This document shows positions 1-64,000 of a DNA stretch of 64,000 nucleotides, in pieces. Source of the stretch: Marchantia polymorpha subsp. ruderalis. Its lineage: Eukaryota > Streptophyta > Marchantiopsida > Marchantiales > Marchantiaceae. Numbering within the stretch: position 1 is the stretch's first letter; each line of letters starts with the position of its first letter. Position numbers and translations under genes: made by a program. A model generated the notes under the pieces. That model did no database searches and was not told the DNA's origin. It was given only the letters and a program-made list of their open reading frames with translations. The stretch is taken from positions 3,948,501-4,012,500 of the forward strand of contig AP031352.1 in assembly GCA_037833965.1 (NCBI GenBank). Direction: 5' to 3'.

Positions 1-25
1 TGATGTCATACCCGTTCTCTTACAG

Positions 26-1881
26 GAAGAAAGAGCCAATGTCAAGAGGGGAGAGAAGTTTGCCATTCAGATCTCCAATATTTGCAACATGTTGTTATTC
101 GCGGCGAAGGTGTACGCATCGATCAGGAGTGGATCGTTAGCAATCATCGCCTCGACTCTTGATTCCTTGCTGGATCTTCTCTCGGGGTTCATTCTATGGT
201 TCACTGCTGTTTCAATGAGAGAACCCAATCCGTACCTGTACCCCATCGGGAAGAAACGAATGCAGCCGTTGGTCAGTTGAAGATCCATCCTCTCTCCTCC
301 AATTTGCGCTATTCCGGCATAGATCAAAATTGTGATGGATCGGGGATAGAGGTTGATTCCGCTAGTTGCAGATTCTCCTTCAGCTAGTTAGCTTATCAAT
401 TCTTGCCATCCTAATATGTTTAATGTAAGCGTTCCTCTGCAATTAGTCTGCAGACATGGGTTTCTCTGGGCCTTCGGTCTGTCCTCGAACGGAATCTTTT
501 GTTGTATATTAAGATTCTTGTTTATTTGTCGCAGGGAATTTTGGTGTTTGCTTCTGTCATGGCCACTCTGGGACTGCAAATTATCTACGAATCTGTCAGC
601 CGACTTATCGCCAAGGTGAGCTGCTGTTGTATATCCTCTCTCTTCGTGGCGTTGTCGTGGTAAAGTTTGTTTCGCTTGATTTGGCGTTTTACTCCCATGA
701 AGAATTTTGCCAGTGTCAAGTGAGCAATTTCTGTTATAGCTTCTACACAATAACTTGCTGGAATGGATTCTGGGAGAGGAACAAGGATCATTCAGAGTGC
801 ATCTTTTCCAGGTGTATCTGATTTTATGAAGTTGGAAGTCTGGATTTCATCACCATTGCATTTATTCGGTTCAGAATTTAGAAGCAGAACTAGTTCTAGA
901 AATAGGCGGTGCTAATAAGGAGCTCTAAAGAAAACAAATGTTGGACGATACATCGATGCCGTGTCCCACCTCCAGCTTACAGAGTACTGCAGTTTGCTTG
1001 TTACCGACTAGTCTGTCTGAATTTATACAGACCTGCAAATGCATCCGCCGAACTGATAAGGTATATTTCTCGTTATTTTTCTTAACCGTGGCTATGCCTC
1101 TGCAGGATAATACGCTGGACCTCGTCGGGGATAAGAGAGACTGGGTGGTGGGCATAATGCTCTTTGCAACTGTGGTGAAGCTAGGATTGACGCTCTACTG
1201 CCAGTCTTTCAGCAATGAGATTGTCAAAGCATATGCTCTGGATCACTTTTTTGATGTTGTAACCAATGTTATCGGTCTCATAGCAGCTCTGTTGGCTTCC
1301 ATTTTCTACTGGTGGATTGACCCTGCTGGCGCTATAGTGGTACGCTCTCTTCGATTTCAAACCCCTACTTGCTTTTGTGTCGCAATGCACCGCATGATTC
1401 TACCCCTACCCTACCCTACCCTACCCCTAAACCCCAAAGTGGTCTTTGTGTAAGGAGGAAAGTACAAAAGTGCCGTGTAATTACCGTGACACGTCTGTTA
1501 ACAAACTTCTGTGATGTTCGCACAATGCAGCTGGCGTTGTACACGATTCGAACTTGGTCGATGACAGTTTTGGAGAATGTGAACTCTTTGGTCAGCAAAA
1601 CAGCCACACCAGACTTTTTGCAGAAATTGACTTACTTGTGTTGGAATCATCACAAAGAGATTCGTCAGATAGATACAGTGAGGGCGTATACGTTTGGATC
1701 CCATTATTTTGCCGAGGTAGACATCGTGTTGCCCGGTGACATGCCGTTGCAACAAGCGCATGATATCGGGGAATCGCTCCAGAACAAACTCGAGTCTTTG
1801 CCGGAAATTGAGCGAGCTTTTGTACATTTGGACTACGAGGTATCGCACAGGCCTGAACACGCAGGGCACGAGTACAAATGA
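26..1881 (+). CDS. MTP: Mn-type metal tolerance protein (cation diffusion facilitator), 3' part
   Basis: Proton-coupled divalent metal exporter of the plant Mn-CDF group (MTP8-11), expected in the Golgi, prevacuolar or vacuolar membrane. Visible exons are 26-271, 535-615, 1106-1339 and 1531-1881, all joining in phase 0 and giving 303 residues to the TGA. The first follows an acceptor at 21-25, so the N-terminal exon(s) lie outside the window. The sequence shows the two CDF metal-site motifs, STLDSLLDL and DHFFD (DxxxD type), the [12 protein letters not shown] loop, hydrophobic helices, and a C-terminal cytoplasmic domain with [30 protein letters not shown] in two adjacent blocks. The C-terminus HRPEH matches MTP9/10/11 as I remember them. 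The Mn preference is inferred from the group. Leu replaces the usual Val before the exon 1/2 junction, a mild change. Confidence 0.93.
1400..1436. repeat. Short telomere-like tract in MTP intron 3
   Basis: A run of CCCTA-type units lies inside the third visible intron, about 100 bases before its acceptor. It includes four near-perfect CCCTA copies and one CCCTAAA (plant telomere type) unit. It is C-rich on the coding strand and may simply serve as an extended pyrimidine tract. Confidence 0.75.
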
Positions 1882-4872
1882 CATTCTTGAAACGAGACAG
1901 TCGAATAAGGTCTTGCTTTTTCCCCAAGTGTAAATGATCCTTTCTCAGTTTTCAGATTTCTGAAAGCTCGTGGGCCTGCTTCAAGCCCAGAGCGTCCTCA
2001 GCAGTTACGTTGCAACCTGTCTGCAATCAGAGCACGGATCAGGCCCGTCCGCTTGCATTTTGACAGCAGAGAAGACTTGTGGACCGTATGGCACACTTGA
2101 AACTGCATTTTTCCAAGTTACCTGTGGAGTCTCGGACGACAGGGTATCGGAGTGACCAGTTAAGACTACTTCGGAGGTGTTTTATATCTGTCAGTAGCAT
2201 GTTGAGTTCGAGATATGTAGGAATGAAGATGGACATGGAACATCTCAGATGACAGGGAGCCTTTTCCAGACCAGCTGACCCTTTGACCTGAGTGGACGGT
2301 GCAGATAGGTAGAAGAAAGAGAGGTACGAAGGGTCCTCAGATTAGGTTCAAAGTTGTTAGTTGTAGAGAAGAAGCCTAGAGAAGAAGCAGACTTCTCTAC
2401 CTGCATATATAGACGGGTATCAGCTGGTGGTTTCATCCGCTCTTCTTTGTGTATAAACTCCTGCCTTCGGTTTATAATCGACTTATATCTTGTCGTTCTC
2501 AGTGAACACTGTTGGTATTAATCTTCCTGTTGAAGGCAGAGCAGTACCCGAGCAAGATACTTTCTGTATGGAAGAAGTATCGTGTCAGTAGTAATGTGGA
2601 GGTGATTATAGTGACGTTGTTGGCACACATTGAGAAACGGGTTGAGCCCTTTAGGCCAGTAGGATAATCAACTTCGTTTTCAAGCATCATGAGTCTGAAG
2701 ATTGTATATCGCTTGAAAGCACTACACGCTTGAAATGTTTACTCGTAAAACTAATGATCGGCTTCTGCATTGAGCTCTCTACAGGGATCAACACACAGAA
2801 AATAGAGTGGGTTGTCTTTCTGCTTTCTGGGAGCAAGAGTTACCATTGCAGATGCTTTGATGGTTAGAAGATGTTATACACGTAGAACAGCGGGAACGAA
2901 GATGGTGACACGATACAGTGAAGACAGTGGAAACTACTAATGATATGGATTATTACCCAACTTTTGAGGGAAGTGAACTATGTCGAAATTGCAGGATTGA
3001 GGAAGGCCCATTCTGTAGATGTTTTAGAGTCAAAAAGAGGCCGAAACTTGCCATTATTCCAAGACTGGTGAGGTTTGTGGTCATCATGGTGCTCTCACAT
3101 ATTTTAGGAGTCCACTTTCTTATCTACCCAGCTCTTCGACCAGTAAAACCGTACTTTCTCCTTCCTCGCCCAGTTGGGTTATGTCATCGAAACCCAACAA
3201 GCAACGTGACACGGCCTGTATAAGAAGCAGAGGACTCTGACGAAAATGCCGAAGTGGGAAAAATCAGTGAAACCATTATAATCTAAGCCAATGCTTTATT
3301 TCATTAAATAGAGCCAGCGTAGGGTTGCAGTCTTATGAACACATTACCAAATCCTGGAGAAAGACCTCTGCATACTCTTCACACAAAGCCACCGGGTCTA
3401 ATCTGGACAACACATGAGAACATGAGGTGTAGTACACTTTGACCGAAATTTTGAAGCTTCTGTGCGCAGCACGTAGTGATTCACGAAGCCGGATGTTAGA
3501 TTCCTCAACAGTGGAAGATGCCACTGGCTTGTTGAGCCGCCTCCCTTCCTCAGGCCATTTCAGCTGATGTCAAAGCAAAGTCAAGAAGCCGGAAGAAATC
3601 CAGGGAAAGGCAATCAGTGATTTGCGGAACGAGTGCAAAATCCTCAATGACTGCCTTCCAATAAGTTGAAGAATCTCAACTGTTGGAATGGTACGTTCGC
3701 TTGTTTCCAGAGGAAGAAGATCTGCCACCCGTAGCCAGGACGTTGCATTTGACGTCAGGACTACAGCCGCCCAGCTCCACTCGTAATGGACACCGGTCTT
3801 TCAGGGTCTGTCCGCTTCGCAGATCTAACAAGAGACCGGATTATTTTTGACAAGGAGCTCGCAAGTTGTGGGACATTACGACGCATGCAGCAGTTGGGGA
3901 CGTTGTGAAATCTGCACAGTAAATTCGCAAGCAACTGCAATGAGCCTCCGGAAATCAAACAACACGAAAAGTGCGATGACTGGACCCGATTTCATCTTTC
4001 AAAAGAGAGAGAGAAGGCCTGGTGAAGCCACATCTTCAAGGATGTGTTCAGCAACAACATTCCTTCTCAAACATGTCTCCCGATCCATCCCCATGAACTA
4101 TATGACCAACTCTCGTCGTTACAAAATGAAGTCCATCTATATATCGATGAAAAAATCCATTGCCGTGCTCATGAAGCTCCCATCCATATCGAAGAAAGAA
4201 GAGTCTAGAAACCATCTCTTCATCAAGGAAGAGTTTAGAACTACGTCCAACAACGTCAACCCCTCACTTTGTAATAAGACAAGTAGTTTGTTGATTTTCT
4301 AGGAGCAGCTTGCAGTGATGCGAATATTAAGAGCGACTTTGAGGCAAGGGGTTGACTGCTCCAGAGAGTTCCGAAGGTAGCGCAGCTTGTTTACTCTTCC
4401 GAGCAATTTTTCGCTGGTAAAGGTAAAAACATGGGAGGTGGTGAAAGTAACATCCAGAACTGTAGTGTTGTCAACAGAAGGCAGGGGGAAAAGTGGAGGG
4501 TTACGACATATCGGCCACCACCGTCCCAGGGGTCGGAAGCAGCCGAGGTTAATAATATCAACGTGGCCGGCAAGTTTGTATGTGCCCAACGGTCGCCGGA
4601 ATCTAGGATTCAGGGTTTAGTGTCGAGGGGTGCTTCTCCCGCTGCTTCCATTGTCCGCATCTTCCTGCGTTCTGGGATTAGGCGAACCTGCCCTTCATTG
4701 TCACGCCAGATCTGTATATAGCTTGAGGTTCTTCGTCGTTCCATTCAAATCGTTCCCCCTTTCTGCCGTGCACATATCCTCGCCTCGACGCTCTCTACAG
4801 GTCTCGCAGCTGACGGTGTGCTCGACAGGATCGGAAGAAAATTGATCTAGGTTTGTGAACAGATCGGACAAC
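1882..4872. other. Intergenic spacer, no gene recognised
   Basis: This holds the MTP 3' end and the MGST3 promoter and leader (from about 4600, pyrimidine-rich). Open frames at 2918-3223 (+), 3847-4302 (+) and 4299-4589 (-) show no family signature and lack convincing splice partners. I treat them as chance frames. Confidence 0.5.
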
Positions 4873-6606
4873 ATGGCCTTCGAGATCAGTGGCGACTATG
4901 GCTTCGTGGCTCTCATTTGTGTCCTCACCCTGGTGTTCAACATGTGGATGAGCGTCTCTGTCGTCAAGGCCCGTAAAAAGTAGGTGTTCTCATCATTTTT
5001 GTAGGTCAAGGATCTGGGTTTCGCGTGTGTTGAAATTGTTCCGAGGTAGCTGTTGGTCATCACTCTTTTATCGGGAGAAGCTTTGACTTCTTTCTGATAA
5101 TGACCGGATTAAAAAAACACTCTAGCTGCCGAGGTGTCCCGGTCGATCTGAGGGCGTTCCGAACCAACTATTAAAACTCCCGGGAGCCCTGCTATTGGCA
5201 CATGATTCCTTCGTCTGTGATGCTAGAACTACAGTCATTGATGATCGGTTTAGGATGTTCTGTCTTAATCTTGTGTTGCCACTATCCACTGACATGTACC
5301 CGAGCTGTGCCCATCGGTTGGAGATCCATCACCTGGGATCGATCACAATTGACTTTAGAGAGTTCTTCCAGAAGGGTCGCCCTATAGTGGTGATTCTCTT
5401 TCTCTAAGTCCCAGGTACTTTGGGAATTCCAAAATCCTAGGAGTCTGGAAGACTGAAGGATTGACGAAGCTTGTGGCCTCGATTGCTCTGACAGATACAA
5501 CGTCCCTTACCCCGCTTTGTATGCCGTCGAATCTGAGAATAAGGAAGCCAAGATGTTCAACTGCGTTCAGGTACATTTCTGGTCCAGCTGTGGATTATAT
5601 TTGTAAGATATGGCAGTTGTAAAAGTTGTCTGACATCAGTGCTCGGGGATTTCAAAGTTTAAATTGTTCAAATAAGTTGTTTTGCATGCAAGGTCTGTGG
5701 GTTTTGAGGCCATGGTTCAGAGTCATGGTGTGTAAAATTCGAGTGTTTGATGTCATACACTGACCTGCAAACAAAGAAACAACACTGCTGGTCTGCTTGG
5801 ACTTCCTGCCAATTCTCATTTGTTTTTATTTTTTCTCTACAGAGGGGCCACCAGAACTTCTTGGAGTTTTTGCCTTTCTTCTTGGCAAATCTGCTTCTCG
5901 GTGGACTCAAGGTACGAATGCTTCCTTAAGTTTGTACTCTTGGATTATATCATCTTAAATGTTTTGTGAAGCTGCGGTGTCGCGCCACGGATTCTTGTAT
6001 ATTAAAATAAATGTAATAGATCTTGACCATGTGCACGAGAAGGTCGCACCACACCCTTTTGTCTACACAGAGTTGTCTCCAGGAACTTGTTTTGTGCACC
6101 AAGATTGCCCGATGATATTTTATGTAGTATGTAGACCATGGGTTTCACGAACGTCATTATCGACCGTAGGAAGTTCTTCTTTCTGAGTACTTGAGTCGGT
6201 AGAAGTATTTTTAACTAACCTGCTCGGTTTGTACGATGATTCCAGCACCCTCTACTTGCCGCGGGCCTAGGATTTGGATATATCGTTGCTCGTTATTTTT
6301 ACTTTAAGGGATACTCCACTGGCGTCCCATCGAACAGGATGAAACTTGGGTATGTTGTCGTCGGTTATTTCGATTAATTGCTTCTCAATCTCTGTTGGCT
6401 CTCCGTTTGTAGGGATTTGTCCCAAGGATGTGTGTAGCATAATAGAATTGCGGAATATGCTCCATGAACATGCTCTGAATAGTTACTCTTGATGGCAATT
6501 AACGTGGCTGTGTTGCCTTTTTTGCAGTGGATCACACTTTCTGTTCTACTTCGGTCTCGTGGGATGCACAGTTTCCCTCTCCATCAGCTTAATTGCATCT
6601 CGTTGA
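4873..6606 (+). CDS. MGST3: Microsomal glutathione S-transferase 3 (MAPEG family)
   Basis: Integral membrane glutathione transferase/peroxidase of the MAPEG superfamily, acting in ER or outer organelle membranes on lipid hydroperoxides and electrophiles with glutathione. Five exons, 4873-4979, 5495-5570, 5843-5911, 6246-6349 and 6528-6606, join in consistent phase to 144 residues, the usual family length. Residues 1-30 contain the first hydrophobic helix (GFVALICVLTLVFNMWM), followed by VVKARKKYNVPYPALYAV. The MAPEG signature FNCVQRGHQNFLEFLPFF spans the exon 2/3 junction, and two further hydrophobic stretches follow (LLAAGLGFGYIVARYFYFKGY and FLFYFGLVGCTVSLSISLIA). The start is the first ATG after a leader and sits directly before the helix. 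I see nothing odd in the gene. The family call is firm; the substrate is inferred. Confidence 0.95.
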
Positions 6607-8427
6607 GAAGAAATTGATTATCAGACGAGGACAGAGACAAGCATAGACGAAAACTGTTGTCCAGAGAGAATGATCAGGTTTCTAAGGTTAGAGTTTCATT
6701 CAGATTCGAAGCTTTTCTCGGCAAAATATCAACTTCCCGTTGATTCTTGTGAACTCTTTTTGCTTCGTTCTTGTCAGTAAAGACGGCATTATTTCCTCCA
6801 CTCTCAAACGTCAATCACTGCGTTTATCAGCTGCATATGAAGAGACATAAGCTGTGGAGTCCATGTGCTTTGGGTTTTTGCTTGTAGTCAACAGCCAGCA
6901 GTTTATGATTAAACCTACATCCAGCATGAAAAACATTATGACTTGTTTCCGATGCTGGAATTTCAGTGCTATGTGCATGCTTTGTAGATTGCAACGCCTC
7001 TTGGCCTCTGTCGTGGAGCTTGCTCGCAAAGCCTTCCTTGAGATTAAAATTAGCGTGTTTGCCTGTGTCGATCATTCTTCTAGTCTCAACGAATGATTTA
7101 CGAATTCGTCAATCATTCGTTACATTCTTGACAATGTTTGAATGTCAATTTTGTACCGACAGTCTGTCGATCATCAACACTCCAGGATCGTCACCTCTTG
7201 GTTCATGCGTCACTCCGGGTTGACAGGTGAATGGCCAATTTGATAACTGTAATGAAGTACCAAGAGTACTGCTGTGCAAGAGGTAATCCAATAAAAAAAT
7301 TTCTATATTTTTGGTCGTTACTTCGTCCAGACATGCGTAAGTGATTGTACATGACACACATGTCTGAGACTTAAAAGAAAACGTAGATGTTATCAAGAGG
7401 AAAGTGCTTTCCTCGTTGAAATACTGACGCTGGCAGTTCCAAGCCAAATGCACTATTGCATAATTCCTCGATTGTGTCTGGCTGTGGACTCACGGACTGC
7501 AGTAAGCCGCGAAGCAAAATTGTCATTTGAACTACTACGATTGAAGGACATTCAAACCCCTGAGACTTCCTCTCCTTAATTGACAGAGTGAAAAGACACT
7601 CGGTGCGCAGCCCTTTGCAATCTTCCTTATTGCACTCAAGCGAAGTTACCAGCGGCACGTGCCAAGCTGAACTGAACGTTCATGGCTTGAACCCAAAGCT
7701 GACGCATTATTGCTGCTTCGTATTTGCAGTGATCAGACACACAAATCAATATTAAAACCGTTATTAATACATTGAAAAGTTGCTGTGTATCTGCATTGAT
7801 TACCCACGCACATTTCCGAATTACTCGCGCACGTTATGTGAATCAACCGGTCGTGCTGAATTTCGCTGTGTCGGAATCTCATTCTACCCAAGCAGAATAT
7901 TCTACTCATTCCATCTCGATAACTACAGCAGACCACCTCTCCACTTTTACTGTACGGTGCAGAGCTGTCCACACCCTTGGGTTTAAGCAACAACTTTGAG
8001 GCCTGCTCAAAAGGGCTGGTCAACTATTGTGTTTACGACCGCCCTTCCTCTACAAATCGCCCTTTCAGTTAAGGGCCCACGTATACAATTTTCCGCAATA
8101 AAGTTTCAACATTTTTTAAAATTGAGTTGGAACGATGAACGAGAAAAAGGGTCCTTCCATATCATCCAGCCGCAATTTTCTTCAGATAGAGCATGCAAAA
8201 TTGGTCGATTGTCAGAAGAAATTACCACATTCAAGTGCATACCACTGATCCATGTTCTCGAAAAATCTAGATCAAGGTGATGCCGGTCGAGCTTATGCTT
8301 CACATAATGGTGCGAAAATGTTAAGAAAAGCAACGATTTTTGATTCGGTCATTTTGACAAAATCTTTTTGAATGGGAGCTACCAAGTATCAACCTTGTGC
8401 GATCAAAATTTTCTGATTTAACGTTAA
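6607..8427. other. Convergent intergenic region
   Basis: The space between the MGST3 stop and the end of the AS8-like gene should hold both 3' UTRs. ORFs on either strand (for example 7145-7453 minus and 7996-8280 plus) show no domain, signal or splice context that I can support. Confidence 0.5.
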
Positions 8428-11400
8428 TTATAGACGTCGCCTTCTTCTAGACTGTCTCCGACAGTCAAAGCAGTCCTTACAAGAGTTGTCTGCATAGCTT
8501 CTCGATGTGCTACACATTGGATCTCCCCTATACTTTCTACCAGCGTAGATTAAACTCTGTCCATCCACCCGATTCCTACATGCCTGCAGGTCAATCTGCT
8601 CATTCAAAATTTGTCGGAGGGTGGAGTTTTCTTCCCTCAGGTCCTCGAGAAGTTCTTGATGTCGGAGGAGCTGCACATTTGCGAGTAACGAAACAAATGC
8701 AACCCTTGTCAGTTTCATACACAGCTCATGTACTAAACAATGACCTGGATGTTCTCTTGATCATGCCTGTGGTTCAGCTTAGATATACAGAACAAACTGA
8801 CCTCTAGGATCAAACTCAAGTGATAGAGATGTACCAGATGCTGCAAGCAGGACGCGATCATGTTTATTAATCCACAACGTACGAGCAAACCAGAGGGTGA
8901 AAGAAGATTTAATATTTACCGTGCGTAGAATTTGATTTTCTTGGCGGAGATCTTCCTGCAATGTGAAGAAGAGTTCGACTGTGAGAAGAGTAGAGAACAT
9001 ACAAACATATGTGAAACAAGCACGTTGTGGATTATGCACCAGGAGTGAGCTTACTTTCGTGATGAGCAACATGGCTTACTTCCGGAGGACTGCTCTTTCA
9101 TAAAAGTCAGCACTGATCCACTTCCATAAATGAAATATTCAGGATTTATTACTCGGGAATAGTAAGAAGCCAAACGGAAAACAACTAATGGATTGTTGTT
9201 TCAAGCTCACTAAAAGAATGATAGATGGACGTTGTTGACAGACGACAAGAAGCATTCAACTGGTTGTTCAGATTAGCCTATAAGCAGTGCAGTTCCTCTT
9301 GGAATGAGAACAAGTCTTATGAGTAAAAGACTCGGAGAGATGAGAGATACGTCCACTAATTTCTTCTGTCCTGCAGCAAAACAGGGGCCTGAACGGGAAG
9401 ATGATCACGATGACAGGTACAATGTTCATGACCAAATGCTTTGGCTGGAATGTTGGCATAGACACAATGCCAAAACGTACAACTTCATGATCATGAACTT
9501 CCGAGATATATCCAGTTTAATGTCTGTAGGAAGTGTTGTAGCTCATACATGTAAATAATCAGTATTTGGAATATCACAGCCCGAATCCCTAATAGTAACA
9601 GGCAGGTACTCCTAGTAACAGAGGAGAAAAAACATAAGTGATTGGCATGAAGAAAGGAATAATGGTTAGAAAATCCTTACCTCCGCGGTATTTCCCTGAG
9701 GATTTGAATGGACAGCTTGGGTGGTCACAGAAGGTGGAGAAGGCTCGCTTGGAACATAGCCCGTTGCAATTGCCATAGCCGGAGCTACTTGCACCGAAGG
9801 AGCTTCAGCAAGTTTGGTTGGTACGACGATATCGTCCGGAATGTTGGAGGGCTGCATCGTTACAGAGCTGCTCTGAATCTCCACTTGAGGAGAAGGCAGT
9901 TTCTTCTGGAGTTCACTCGTCAGTCCAGTAAGCTTTTCCTGTACGAAAAATTGACAGTAGTGAATAACGTGCATACCGAGCACGAAAATGTTTAGTATAG
10001 TTGACAAGATCTCTTCATTAACAGAAGCTGGCCATCACCGAGAGAAATGGCCCGCAAGTGGGGTGGCAACTTACAGTAATGAGTTACAATCATGCGACCA
10101 ATAAAGATGGATACAAACTAAAAACTATAAGCAAAAGATGAATGGCGATAGGGGAGGTGACTAAACTCCTGATGTCTCACTCCACTTTCCTAAGTAACTC
10201 TCATGGAAGCTCAGAAGTCAAATGAGGAGTTAAAAAAGTAGCTCCTTAAATTTGAGATCTTCCTTCCGTTCGTAACGATCAGGATTCCCAAGCAAACTCG
10301 GAACAAATGCTGCCCAAAGTTTCTCCCTACGATATAATAAAAAGGAAAGAGGATAGCGACAGACCTGTATAGTATGGGTAAGTTGCTGCACGACACCGGG
10401 TTTCAGCGCCAGGCCTACCACACGATGTGAGACCCATGTTGTCAGTACTTAACCTACACATCACGTGGGGCCACCGAGTCTCACGTCAAGCTGCTGTATT
10501 CATGTCGAGCAATGCGATAAACTACGGCCCGGTGCTCCTATCCGCTACGTAATATCTCAGGAATTACAGCAACGATGATTGGCAGTCTTAAGCGCCACGA
10601 GTTCATCGCTGAAGTTTTGGGAAGGGTTGAATGACCCACGAGCGAAATGGGGGCTTAGAAGACAGGTGCTGCTTCACTGGACGTTGGAAACAATAGACAA
10701 TAGCAGAAACCAAAAGAAAAGAGAAAAAGAAACAATAAGTTGGAGTCATCTCTCTGCTGGGAAGTACGGGGCTTACCGGCCCCGAATCCGTGGCCAATGC
10801 CTATTCCACAACCGATACCAGCTTGAAGATTTTTGATCCCGAGTTTCTTCAACTGTACAGAGATGAGAAACTCTTGTTACTTCCGCGTTCTGATCCTTAT
10901 CGAGCATTCACCCGCTTAGCTATAGCCAGACAAAACAAAACGGGACTGGAGAAGAGAAACAAGTCACAAAATATGGATCCTACGTAAAGAAGCGTCAAAT
11001 ATACATCGCCAGGGGATTCTGCAAGCATCTTCAAATGACTTCCACTTGATACTAAAGTTTCTTGAAACCTTGCAAAGGTTTGAGTCTGCATACCATGGCG
11101 AAAGCTTGGTAGCTGACGCCACCAAAAGCCTGAGAACCTGCACTAGTAAGCGGCCTCATCACATCCCCCAAAACTGGTATGGAACCTGCACGAACACGCA
11201 CATGCAACAAACTGTTAAGTCATTGCCCTCTCCTTCAGTGTACCACGAATTTCTTGAGTACAATAATTACGACTTTCACAGGGTTTAAGCTAGGGCAGCA
11301 TTGCAGAGCACTTTAAGAACAGATACATCGCAAACATGCTGCATGGCCGATTCAGAAGTCCTACGACGATCTTCTCGTTACTGCCTACAACAGACCAACT

Positions 11401-12027
11401 TTCCAAAGCAGCCTACTGAGGCTTATTATTGGAACAAAAATGCTCTACTCTATCTCAAATACTCCTGGTTCGTACTAATTTTGACATTGTACTCAAACCA
11501 TGTTGGAAACTGAAGACACGGAAGAGGGGAGGAAATTCAAATTTGATGGGAAGCTTAGCTCAAGAGGCCGATGAGTCTTATGATAGGTAATAATTCTGAT
11601 CACATAATGTTCAGAAGTAGATTCATTCCTTTAAAAAAAAAAAAACTCCAATTCATTTCTTTCTATACATACGAGATTCGGACCCACCAAGCAAGAAATG
11701 ATCCAATTTCTGTTAAAAGTATTTCATGGACTCAAACGCACTGCGCAGCATCAGTAGAACGAGCTCCAGCCTCCAGCCAGTGCTGCCAAATTCTAGCTCA
11801 AATCATCCAGTTTTGAATCTTCCGACGAAATTCAGCATCTAGTTGGAACAAGCGTCCAGTTTAGAGCGATATGCGAAGGTACAGACGGTTCAAACGGAAA
11901 AAAAGGATATGCTGTTCTGCGCACCTACAGCAATCGGGTAGCCCACGCCCACCCCGACGCCACAACCGGCTCCGAAGCCAGTCAAGATCTGGCCGACGCG
12001 AAGGGTGAAAGGATTCTGGTTCTTCAT
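8428..12027 (-). CDS. Cadmium-induced protein AS8-like, glycine-rich with C-terminal coiled coil
   Basis: Function unknown; it resembles the plant family annotated as cadmium-induced protein AS8 (Arabidopsis At4g19070 from memory). Seven exons on the minus strand keep phase: 12027-11925, 11185-11094, 10852-10777, 10414-10365, 9938-9681, 8955-8920 and 8670-8428, giving 285 residues. The N-terminus MKNQNPFTLRVGQILTGFG leads into two glycine-rich stretches (GFGAGCGVGVGVGYP near 18-32 and AGIGCGIGIGHGFGAGLALKPG around 75-95). A Pro/Ser/Val-rich linker follows in exon 5. The C-terminus carries two heptad-like blocks, EDLRQENQILRT and LLEDLREENSTLRQILNEQ, then a basic Arg/Cys tail. The sixth exon is only 36 nt. 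Another small exon between 9680 and 8956 is possible, because the fragment at about 9370-9300 has a good acceptor but the wrong phase. The Gly-rich zigzags could be membrane-inserted; that is inference. Confidence 0.82.
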
Positions 12028-15000
12028 GCTCGCCTTCATTTCTCGGATTCAGAATTCCAAATTCACCAGTGCGGCCCCGAATTCGTCATCACCTGCGCGC
12101 ATCGGAACTCTCGGCTGCTGCCATCTGACGTGCTTCGAGGACGTACCAGCCATGCCATGCCATGCCAGTCCGAGCTGATCACAGGCCAAGATCTCAAATG
12201 CGAGCTTCTGCAACTCTCCTGCCTTCAGTGTACAAGGCCGCCATCGCCTTCGGCACCTGACGCACATTCCGTCCATCATCCCGGCTGCCGACTTTTGCGT
12301 CCGGCGCGTTCGGCACTTCCGGCGCACGCTGGACGAGAGAAGACGAACCTCACGAAACGAAGAGCCATGAAATGACTCTTTTCACCGCAACCAGATTCAG
12401 ATTTGTCTTGGTAGTAAACCTGGTATCACTTTAGATGCAGTAAATCTTTACATGGTTGACCAGTTGGAGTGACTACAATATGGATGACATCTATCTCTAA
12501 TGGTGCGTATGAAGATATATCCTTCGCAATCATGCTGATTTTAGTCCCATTCAGTCATGGTTGAGAAACGTGTATATTTGGTTTATACGAGTTTTGTATT
12601 GTTTACATGGTGGATGCTCATCTATTAGAAATATGCATGGATGATTATCTAGTAAACTGGATAATTTAAATATTTTTTGGCTACGCGGATGTTGTGTTGT
12701 TATGGTTGAAATGAGAATGTCATCGCAATTTCTAATGTCGAGTATAGTATTATGCATGACAAGTTTGATGTTTTCGTCTAACCTTGGAGTTAACAATAGA
12801 TTCATGGATGACATTTTCATTCTGTTAGCAAGAGTATATATTAGGTTCTATCTTACTCTATGACTATGATATCCATCTGTCTAGCTTATTGTGTAAATAA
12901 TTATGGTTTACATTTTTATATTTAATGGGACTCGTGATATTGCAATGCAACAATAAGAATAAAGCTCCAATGTATTGTAAGAACAAATGTATGCATTCAG
13001 AAGGGAGTATGGAAGGTCAAACCTGGCGACTAACAACCAAAAGTTGTGGCCAATGCATATCTGAAGGATTTTTTGTTGAATGTCTTTAAAAAAATATGTA
13101 ATTGAGATCAATGAAAACTGAAATGTAGGACTGACTTAAAAGAGATAGAGATTTCAGATTAGAAAGTGTAAAACCATGAATATAAATCCTTTAGATTTTG
13201 GCAGCTAAGACCAAGCTTTGAGCTATTAAATGGGTTGTCTCAAATATAATGGCTGGGATGGTAATTCCTGCTTTATTTATGGTTATAATATCTCAAAACT
13301 TCGAAGTCAAATCTTCCCGATATCTTGTGCCCTCACTAGAGTCCATGGATTTTCACTCGAGTCTTGTGTGTGCCACTTGGTACCCTACTCAAATTGAAGA
13401 GCAACCATGAGCCAACGTGGAGCCCCAACGAACGTGAGACACCACTACATCAAAGATGTCCATGGTGGACAACTTTGATCAGCCACATCAGCGTGCACAT
13501 AATAAAGTCTCACCTCCACAATTGCCAGGGTGGAGATAGGTGGGCACTTAGAGTGGTTCAAGTCAAATGATATAGAAGTTTCTGTAAGTAAATGGGAGAC
13601 GCATGAGGAAAAACGCGATGAACTATTTTTCCTCCGGTACGAAGCAAAACCAAAGTAGGCCAGAAATAACAAGAAGAAAAATCGAATATCTCTCATGATA
13701 AAATTTTTATAACGATAGTAATGCGTACGTATTTCTCTTAGTTCAATTAATGCTATGAATGTATATGGTACTCGTTTGATAAATTATCGTGAGTGACATA
13801 GAATCAAATTATAATCATTACATCGAGGATCACACTACCATGAAAAATATGTTAAGATAGGTTGAAAGCAAGTCCTAGTGGCTGGTTGAGAAAATCTCCG
13901 TCAATTCAGAAAGCCCAGGCATAATTTTGATGAGGATCATGAATCTAGATCTAGTTGATCAATAGAATGCGTGATTAGGAGCGAGACACCAGGTGCTCAC
14001 TTGATTAATAGATTCTTATCATATCTTTCGTTGTCCATTTTCTTTGTACAAATTTTCAAACTAAACAACCACAATTCTCACAACGAATTTATTGGCACTG
14101 TCGTATAAGATGAAGCACTTTGGTTGTGCAGCTAACCTCAACATACAATCCTTAAACCGATTGTATAACTTAGTCTTTGTATTACGATGTATTTGTTATT
14201 GCCCATGTACATAATAAATAGGAATATTTATTATGTATCATAGAGGGAAGGGGGTCAAATGGAGTGAAATTCGTTTGGAAGATCAATCCGTACAAGTTTG
14301 AAAAAAAAAATTCGTAAAAAACCGTAAAGAAAATAATGGAATAGGCTGAAAAAATCATAATCATAATATGTTTACAAATTTATTTTTTATATCATATAAC
14401 ATTTAAAAAAATTTAGGGTTAGTTATCATTAAGTTTAAGCTAACTAATCTAATGTTCCCATGTTATGCATTATTTTCCCCTATACTAATATATCAGATTT
14501 CACGTCCGATATTATCTTTGAATGGTATCGACCAATCACATAACTCTATATAGTAGAGTTATGTATATAGAGTGAAAGCTAATTAATGTAAACGGAATGA
14601 TAACTAACCTCTCACTTCAAGAATTGTTGGACTCAAAATGTTAAAGCAAAATATAGTCAAACAGTGCTAATTCCGAGATTCACAAATGACGTGGCAATTC
14701 TACGGAGCAGTGTTTTTCAGGAAAAGTACCACTTTGGCTGGCACTTATCGAAGTGCACCGCCAAATCTGGCGGAGGAGTTCTCAGCCAGCCACAAGAGTT
14801 CGGGTGTCGATCGACTTCCGAAGGAACATGTTCCGGCGCTGCCAGAGGGCAACGAGAGAGAGAGAGCTTGTGGCTGAGCTTTGCCGGGGTGCGATGCAGC
14901 TCGCGTCGCGGAGCCGGGCGGTCCCGGAATTTGGACCAGGAGTTGATGGCGCCGTGTGCTTGGAACGCGTGCTGCCAACGCGAAGGCACGTCTCACGAAG

Positions 15001-15152
15001 CTCTTTTCGCGACAGAATCGTACACTCGGGATCGAGATCGCTCCGATTTTGCATTTGATGCGCGGTGGTCGTGAGGGGACGAGTTTGTTTCTGTTTCTTC
15101 GTCGTTCGTCGTCGTTGTTGTTGTCATAGAAGCGAGCAGGGGCGCGGGAATT
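12028..15152. other. Divergent spacer: GC-rich leaders around an AT-rich empty core
   Basis: 12028-12400 is the GC-rich upstream/leader region of the AS8-like gene. 12400-14650 is AT-rich with no ORF of interest and no recognised transposon. 14660-15152 is GC-rich and is probably the promoter and 5' UTR of PNSB3. A perfect hairpin lies at 14538-14564. The ORFs on both strands at 14.66-15.36 kb overlap one another and look like base-composition artefacts. Confidence 0.55.
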
Positions 15153-17324
15153 ATGGACAGCCTGGTTCTTGTGCGGCACCCGGGGTCCTTCATCTGCGTC
15201 TCAAAATCTCCCCTCCCGCTTAAATCTGATCGGGCATGTTCGGGGCGCACTGACGAGCGAGTATGGAGGAGACCGCAGCGAATGACGTCTCTGGTCGCTG
15301 CTCTCGATACTGAAACTGCGAGCACTTCCTCTTCGGAGAACCCCGAACAGCAGGGGCCTCCCATGATCGAGCTTCAGTTTTACGGGGTGAGTGAAATCCA
15401 TTTTTTTCTCTGCATCTGAACTCTTGTTTTGCTCGTAATAAATCTGTCGGTTGTCAGCTGACGGATTCTGGTCGTGACATCCCACATGAGGTCTCTTTGT
15501 CGATCGTTAATTTTGAGTAAAGCCGAAATTTGAACTTAGAATTCTCTCATCAAATCAATAACTGTAGAAGCTCTTAAGCGTCCAGCATTTCAGAAATTTT
15601 TGATGCTTCATGCTGAATTCGCCTCACATAGTAGCACTCTGGGTAATATAGTCTACTGTGAGCAGTTTTCGTTTGCTTTTCCTTCCGAAATTTGACATTG
15701 TGCTTCCGTTTGGTTTGTGTGGGCAGCCGGAAGCAGGTTCTGTGGCTCAGACACTTACAGTTCAAAGTGGAGAAAAGAATATGAGGAAATTCATGACTGA
15801 GAACAAGTTGGAGCTTTATGCACTATATGTAAGTCCTAACAAAGCTCACTGAGCTTGTGGTATACTGTTACTCATCTCCGGAATAATTTCTGATTGAGCA
15901 TTTGCATACAGAAACTCTTCAGTTGATATCATCCTCAACGAGGGTCTGTTAGCATAGCATAATCATTTTCGTTTACAATGATGCTCCTGGGCCACGGCAC
16001 TTTCAACTCCTGCAGATTATGTTTCAATCTCTCAATACGGATGGGATTTTTGAAGACGCGAAAGTTCAAGAATGAATTTGGATATCGCAGACTCGAGCTG
16101 CACCCATAGAGCAGTATATTGAGAAAGTTGAATCAGATGGCATATGTCACAGGACGCGAAACTTGGAAAATAATAATTGCTGCTGGATTTTGCAGGGAAA
16201 GGTGATGAACTGTGGAGGAGGCGGCAGTTGTGGCACGTGTTTAGTAGACGTATGATACAACTCTCGGCTGATTTTGTCGTTTGTTTATCCCATGTTAAGT
16301 TATCTTATGGTCAGGGAGCTTCAGTCCCAGTGCCCTGATACGTTTGCTAGCTATTGCTAAACCAATCGCGGTCGAACATATGTGAAATTCTCCCAACATG
16401 ACTTTATTGAGCTGAAGGGTAAGTCGGAGGTTACGGAATGCACGCTTGGAGACACACAAGATCTATTTAGAACTTATCATTCGAATTTATGCAACAGATT
16501 CTGGAGGGACAGGAGTTACTGAGCGAGCGAACAGACGCGGAGTACAAGTACCTGAAGAAGGTCAGTTCGATATGCTAGATTTAGGCATTGAAGCCTCGAA
16601 AAGTTTCGCCAAAAGTGTCTGTTATACGTCTGTCACAGTCATCTGTGTCAAGTGCAGGCCAATAATCCGATCATCTGGAGGCATGTGTCATAGCAAAGAT
16701 CTCTGTGAAAACCCGTTAGTACATTTGGCTGATGCTAGACTTCCTATCAAGCGTCAGTTCTTAGGAAGTTGTTGATGTGGTTTTGTTACTGGCCCATTTC
16801 AGTTAGAAGTCAAATTTCTTTGGGGATGTTATAACTCTGAGGGTATGGTTTGGCGTATAACAGCTGAGTACCCGGGAGAATGCTGTAGAAGATGCATTAC
16901 ATGTAGATCGTTGTTGATGGCATAATGGCTGAGAACTAATCTCAGGGATGACTTTGATTTCTAAAACGTCTTGACTGATGATGATTTGACAGAAACCTGA
17001 GAGCTGGCGTCTCGCATGCCAAACTATCATCGGTGACAAATCCAACAGTGGGAAGGTACATTGCATAAAAGAATCCTTTTGTTTTTTAACTATATGAGCA
17101 GAATAGAGTTAGTATGGAATGCAATGTACTGAAGCATATTGAGTCCATTCATTTGGTGCTTTGATCAATTCGTGCGTCTGCTCTCATTGCTTCCTTTTAT
17201 CAGTGAATGAGCTCAAAATTCATCAACTTCTCATGGTTGCTCGTCTAATTTAAGTCACTGAACTTCTTTTGTCACATGCTTGCAGGTTGTGGTACAACGA
17301 CTTCCACAAAACAAAAAGAAATAA
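15153..17324 (+). CDS. PNSB3: Photosynthetic NDH subcomplex B 3 (PNSB3/NDF4), 2Fe-2S protein
   Basis: Nuclear-encoded subunit of subcomplex B of the chloroplast NADH dehydrogenase-like complex, which supports cyclic electron flow round photosystem I. Six exons, 15153-15386, 15727-15828, 16196-16249, 16498-16560, 16993-17055 and 17286-17324, are all phase 0 and give 184 residues. Residues 1 to about 55 are Ser/Arg-rich with few acids, like a plastid transit peptide. The ferredoxin-like part follows (IELQFYGPEAGSVAQTLTV). Exon 3 encodes the cluster motif C118-x5-C124-x2-C127 (NCGGGGSCGTC), and exon 5 supplies a fourth cysteine, C160 (WRLACQTI). The end VVVQRLPQNKKK matches my memory of the family. 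Every cluster ligand is present, so the protein should be functional. It also suggests that this plant retains a chloroplast NDH complex. Confidence 0.93.
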
Positions 17325-18454
17325 TCGATAGCTGCTATGAGAACGTTGTTATGTATGACGATGAGAAGCTAAAAATTCTAAACATAAAGCAAAATCCATT
17401 ACAATGTGGTCTGAGTGTGCTTTATAGTCGAATGTTACGTGGTGCATTCCAAGAATTATCAGTTTTGCATTGAATGCTCTCCTTGCTCATCAGTTTGTGC
17501 CCCTGGATTCTTTATGGCAGCAATGCTTGAAAGAGGTTTCAGATGCGTTCTTGAGGGATTGTATCACCTGAAAATAATAGAGCTGATGAGTACTAAAAAT
17601 TAACACCATGTTTATATGGCAACATAAATTTTTGACTTAAACCTGGATAACAGCAAGTCTGTTAAAATACATTCCATGAAACATTTAAGTCGGCTGAAAG
17701 TATTGTGGAATGTACGTATAGATAAAAATGGACAACAAATTCATACTTATCCCTCTACTCAGTGAGGATACTAAATCGTCCTCCTCATCTTCAAGAGTAG
17801 ATTGCTCTTAACCGTATGACTCCTCTTCCATCTCCAAGAGAAGGAGTATCAAATACTGTTTACTCAACTACGAATCATAGTTGAATCTGAACTTTGGAGA
17901 TCTGAAACAACGTTAAGTTTCGTGTGCTGCGAAAGAAGGAACCGGTGGATCACGTTTTTTCTACTCAATTTCACAATCTATTCTAGAATATTTTTTCTAT
18001 CGCAAGTGTAACAACGGATCTATGTCTGCATTCTTCCAGGAATCCAACATTGCAGCTCGTCAATTTACTTTGTGGAATTTGCAAGAGAAGCGAAAATAAT
18101 CTACTCTTGAATATCCTTCAGTATTTTATATTAATAAGGGAGACGTTTTAATCCTGAAGTCGAAGAGAGTTAACATGGATTTATATTCGATTATAGATTT
18201 TAAGGTAAATTTGGAGAAATGTGGTGTTTTTAGATACTATGAGTTTTAGCATTGATAATGGAGTTTTTAAGAAGATAGTTGTCCATATTACTAGATGTGT
18301 GACAAATGTTTCGGTTTGAATCATCAGCAAAGTTCATTGAAGTAATAAGAGTATCCAAGCAGAGCAATAACGAAAGAGTTCTGCTATCTCTTCACCTGGA
18401 ATTAAAAGTAACTATAAATATAAATTTTCACATGTTTAGGAGTACATTTTAACG
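17325..18454. other. Intergenic, AT-rich
   Basis: This is the PNSB3 3' region running into AT-rich sequence before the left end of the pogo-like element. The ORF at 17415-17603 has no recognisable feature. I see no gene here. Confidence 0.5.
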
Positions 18455-21400
18455 TTGATAATATCACACTCTCCATTTCACCATAAAGTGTGATATAAAC
18501 AAGGTATGACATTTTTGATAATATCACATTTTGAAGATTTGTGCATAATGTGATATTATAAAAAAATAGGTAAAAAATCGAAATAAAATTACAATGTAAA
18601 TAAGAAAATAACAAATGTAAGGTTTCAAAGTTTTTGAATGCAAAATATAATTCAAAACTCGGAATGACAACAAGAGCACATCATAATGTGTCATTGCAAT
18701 CCGGTAGAGAACTCTCACTAGTAACAAAGAAGTATCTAATGTCACATTGTTTTAGCGATGTTACATGTTCAACACCAATTCTAATGAGGTTGTCATGGAT
18801 TTTTTCCATTCCAAACAACTCTTGAGTGTTGAAAATCTTAGAACCTTGGCTAGCCATAAAATTCAAAATATCCTTAGCATATACATGTGCCTCGCTTAGC
18901 TTCACTACTTTATACTCATCATCATTGCTATCAACAATCATTGAGTTTTCTTCCATGGAATCAAGTATCTCTTCGCCATCTTGCACTGATTGCATAAGTT
19001 CCTCAGTAGAATATTCCATCTCAAATTCATCTTCAACTTCCATGTTTATGTACTCCAAAGGACTAAACTTTTCTATAAGCTTGCCTTCAACATATAAATC
19101 CAAATTCAATGCGGCAATGAGATTGCTTAATTCCAAAGCTGCTTCCTCTATTTTGGACTTCATACTTTCATCAGAAATGTTTATATCTGCATTCCACTCT
19201 GTAGGCAATATGGCAGACTTTGTCCAACAATTTTTGATGGTTTGATCATTTAATTCATGCCATGCCACCACAAACCATAACATTGATTGAAAGAGATCAA
19301 CATTTAGTTTCTCCAAATTTTCATCTAAGTTATCAATTTGTTGCGTAGTCCAGGCAACAAGCTTGCGCTTAAAGTACATTTTGAATGCTGCAATCGCTCC
19401 TTGATCCAAAGGATGAATAATTGAAGTCACATTTGGTGAAAGTAACAAGATAGTGATATGGAAGAGTAAAAAAAATTTAAACCCATCTATAAATTTCTTG
19501 AGCTCATCATAAATATCATGGCTTTCTGCATTATCCATAATAATGCAAAACTTTCTATTTTGCAATGTCATTTTTTGGTTCTCACTCTTCACCCAATATG
19601 TAAAAACAACACCATCCAAGATGAATTGTTAGAATAAAAATGTACTACACCATTTGGATTGAACGCGCTGATTTGTGAATAAAAACAAGGTTCAATCACT
19701 CCTTCTTGAGATGTTATTGCAAAGCTACAATGTCACACGATCCTTTTCTTCTTAATTCCTTTTGCCTTCCCAGTATTCAAAGTCTTGCTAGATGAGGCTC
19801 TGTAACACAAACCTGTCTCATCAAAATTGAAAATGTCTTATGTATCGTATTTCTTTAATATGAATGGGATCTTTGCCATGGCCAATGCAACTCCAACCTC
19901 ATTTGCATCTCCTCTTTCTCCATGCAAATAATAACACTTAATTCCATGTCGAGTTTTGAAATTTTGCAACCATGCATGAGAAAGCTTGAACTCAGTGTCG
20001 CATATGCCAAATGAATCACTCAATTTCATAGCCTTGTGCATAATGACATCATCAGTTACAACTTCCCTTCGTGCCCTAACTTGTCCAAACTATAAAACCA
20101 AAAGCTTTTTTAACTTTAGATCATTTTCCAACTCGAACACGTCGCACATTGACTTCACGCACAAATATATCCACACTTAGCCACTTCTCTTTTCCACAAA
20201 GAATTTTGGAAATAGTGGTTTGATCCACAAGCCTGAATTTATGTTGGTCCACCATGAACTGTGTGAGATCTTCTTGTTTCAAACTAGGATGAGCTTTGTG
20301 TACTTCACAAATTTTCTTCTTATCAGAGGTTGATAAATCCATACTTTTGCGCGTGGATTTACTTACCATTGGAAGTACCTGGATCTGCCAAACCATTTCA
20401 CAAAATGAGAACTCAATATAAGTCATCATGATAATTGAGCAAAACGAGTGCATTCAATTGTTTCAGCAACAACTTTATTCATGTGTTATCACAAATTCAA
20501 CCAAAACAGTTAATGCGATCAAAATAGGGAACACACTCAGGTTTGATCGCTGGTTGTCTAGCCAGAGGCAAGTGAGTGACTGCGAGGATTTTGATTTCCT
20601 TGTGGATTGGCATACCAAAATTGAGAACTCTGATGTGAGGCCAACCTCCTACAAATGCACCAGCATGCAGATGCTCAAAAGACCATGAAAGCGATATCCA
20701 CAGAACACATCGACTCATACTCTCTTAGAAATTCTGAAACATGGAACTTTAAATTGAAAACCACACAACACTCCTACTCATCCAAAAGCACACTCATCCC
20801 CATAACCATATTCCAAACAACCATCTTCAGAAAAGAAACTTAGCTCCCACTTCAAAGAAACGAGCTTGAAACCACAAACTTCGAACTGTATCAAGCTCAT
20901 TAGAAGAGGCAGAAATTAAAACTATCAACATCATCAATCCAGATAACATCCCAATGATGTGCTCCCATCATGCTCATGATCCGAAAAAGAACCGAAATTT
21001 CTTGCACAAATGGAATACATAATAAGTTAGAGTTGAGAGTGGGCTTCAGCTCTCACCTGGTGCAGTTGCGACAGTGTGTCTACTCACGCAGTGCCTTCGG
21101 ATGCTGGAGGTGCATGTCCACTCAAGCTGGTCTTCTTGTTGCTCCGACTGCAAGTGCCGAGAGTGAGGCAAGTTCGAATACTGTTGATCGAAGCAAGCGC
21201 CGTCAAAAACTTTCTCTTTATTTTGTGTAAGATCGAAGCAACAACAAGATGCATCAAACCAAGTACCTAAGCAATGACAACTTTCTATAATTGTGAAACA
21301 CTACGTCTTTCTTTAGGTACACTGTAGTGTGAGTACTCAACCTTAGATAAACGAAAAAGACACCATGTTGATATAGTAAATGTCCACGAAACTAAAATTT

Positions 21401-21702
21401 TGAATCATCAACACTATATCAAGGTTGGTGCAAGGGGGTGTCTCATGATCCTCTGAATAACATTTCATTTATCACAGGGTGGCTCATGAACTTTTTGCTA
21501 CTACAATCTGTACATCCAACTGTCACATACAATCCATCCATACTTGATATTATCACGCTTACATTACAGATTTTGGAAAAAAATAGTGACATTATCAAGG
21601 GTGATAGTGATAATAACAAGGGAACTTTACACTAGTAAAATCAATCTCAAACTTTTAGATGACAATATCAAGATGTTCTATTAACAAGTGTGACATTATC
21701 AA
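18455..21702 (-). mobile_element. Decayed pogo/Tigger-like (Tc1-mariner superfamily) DNA transposon
   Basis: The inner region encodes a broken CENP-B/Tigger-like transposase on the minus strand. The proposed ends are short inverted repeats: TTGATAATATCACACT at 18455-18470, and its inverse at 21687-21702, matching at 15 of 16 positions. Extra copies of the TTGATAATRTCAC core lie just inside both ends (near 18516-18528 and 21585-21597), as subterminal repeats of transposons often do. The left end also folds into a perfect 12-bp hairpin (18518-18529 with 18548-18559). I could not settle a TA target duplication, so the exact ends are provisional. Confidence 0.7.
18681..20453 (-). pseudogene. Tigger/CENP-B-like transposase, disrupted
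   Basis: Reading the minus strand, about 20370-20180 encodes a CENP-B N-terminal (psq-type) helix-turn-helix with KKKICEVHKAHPSLKQEDL and TTISKILCGKEKW. About 20060-19900 encodes the second DNA-binding block (FKLSHAWLQNFKTRHGIK). The DDE domain then begins at NFDETGLCYR (first catalytic Asp, about 19830), continues with IIMDNAESHD (second Asp, about 19530) and ends with PLDQGAI (third Asp, about 19410). In-frame stops interrupt the chain just before DIFNFDETG (TAA at about 19843) and after KKKRIV (TGA at about 19738), and another break lies between the two DNA-binding blocks. All three acidic residues survive, but no full-length protein can be made. The final 312-codon stretch (19619-18681) is uninterrupted and ends in an acidic tail. 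Confidence 0.85.
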
Positions 21703-22677
21703 GTTCATAATAGATAATGTATTGTAGCTTTTTTGAACTTAGATTAACTTTATAAGCGAATGGTTAGTCACTTTAATTGATATGGCACAAGCACAACATG
21801 ATGATGGTATTTGTTTATATTTTTTATTGAACCTCATTGCAACCTCTATAGTAATAATTTTCCATGTAGATAGTGCTAGTTTTCTTCTAATTAAGATATT
21901 AAAGGGTATTTCGATGTTTATCTATGTCCATGCCCCGTCCAGCTTTAGGCTCTTTATATACAAATTCACGGTGAGGGCAATCAATGCCCTAAATCAAGTG
22001 CTAGCGGTATTCTGTAAAATGCAGAGCGTTTATGGAACTGGTGGCACAGAGTTAGCCGATGCTTATTCCTCAGATACCGTCCATCTTCTCTGATAATGTG
22101 GATTCAAATCACATGTCGACCCAGGCATGCAAACCCAGGCATGTAAAGTTACGGAGCGCGGTCCGCCATAATAGGGAAGTAGGCAACTGACTAAACACTC
22201 GATCTCAATTAACACCTATACCGAAAGAAAACTCTCATACAGAGAATCAGGCCATTAGTCAGTAATTTCGTCAGCACATTTTCCTTCAATAACTCGAGAC
22301 CGCGTAGCAAATGGGGCTCGCAGAAGACGAATCTCCGCTTATCCAGGATCGACGATTGCACACACAGCACAAAGTTTTGTCGTAAAGGAAGAGGAAGGAG
22401 AGGTAGAAGGGGGATTGTGCAAAGCGCTTTTCAGAGTCGGTCCGGGAACACCAATTGTGCCACCGTTTCTTCTGCATTTTTGTCAATCTCCCTTGTGTTC
22501 ATCAGCACTTCTGGCGCTGCACGGGATTAGGATTCGCAATTTGCCCAGAAGAGTCTTTCGTGAAGCTCTGTTGACTGCAATGTGTTTCGGATCGTAGGTG
22601 GAAATTGGACTTTTGAGTTGTCTGGGAATTGGTGCGAGGTTCAACGTGGGGCGGCGGGAAGGACAGAGCGAGCGGAG
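21703..22677. other. Intergenic and upstream region of the PET100-like gene
   Basis: The AT-rich flank of the transposon gives way after about 22300 to a more balanced sequence that is likely to be the promoter and leader of the gene at 22678. A short direct repeat, ACCCAGGCATG, occurs twice near 22119-22141. No other gene seen. Confidence 0.5.
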
Positions 22678-23448
22678 ATGTCGGCCGTAGGAGCCAAGAA
22701 GGGAGTGCTGGAGGTGTTCAAGTTCGGATGCTATATCTCCATACCTATTCTCATGATGTCCGCGTTCGCTTACGACCCTCAAAATTTGGAGCGCATCATT
22801 CGAAATGTGAGCTCCGCGATTCCCTCCACCTTCGTTTTTCTGAAATCTGAGGTGTTGAATTTCCTTTTCTCTTCCGATTCCAACAGTTTCTAGAATCCAC
22901 CGGCGATCGCTACGATTGCCCTTCCTCGTGAAGATTAGAGCCAAGATGAAATGTAAGAGAATTTAGATAACGGGAATTTAGTCAGTGAATCCGTTGAAAC
23001 GAATAACCTAATCTTAACTGCAAAAACTTCAGCTTGAGATTTCTCACAGTCCATGAAGGTCTATCTCCTTGCCTCGAATGCTTCCTTCATCATGAGCTAA
23101 AACCTAAAACCTACAATTGTAGGCATGAGGAAGGTGCGCTGGTGGTTTAGGAATCACTTAGATGAATGTCCGAGTATCTTTCATGTTAAATCACATCGTT
23201 GGATACTTTCACGGTCACATGAGTTTCAAGTATCTCGATCAAAGATTTTGCACGTTTCCCGACTCAGTTGGACCGTCGTCTCTCTGCTCGTGTTTGTCTG
23301 GATATTGTCATCGTTAACATTCTCATCGACGATAGTCGCCTGGTTTTGGATTGAATTTCAGCGATCGTACGTGGTGTACCCTCCCGAAGGTCCACGACCT
23401 CCAACCGGAGAGGAAATGCGCGAAATGATGAAGAAGAATAAACAGTAG
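22678..23448 (+). CDS. PET100: PET100-type cytochrome c oxidase assembly protein
   Basis: Small inner-membrane mitochondrial factor needed for complex IV biogenesis. Two exons, 22678-22806 and 23362-23448, join in phase 0 and give 71 residues. The N-terminus MSAVGAKKGVLEVFKFGCY runs into one hydrophobic segment (residues about 20-32, ISIPILMMSAFAY). The segment NLERIIRN then meets the exon 2 block RSYVVYPPEGPRPPTGEEM, which is the family hallmark, and the tail is basic (MKKNKQ). The length fits plant members of this family. No cleavable presequence is evident; Pet100 proteins use their N-terminal membrane segment. The start is the only ATG upstream of the hydrophobic segment in this frame. 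Confidence 0.85.
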
Positions 23449-26363
23449 CACTGGCTCGTTATCAAATGGTCGCTGGGCGTGAGACAACCTCGGCCATCGA
23501 AGAAGAAGGTGTACAGGTTTGCCACACGACGGAGAGTCTTCGAGTTTGCCTGAAAGGAAGGCACTATGGCCACAAGGCTCTTGAAGCTGCTCCTCATTTT
23601 AGCCACTTGCACGGTACTTTTATGCGGATCCCAAGATCCCACACAATTGTAGCGCAGTCTGCTCATCCAGATTCTGTGCCATATGATGCAAGTCTTCGTA
23701 CTGCTAGTCCATTAAAACGCCATGAAAATGCAGAGATTATTGTTTTGAAGGCATAAGAAGCCACTTTACAGAATTGAAGATTGGGAAGAGTCTAAGCACG
23801 TGCCTGTCACTGTTACCCGTCTCTTTACACGTAGATAGGTGACCGAGACAGACACAGAGTTTGGATATATGGGAAGACGGTGGATTTTCACATCTACAGT
23901 TCAAACGCAACCATTGTTTGTAATGGTGTCTATAATAGTTTTAAATTTTGCTCGTGAGATGGGCGAGTGGTGTGCAACAGATCTTTCAGGGCACAAGTGG
24001 TGCATTCTGTTGGCGAGCACTGGCAGTCAGTCCCTGCACTCGATCCTTTAGAGTCGGCGTTTGTATCCATGTGAGACATGTTTCGCATGTGCTTTATAAT
24101 GACGTGTGTCGAAGCAGTTGGATGAATGTTTCTGATTCCATAAGTTGATGAAGGACGAGCACGAAGACTTGAATCATACTCCCTCCAAGTGTTCATAATT
24201 TTTCATTTTGGAACTTCAGATTTCTTTCTGCCTTTCTATCTTCACACGCATTAGCTCCCAGTCGATACCCGAGTTGCACCGGGTGCTCAACAGCAGCTTA
24301 TTTTTGAAGGTTTCGTTGGACGAGATTGATTGGTTTCAAAGCTTGCGTTCGGGTCCCTGCGCACCTAACAAGCGAGCACATCCTCCTATACGTGGTGAAA
24401 TTGATACTCCTTGATATGTGCGTAGTCTGGAAATGTCTTTGCAACATGAGATATCAGAACTTAGTAACACGAGAATAAGTTGCTGGGTTCTGGTACAAGT
24501 CTACCTATCTGTATGTATAAAGAAAGACTTATTCTTGTAATGGAAAAGGACGTTTTTTTTTTTTTCGATCACGAGTTTAGCATTATTATTCGTATTTGCA
24601 ACTGTATCTGTAGACATAGTATATCTAAGAAATACACTTGATTCGAGACGGCACTTGTCTTTTATTGGCAATCTTTACTCATATCATGGAAAAGACTGTC
24701 AAAAGATCTCATACCCTCATGCTGTGGAAGAGGCACTTCGGAGGATGTTACGGTGAACAATATCGTTTACAGATCTGGGATGAAATGCAGAAGATGAAGT
24801 TTTGTGTGCGGATAATCGGACACGGATGAATAGAGAAGTCACAACTCGCAGTCTTTAATGCACAGTTTCAGTCAGCTTCTTGCTCAAGTTGCCAAAGGGT
24901 AAGAAGACGGAAAACCTTACTGGCAAGATGTGATGTTTCACAAATCCATGCGCTTTTACAATTTCTTTCACTGACGGCAGAGTCTTGATCTTATGAGACC
25001 TTTGAACGGAGGAGAGCAATGATCGGGGACTTCGTAGAAGATAACCAGTCATAACAGTGTGACTAGTTTCACGTGCACCACAAGATATCAATATCTCGAT
25101 AGAGAATTCTCAAGTATTTCAGATACGTATTGAAGATGCAGCTGAGGTGAACAAAGGAGAAACCACGTCCCAATGTGCTGCCTGGACGTACAGTACATCG
25201 AAAGCAGATTGTTTGGCCCATAGACATACGGAGAAACAAACTAGTGCAAGCCTCGACTCGACTACAGTACTGCCACAGCTCATCCTCAGCCTGAGATCTC
25301 GCTAACTACCAAGCTGGGAGATTGACAATGATTTCAATCTTATCCCCACTTATCACTCTCCCTGGTAAAGGCTCCATCCGATCATTCATGCACCTCTTCG
25401 GCAGAGACTCCACAGGTGCCGGGGAGATTCACCATTTCTGTTTGTAAATCTGGTTCTTGGACGCAACAAAATTATAAAACACTCAACACCGCGCACGCAA
25501 TTTCAGGCTATTAGCGTAGGCAACTCGCTAAACGAGTTGTGACAGCACATGCCACATGAATGACAACCAAATTCCAGGTAAGGTCGTGTACATTTGAAAC
25601 AGTAAAAGGTGCAACAGTGGTACATTGACTACGAATTGTGACCAAAAGAAAGAAGATATACTCAACTGCGAGTCCTGTACACCAGATTGAGAATGAAAAA
25701 TATTAACCTCTGCAAATCCTGTACACCGTGTAAAGAATGGAAGGAGTTTTACCCACGACGCGTGAGCGCAAGCATAGATAGTAGTACAAATGTGGTGATA
25801 TCTTCTCTCAAACTCGTAGAAAAACATATACGAATTGTGACAAGGGAAAAGTATGAACAGAGCCCTAGTTCTGGTGGTACCTTGTGCACTCGCAAAAGTT
25901 GGGAAACTCTTCTCTACGGTCCACTGCTCTACGCATTCAGCCCGTCTAATTCTTCCGTCGGATTAATAGCCACTACCTATAATACACCATAAAAGTTCTA
26001 GAATATGAAGCTCAGAAGATATGACTTATATCTGAAAACTCATTCCTCTAGAAAGTAGGAAGTTCAATATCATGGGACCTCTATCCGAAGTGTCATATTT
26101 CTGATGAGGTTGAATGTAGCTCTCCACAGAGGAAGAGAACTACGATTCGTGAGCGAATCTGCAGCGCTCTGAGCTCCACCTGCTGCAAACAAGCTCCGTG
26201 CTCAGAGTGCCAGCCTTTGAGCATTGAGACAGATCTGGCGCTAAACCAGAAGCGTTCCTGTCTCGAGCTGAGCCACCGGCCCTTGATGTGGACCAGAGGC
26301 AGCCCTTATGGGCCCACGCCTGCTCTTCGTCAACGTTTCACACACAGTAGATGAAGCAAGTTG
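23449..26363. other. Convergent intergenic region
   Basis: Between the PET100-like stop and the end of the minus-strand membrane-protein gene lie the presumed 3' UTRs and unassigned sequence. There is a T-run at about 24550-24565. ORFs here (for example 23466-23756 plus and 25528-25827 minus) are unremarkable. Confidence 0.5.
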
Positions 26364-29300
26364 TCATTCCATGCCAACCACAACCTTCATGACCTCTACA
26401 GCCACTTTAGCCCACTCCAACTCCGGTATGTCGTCGCTCATGGATGGCAACTCGATGCCCAAAATCTGACTCAGCTCCTCGATGTCGCTAACAAGGGGAC
26501 CTTTGGAAGCCTCCTGGTCGCCGACCACTTCTTTGATGGCCTTCAATTCCCCTCTGAGTTGTCGCTCTTCCTCGTCGCGCACCTGTGCGCACAGCAAAAG
26601 GAAATCATCGAAAAATAGAAATTCAAGATTCGCTCTCCGGTGGTACCTATCTGGAATTAAAAAACGAAGCACGTAACAGATACACATTAATGGAGTGATA
26701 TAAGAAATAATCTACAGTAGCAATGCAATATCAATAGGCAACATTATTTCCCTAAATCTTCATGTAACTGTTGGTAGTTCACATGATTCATTGAGGGCAT
26801 ATTCGATGCTGTTACCTTTGTGCATATAATGTTGGTGGTGATGGTTGATTCAATTTTTCAGAGGTTTGACTTATCTTGGCTTTCATATTTTTCTTCCCTG
26901 GTGTATTTACAAAACGTTTAGAGCGACGGTTTCCAGCCTTCGTTCCCATCTTGGAACAAGAAAAGGCTCTTGATTTGATTGCGGGGAGTGCTCAGAGGGA
27001 TGGGGAGTAGAGGAACGGCAGACAAAAGGGCAACACAGCCGCTCGGGGCTGGGGTGACCTAACAGACCTGTGGTGGTCTTCGAAATAGTCTCAATCTGTG
27101 CTGGTTTTGCGCCTTTGCGTGGTCAACTGGCGAGCATGCCTGGAACTCCTTTCCACGCCAAAACTGCAATAGCTGGGCAAACTATACTGGTTGTCAGAGC
27201 CCTGGTTCGATTGCATAGCAGTGATTGCATAGCGCTGGTGTGCAGAGGTTCGAGAAAGCAGGAAAACCACTCTCATTTACGCGGGATGCCCACTCAAGCT
27301 CTGAGCTTGTCTCCAATGAAACTCAGAGCTTCAGTGAGTAGATCTCAGCCTTCCTCCCCAGATGGGTTGTACAGGAAAGCTTAGTCATGGAGCACAGGCG
27401 TGGGGCTAGGTAAGAGAAAGGTGAAGGCATTTAGAGGAAAGATGTTTGGGCTGCAAGTACAAAGCTGAACAGAAACCACTCCAGCAAAAACTTAAGACAC
27501 AATCCTCTCCCCAAATTCAGGGGTGACGCACACTGTCCTCAATTCTGCAGATTGTCAGCACAGATCATGTATTCGTATGTTTCTTGAATCCTCCGTTCGA
27601 GCACGATCCATATTTAGTATCAAACTACTAGGAAATTTGAATCCTCTCATCTGTAGCTAGGTACAACGACCACCCACACATGAGAACCAACAGCATTTTC
27701 TGAGAACACAGAGTCCACTCTCAACATAGTCAAAAGCAATCTGGCTGGAAAAGCAGAAAAAAGGCTGAAAACCGCTAAGATTGATTCACCAAGTATAACA
27801 TGAAGGTGGCCTACTCAGAACTCGCTCGTATTCATGATTTAAATAAAGTACACCGTTGCAGCATCTGATGTGTATGCACACTACCATAGTCTGCAACGAA
27901 ATTCTTTCACCCTCAAGGAACATTTTTTATAACTCCTAGGTGAGATCAGCAAATATATTGTAGTACCATATAATTATTGTCTCACTATGACTCTGACGAA
28001 ACGTGGACCTACCCCTGGAAACATAAGTAAGCTGAGAATGGACACAGAAATGAGTTGTTAGTCCATGATTTACATGTTCCACATAACTAGATAACTTGCT
28101 CAGATTCCGCAACTCAAAACTGCGCGCCTTTTCATCACATTTTCACCTCACAAAATTTGATGAACACGAGGAAGCCACGTCCAAGGAAGGTCATTTACAG
28201 TGACCATAGCACAATCAGAAACTAAAAACTGCCCTGCCAAACTAAGCTCTTCATCAAAGGAGAGAGGGAAACAAGATTTTTCATGTCAAGATGCAACATG
28301 ACCGTCTGTCAATAAGTCGTTGTCCGTATCAGATTTTTTCTCTTGATCAAAAAGGTGTCTAAGCTAAGTCTGCAGGGAGAGGCAATTTTAGATTCTGGAC
28401 ATGGAAACGCATTGAGAATGTAGTGGGAACAATCTCTCGCAGTTTAATCTCATCGCAGCATTGGGGTGTCCACGCTGGTATGAACACAGGGCATGGAACG
28501 AGTTGGACATCTCTCTGGGTCTAGTTTTACTGTTTTTCCTTAGAACGGACTTTCGAATTGCGGGAACTAGACTACCAAGTATGAACTCGATTCCACAATT
28601 CTTCAACGAGGATCTATGACCAGAAAAGGCAGACCTCAGCAACTGCCACGATTAATTATGACTTAAGAGGCAAGACTTTCTGAGCCAAAATTGATTTGAA
28701 AACTTCGATATGAACAGAGTAATGAAGCAATAGGTTGCACTACTTACAATCCAAGCAATCGTTAATACACTTGACCGAGAAATTAAATTAAAACAAACAT
28801 ATCAAATGAGAACAAATTTTCTGAGTCTGTCAGAAGCAATTCAAGCAAGGACGACGATAATACCTGCTGCAAATGTAATTGTTCTTCGCTGTCATACATG
28901 TCCTCGGAGAAAGATATTGCTGATCTGCTCCCTTTCATCATCCCCGCTGTCTCTTCCGATGCGTCGGAATCGTGAGACGTAGTAGAAGGAGGGCCGTAAG
29001 CCTCTTCCTCGGAACCGGAAGATGCTGAACAGGATTCTTCTTCTCGAGTACCGGTGGTAGGAGTCCGAGCAATTTCACCCGTGTCTTTTCGGGCCGGAGC
29101 TTCTGAGTGCACCTCGTAATTGTAGCCATCCTCATCCTGTAAAGACGAGTTATAGCGATCATATTGTTCACCATCAAAACCTTCCACTTCTCTTAAGGAT
29201 TGCGCCTTTAAACTGTGTTGGTTTTCCTTGTCTTGGAAGTCTATTTCTTTCTCCGACCGGGGTGCTTCGAAGGAAGCGTCTGAAGTTGATTCAAAGTATT

Positions 29301-30567
29301 CATGGTCGGATGCAGACTCGTCGAGCCGGAGCATATTCAACGATCCGTATGTCGCAGGAGCCGATTCTGGACGACATGCTCCAGACGTGCTCACTGTTTT
29401 CAAACTCGACACACTTCGTTCTGGACTTGATACTCCCGGATGAACTGCACATGATTTCTCTGAAGTTAAATCGTCCAATCTATATTCAATTACTGCTGCT
29501 AATTTATCTTCATACACTTCACTCGCGTCGTTATTAAAATTCTTCTCGCTCTCAACTCCCTGCTTTCCTCCAACCCCTTCACCGGAATTTGTACAAGACG
29601 CATCAGGATTCCCACTCCTCTCCTCGCACTCACTAATCCTATTCTCGAAAACACCCTCGTGCTCTCTCGCTTTCTCGCCGTCAGCGCTCGAGAAAGTGTG
29701 GTCGAAGTCGCCCGCCAGAACCGCCACCAGATCGTTCACTGCAGCTCGCTCCTTCTCTCCATTCACAACATGACTGCCTGAATTGAAAGCCACAATGATC
29801 GAGGGGTTCTTTTCCTCGTCATCGCGGACGACGCCGTAGGTGTCAGAAATTTTCGGGACGGTTCCAACGAACTGCCCATCTCCGTTTTTCTCCTGCTCCG
29901 TATCGTCGGCTCCTTGCACCAGACGCGAATCCACCATCAGTTCCGTGTGCTCGTCTTCGTCGAGAACGCTCAAATCTTCGGCATTGCAAAATTCTTGCTC
30001 CTGCTCGTCGTCGTCGTCGTCCTCCACGCGGGCACGAGTCTCGGCGCGGCAATCATCGCGATCGACGAGCGTCAGGGGCGATTCCGCCGAGGCATCGGAC
30101 GGGGCCCTCGGAGCCTCGAGCTTCTTGCAGGGGAATTGGCGATCAGCGTCGTCCTTGAGAGCTCTGGCGAATTTGGACACGGTGCTGACGACGACGGCGT
30201 CGAACTCCTGATCCACGACCTCGAAGGTGTCGATCGAGTCCACGTCCTTGCGCAGCAGCTCGAGGAGCGTGAACCCGGCGGAGCGCGACGAGGGAGGCGC
30301 CACCGAGGCGGAGGACGTTGAGGAGGTGGAGAGGGAGCGGCCCGCCCCCGCGCCCGCGCCTCCAGGCAGGTAACGGTAGAGCATGGTGGCATGGCGCTGC
30401 AGGTAGAAGAAGCCCGCAATTGCGCAGACCAGCGGCAGCGCGAACGTGAAGAGCAGCACCGCGAGGATGAAGACCGATGGCAGCAGCACCGGCAGCGTGC
30501 CCAGCACCACGATCCCAACCGCAGCGTACTTGCCCGCCCGCCACAGCTGCTCTCGCACTTCTCTCAT
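26364..30567 (-). CDS. Plant-specific membrane protein with long acidic disordered region
   Basis: Two exons, 30567-28864 and 26582-26364, are separated by a 2.28-kb intron with clean donor and acceptor in phase 0, giving 640 residues. Residues about 13-56 form one long hydrophobic block broken by prolines (VLGTLPVLLPSVFILAVLL then FALPLVCAIAGFFYL), which suggests two close membrane helices or a hairpin. From about 75 to 565 the chain is rich in Glu, Asp and Ser, of low complexity and probably disordered. Exon 2 encodes a compact C-terminus (EEERQLRGELKAIKEVVG, then EELSQILGIELP, then WAKVAVEVMKVVVG). That layout recalls Arabidopsis proteins such as At1g07330 and At2g29620, with both ends conserved and the middle free; the comparison is from memory. 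Function unknown. An in-frame TAG upstream with no ATG after it supports this start. Confidence 0.75.
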
Positions 30568-30647
30568 CGCCGCTGCTGCTGCTGGTGCTGCTGCTCGGCC
30601 GCTTTCCGGCGCTTCCTCCTACGTGGCGGCCTGCGTTTCCCGATCAT
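30564..30647 (-). promoter_or_regulatory. Upstream ORF whose stop overlaps the main start codon (ATGA)
   Basis: An ATG at 30647 opens a 27-residue, Arg/Gln-rich reading frame whose TGA (30566-30564) overlaps the ATG of the membrane-protein gene (30567-30565). If the transcript starts upstream of 30647, main-frame translation would need leaky scanning or reinitiation. The CAG-type trinucleotide run at about 30571-30598 encodes the Gln-rich end of this uORF. Confidence 0.55.
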
Positions 30648-31375
30648 GCACTTCGCTCCTTCGTCGTCGTCCTCCGCCCTCCCGCTCGCTCGTTCACACT
30701 CCAGCTTTTTGCCTCCTCGATCGGCTCCCGATTCGCGTTCCCACCGAGCGCGTCCCCCTCCCTCCCCTCCGCCCCGCTCAAGCTTTCCACGCCATATCGC
30801 TTCCAAGTAAGTCGCTCGATGTCCCACGGCGCTCGCCCCAGGTAGCTCAATTCTTCAGCAGATTCTCCATCTTCCGCTTCCCTCTTTCACCGTGTCCTGC
30901 AGCACGTCCGACGCCAATCCTGTATTTCGATTATTCTCCGATTTTTTTTTATGGGTTGCTCTTTTTGACAGTCTGAGGGGCGCCCCAAGGCTGGCGCTTC
31001 GTACGTGCTTCTTTTCTTCTCGAGATCTTCCTCCGTACGATGGCCCTCTCGCTTCCTCCTCCCTCAGTCTCGCTTGTCTTTGTTTCGGTTCCTTCTCTGC
31101 AGGCTCTAGAGAGGAATTGCAATCTTCGTCCGGTGGATGAAGATGATGATGGTGGGGATGATCCGCGCGATCTCGGTGCAGCCGAGAGTCGTGCTCGATC
31201 ACTCTCCTCACCCTGATCCAATCCTCTCCTCCTGCTCGAACTCTCCCCCCACCTTCTCCGAGTCTCACTTGTCACTCACTTCTCAAGATCCTCGACTCAA
31301 CCGAAACTGTCTCGTCGACCGCTCGCCTGAGCGTCGCTCTCTCTTTATGTTTCTTCTTTCACTGGATTGATCTCT
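30568..31375. other. Presumed promoter and 5' leader of the membrane-protein gene
   Basis: GC-rich and pyrimidine-rich on the plus strand, hence purine-rich in the leader, with many overlapping frames on both strands caused by composition. No separate gene is supported. Confidence 0.5.
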
Positions 31376-31393
31376 CTCCAAGACTCATTCCCT

Positions 31394-31462
31394 CGCACGC
31401 ACACACCCATACACACATACACACTCGCTCTCACCAAAGTACACACACGCGCGCACAGACAT
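31394..31462. repeat. (CA)n-type microsatellite
   Basis: An impure dinucleotide tract of CA/CACG units with short interruptions (ACACACCCATACACACATAC and a later ACACACACGCGCGCAC run). It lies about 0.85 kb upstream of the membrane-protein start. Confidence 0.85.
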
Positions 31463-34118
31463 AAATTCGTGAGATTCCGCTCACGTCAAGGTCATCAGGC
31501 TAGTGCATATTCTTCGATAGTACTAGTAGCTCAGCGTCAGCTGTCAGCTGCTGGAAGCTGTGTCACCTCTAAAACTATCCAGGGACGAATCTCGCGAGGT
31601 GCGTATCAGGAGATTAAATTAATCCAAGGCCATTAGTCAGTCTTAATAGATTACGAAGGCCAGACCATGCGGAGAATCTCGTGCTACCTCACGCTGCGAT
31701 CGTGATTAAGCTGTCGGATTAGCAGCATATTATTTGCTCGCATCGTCGCGGGCGTTACCGAACCTCGTGCCAGACGCTCCAGTGGAACCCCACGGCTCCT
31801 CGCTTCGCGACAAGGGCCGCTCTTTCTGCGGACAAGTCTCTATCCAGTTTGGCGGCACCTCGATCGCGCTCCAAAGGTGTCAATGCCCCAGACGCTTAGA
31901 GTCGATCCCCATCCATCTTGCAAGCCTTGCAGAGTCTCCATTCGTCACCTCCGCCAACTATTTGTCCGTTTTCTATAGTTGCTGCGGGGAAGACTGCTGT
32001 GCATTTAGAAAGGGCTCTGTTCTGTTCACTGACTTATTGCATATATCAGCGTCGATTCCATTCTGAACAGCTGCCATTGTCGAGCTGCGCATCCCGCGTG
32101 TGTCCAAAAAGACCTCTGTTTTGGCGGGGGTTATCTCTTGACCTATGATTGGTCACTTCGTCTCCTGCATTTTAGCTCCTGCATGTATGTGAATTTCGAA
32201 TTAAAGAGAGATAGAGATAAGAATAATAATGAGACGTTGTTTAGTAAATCAAATTATGAGAACATTCCGAGATTAGTCAATACCAAGTATTAGAATATTA
32301 GAACAGATAATAAAACTTTTCATTATATCATTTTTCACTTTCGGCAACCTTACGAGTGGCAGATAATCAATCTTCATACAGTGCGCCGGGCTAGAGGTTA
32401 GTAATCGGTTACAAAATATAACTTATAAGCGAAGATTAATACAGTCGATACACTTATTCCCTGTCTTTCCGACAGAGTGACCGAATCTACACTTTAAAGT
32501 GCTTTGACTTTCATATAATAATGAATCAGACACGCAGAAGGATCTGGACTAAAATTCAACCAGGCATGCTAAATTGGCGTCGATTACGGCATAAAATAAC
32601 GCAGGCGACCCTCCTCGATGCATCAGACCGAGTTTCCGAACTCGCGCCCTACTTGGCGATTCAACCAGCCTTTCCACAACCTACATGGCTATAGCGGGCG
32701 AGAGTCGTCTCCGCCAAATGGTGAAATCGCGACCGCTAAAATAGAGGCCACTTGCCAAGCCTGACTTGACCGAACGCGCAGCTGGGGCGGTCCATCGATT
32801 GGAATGTAGTGCATGTGTGAGACGAGACAGCCAATCGTGTGCGTCCTCAGCGATGGCAGACTTGACGGCCAAATCTTCCATGCGACTGGTGCGCGTCGTT
32901 GTCACCTTTCGCTTGACGTGCAAAGCAACCGTCTCCAAGTCGTTCCGTACGGTAAGACTTGCACGGGAGGGCAAGGTAGTTCCAGCAAACCACGGAAGCT
33001 GACTTGTCACTAAATCTCACGGCCAGGCGTCGAAAGAGCGATCCAGATCTTACGGTGGTAGTTCGTCTCAGGCAGGCCTACTCGTACTGGAAGCTCATTT
33101 CAACCCCACTTCGCTGGCAGTGGCTTGTACACGTGCCATAGCAGACCTCCGACCAGCTGACGTGTCAGTGTGGTCCCGGACAGGATGTCGTGTCGCCCTG
33201 TGACTAGTTGTACCCTTTGACCCTGCAACCACCGACTTATTATCGGATAATATTTTCGCACGAATCTACCTCCTCTAACGCTCCCATTCGACACATCAAT
33301 AGACACACAGAATTTATTTTCCATCAAGTCATCAAGTGAGCATTAAGTCAATGGACTCTAAATTAACCAGCGAGAGTGAGGGAGAAAAAGGTGCTTCCAT
33401 CATTCAGACGATCGAAGTCTCCATCTACAGAACCCTAAATCACAAGTACCTAATTAGAACTTTCCGATGGAGTCGTGTTCGAAGTGCAACAACTTTTGAG
33501 CACTCGCAAAGCAAAGGTGTGGGAGCTGAAGCTAGAGTTGGAGGCACAACCTCAAAGGCATGCCCAGGGCACAGGGGCATGCCCGTATGTACGAACAAAT
33601 ATATACGTATCTCCAGAGCTTTTCAATAGTTTTTTTTATCTAAGAGTGTTCTTTTTTCACAAAAGTGAGTAAAATGTACGTATTCTAATACGGGGCATGA
33701 CATTATATATTGAAATTGAAATGGGGCATGGACATGCCTGGAAGAATTATGTTGTGTCTCCAACACTAGCTTATGCTCGCAATCGAATATCTCATCCAAA
33801 TGAGCGTACGGAGGCCATGCCGGTAGGTATGTAGGAGAAAGGAGAGGGCCTGCAGCTTCCGCTAGGAGCAGCAAATGTGACAGGAGACGGAGCTCAGATT
33901 AGAACTCTAGGTAGCGAAATATGGTCTTTTCTCCAGCTTACAGGTCCTCGGCCCCATACACCAAAGCCCTATGCTCGAACTCACGAGTGACACTCTACGA
34001 ATCAAGTGCAAACAAATCGACCGACTTTAGAAGCAGCTCCTTCCCCAGAGACGAACAGTTCGGAGACATTATCAGACAAAAAAAGTGGATACAGGTGCGA
34101 AATTTTAAGGTATTATTT
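31463..34118. other. Intergenic, no gene recognised
   Basis: Mixed composition. ORFs such as 31734-32066 (+), 32681-33010 (-) and 33336-33629 (+) have no signature that I recognise. A plant telo-box-like AACCCTAAA sits near 33431. Confidence 0.5.
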
Positions 34119-34145
34119 CTAAAGCAGGCAAGATTCTAACAACCA

Positions 34146-34614
34146 CGGTAGGGACCCTGTAAAGGACAGGCCAGGAGAAAATGTCTTTTGAGCTCCCGTT
34201 GGCTGTAGTGAGACCTCAGCCATCCTTCGAAGAAGCACAGCGTACTCTCTGCATGTGCTGAGATACATGAGCTCAATCGTAAATTTATCAGCTACGGTGT
34301 AGAGGGCGAGTTTTTCCAAGCAGAAGAATCGTCCACCCGGTTCACGAAACAAGAGTGTGCCGCCGTGCACCTCGATAGGATCAGCATTGAGAACCAGTTG
34401 TACTTCGGAGTCACGCATGGTCGATGTTTCTGGAAAGGTTGGAAAGCCAGGCATGACATGTGACGTGGTTCTGCTCTTGACAGTCTGAAGGAAAGAAAAC
34501 AGGCAAAAGGCCATCCGACGTCGTAAGCTTCAGGTGCAAGTCTGTACGTTGTAACTAACATATAAAATGTTGGCAACTTACCTCCATCTCCCGCACTCGC
34601 ACCTCGTTGGCCTT
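34146..34614 (-). CDS. Possible partial gene, two spliced exons of unknown family
   Basis: On the minus strand, an acceptor at about 34615 opens a short exon (DQKANEVRVREME) with a strong GTAAGT donor at about 34576. A second acceptor at about 34494 continues in an open frame of about 115 residues (TVKSRTTSHVMPGFPTFPETS, then EVQLVLNADPIEVHGGTLLF, then VADKFTIELMYLSTCREYAVLLRRMAEV). The splice signals and amino-acid balance look better than chance. I could not find an initiator exon, a clear 3' end or a family, so this may be a gene fragment. Confidence 0.3.
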
Positions 34615-34640
34615 CTGATCTGTACGATCAACTTTATGGT

Positions 34641-37600
34641 GAGCGGATTAGTATGAACGCGTTTCAGGATATGCGTTGGATAAAGGGCTTGGCTCATATG
34701 GACCCTCCTAGGAGCTGTTAGCATAGATTAGATTATCGATGGTTTCCAAACCAATTCGCACCGGTTTCCAAAACGTTTCATTTTATTTGGATCATGTTTC
34801 ACCCGGAGAGTTGCCATTATCTCCGCAACCACTTTATATTCTCCATACTCTTAAAAAGTCTTTGAATTTTTGAATTGGATGCCAAGGGAAGAAAAACCAT
34901 CACATCGAAAAATTAATAAGACAAAGGGATGCTACAATACGAACCTACTCTCTAGATTAAGCGATATAATTATAGCATGACTATTGATGTCTTTCCTATG
35001 TGTACCATTAGCAAACGCTATCTTCAGAACAAGGTAAAATTGTATTATCCAAAATATGAAGCAAATGATATCTTATCTTGCAAAGTATGATTATTTTTCC
35101 AAACTCTGTCACAAACGTTATTTTTAACAAATTTGATAATCATATCTCCATCTTATTTCGATGTTATGGTAATAAAGATATGAAGATATCTATATTTGGA
35201 AACATTGGTTATTGACGCGACACTAAATCGTCCGTCCAAAATGATAAGTAACCATCTTCTCATACACCTGGTCACATGTTATTACAACAATCATCACTTC
35301 CATAACTTTGAATGTAACTTGGTGATTTCTAACCAAAAACATATTCCCCATAACTCCAATTGCAGCACATAGCAATACTCCGTCAAGTCATTTTGATCCT
35401 TTCTTGTTCATGACATATAGGCAATCAATTTGTATACAACCTTTTGTAGTTGGAAGTGTAGAAAGTGAACATCTATCATCTAAATACAAGAATCTTTTGG
35501 TTTGAAGGCAGAAATATGATATGTTTTGACTGATGAAATTGAATTGCTTGTGGGGATCGATTGAAGAAGTTTGTTATTCTAGCGCTTGTGCTTTCCAAAA
35601 TTGTGTATTCGTGGATGATGTGTAATATTGATTGTATGTTCTTGTATACCTTCATATCATATTTCAATGTTTTTGGATCTATTTCAGCCGATATAATAAA
35701 TAATTGTACGCTCAATGATAACTGAGATCTATGCTGCCAACAATATGCTTCATGAAATTCAATTCAACATAGAGAAGACAATTTAGATGAAAGTATCTTC
35801 ATGAGATATCTTATGAGTTGTCTGAAGAAAAACCAAGAGATTATATTTTAGAAGTTGCTACAATCTTTGTATTTAATAAAGCAAATAACTAGACAATATA
35901 ACAAGCAATTCGATGATTAGAGTTTATACTCCTAAAAAAGTATAATTATACAAAGTTTAAAACATTGTATAGCTTATCCTCCCCTTTGCATTAAAGATAT
36001 CAACATTAAAATTTTTTATTTTGATATAGTAATATTCAACCTAAATGACATGTTTATTGTAGCTAGGGACAAATCTCACGTTAATACTTAAAGCTTTCTT
36101 GAACCTGAGTTTATATTAAAAGAGTCTTGTGAAGGAAAAAGAAGATAGAGAAAATATCAAAATGGCTTGAAAGATTGACAGCAAAAATGAATTTCACGCA
36201 AATATGCTAAAAATAGATGTGCAAGGTTAAACATGGACAATGACAGGATAGTGACTACTCCTTTAGCTTTCACTTCAAGCTTTCATCAACTATTTTTCCG
36301 CCAAATAAAGATTTGATGCTCAAGATGTCCTACTAGAACAGAATTGAAAGTCTCATCTTTTTTAAATCTACTCTTGAGATTGCTCTTTCTACGGCAAGAA
36401 GACCATATACATGTCATGTTCTGAGATCATACATGGCAAGATGTGAAGTGAATTCTCATAAATCTAATAACTTATTGTTCCCATCAACAAGGCTCTGAAG
36501 TAATTTCTCTGTAATCTAAATAATTTATAGTTTAGATTATTGTTCTCATCGAGGTTACATCCACGGATTACAATATCGCTCTTATAAATTATTCGATTAT
36601 ATCACATTAAACTTTTTCTTGGAGCTAATCTAGTTTAACTAACTGTAGACAAAACGGACTAGAATTAATCAAAATCTGAGTTAAGTCATAACAATGATAT
36701 GACTCAAAGTATACATACAATATATATGGCCTGTCTGAAAGTGCAAAAGTGCATGTATGATTTTTGTTAATCTATACTTTTATAAAGATTTTCCTCTACT
36801 CCCGTCTCCATACACTAGAGCATATTCTCATCACTCTCTCCACATGCATTTTATTCATCTATAACTACGCTAAGTGTGCAATTTTTATTATAAAAAAGAA
36901 GCATTTTATGCAAGAATTAAATAATTTATTAAATATTTCTAGTTTATTAACTCTGGATCTCAGACTAGACTGCAAAAACATAGAAAAAACTTCATGACAA
37001 TTCTCACGGCTTGTGGTTAGTGTTTCGGTGAAGTGCTCTCAAATTTAAATGAACTCAATCCCATACAAGATGAGCCACATAATTTTTGGTGTCAACTCTC
37101 GAATTATATAATATTCTTTACTGAACTAGTGACAGAGAAGTCCGAAGCATATTTACTATAACTATAAACCAAAGCTTATACAATCAATAGATTTTATCAC
37201 AATCAGATGCAACACTTTAAGAGTTTCAGAGTGCTACTTCAGGGAGGGGTCCTTCATCCATAGAGTGACTAGCCACCTTCGTCTCGCTCCTAATACCTAT
37301 TCTGCTTGTCATCACTTCTCTTTCACATGGCTTGGGACGGGCTGGATAAAGGTGCAAATGGAAGGATCACTTCGGGATTTGCAAGCAATCATCGAGGTAT
37401 CAGAAATCTGGAGGCAGTTCCAGAAGAATGTTGGAACGGAACGAGTTTTGGATTAGATTATCACCGAGTCGAGGAAGCATCTAAAGCAGAAGGACCAAAT
37501 GATTTGTTGGATGTTGTTGGTCTATTCGAGGATCAAATCCTTAGTTGCTGTCGACAGAAGACCCAAACAGCTTTCACTTCCACTCCCCTGTCCGTCATGC

Positions 37601-38983
37601 TTCACACATGGTGCGCAGCAACTGAATCTTTTGCTGTGATGCTCTCGAGCGAGTACAATGTCGAGCTCTGTGGACGTTCAGAATGCAGATGAGCACATAC
37701 TCTACTTACCTACACATCTGGGCATGATCCACAAACACACCTGGACGAGATTTGTAACGCGCAAATTATTGCAAGCCGTAAGCACGTGTATGTAAATCGA
37801 CTGTGGTTTGTTGTATTCAGTCATCCCACTTTCGGGCGAGAGTAAAAAAAAATACGAGTAATCTGTTTCCTGTCGAGAAAAGTGCTGTGGAAAAGTGGAA
37901 GAATCTTTTACATGATACACGAAATGGAAGAAACGTGGTTCGAGAAGCAGTAGAAATGTTTCCAAAGGTGGCTATGATAAACTTCGTAGATAGCGGTGGA
38001 AAATAGTGCGTAAAGGGTGCTAGACTTGATCTCTATGTTCTTGGACGGCTACTAGAGTGTGGGCTGGCTAATTTTCCTTCTGACCTCAATTTGGACCCAC
38101 ACTGCACGAGTGGCACGAGCTTAACACTGTCTTCTAGCCTTCACTGGGGACTCCAGTTGTACAGCAAGGGCGTTCGCACTCGGCATTCGCATTCGCAACT
38201 TGAACTTTTCTCTCATGATGCTCAGTTCCTGCCTTAATCAGCTTCAGACGTTACCGAAGGCTTTTCAACAAATTCGTGATGTTAAATGTAGCTTCAAATC
38301 TCAGGTCTTCCAGGTCTGAAACGTTGATCGAAACGATCAACGTTTGATCAAAAAAATGATTAACAAATGTATCAAAATCACATCACACACATTTCTAGAA
38401 ACTAGCAAAGCAAAGGTGTCAGTAGCTGCGAATCCTTAAAAAGTCCTTTCGTGCTTCGTATGATCGTAGTTTACGTCTAGAGGAGGACAGTACCTGTCTG
38501 CCTATTTCTGCCACCGTTGTAATGAGGAATAAGAGGGTTTGTTGAATGAATAGCAGTTTCGAAAGCTGACTTTTGCAAAACAAGATAAAAGGTTCGACAG
38601 TTTCGAGAACATTTCGTGAAATGAGGTTAAAGTGCCACATATCAGTTTTGCACAGATGTACAAACAACCAGATATATCTTCTTCGATCGAATACAGGCAA
38701 GTCGTACAGCTCAGTCCAGTACAGTTGCTTGAATGTTCAGGTCTGAATAGAACCTGATAAAAATGGTGAACTGTGAATATATTTGTACAAAGGAAGGAAT
38801 TGATTTCCTTCGAATCGTATACTTCCCAAGTCCTGAGAGGTGGGCCAACATCAGGAGCTTGCATTAAAAAACACACTGGAATAGGCCTCCACCAGAGACA
38901 ATATCCAGTGTTAAAACTGGGAAATCTAACTAATAGTGGTTGGGAGATTCAATTACTATCTAATACCGCATTAAAACCTTCTG
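34641..38983. other. Large gene-poor, mostly AT-rich interval
   Basis: 34.7-37.2 kb is strongly AT-rich without usable ORFs and is probably degraded transposon sequence, though I recognise no domain. 37.26-38.0 kb is more balanced. There the ORFs at 37306-37692 and 37803-38006 (the latter ending KWKNLLHDTRNGRNVVREAVEMF and onward) look protein-like but have no assignable partner exons. A perfect 12-bp hairpin occurs at 38319-38345. Confidence 0.45.
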
Positions 38984-41900
38984 CTAATCTCCACGTTGTC
39001 CACTATCCTTCACTGATTGCACTATTTGAAGTTTCTTTGTTGATGATTTCTTCCCATTCGAGGTCGTCTTTACGGCCGAACCTGGTTCTTCCATTTGAAT
39101 ACTCTTCGCAAAATTCATTTCCCGTTCTTCTGTCACTAATCCCTCTGCTTGAGAACTCCGTCTAGATGATTTCGACTTCCTTGTGGTCGTCCGAACGCCC
39201 TGTTCTAAGGGTTGCCTATTCATAGTAGGATTCACTTCCCATACTTCGGCCACCAATCCAATCTCTGAGTGAGAACTTCTGGATGACTTGGATTTCCTAG
39301 TAGTCGTCCGATGGTCTTGTACTTCCGTCGGAATATCCTTCAGAGAATTCACTTCCCGATCATCCGTCACTAGTCCCTCTGCTTGAGAACTTCTGGATGA
39401 CTTCAATTGCCTAGTAGTCGCCCCATTGTCCTGTTCTCCAGTTGGAGTATCCTTAAGAGAATTCACTTCCCGATCATCGTTCACCCATCCCTCTGCTTGA
39501 GAACTTTTGGATGACTTCGATTTCCTGGTAGACGTTCGATGGTCTTGTTCTTCCAATGGAATATCCTTCAGAGAATTCACTTCCCGATCACCGTTCACCA
39601 ATGCCTCTGCTTGACATTTTCTGGATGACTTCGATTTCCTGGTGGTCTTCCGATGGTCTTGTTCTTCCGTTGAAATATTTTTCAGAGAATTCATTTCCCG
39701 ATCATCGTTCACCAATACCTCTGCTTGAGAACTTTTGGATGACTTCGATTTCCTGGTAGACGTCCGATGGTCTTGTTCTTCCGATGGAATATCCTTCAGA
39801 GAATTCACTTCCCGATCACCGTTCACCAATGCCTCTGCTTGAGATTTTCTGGATGACTTCGATTTCCTGGTAGTCGTCCGATGGTCTTGTTCTTCCGTTG
39901 AAATATTTTTCAGAGAATTCACTTCCCGATCATCGTTCACCAATCCCTCTGCTTGAGAACTTTTGGATGACTTCGATTTCCTGGTAGACGTCCGATGGTC
40001 TTGTTCTTTCGATGGAGTATCCTTCAAAAAATTCACTTCACGATCATCGTTCACAAATGCCTCTGCTTGAGATTTTCTGGATGACTTCGATTTCCTGGTA
40101 GTCGTCCGATGGTCTTGTTCTTCCGATGAAATATTTTTCAGAGAATTCACTTCCCGATCATCGTTCACCAATCCCTCTGCTTGAGAACTTCTGGATGACT
40201 TCGATTTCCTGGTAATCGTCAGATGGTCTTGTTCTTCTGAAGAAATATTTTTCAGAGAATTCTCTTCCCGATCATCGTTCAACAATCCCTCTGCTTGAGA
40301 TCTTCTGAAGGACTTTGATATCCTGGTAGTCGTCCGATGGTCTTGTTCTGCCGTTGGGATATCCTTCGTAGATTTCACTTCCCGTTCATCGTTCACCAAT
40401 CCCTCAGCTCGAGAACTCCTCGATGACTTCGACTTCCTCGCAGTCGTCCGATGGCCTTGCTCTTCCGTTTGCAGATCCTTCAATAAATTCACTGGATTTT
40501 CTTCGTTCACCAAACCCTCTGCTTTGGAACTCCTTTTGGATGATTTAGACTTCTTTGTACTCGTCTGATCGTTCTCAGTATCCTCCGTTACCCCATCATC
40601 AACCCCATGTCCACAGTCCGCAGACTGTGCCTCCTTTGGAGATATAGAATCTCCATTCTCAACTTGTACACCAGCATCACCAGGTGACTTATTAGCAAGA
40701 GAACATAGTTGCTCCTTTACGTGCTCTTCCAATATTATACCTGCAATGAGATCGAGTTGTTAGGGTGCTACCGACAAATGATACAAGATGCTCGAACGAA
40801 TCGTATGCCAGCAGTGATCTAGAACCATCTCCTTCGCAAGGACCTCTACCCTCCTGAAACACATGCTTCGGCTTGGATGTGATTTGACAGAATCTGGTAT
40901 ACACACAAAGCTAAGGTACCCGTCAGGTGCATGCACAATGGCCACCCGGAAAGCATCGATGTGACACGTCCAAAATTTTACTTTCAATACTGGAAAACAA
41001 TCACTGCAAACTGGCGGATTACCATAATAAACTTCTAGAACACTACTGATGCATGGAAAAGGTGGGAATTTGAAGAAGGATTAGAGGCCGAACTGTAGAA
41101 GTTTCAATACATACCTTAAAGCTTTCCAACTAGGCTATATATGTAAACCAAAACCTCTCCGACAGAACCCCAAGCACTGCTTGCTAATTTGAAGGGCATT
41201 CATCAGAACGGCACGTTTCCTACTCCATGTCAAGCTTTTAAGACCATTCCACTCCAAGTCAATTGACATTCATCGTGACTGAGAGCGACAAAATACCTAT
41301 AGCCCGTAGAGCTGCTGGTGTAAGACAGTTGTATAGGGAGTCCTCTTTACATGTATTCACACGCACGGTCCCGAGTTCCTTCAGTGCGAGCATTAGTCTC
41401 TGCACAATCACAGAAGGTTAACAAGGTCAAAGGTTGGTAAGCATTATTCCTCCACATATTGTACAAGCAAATTTTACGAGATGCAATGTCTTAACATTGG
41501 AACCATTTTCAAAGTTCAATTGTGTTCTGAACTATTGTATTGATGTTTTCGCTCAGGACAAACCTCAAGCTTCTTAATGTGTATCTCAAACCTGAAGTCG
41601 GGCATGAAAATCGACAGTGCCATTGATTAATTGATTAATTAATAACTCTCCACAACTCATGGCTTGTCGAGAACAAAATAGTTACCAGATGTGGTCCCCG
41701 AAGAGATTTCACCCACTGCGCATCCTCGCTCTCCATATCGACCTTATCAGTTTCTCTAGTTTTCCTGAACTTCCGCCTTTTTTTACCAGAAGATTTCTCT
41801 CTACATCCCGTCCCAAACTCTTTATTTCTGTCGACATTGTTCACTTCGAAATGGACTCCGTTCGTATCATAAATTTTCTTCCCAGGTCTTTGGAAGGTTT

Positions 41901-42327
41901 CCAACTCTCCGCCAGAATCATCCACATTTCGTTTTCTCTTCCGCTCCCGAGCGGATTGACTAGTCCCTTCGTCAGCTGCTTCTTCTACATCAGCGGCACC
42001 AGCGACGCTGGGTTCGTAGTCACCATCAGATTCCATCTGTTCCGCTTGCTCATACTCCTCAGAGGTCACTGACACATTCTCTGCCTGCAAAATCTCATTG
42101 ACTTTCCGTTTTCCCTTCGTCTTCTCATAACTTAATGTCCGCCTCGCACTGACAGCCTCGTCAGGTGCTTCCTTCTCCTCTTCTTCATCTTCTTCTGCTT
42201 CGTTTCCAGCTTCTCCCCCGTAAGAAGGCACCCAATTCGCGTCAGACTCGACCTCCTGGCCGTTCCTTCCATTCTCGCCACCTTCAAACCGGGCGTATAA
42301 ACCGTCATGGTCATCGTCATCATCCAT
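38984..42327 (-). CDS. Unrecognised 862-residue protein with ~13 tandem 38-residue repeats
   Basis: Four minus-strand exons, 42327-41686, 41399-41297, 40989-40903 and 40740-38984, join in consistent phase and give 862 residues. Residues 1-200 are acidic then basic (MDDDDDHDGLYARF at the start; RERKRKRNV and KKRRKFRKTRE clusters look like nuclear localisation signals). A compact, non-repetitive core of about 90 residues spans all four exons (AQWVKSLRGPHLRLMLALKE, then CLTPAALRAIVLKVKFWTCH, then FRVAIVHAPDGYLSFVCIIL). From about residue 340 to 834 there are about 13 tandem copies of a Ser/Lys/Asp/Glu-rich 38-mer, with RKSKSSRSSQAEGLVNDDRE as the most regular part. I do not know the family. A chromatin or nuclear role is a guess from composition. 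The large ORF is certain; the small exons 2 and 3 rest on splice sites and phase only. Confidence 0.7.
39070..40555 (-). repeat. In-frame coding minisatellite, ~13 x 114 bp
   Basis: The last exon of the 862-residue gene contains tandem units of 114 bp (38 codons). Inner units are nearly identical, and the outermost ones (first, second, twelfth, thirteenth) are the most diverged. Units in the middle alternate between a type with SRKSQAEALVNGDREVNSLK and a type with SKSSQAEGLVNDDREVNSLK, giving a 228-bp higher-order period. Confidence 0.93.
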
Positions 42328-45109
42328 CACGGCAGCCTTCCGTCAAGAGCTTGGATGCCCACGAGAGGCTGGCAAGCTGGAATGGGGCAGCGGAAATTCC
42401 TTTGAACTTCCGGCATTATTCTACTCTTGATCAAAAGAGAGGTCCGAGGGTATCACAGACACCATCTCCGAATTGCTCTAGCAGAGTCAGGCTCGAAGCC
42501 TCATCCGACCACAAGTGGGAAAAGGAGAAGAGCCAAACCTGGACACGGTTTTTTCACCAGGAACCTGCAGCTTCTCGACTGCAGAAACAATCTTCGACGC
42601 CCGAAGTTCGGATCACAGCGTCCGAATTCGGAATACTCTCCGCCTTCCACTCTGTCGATAGATCCTCCACTCGAGCTCCATTTCTCTGTTCTAAATACCA
42701 TCAGACCTCCGTACGCCTTCCCCTGCCTGCCTGCCTCCCTGCAACCTGCCTGCTCAGATTCCCCGAAATCTATCCCCCTCCCGCCTCGCTCCTCTCTTCC
42801 TCTTCGCCTCCACTCCGCCACCAGCAAAATGTGTGAAGGATCAAATTCCACAGTTCCGAGGGAACTCAGAGCTCTCCACTTTCGCGCGCATTGACGGCCG
42901 AACGAAGCCACAGGGCTCTCAAAGCTCGACAGTAACCGGGCACGAATCATTCGCTAATCATCTCTGACCAGCACTAATCGAGCTCTAATCACCCGCTGAT
43001 CACTCGAGTGCACCTCTAATTACCCTGCGGTACGAAGCCCTAATCCGGCAATTCTCGACGCAGAGTGGGGGTGTCGTGTTCCTGTGGGCCCCGCCGCCTC
43101 AAGGACAACCTCTCTCCTCTGGATCCACGACGGAAGAAAGAGAACATGGCCCTCATTCTTCTCGGCAGATTCTGAACGATGATTGAAGACGCTCGGACGG
43201 ATGGGAATGAGCCCGAGTCCACATTCATGGCCGCCATCACTCTACGGTGCCACTATTGTCCGACCGAATTCTTCTCACAGCTTGACGAGGAGCTAATTTT
43301 AAAATTCTAAAAGAGGGGCGAATCTGAGGAATTCGACATGAACCTAGTGAACATGCTTTCGGTTTGATCTATAATCAAGGTTGCACTGGACATGGAGTCC
43401 GATAGGCGACGAGGCGACGGATGGCCAGACTACAACGAGGCGACGTTTGGCGCTGAGAATGACGTCTTTTTTCTTCCAAAGTGTACGTCTTTCGTCGCCG
43501 GCATTGTGTGCCCTCCCAGGAAGGTCTAAGTCGTGAAGTGCGCTCTGTACATCGGCAAGATCTCCGCAGCCGTCGGTTTTCACGTTCTGTTACTTCGTTG
43601 CGCGAGCACGATCGTTCTTAATGGCCATTGATGGAATGCAGGTTTTCCGTACTGACTCAAGGAGGTCAAGAGGTTCGAAGGCGAGGTATGAATTGGACGA
43701 GCAACCTACATTGCTATGAATTGCGCTCTATGCACACAACGTGAGCCTCCATCGTGTCTGCAAAGGTATTTCAAGACGATATGGCGTGCGATCATTCTAG
43801 TGAGCTCATTCCAGATTTTCCACGCTGAGATGACCCCGAAGGCACGTTCAAAAACATCATATATATCTCTTGAGTGTTGCAGTTCCACTACGTGGAATAA
43901 TTCCACAAACAAGACGAGACTGTACTGCTAAGGTTCAGTAAGCGTACATTCTGAACACAACAATGTACTTGTGTCGTACTGCGAGGTTGAAAAATCAATG
44001 CACATTTTGCTATACGCAAAGATGATGATCTAGATTCAGACTCTTCAGCTGAGACTTCGAGAAGAAAGTAGGGTAACATTGGTTTCGAAAAAAGTCTTTT
44101 CTTCCGCCTGATTGCGTCATGAAATAGTACAATGCAAGAGCAATTAAAGCCTGTCGCATCCCAAGTAAGCACTTATGAACAATTATTAGCTCAAGATCGA
44201 GCCATCTATCATTAGAGACGAGAGCCGCACTAGCATTCAGGACACTAATGTCCACGCGAGTATCGAATAAACACCCCTGAAATCTGAGATCCTGCAATGA
44301 ACCACCAGTGCGTATGATACTTATTTCGGGTCTCAGATGACAGAGATTCCTTTCGTTTGACCCGCTACAATCAGTAGGCAACTGATCAAACACATCATAT
44401 ATCAGATTCAGAGCACGATGGATGGACCAATAAGTGATAGGTTTAATACCCCTCGCAGCACTAGATCGGTTCATCACAAGGAGGAAGGGAGGAATCACAG
44501 ACAGTGAGAAAAACAGACGGCAAACGCTCCAAGAAGGCTCCGAAACAATTTAGAATGGAAGATAACTGAATGGCCAGCTCAATTCAGTCCTCGTCCTGAA
44601 GAGACTTGTTTTTCAGTTCTTACCTCCGTAAAGAACACCCTCAAGTAGGGGAAAACGGGAAGTGGTCTGTATAGCTACTGCACTTTGTTCAAGTTTCTCT
44701 TCAGAGTACCCTAATGCCAATTATGTGAGAATTGTCCTAAATTCTCGACAAAGTTTACAGCCTTGTTTACGCTTGATTAATCCCAGCCACAAAAAACATG
44801 AGGCTGCGATTTGGACTGTATCCACATCCATTTAGGAAAGCAAATTGTTACCTGCGTGACTTACGTAAGCCAGCTGACATGAGATTGCCAAGGCATGCAC
44901 CTATTAATCTGATGTCAGCAAGCCGGCTTGAACAAGGTATAAGCCGCTTCAGTATAAGCAAAAGAAACACTGGTATCCAACAAAGACGAATTTCAATTTC
45001 TAGCCTACTTCTCTGTATAATGTACACGTACCTCGTCGCCTCAAGATGACACTAAACCACAAGCAAAAGTCCTCGTCAAAACTTCTCCCCCGCCAGATTT
45101 TCCGTCCAA
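42328..45109. other. Promoter region of the repeat gene plus unassigned spacer
   Basis: 42328 to about 43250 is the probable promoter and leader of the minus-strand repeat gene, pyrimidine-rich on the plus strand, with overlapping composition-driven ORFs. 43.3-45.1 kb includes a 162-codon minus-strand frame (44010-44498) that shows no domain. It lies just beyond the 3' end of the TAF1B-like gene and could be part of that 3' UTR. Confidence 0.45.
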
Positions 45110-48100
45110 TTAAAGGTAATCTGCGTGAAGTATCAACTCTGTGTAATCCTTCTCTGATGCCAAGCCTTGGTCCACCCGGTACTGAGCCAGAATCAACTTT
45201 TGTTTCTTCTTCGCGTATTCTCCACCTCTATCCCTTTCCCTATACTCAGTCCTCTCTCCAAAATTTTGCTTATAAAGTTTTGCAACATGACCTCCTTGGT
45301 CCAGCATAAACTGTCTCGTGTTTCTCTCTATCTCCATTAATCCTTGCTCCACCTTTTGTACACCCCAGTGAAGAGCTTTCGGGTGCACCTTTATTAATTT
45401 CGCACAAACTCGAAGAACGATATAGTACTCTTCATGAACAGGTCTCAGATCTTTATCTGACACTTGGATCTTATATCTAAGGTACACATTCTCTGGGAGT
45501 CTATCCTTCCTCATGGGTTGTAGACAGGAAAATCCAAGCTTCTTCATCTCCTTCATCAAAGTCTGCAATTCTCGTTTTCGTACAAAGCTCCCATTGTCCT
45601 CTGAAGCGTATTGATCTACCATTTCGGAGTCGCTACCTTGGACTTTATCACGATCTATTGCATCATACTGTCCCTCCTTGGCTTCCCCCGAGGGTTTTGG
45701 CCCAACACCATCATCTCTAAAATGTCCATCATTTAATGTCATCCTAGACTGATACTTATTTCGCGCACCTGCGACACTTCCCACACTGCCATACGTCCGT
45801 GCTGGGTACCTTAAGTTGTCATTTCTGCCTTCCACGTCGACATTGTCACCTAAATTACCTTCTAAATCTTCCCCAGCGTTCATTGCACTTCGTAAATTGT
45901 TCTCGGCTTCACCTGGCTGTTTGTTTGCTGTTGCCTGAACCGAACATAAGATTATTAGATAAAGCTGGCAAGTCCTCATATAGAGGTTTCAGAACTTCCA
46001 GTATCAATTCAGTTCGATTTTTGTCAAGCAGTGAGGGCGGACAGGTTAAGATAGGTGAAAGTATTACACAAAACAAGAAAAGAGAGAAATGTGTTGGGTC
46101 AGGAAGGACCTCATTTGCCTTCTCATAAACTTTCCAGAAGTGATCCCGCATAGCTTCCTCGTCGGCATCCGAGGCTGGCCCGGGATAGATGACTTCACGA
46201 CAGTAATTCAGGTACGATGCTAGCTTTCTCTCTGGGTCTCCCACTGCCATAACACACATCATGCAGTACATGGATTACATACAATACTGACACGAGCAAA
46301 CATTCTTCTGTAAGAAAGTGATTCTAATCGCAAGATGCGATATACATAACAGCCATCGGTGATAAGAGGCGCACCTATTACAAAATTCATGAACCTCTCG
46401 AAGATTGTGATCAGGGTTACATGACTAACACCCACTACTGCAAAGTCTTCACTAACACAGCAATCTCCTTGCAACTAATAGACCTCCATAAGAGCTTCTT
46501 GGACTCTAAACATTTCAGATCAGCCTGCGTGCTGGTGGCCTATTTTGAAGCCTCAGGTGGACTCACGGACCGCGAACTTTGTAAGCAACACCTCAATGAG
46601 CAAACTATGAAACTGCATCATCTTAACAGTGTAGTTCTATCATAACCTGTCTGCATTTTCAACTTGAAAGTCGCAGGTGTAATTATGGCTTACTTTCATT
46701 TATTTTATTTCGAAAGGGCTTCATCTTCTTCATACACATTATGAGTTTCTTCACATCCCAGACCTCCTCAAGTTCGTTGGCTTTCCCTGATGCCAAATCT
46801 GCAACTGAATTTATGTCTTTCTCGTCCATGCCATTCTTTTTTTTCCTTTGAGAGGTGACATCCGCCTCGGAATAATATCCTCCATCCGAATCGACTTCCT
46901 TGTCGTCCGGAGAATCATTACCTGCTCCCTGACTATCTCTGTTGTTAAAAAAGGTCTCTCCGTTCATTGCATTTGGTGCTGCTTCGCTGTCAGAAATCGG
47001 ATTCTCGATGCGACCATCAAGCTTATACAGCACCTTAAGTACAATGATGATCATTGCCATAACGTATACTCTGGTGGGCAAGGCACTCTCTTTAGAAGTG
47101 AGCCATAGCCCTGCAGGGCAATACCACTCGTAAATCCGATGTGTATATACAGAGAGTTTCTCCACAGGAAGCTTCATTGCATGCAAAAGTCGAGCACTCA
47201 GTGCATGGTAATTGACAGGAGAAAGTTGAAGACCTATTCTCTCTGCAATGTGTCCCGCAAGAAGTTCGACTGCTCTTGCTCCGACCACATTTCCTGGCTT
47301 GAACATTGTCTTTGGTTCTATAGGAAACGTCTGCCAAATCAGGGAAATGACACGGGTCAAGCTTAAGTACGGAGGAGACAGTAATGAGATATGACCAGAT
47401 ATACCATGATAAACACAGTCTAAATATGCTGCAGGCCTAAAGACTTGGTCCTTTAACATCCAACTAACTGAACATTGCACAGCACAGAGTACAATAATTG
47501 ATGAGAACATTCCGAGATATTGAAGACAGAGTGAGCAGGCTTAACTCACAAAGTTTTATGCTTTAATTCATGTACGAATCGGTTGCAAAGGTGGCACACC
47601 TGTAAGCCGCCTACAGTGTTGGGGATGTGGTTCGCACTGGGTTTTGAAACCTCCAAATAAGCAGCCAGAAAAGGCAACTTCCCTTTCAAAGCCCAAAGTC
47701 TTATATCTGTCGGAAAAACACTCTCTCTAGCGATATAACAAGCCAAATAACAGAAGGCCAAAGTTATGGAAAGAGGAATTCTCTCCTTCAGTGCACTAAG
47801 CCATACAAATCGGGCCTTCCTGCCAAAGGTTGTACGTGGCTCGATTCCACCTTTCCTCCTTCGCTGTCTCCGCTTTCGAGGTTTTTTAGGCCGAAGGACC
47901 CCTCTCTCCAAAACCATTGACTCCTCAGGTACTTCTGGTTCTGGATCAGCTTCATTCTCTGAGTAGTGAAGAAAGCTTTATTAGTCACTGTGATCATACT
48001 ATGTCTATGCTCAAAATGGTATGATTGAGTATTTGGATTAGAGGATGGATGTGTCATTAAGGAGAAATATGTTTCCATACAACTGACCTCTAGATACAAA

Positions 48101-48884
48101 TACCACATGATTAACAGAAAATACTGAATGAAATTCGGACTTTTGCTCACAACAAAAGCTCAGATAAAACACCTATCTCACCCTATGCCTCATACTCGAT
48201 GGTAAGAATTAAGCCACCTTTGAAAACTCGACGCCGAGAACCCTTGCGCTTACTCTCACGATCTTCAGCAACTTCGAGGGCTTCATCTGCCCATGCTTCC
48301 TCAAACACTCGAGTGGAAGCCAGGTATCTTAACCAGATTGGCCCCACTATTCCACAAATTAAGGGAGTTACGTCGAACTCCTTCACTAAAGCCTCGCACT
48401 GAAGAAACAAAATTTTCTGAATGCCCTCGACATAGGACTTTCTAATACTATTGGACAACGTTTCTTTATCTATTGGCTGCTGTCTCTGTGACTTCTGTGA
48501 AGCCAGACCGAATTGAGAGCTTAGCAGTTGGGAAGCCTGAGAAGGCCCAGCTCCGGATCCCGCTCCAGATCCAATCCCATAGACAGATCCGTACACATCA
48601 CCAAGAGGAGACTGACTTGCGAGTCCAGGAGGCGGTTGGGAAATGAATGCTTGTGATCCTGCGAAAATCTCCGGTGGAATCTGTGACTTTACTTGTTCCT
48701 CATTCTGAGATGCTCCCACTCGAGTCTCTCTTACGAATCGAGCAGTGAAGACATGAGCATCATCATTATCAAAGGCCTCCTCGATGTAATTCTCATTCTG
48801 GGCACCACAGCTTTGGCAAAAGTAAGAACCATCCACTCCAGTTGTCATGTCTGCGCTGCCGCAGACCTGACACCATGATGACAT
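45110..48884 (-). CDS. TAF1B: TAF1B/Rrn7-like RNA polymerase I initiation factor
   Basis: TFIIB-related core factor for rRNA gene transcription by RNA polymerase I in the nucleolus. Five minus-strand exons, 48884-48218, 47958-47600, 47330-46694, 46243-46110 and 45934-45110, keep phase across every junction and give 873 residues. The N-terminus carries the zinc ribbon C5-x2-C8 and C23-x2-C26 (WCQVCG and FCQSCG). A Ser/Gly/Gln-rich linker follows (about 70-140), then the first cyclin-like fold (SIRKSYVEGIQKILFLQCEALVKEF, in part). After a Lys/Arg-rich stretch comes the second helical region (LSITLAFCYLACYIARESVFPTDI, in part, through LPVEKLSVYTHRIYEWY). The C-terminal third is charged and less typical. 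The layout fits the plant Rrn7/TAF1B group, though the sequence identity is from memory. The start ATG sits three codons before the first zinc-ligand pair. Confidence 0.85.
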
Positions 48885-50200
48885 GTCTCTTGAGTTTTCG
48901 GCCTAACTGGCCCTCTGTCCGACTCAACCTTCAAGCGGATCCAAAAAAATTTCTTGAGAGACGCCTCATCCGATATCAGTGTCGTCTATGATGCTGTCGA
49001 CTGCAATCAGCGTTGGTGCCACAGAACATAAACATGTTCAAGTGAGTCAAATATGTTGTAGAGGAGATTTGATGAACTCAGTATTTCAGACAAAGCTATA
49101 GGGCTGCATTTCCTCTTTCCCTTCCAAATTATGCTGGCCTCCTTTTTCAAGACACTAGTTACATCACCGGATGGGTTCATAAAAGAACTACCTCGCAAAA
49201 TTGAAACCAACAGTGTCTTCGCTAATAACACGAATACAGAGAGGCTAAATGACTCGGGAAGAATGGAGTTCGATACAGAGGATGAGGCAACTACAAGACC
49301 TCAGCTGGAGAAGAAACAGGAATGCGACTGAATTCTGTAGAATTAAACGACTCACCTATTTCTATTTACACAGTCCCTCGCAATGTACACACCAAGACAC
49401 GAGCATTGTCTAGCTCATATAACAGTCGCCCGCCATGGGGCTCACTTCAGTTCTACATTGGTTCTAAAGAAGGTGGCATTCTCGCAAGTGAATGCATATG
49501 AGTTGAGAAATCCCGTAGTTAAATTCAGGTTGTCACTACAAAGTAGACCTCGACTTGATTTCGTAAGAAATCCATAATCCGGAAAGTTGAGAACGCAAAC
49601 GTAGTGACTGCATAGAAAGCGACTCCAAATTGTCAAAGAAAATATGTTTGTAAGTGAGAAGAATGTCTGATGATACTGACCTCAATTTAACCCCGGTGGG
49701 TTCAAAGCCTTGAAATTGATCCGTCCTGTCGACCTTCTTCAACACACCATCATCCTTCTCAAAGTTCAGTTTCTGAAGGACCACCAGAAATTGTTCAATG
49801 TACAGTTCAAGAATTGAAACCTGCACTGAACTTTACGTAGCGTGAAAGCAGTACATTTATACATTTTGTACATCGTAAGTCCTACAAATCTTCCTCCTAT
49901 TTCTAATTTAACTTGAAGGGATCATAAATGTCTGCCACCACGTTCTTCACAAACCCTAAACCCTTCAAAAACCCCTAGAGTAGCAGAGTACGATATCGCC
50001 CTTTGCCTTTGCTTTTACACAGTCGGGTACAACCACTACAAATCTACGCCGGGCCCGTCGTTACACGCACGATGAGCTGAAGCAAACATCTCTGGTCGTC
50101 CTTAGATTCCGATTCAACTGTTATAAACCTTCTCGACTTTCCTAAATTGGCCTGGTCGCAGGGTGTCCAAGCACGAAATGGTTCAAGTTTCTAAACAAGC
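48885..50200. other. Upstream region of the TAF1B-like gene, with a possible minus-strand exon pair
   Basis: A plant telo-box (AAACCCTAAACCC) lies at 49951-49963. On the minus strand, an acceptor near 49808 opens a frame (VSILELYIEQFLVVLQKLNF and onward) to a GTCAGT donor near 49682. It can join in phase at an acceptor near 49594 to a second frame ending at 49442. The total is about 90 residues with no recognised family and no initiator exon, so I leave it as a candidate only. Confidence 0.35.
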
Positions 50201-50511
50201 ATGACGCTTGAAGAGTATGTCGCAGAGCAACTGCCAGCTGATCTTCTGAAAGTCTCTGACATCCATGTGAGTACTTGAACTTACACAGTATCCCACAGTT
50301 CTGGTCAAGTCGATAACGAAGAAGTTGCACAGTAACATTGTGTCGACAGATTCCATTTCTAATCACGCAGGTCGCTTCCTCCCGGTCGAAACTGGATTTG
50401 ATTTGTCTTCGTTTCGGGCTACCGAGTGCCTGTCCAAAACCCAATGTCCTTGTGATTCTTGTAACCCCCGAATTCCCCGTAGGAAAGCATACTCCAAGCG
50501 CATGCATGTGA
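50201..50511 (+). CDS. Possible small two-exon gene, unknown product
   Basis: Exon 50201-50266 begins with ATG and encodes MTLEEYVAEQLPADLLKVSD plus two residues, ending at a strong GTGAGT donor. An acceptor at 50341-50349 leads to 50350-50511 in the same phase, adding 53 residues (IPFLITQVASSRSKLDLICL, then VLVILVTPEFPVGKHTPSACM at the end), for a total of 75. The first exon looks like a genuine amphipathic N-terminus and the second is Val/Ile-rich. I recognise no family. It could equally be the 5' remnant of a longer gene. Confidence 0.35.
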
Positions 50512-52148
50512 GGTCCCGAAAAAGGCACGGGAGGTAGGGATTAATCAGGTCCACAGCCGTCGAAGGTGCCCCCCTTGCACTGACATGAAAGTTTGGGACA
50601 GATTTGCTTCAGATTCAGTACATGATGTTGGTAGGATGTCTGGTTTCATAACCATCTTTCTGCTATTTGTTCACAACTATTTCATGCTACACATGATCCA
50701 TCTCTAAGGCAGTAAACCCACAGCCAATGAGCCGAAATGACGCTCCTTGACACGAGGAATCCTACAGCTCCCAGAGCGCTGCATGCATAGCACCCAGTTT
50801 CTGCATACCACGCCTATCGCTAAAAGAGATACATAACATTTTATACAACACCTTACAATCCCTCGACTCCACTAAGTTGCACCGCACAGACATGGGATGC
50901 ACTCTTTCGATCAAGCCACTTTCATGATCATTTAATGGCCCCATATTCACGAGTGGATTTCTCCACAAACCTCCTTCTTTTGTTATGAAATGACTGTTAT
51001 AGAAAATTTGACAACATCAGTTTTTTATGATAACAAGATAAAGCTATCTCCACAGTTGTTGTTGTTGGTATGACTATAATATATCAGGTTAGAAGTACCT
51101 GATCACATTATAATGTCGCTGAAAACCCACGGATAGTAACTGAGATCACAACCACACGAGTCATCTTCAGTCCGAGTAATCTATGCAACTACTTGACATA
51201 CATTCACTTCAGAGATTGATTTCTCTGACACAAATATTGATTCAGCAAGTACTATGTACAAAGACCAAATAAAAATACTACACACAAATTGTTGACACCG
51301 TGGCTTCTCTTGTCTATCATCATGAATGTACATACACATACATCCGCTATGATGAACATGTAAATATAGATACAACCGAAAAGCTCAAACTCTCTCAATG
51401 TGGACAAATAGCATAGCTCAGAATTGATCTTTGACTTTAGATCGGAAATTTAATAGATGCCATATTGACGTGAGTGACTGAAAAGGATGGTTTCATGAAG
51501 TTATAAAACTGATATTTTTTATCTAATCTTTAGTTCTAAAAATAAAAGTGAACAGATTAGTAGAAAAATTGAACATAGAAATCAAAAATCTATGAAAGAT
51601 AAAACCGTTGCAATCAGTGAAAGATAAAAATAAAATAATTAGTGAAAAAAAACAGCGAGCTATTTTCATTCACTACATACAGTGATGATTATTGTATGAT
51701 AAAACCAAAAAATTTCTAAAATGATTTTGAGTTTAAATTATGCAACAAAAAAAATTCTCTAGTTTTTGAAACTGAATTTTTTGTTGGTTGATAGAACCAA
51801 GTCACGCTGTTCAACCAAAAAAAAGTTCATATTATGCATATTTGATTTTTTATAACGGGAACATATGTGCAAAAATTTCATTAAAAAGATCTAAAAGGAG
51901 TTTATTTAATATTGAAAAAAATTAGAGTTTTCAGATCAGATTTATTTTATGATTAAATTCTTAGTTCTCATATTATTTTAGAATTATTAGTACAACGTAC
52001 ATATATATTAATTTACAGCAATGATGTTTTTTTGAAATATACATGTATTCATTGAAATAAATCATGTAAATATCTTTTTTCACTTTTCTACGCTTGTACT
52101 ACCGTGGTTAGATTTGGGTGGAGCATAGTTAACAACAGATTTGAATTA
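50512..52148. other. Intergenic, increasingly AT-rich
   Basis: No ORF of interest. After about 51400 the sequence is very AT-rich and runs into the copia-like element. Confidence 0.55.
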
Positions 52149-52375
52149 TGTACGTTTAAATTCCAAGAGAGACACAACGACAAAGAAATAACATGATTCA
52201 TCCCTTGGAAGAGTGCTACATCTATCCAAATGTCTCAGCATTTTACTCCAGGTCTTGTGAGAAAGACTCCATGTATAGGGCGAACCCCGAGGTATTTATC
52301 CCTAGTCCAGAGGACTGTTCTAGCTATAAATAGCTAGGATCTAAGGTTATTACTTAATTGGAGTTAACCACAACA
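52149..52375 (-). repeat. 3' LTR of the copia-type element
   Basis: It aligns throughout with the repeat at 54546-54771; shared blocks include GGTTAACTCCA, ATGGAGTCTTTCT and TTATTTCTTTG. On the plus strand it starts TGTACGT and ends CAACA. The many differences from its partner imply an old insertion. Confidence 0.85.
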
Positions 52376-52376
52376 A

Positions 52377-52387
52377 TCTCCCCCTTA
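52377..52387 (-). other. Polypurine tract
   Basis: A purine run (AAGGGGGAGA on the minus strand) immediately upstream of the 3' LTR, as expected for plus-strand DNA priming. Confidence 0.85.
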
Positions 52388-52729
52388 ACTCACGTTAAGG
52401 AACGGTAAGCTCTATGAAATATATTATTACTTCGTGGTAAGTTGTAGATAGAAAACTAACATAAGGCACCCTCTTCACACAAGAGTTTAAATTGAACTAA
52501 GCCGTATTCATAACATGCCATAGTAGTAACATAAAGAGTTAACTAAAAACAAGCTAGCATTGAGATAAAAGAAATCTCGTAACTTATATAATTACTCCGC
52601 GAGAAGCTCTAGAAAGAAACCTAATACAAGGCTACTTTTTACACGAAAGTTAACTATAAGTAAGCCGTAACTATCACATGATAGAGTAAATAAATAAAAA
52701 AATAATTGGAGATACTATGTTAGCAAACT

Positions 52730-52888
52730 TTACCCACGATTCCCATGCACAATTTGCATTGTAGCACAGTGTCGTCTGAAACTCTTCAAAATAATAACTT
52801 TGGTCAACATATCAGCTGAATTGAGTTTATTGTTAATCTTGATTAGCTCAATCATCACCTCAAGAACTCTACCAGTACCGGTGCTCAT
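52730..52888 (-). pseudogene. Remnant of copia pol, RNase H C-terminal tail
   Basis: The minus strand reads ELIKINNKLNSADMLTKV and then a stretch ending KSFRRHCATMQIVHGNRG and a stop. This matches the usual copia ending, with N-(P/S)-ADMLTK followed by a basic, Cys-containing tail. Upstream, similarity is lost within about 50 bases, so the rest of pol has been deleted or replaced. It sits in the proper order relative to the 3' LTR. Confidence 0.75.
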
Positions 52889-53559
52889 TCTTGATCAATA
52901 ATCACATAATGATCAAACTCCATCACATCCATAGTCGTGAGCAGAAATTTTCACTTGTCAATAAAAAGATTATGAAAAAAAATAAAATCTTCTCCTGTTT
53001 GAATTAACTAGGCTCATTGAAAACACACACACCTTTTTTTAATGATATGGGTTCATTGAAAGACACACATCTTTGAGCAAGAGCTTAAAATCTACTCGCT
53101 CTCATCCCTAACGATCTTTCACCATTGTCCGCAACTAACTGTCAACCGTGACTATCCCTCACCGTTGTCCGCGACTAACTACGGCTTACAACCTCCGGGC
53201 TGACTCTCACTTAGGTTTAACTCAGATGGCTTTGCGGTAGCGCATCATGGTTCTAGAAGACTAGGATTCATCCTCACACTCATATCCCAAACATATTCTC
53301 TCACAAACTCTCCATGTATCACTCTAACTCACACACAAACTCTTCTCACATCACTCTATTCACATAAACTCAAACACACGTCGATACTCCAAGATGCTCA
53401 AAAACTTCACTTCTTCATTCCGGAAACAAGTACTCACACATGACTCTTCAAACTTGCTTTAGAGGTGCTACTCTACCTTTCTATTTATACTACTTGAGAA
53501 ATTACCATAGTAACATGTGGTAATTTCTCCTAACGTACTTTTACCTAGGTAAATTTGAA

Positions 53560-53955
53560 TAATCCACAATACTTGGCAACATGCCATTGATCTAGCTAAA
53601 GTTTCTAGAAGTTTCCGGAATCCAAGGTTGAGGTGGCGACATGTCATTGGATGCTTTGAAACTTCTACAAGTTTCTTAGCCACTAAGTTAACATTAGACT
53701 TAGTCTTGCCAATCATCTTTCATACATTTGGTCAAACCAATCAAATCCAAGCTTCTAGTCAAATATCTAATCCATTGGAATCTAGACCTTTGGAAAAAAC
53801 AAAATAGAAGTGCTCACTCCTTTTAAAAGACAAAATAGAAGTGTTCACTTCACTCTTCTAGAACTCCGCTAAATATTCCGCCAACTATAGACATTGTAGT
53901 TAAACTTAGTCATGACTAGATAAATTTAGTTATAACTAACTACTTTAGTCATAAC
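53560..53955. repeat. Imperfect local duplications inside the element
   Basis: Near 53570-53690 a block with CATGYCATTG...AAACTTCTACAAGTTTC is present twice. Near 53796-53846 ACAAAATAGAAGTGYTCACT occurs twice. Near 53900-53955 the unit TTTAGTYATAACTA is repeated about three times. Confidence 0.6.
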
Positions 53956-54039
53956 TAGCTAGATTTAGCTATACCTTGGCTAATCATCCTTTGACTTCAC
54001 TTGACCACTTCTAGGACTTAGTACATATGTGTAACACCC

Positions 54040-54475
54040 GGTCTTACAGGCCGCAATAACAATCACCCGTGACTATTGTTCACCATCGCCCACAACTAAA
54101 TATTGCTTGCGATTAGCCGTTACTGTCACCTGCGAGTGAATACGCTCGCGATTTACATCGCCCGCGATTGACCGATATCATCGTCCGCGACTAACAAACA
54201 TCCATGACAATCTCTCATAGTTGCTCGCGACTCAGTGCGTTTGCGAGCTTCGCCTGCAACAAACGTTGCACGTGACTGTTGTTCGCAACTTATTATCGCT
54301 CGCAACAATTGCCCACAACTATCTTTCACCGTCACCCGCGATTTACCGCGTCTTGTTGTCTTGTTGTCGCGTCTTACAGTCGCCTTGTTGCGACCGCGGC
54401 TCATCGTCGCCCACGATTTATTGTGTCCATGACTGTTGCCTGCAACCATACAAAGCCCGCGACATTATTTCATAA
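54040..54475. repeat. Degenerate short-period CGAC/CGCGAC repeat tract
   Basis: About 435 bp built from variants of CGTCGCCCGCGACT alternating with ATTG/TTGTT spacers, with an irregular period of about 18-25 bp. The theme also occurs at about 53110-53185. It is much richer in GC than the rest of the element. Confidence 0.7.
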
Positions 54476-54531
54476 ACATGAAATAACTTTGATTGTGAGC
54501 AGACCTATCATAAATTCTGAATAAAAAACCG

Positions 54532-54543
54532 GCTCTGATACCA
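54532..54543 (-). other. Primer-binding site, initiator tRNA-Met type
   Basis: TGGTATCAGAGC on the minus strand is the standard Ty1/copia PBS. It lies three bases past the 5' LTR end and fixes the orientation of the element. Confidence 0.9.
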
Positions 54544-54545
54544 AT

Positions 54546-54771
54546 TTTACGTGTAAAACCTTAGAGAGACACAACAACAAAGAAATAACGTGGTTCAATC
54601 TCAAGAAGAGGGCTACGTCCACCCAGAATTCTTAGCACTTTACTCCAGGTTTTGTCAGAAAGACTCCATGTACAAGGTGAAACCCAAGGTATTTATTCTC
54701 AGTCTAGACAACCATCCTAGCTACTAATAGCTAGGTCCAAATTTACTCCTTAACTGGAGTTAACCTCAACA
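54546..54771 (-). repeat. 5' LTR of the copia-type element
   Basis: It is the partner of 52149-52375. On the minus strand it begins TGTTGAGGTTAACTCC and is followed at once by the primer-binding site. Its last bases are AAA where CA is expected, probably a point change. Confidence 0.83.
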
Positions 54772-57482
54772 AATAATATCAAACCAGCTGATGCTTTTGG
54801 GTTTGTAGATGTTGAGTTTCATTTCTCGCACTCCGTTCAATATCCTTGTCTTTCAATAAAAACGCGTTATGGTTTTTAATTACATAGTAGTATGGATGAT
54901 AGATAAACAAGCTTAAAAGATTTTATGAATTTTTTGTCTGCTCCAAATTTTTCCGATTATATGCTTTTTATACGTTCTGAAGATAATTCTAATATCTATA
55001 ATTTTCAACTTAAAAATAAATTTATAATTTTTTATAGTCCTTCCATTTATAAAAAAATACTGACATTTTAAAAATTATTTCTAATTACAAATATCTTAAA
55101 ATATTTTATATCGATTTTGAACCTATTCAGAGATTATATGAACTTAATTTCAAAAAAATTTCTATGAATAATTTTTTTTTATCAATTATTAATGATATTC
55201 TCTTATTTTTAATATAATTTTTTGATATTTTACTGATTGATATATTATTTGATTATATATTATCAAACATATCCAATTTATTCTTGAAGTTTCAAGAAAT
55301 ATGCAATTTATGCCTATATTGCAATAGATATAACTAAATTTATGTAAAGTTATAATATTTTTTTCAAATTTTTTTTATTCTTACACTATAATTTAAAAAA
55401 TAAAATTCTAAGTGAATGTGGAATTCTTTTATTATTCTCATGATATCTTAAATTAAAATAAAACCAGTTTTCTTGATTTTTTTATTTCATGATAAAATAT
55501 CATAATTATCTTTGATCACAAATTTTTTTTTTTTTAAGACTTATCTTTCCTATCAAACACTCAATTTGAGATTAATAATTGATCATATCATTTTAATTTT
55601 TTTTACTGTTTTTAGATTCACAGTGGGTTCATAGTACAATTGAAAAGAGTCGTAGAGATTTGATAGAATGAATTATTGGCTTTGAAGAACAAACAAAATG
55701 TCCTACATATAAATTTTTGGATCTCATGCAAAATAAAGAGCTCAAAAAATCGAGAGTTCTTGAGTAGATTATGGAATTTACAGTACATACTTATTGTTTT
55801 ACTTCTGATTATTGGTGAAATCTAATGGCAGTATAGGTTAATTTAGCTAAAATACTTAATGTAAACTAGATTGCATTAAATATTTTTGTTATCCACATCC
55901 AATAGTGCCCCTATCATTTTTTTATGAGTACGTGGATTGAGTCTGAGTCTTGGTCAGAAGTCATTTTAGAGATCGTGGAAATGGTCAATATACATGGATA
56001 AGTTGGGTCACTTCTCAATTCTAAACCGAGATATTGCATCATCCCTCCTCTTGGATTGATTGAGGGGTAAACTCACATGTAATCAAGGTTCATATATTTT
56101 GCAATGCAGTAGAATTCTATCAGAGTCATATCTGGTTTGGAATGCTCTGCTGTCATAAATAAAAATTTAAAATAGTGAACATGGAAGCATTTGATTAAAC
56201 AATTTTGTTCAAGTGGAGATCAGAGAAAAAATAACAAGATCTACAAGCAGGAAAGAGGTCAAGGCTGATCCATCTAGTTTTGAAAAATATGAAAATAGAC
56301 ATTTTTTTTTTCACTTTAGTGAGAAAATGTAACAATTTGTAAATTATAATTTAGCCATCAAATTTGTTATCCATTTGATCATTTTTCTATCGTAGACTAT
56401 GTGTATACTTTGTTTTATTTAGAAAATTAATTTTTGCAATCAATTTCATATGATCCAAGTTAGTTAACAATTTTTGGGGTGTATGAAGAGACTTTTAACT
56501 TTGATGGGTTGCATGGGTACATGTTTAATAATCAGGATGAACAAGAACAGTTGATTTCATTTGAAACAAATTATTCGATAATTCTTGTGATGCACGAAAA
56601 GTTTCAGAATTAAGCACAATTTTATTATGATGACAATAAACCAGGTTATGTTGGTTTTCAACGTAAAATTCTCATGCTTTACTCCTTTTGTTGATTTATA
56701 TCATTCATTTGTAACGCAATCACTAGGGTATGGGTACAAGAGGCAACCACAAGAAGTCACTTGCTAATCTATTTTCTGCTCGCGACTCACAGTTGAGAAA
56801 GAACTCACAGTTGGGTGCATGAGTTGGATATATCGGTTACAAAAATAACGGCCACAGTTGCCCCGGATGCGTACAGCGTTTCCATTCATCGGGGCATACT
56901 TCCTGAAGGCGGAGCTCGAAGAAGCCGCCGCCGCCGCTCCTCTTGCTCGACAGTCGTTACAAGTCGAGTTCCGATGGCCTCTTGGCTTCGCGGGTCCAGC
57001 CACTCAGCCGTCATCGGTCAACTTCGAAATCTAAATAATTCAGCGGTCGAGCTGCAACCCTTCGTCCGCGTCATTCGAAGTTCAGTGCCACGAGCCTCGG
57101 ATCGGAGGACAGTCTGCCGAGACTTCTTCTGATAGGCAGGCAGCTCGACCTCGCTCCTCTGTCTGTCTAGTGCTCGGATTTCTCGTCCTCTGTTGTCGGT
57201 CGGTGGGGCTTTCCCGCATCATTTCTCGTCGAGCAGAATTTGGTCAAGTTCACTTCAGAAACTCCTGATACGGGAGACGGCCATTCACTTTGAACGAGCT
57301 GGACTTGGAGAGTGTGCGTCAAGAATGGGAAGTTAAGGATAGCTGCATCGGAAGGTTGTGACGTGGAAGTAGAGCTGTGATTGTTTGAAGTATGAAGAAA
57401 TGTTTTGAAGAAGTTGTCTGATTACACCGTCGTCGAAGGTTTGTGATCTTGATCTGTAGCCATTATCAGTCAAGTACTGGCG
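54772..57482. other. AT-rich spacer, then promoter and leader of the S-protein homologue
   Basis: 54.8-56.7 kb is extremely AT-rich with no ORF. From about 56780 the sequence becomes GC-richer. 56.8-57.48 kb is probably the promoter and 5' UTR of the gene at 57483, and the ORFs there (56815-57132 plus, 56764-57003 minus) overlap and look non-coding. Confidence 0.55.
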
Positions 57483-57917
57483 ATGGAGGTCAGTAAATTC
57501 TTCGCGCTTTTGGTGCTTATAGCGTGTTCAAAGGCAGATGCAAGATTACAAGAAGGTTACGGAAGGTTTGAAATCAAGAATACGATGCCTGAAAGGAGCC
57601 CTGATAGTGTTGGAGTTCGGTGCAAGAGGCCAGGTCTTGACTTGCAGGAAGTGGTATTGTACCCATCTGATGTTCTTCTTCACGATTTCTATGCGGATGA
57701 GCGAGTGAGCGACGGCTGGAGTTGTGACTTTAATTGGTATGACGGCACTTTGAGTGCGGTCAAAATGGCACAAGAGTTTTTGGTGTGGAATAAGAATGGA
57801 TCATCACCGTACCTTGAGAGCTGCGATCGTTGTCGGTGGAAAGTTCGTGAGTCTGGATTTTACTTGTACAAAGATTCCAAGACTTGGACTCTCGTATTCA
57901 AATGGAATGAGATATAG
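57483..57917 (+). CDS. Secreted S-protein homologue (plant self-incompatibility S1 family)
   Basis: Small secreted protein of the plant S1/SPH family. Poppy PrsS members are self-incompatibility ligands, while most homologues have unknown, probably signalling, roles. It is a single exon of 144 residues. Residues 1-20 form a signal peptide (MEVSKFFALLVLIACSKADA). The mature part has the expected pattern: a strand with VGVRCKRPGLDLQE, the turn LLHDFYADE, GWSCDFNW, and then SCDRCRWKVRESGFYLY before the final strand TLVFKWNEI. Cysteines at 47, 81, 114 and 117 correspond to the family's usual disulphide positions. The length fits the family. No self-incompatibility role is implied for this plant. 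Confidence 0.85.
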   Translation: MEVSKFFALLVLIACSKADARLQEGYGRFEIKNTMPERSPDSVGVRCKRPGLDLQEVVLYPSDVLLHDFYADERVSDGWSCDFNWYDGTLSAVKMAQEFLVWNKNGSSPYLESCDRCRWKVRESGFYLYKDSKTWTLVFKWNEI

Positions 57918-60900
57918 ACCAGTTCATTTGATCTCCACATCTTCTGAAAGCTTGTTAACGAGGCATACCATTCGCTTCATTTTGTTTACAATGCAGTTTA
58001 AAAAATCCCAGCATCACGTTAACATCACCATTATGAAAGTAAAGTAAAGATGATGTATGTTTGCAGCCGCGTGAATCTAATTGCATTCTTTAGTATTAAT
58101 TTGTATCTGCATGCAATATGTAAATTCATCTAAAATTTGGATTTGTCCAATAAGAGCAGGTTTCGATTTTTTGATGTGTGCATTCATTTTTGTAGTTCAT
58201 ATAACACAGGTTTAATTCATGTTCATATATGTAATTTTTTCTGGATTCGATAAGAGTTATTGTTTAACTAACAAGTTATATATTTTAAGAGTCATAATTC
58301 ATCATTTTTTCATTGGAATGTACCCATATTTATGTTTGATTTGTAAATTTGTTTGATTTAGGAATTTTCATTTGCAATAGCAGATTCATGAGGGAGTTTA
58401 TCTTCAGAAAATCGATGAATATTTAAAGTTTGATACTGAAATTATTTTTGTATGTAGAAATTAGAGCATGATTAGTTTTATATTTCTTAAACATAAACAG
58501 GAGCTTGACTTGGATGAAAAGAATTTTCGCCACATAGATCGGCAATATTTGGTACTACGATCACCGGTAGCCTAGCTGAAGAAGTACAATGTAAGACCTA
58601 GTTGGCTCTGATATCTGACCCTTTTGTGTCAGATGGGGTTCCATACACGATGCTTGCACCAGATCACATATTAAAGACAGATTTAGAGCAATTCTTATTT
58701 TTTTCTGTTTAGAGCTTTCAAATGTCTTCCGTCCACGTGAATGTCTTCTTACTTCAATTTCATGGTCTTGATACGATGTGTTTATGAATGAACAAAATTC
58801 CTGCTCTTATGTAACCAGCCACCTGCTCTTTCTGATTCTGAAAATTTTACAGGCGTCAGTAAGACACACCTCTGTGAAGAAGGACGAATTTTTTTACTCA
58901 AATTTTACAACTTTGTACTCTAATCTCGTGAAACTATTATGATAGGAGATTATAAATTCTGCAAAACCTTGCCTTTCAAAGTTTGATCCTAAAAGAACCT
59001 GGGTTCCTGAATAATAAATTCCCATCAGTCTGACAAGAGAAAGCATTTGGGATACCTGTAGATGTCATGCAATCCATCAAGATCAAAATCCAATATTGTA
59101 CGGTTATCCTGAGCTCACTAGGAGAAGCGATAGAAGACATAGATTTTAGAAGGTAGTAATTAATGTTGATGACAAGTTTCCGGGATGTATGCATGAGACA
59201 TATGATAAATGGCTCAGTTCACTAAGAGCCAGTTCTCGAACTGAGCTGCTGTTTTGTAATGTGCACTCTGCAATACTCATTGTCATGATAAGTAGGTGGA
59301 AGTCCTCGAATGTTGAATATGAACCAGGTTTCAAGTGCACAAGAAGGAATGAGGGTTGCCACCGTGCTGGCAAAGGCCACCTAGAGATATCAAAGTGACA
59401 CACTAGAACTGACCCCTTGCACACTTGAAAGCCGTTTCCGATTGCGATCATAGAATTTATTGATTCTCAAACTTCATTAGTTCCAAGTACTTTTCACCCT
59501 TCGGGTTCCTGACGATACCTTCGGCTGTTTATTTGCCACACCTCGGTACAATTCCTTCGGGACGACTCCCCAACTGCGTGTTGTTTTTTGGTGGGCAATG
59601 TTGATGCATATGACAGGACTCGCGGCCTACGAACTGCACGACATACAGGTTATCAGAATCGTATAAGATCGAGTAAAATGTAAAAGATTGTCCAGCTGTA
59701 TGTGATAAGGCTTCATTCTGGAGAAACTGCAGGCGACGTCTCGTTTGATTTCGACTAAACTTTCAATGGATTATCGGTAAGATATCCATAAATTCACCCA
59801 CCGATGTCCTAAACATCAGCACGACAATGGTATATTCATGCCAGTGGTGCCAACTGCTCTTTGTCAAACATCTTCAAAAGATGTTGCATGCATATAGCGA
59901 AGCAGTGGCCGGAGACAGTACGAGAGGTGATGTCCCATAATATCAAACCCTTTGCAAGCACTGGCATAGACAAACCATACGCGCACGCAACATGTCAGAA
60001 TGTCACGAGCTAGATTATTTGGAGTAGAAAGGAGTCGTTTGTAAATGAAGTGGGATTGTCTGATCTGTAAGCAGTCAGACTCAACAAGTTTATTCTTTGC
60101 CTTATGAATCATCGACGATAGTTTTAGCTATCGCAAGATTATCAAAACCATGAATCAAGCATTGGGTTATTTCGGGATTTTAGGTGACATTACTCTGTAT
60201 TCCGTTTTGGATATTTCATTTCTAACAAGGTGATTGATGCTAGTGTCGTCGGTTACACTGGATGAACTGACAAGAGCACTCTCTTTTCCTCACTTTATTG
60301 GTGCAGACAGATCAAAAGCATTGGTTATTTCAGGATTTCTTTCTTGTATATTCACTCTGTAGGTGATGCACTGGTGCAAAGGAGTCGCTGTTTGGTGAAA
60401 AGACAAAAGACATTTCTTAAAGACATTGACGATCTTTTTTCACCACGTGAGATTGTTCCTACCAATCGCATGATGAGAATCTGATAGAATTGCATTGTAC
60501 AAATACTTCGAAATTGAATTTCAATATAAGGAAACAGTTCTTTAAAGCTTTTGGCCAGTTGGAGACAAAAGCAGAGCCACTCGTGTCCTCAAGCTCAGCA
60601 GTTACAAACCTTTTCAAGATTGCGGCTGAACCAAAAAACTTTGCATGCTACAAATTCCATCTTTTGCGATCTTCAAGATTGCGGCTGAACCAAAAATTGT
60701 TGCATGCTACAATTTCTATCTTTTGCGAGTGCAGGTTTTTTCGCTGTGACTTCCTCACGAACATTGATGAACAAGGATGATTGACGCCCCAATTGAGTGA
60801 GGAAATGTGAGTGCTTTTGTTAGTTCACACTAAGTCAATAAATTGTACAGCTAAATCGTACCTGATTGCCACTGTGTCTAGTGGAATACTAGCGTGTAAT

Positions 60901-61986
60901 TTTCGATGGACTCGTACCCCCGAGACTCTTTCTGACTCGAAAGAGTCTATTCGAGGTTAAAACCACGCGCCTTTTAAAACGACCGACATGGGTTGATCTG
61001 ACCACATTAGACGTTAGACGTTAGAGGGTTATTACCCCAAGCTCTGCTGGGAAATTCAGCCTGACGTGTTTATCTTGGGATCCCTCTTATGATCACCCCT
61101 GGGTGTCACATAACTATATTATGACGTAGATTTACCGAAATATGTTTTAACAAAAACAAAAGTATCGCAACTTGTAATGTGTCTGATGTGTTACAATAAC
61201 ACAATACAAAGAAAATAGTAATGTCTAGCACGGTAGATTTTTGTACATTTTGTTCATGACATGTCAAAAGACACGTATATTACTAACGTATAACTTGGGT
61301 GACTCAATTTCAGTTGTCACATATCTCCAAAGATGTATAATACAGTCTAAGAGAATTATTTCACGTGTATAAGGAATAATTAGAACGTCGTAAAATCATA
61401 TTTCGATCACTTGAATCAACAATGGATGTATTTTACTGCAGCCAACTGCAACGCATTCGAACGTTTAGTCCATTTGAATTATACAGATTAAAATGAATTA
61501 TACTCTACACTGAATAAAATGTAAGTATATGAGCACATGCTGTATGCAAGTGCTAACGCATTCACACTATCCAAGATACGGTTAGAAGTACAAAGAGGGA
61601 AAAAATGGTAAAATTAATAAATCAGCCGTAATTTTCAAACCTTACCACCTCATTTTCTTCCTCGCAAGGTGGTGTTATATCAAAAAGTTTTTAAGTGTTA
61701 AATCCACTTCAGACCTCTTCCAGTTAATAGACAATATGTTTACGATCTGCAAGCAAGTATCAAAAGAAGTTGCCACTGAACTGGCATGGTATGATTGGGC
61801 CTAAACGGCTCGTACGCCATGATGGAGTCTTTCTCATCCTCTCGGTGCATAGGTTTGCGGATGAAAACTTGTGAATGCCAATAGAGGCCGCTAGCTATCT
61901 ATCCAGCAGATAGCACGTGCTTAATTTTGTCTCGAGGGCAAGACTTGGAGAACCAACGTCTTGAGTCACAGGTCATTGGTGACGTT
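57918..61986. other. Intergenic region between the S-protein homologue and a small secreted ORF
   Basis: No gene recognised. A 59-bp tandem duplication lies at 60613-60730. ORFs such as 59146-59451 (-) and 60490-60780 (+) show no domain; the latter spans the tandem duplication. Confidence 0.5.
60613..60730. repeat. 59-bp tandem duplication
   Basis: Two adjacent copies, starting at 60613 and 60672, share TTCAAGATTGCGGCTGAACC and TTGCATGCTACAA with a few substitutions. No coding role is seen. Confidence 0.85.
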
Positions 61987-62220
61987 ATGAAGAGTCAATT
62001 GGTTTCTTGTGGAATGAGTCTCTCTCTCTTCATGGCGTTTTTTTTCTTACTTTTGTGCCTCGAACAACGAGCCCTCGGACATGCATGTACCAAAATAATC
62101 TTCCTTGAGTGCCGCAAAGAAGATGTCTTCACAGCAAGGATAACGTCTGTTGGCAATCAAAAAAATTTCTTTGTTACTCCGTGGAATATTTCACAATCTT
62201 TTGCAGGGTTGTATCAATAA
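61987..62220 (+). CDS. Small secreted protein, possibly a truncated S-protein homologue
   Basis: The ATG at 61987 opens 77 residues. Residues 1-31 look like a signal peptide with a long hydrophobic core (SLSLFMAFFFLLLCLEQRALG). The mature part starts HACTKIIFLECRKEDVF and continues to a stop. The order strand, then Cys, then charged loop, then aromatic stretch (QKNFFVTPWNISQSF) loosely resembles the N-terminal half of the S1/SPH fold, and a certain SPH gene lies 4 kb upstream. The second half of such a domain is missing. I cannot separate a truncated paralogue from an unrelated secreted peptide or a first exon. Confidence 0.4.
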   Translation: MKSQLVSCGMSLSLFMAFFFLLLCLEQRALGHACTKIIFLECRKEDVFTARITSVGNQKNFFVTPWNISQSFAGLYQ

Positions 62221-64000
62221 GAAAGCGTGGGTAGTCCCACTACCACGCCGGACATTTGGAATCTTTTAATGTTCAATTTTTTCAATAAAACCAACATTTC
62301 AAAATATTTTAGAAAAAAAAAACAGAATCGCTAAATCAAAAAGCTTTGTTTATCAACTCACACCACCAACCTCAGTTGAATGAGCTATGAGTTGAATGAG
62401 CACACTCAGATACTACTTTTGTTGCCTCCTTTATGTTCCTTTTCGTTCCAAATTATTTGGGTTAACAAGTTACGTCAAGCCCATGCATGAAATATCTTAG
62501 GAACAAAGAATATATCTGTTGAGGAAATATCTTTTGAGGAACAAAGAATTAGTCTCTGGTCGGTTCAGATTCTTTTCGTTTATACGTGCAAGTCTTGAAG
62601 AGACTTGCTTCTACAACTCGAAAATCAATCAACTCAGTTTTTCCCCTTTCGCTGTGGACTCTTCAAGGGTGATATTTACGTGTGTTGATAGTCATCTTGT
62701 TGTCAGAATCCCGACATAGATAGAACTTTGTTCGAACCAATTCTTCATACTTTGCCTTTCATGAACCTGGCTTAGAAGGTGGTGTAAGCGGACTTACACA
62801 ACGGATTTACTGAAACGGTGTCTGGTGATATGGTGTACTGACGATCAGTTCGTTGTACAATTAGACATCGGGCTTAGTAAGAGCATAAGGGATTGGAAAG
62901 AATTAAATCGGTAACAGGAAATATGATGCAGTATCAAGCTGGGCTCCTCACAATTGACTGAGCTCATGGGGCATTTCTTGTCGGGGTTGATTGTAATAAT
63001 CACAAAGGGAAAAAATACAATTGAGCAAAGAGGATGGAAGCCCAATGCAGCCTTACTTACAGGTGTTGTTCATATTCCAGAACGACAATTCTCCACAAGT
63101 TTATGCGGCTGGCTCTCGGTCCTCTGTCCACGGCAACTCTTGGTCTTTGTCGGTCCTATAACCTCGAACTGGGTCCTATGTCCTCGGTCATTCTTCCGCC
63201 TCCGGTCCCAGTACGGTAGTGTACAATAGGTGGTTCACATGTGTCAGACTGCATGTGAAGGAATCCCCAGTTCTTTGCAACATTCGCCTTTGCTGAGAAG
63301 ATTCGATTCCGTACATGATTGAGCAGCTCATGTACGGAAAGCTTTGATATCAGTAAGTTTGGGTTCTGATGATATTCAGTCAAATTATTATTATTTTTAA
63401 GAGTTAAAAAATTATCATAAATAGTGAAGATATTGACAATTTTTGAATATTACTGTACACAATTATTATGAAAATATACCTACGTTTGTCTTAAGAGATA
63501 ATGGATAAAATTATGATTGGAACTCTTCAAGTTAATCATGATAAGTATTTTCATAAAGTATCAACATGGTACGAGATTCTCAGTTTGAATCTGGTAACAT
63601 CAAAATATTCATATTAGAGTGATATCGGAATCAGTTATAATTATAGCATTTCGCTTTCGGCCGAGAAATGTACTTGTCATGTAGACTCTGGTGAACATCA
63701 CTAGTTGAAAGTGGTACCCCGATCGCGCTCCGGATTAAGTACACTCGTTCCAAACGTCGTTATACACCAGCTCGGATTACCACTGAAAAAACTGCGTTCC
63801 ATTGTCACTCAGCTCCACGAAATTTGTGAAGAAAGTCAGATAAGAAGTTGTCATTTTGTTAATAATGATCTATTAGCAATTTGTCTTCATAATTGCTAAT
63901 AGATATAATCGAACTCAAGAGGCTGAGTTCGAGATCTTCGAACTGGAAAGCTCCGTCGGATTAGCTCCGAGCTGACATTTGCATCCAGATTTTAAGACCT
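62221..64000. other. Terminal spacer with hairpins
   Basis: No gene recognised. Perfect inverted repeats occur at 63307-63339 (12-bp arms) and 63868-63904 (14-bp arms). An imperfect direct repeat (GAAATATCTT plus AGGAACAAAGAAT) lies near 62490-62550. Confidence 0.5.

Follow-up and report, generated by a model that had tools for sequence, protein, structure and literature searches.

A predicted gene of Marchantia polymorpha subsp. ruderalis carries a coding minisatellite with a dimeric higher-order period

The locus and its predicted gene

The window, that is, the whole stretch of 64,000 nucleotides analysed here, corresponds to C3:3948501-4012500 in a 9-contig assembly of 241 Mb. An exon of an auxin response factor locus in this assembly, located through a family search, matches PDB chain 6sdg_A, which is M. 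polymorpha ARF2, over 72 residues and is identical to it at all but the two end positions; this agrees with an origin from M. polymorpha or a close relative. On its minus strand we predict a gene of three exons (42327-41686, 41399-41297 and 40740-38984, joined) encoding 833 amino acids plus a stop codon, with GT/AG splice sites and phases that fit across the exons; this gene model is a prediction of the present analysis. Its features, in window coordinates and with a slash at each exon boundary, are as follows:

41686..42327, minus: predicted exon 1, 642 bp; first ATG at 42327, open reading frame (ORF) closed upstream by an in-frame stop; donor CATCTG/GTAACT
41297..41399, minus: predicted exon 2, 103 bp, RLMLALKELGTVRVNTCKEDSLYNCLTPAALRAI; acceptor TTGTGCAG/AG, donor GCTATAG/GTATTT; phases fit both neighbours
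38984..40740, minus: predicted last exon, 1757 bp, carrying the array and the stop codon; acceptor CTCATTGCAG/GT
39062..40552, minus: 13-unit array, each unit 114-117 bp (38-39 aa) long, with consensus KSKSSRSSQAEGLVNDDREVNSLKDIPTEEQDHRTTTR, from Tandem Repeats Finder (TRF), unit alignment and frame count
40436..40552, minus: edge unit U1, 39 codons, with an additional basic codon just past KSKSS
39524..40207, minus: U4-U9, three 228-bp dimers in which subtypes A (U4, U6, U8) and B (U5, U7, U9) alternate, from unit identities, fixed sites, lag scan and unit tree
39062..39178, minus: edge unit U13, 39 codons, with an additional basic codon placed as in U1

The exon 1 product (beginning MDDDDDHDG...) is acidic and contains two basic clusters, RERKRKR and GKKRRKFRK, which by eye resemble nuclear localisation signals and make the protein probably nuclear. 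Charged residues make up 37% of the array and serine 16%, and its net charge is near zero; this composition suggests a disordered segment. No credible family was found in Pfam, NCBIfam or PDB sequences for the parts of the protein searched: phmmer returned nothing from PDB sequences for exon 1, for the last exon or for the exon-junction piece, and a DUF4158 match of that junction piece (12.3 bits versus a cut-off of 27.4, E 0.16) was set aside. The results thus support the preliminary description, which had spoken of a nuclear-looking protein without a recognised family. A search of the 64-kb window against Rfam at gathering thresholds returned no match.

The upstream gene (45110-48902, minus) resembles TAF1B/Rrn7, a Pol I initiation factor: the ORF at 46686-47540 matches Rrn7_cyclin_C at 33.1 bits (cut-off 22.4), and that at 48186-48902 gives weak Zn_ribbon_RRN7 and Rrn7_cyclin_N matches, both under cut-off. 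Elsewhere in the window lie a transposase fragment at 18684-19628 (minus; DDE_1, 55 bits versus a cut-off of 22), presumably of the pogo/Tigger type; a 611-aa open frame at 28786-30618 (minus) that, judged by eye, is hydrophobic over a stretch close to its start and otherwise acidic, and for which no Pfam family scored above cut-off; and a 59-bp tandem duplication at 60613-60728 (2.0 copies, 91% matches).

Structure of the array and its dimeric period

TRF reported a single array at the locus, with a 114-bp period, at 39085-40531 (12.6 copies, 82% matches). Reading the minus strand in the register set by the KSKSS motif divides 39062-40552 into 13 in-frame units, which bears out the coding minisatellite of about 13 units described earlier and slightly corrects its boundaries. 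The 38-residue unit given in that description applies to ten units, U1, U12 and U13 having 39 codons; by eye, the final seven codons of U13 seem non-homologous. The coding frame contains no stop in any unit, as had been claimed, versus 12-40 in each of the other five frames (plus frames: 22, 12 and 18; minus frames: 0, 40 and 18). The array-bearing frame is open for 591 codons, and 25 residues follow the array at the C-terminal end. With a unit that is a multiple of three and lies inside the open frame of a predicted spliced gene, the array is an intragenic tandem repeat. In a comparison sample of 18 10-kb stretches (180 kb, too small for a rate), counting arrays with a period of at least 18 and at least three copies, TRF found three arrays, the largest with 4.0 copies, and one of the three was fully open in some frame (18 bp, 3.9 copies).

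Inner units resemble each other more than the edge units do, in agreement with the diverged edges proposed earlier, and the centre is organised in pairs. Identity is 95-98% among U4, U6 and U8 and 91-97% among U5, U7 and U9, versus 86-91% between adjacent units within U4-U9. Six of the 22 variable sites in U4-U9 are fixed between subtypes A and B and alternate perfectly, confirming that two subtypes alternate centrally; four of the five separating codons alter the amino acid (codons read by eye). The 15-residue sequences previously quoted for the subtypes fared less well, each having an exact copy in one unit (U7 and U6), with U5 and U9, and U4 and U8, off by one or two residues. In sliding windows, identity at lag 228 is 88-100% from about 40230 to 39750 and exceeds that at lag 114 throughout, so that the dimer period spans about 40230-39520.

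When unit order was permuted, a difference between lag-2 and lag-1 identity at least as large as that observed arose in 28 of 20,000 permutations for U2-U11, 411 for U3-U10 and 47 for U4-U9 (a range picked after data inspection); over all 13 units the count was 1,310 of 20,000, which is not significant. The unit tree groups U5, U7 and U9 with support of 0.98 and U3, U4, U6 and U8 with support of 0.90. The A/B alternation and the lag-228 identity together support the earlier proposal that the centre grew through copying of 228-bp pairs. An in-frame minisatellite with a dimeric higher-order period is a real feature of this predicted gene.

At the DNA level, no second copy of the array was found in the 241-Mb genome, the array matching itself only. 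Because these genome searches pass over very common words and score only the top candidates, a single locus here means that no other match was found. A protein-level search gave one further match, C7:4238659-4239195 (E 0.005, 29% identity, 4 internal TGA), which we set aside as a relative because it sits in a different, 120-bp array with stops. That array, near 4.238 Mb of C7 (9.4 copies, 95% matches), carries stops in almost all of its units in the three frames read, those of the minus strand, and contains, in six frames, no ORF of at least 100 aa wholly within it; on those three minus frames it is a counterpart in which the frame is not kept. In a literature search, the titles among the matches listed named neither the gene nor a Marchantia pangenome, a statement about those titles and not about absence from print.

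Selection on the units and rival readings

We estimated omega under a codon model with our own script, on a FastTree topology with relative branch lengths fixed; the test presumes a tree, and units may exchange sequence. Omega was 0.527 over all 13 units (2dlnL 8.85, p = 0.003), 0.55 with the tail of U13 masked (p = 0.007), 0.547 without U13 (p = 0.009) and 0.506 without U12 and U13 (p = 0.008). For six mostly outer units (U1, U2, U4, U11, U12 and U13) it was 0.43 (p = 0.0006), for U2-U11 0.616 (p = 0.15) and for U4-U9 1.418 (p = 0.58), the last indicating no detectable nonsynonymous deficit at small power. Third-position excess was likewise absent from U4-U9 (16, 16 and 10 deviations at positions 1, 2 and 3), and the pairwise ratio was 1.45 among A units, 0.70 among B units and 1.34 across the two subtypes. 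Relative to the consensus, the units carry 54.6 synonymous and 120.4 nonsynonymous changes; neutrality expects 43.9 synonymous changes, and the observed number was reached in 2% of runs. Neutral simulation along the unit tree predicted 6.5 stops, with none in 0.7% of runs, and simulation on a star predicted 6.3, with none in 0.2%; none is observed.

Stop avoidance and omega together indicate that, on average, the frame and part of the sequence have been kept, and the young core shows no sign of constraint. The preliminary description had taken the open frame to suggest selection on the protein and had pointed to dN/dS between units; this holds for the 13 units as a whole and not for U4-U9, making the case weaker than first implied. 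The best-kept block of the unit appears to be KSKSS, where 4 nonsynonymous changes stand against 11 synonymous ones (ratio 0.12, versus 0.40-1.41 in the other six segments); when derived codon types are counted once each, the values are 0.16 versus 0.44-1.09. A Fisher test of KSKSS versus the rest gave p = 0.0006 for a block selected after data inspection, and circular-window scans were borderline (555 of 10,000 for 5 codons, 191 of 10,000 for 7 codons).

These mixed signals leave some room for a neutral passenger, possible although less likely than a working segment, in which the array sits in a tolerant tail, its frame kept only against truncation or alteration and its unit sequence without a function of its own. 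The omega of 1.42 in U4-U9 and 0.62 in U2-U11, the four of five A-versus-B codons that change the amino acid (by eye) and the borderline KSKSS scans are what this reading would expect. It fits poorly with omega over all 13 units (0.53) and over the six mostly outer ones (0.43), and with the retention of KSKSS through 11 synonymous changes; moreover, with only 25 residues past the array, there is little downstream to shield from truncation.

Two readings give the unit a specific biochemical identity. The array could be an S/T-Q cluster domain, its SQ repeats serving as ATM/ATR-type phosphorylation sites of a DNA-damage scaffold: it holds nine SQ, with a maximum of three per 100 residues, which reaches the definition given in a passage of PMC10942620 (at least three S/T-Q within at most 100 residues). 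However, one ancestral SQ copied along explains that count, SQ is absent from 4 of the 13 units and all 3 changes at the Q codon are nonsynonymous, so we regard this identity as improbable. Descent of the units from a DarT ADP-ribosyltransferase fold would account for a Pfam score of 45.8 bits over the whole last exon (cut-off 22.5, E 7.5e-12) and for 20.6 bits from U6 and U7 jointly (E 0.0004, under cut-off). Yet the whole-exon score arises because a short resemblance sums over copies: none of six single units tested (of 13) gave any match at E up to 10, nor did U6 when searched by itself, NCBIfam scored 23.8 bits versus a cut-off of 150, and the best-matching stretch spans 42 of the profile's 201 positions, short of a full domain. 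We therefore reject DarT homology, which is almost certainly wrong.

A model for the array and its significance

The account we favour, and consider reasonably probable, places a coding minisatellite in the final exon of a gene whose product is probably nuclear, probably disordered and of unrecognised family, and gives the array the following origin and action. The extra basic codon common to U1 and U13 suggests an ancestral unit of 39 codons. This 117-bp unit would have multiplied via unequal exchange or replication slippage, the inner copies losing one codon; at a later stage, copying of a 228-bp A+B dimer would have produced three dimers. As the least certain part of the account, the array may act as a flexible multivalent segment in which the element repeated is a serine patch of basic character (T-R-K-S-K-S-S) that is probably phosphorylated and gives way to a more acidic stretch, with unit number setting valence or length; exact count and the residues between motifs would then be loosely constrained. 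A bolder version, in which a lineage-specific nuclear scaffold uses the tandem T-R-K-S-K-S-S phospho-motif to set condensate or chromatin-contact valence, and in which gains and losses of 228-bp dimers adjust that valence from accession to accession, strikes us as quite unlikely.

Like other coding minisatellites, the array is exonic, has a unit that is a multiple of three and has inner units more similar than its edges; unlike them, it has a two-unit higher-order period in its centre and is open in one of six frames. Nopp140 and Treacle contain alternating basic and acidic serine-rich segments. The protein here is similar in alternating such segments but, by eye, has no long acidic serine runs, its charge blockiness is not significant, and neither protein was matched in Pfam or, by sequence, in PDB. 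Both are nucleolar, and a passage of PMC9106583 reports that mitotic phosphorylation diminishes their alternating charge blocks.

The closest working model is the repeat region of Ki-67, which passages of PMC8354752 describe as a nuclear, mostly unstructured protein with all its tandem repeats in a single exon, the repeats differing in sequence and number between vertebrates; in the human protein, 16 repeats of about 120 aa, marked by a conserved 22-aa sequence, are accompanied by FHA and LR domains. Our array shares the confinement of its repeats to one exon, in a protein that is nuclear and disordered by prediction, but comprises 13 units of 38-39 aa, and Pfam searches of exon 1, of the spliced N-terminal 311 aa and of the last exon gave no match to an FHA domain, Ki-67 repeat or LR domain; homology is not claimed. 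Droplet formation by Ki-67 repeats increases with repeat number and charge blockiness, according to a passage of PMC9106583. Charge blocks here are not significantly stronger than in column permutations (fraction 0.091; ten 38-aa units), so the blockiness part of the analogy is unproven. Most likely, by analogy, this multivalent segment behaves to some extent as the Ki-67 repeats of a single exon do, without kinship.

Overall, this looks like a common kind of feature in an uncharacterised gene, and a fairly ordinary repeat-bearing protein. Variation in copy number between individuals, suggested earlier, is plausible, the present reading coming from one genome; since the main generation of the host plant is haploid, array alleles could be read directly. 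The locus clearly illustrates how a coding repeat can combine old, divergent edges with a young core duplicated pairwise. Should unit number prove both variable and consequential, the gene would make a simple system in which to study how repeat number affects a disordered nuclear protein.
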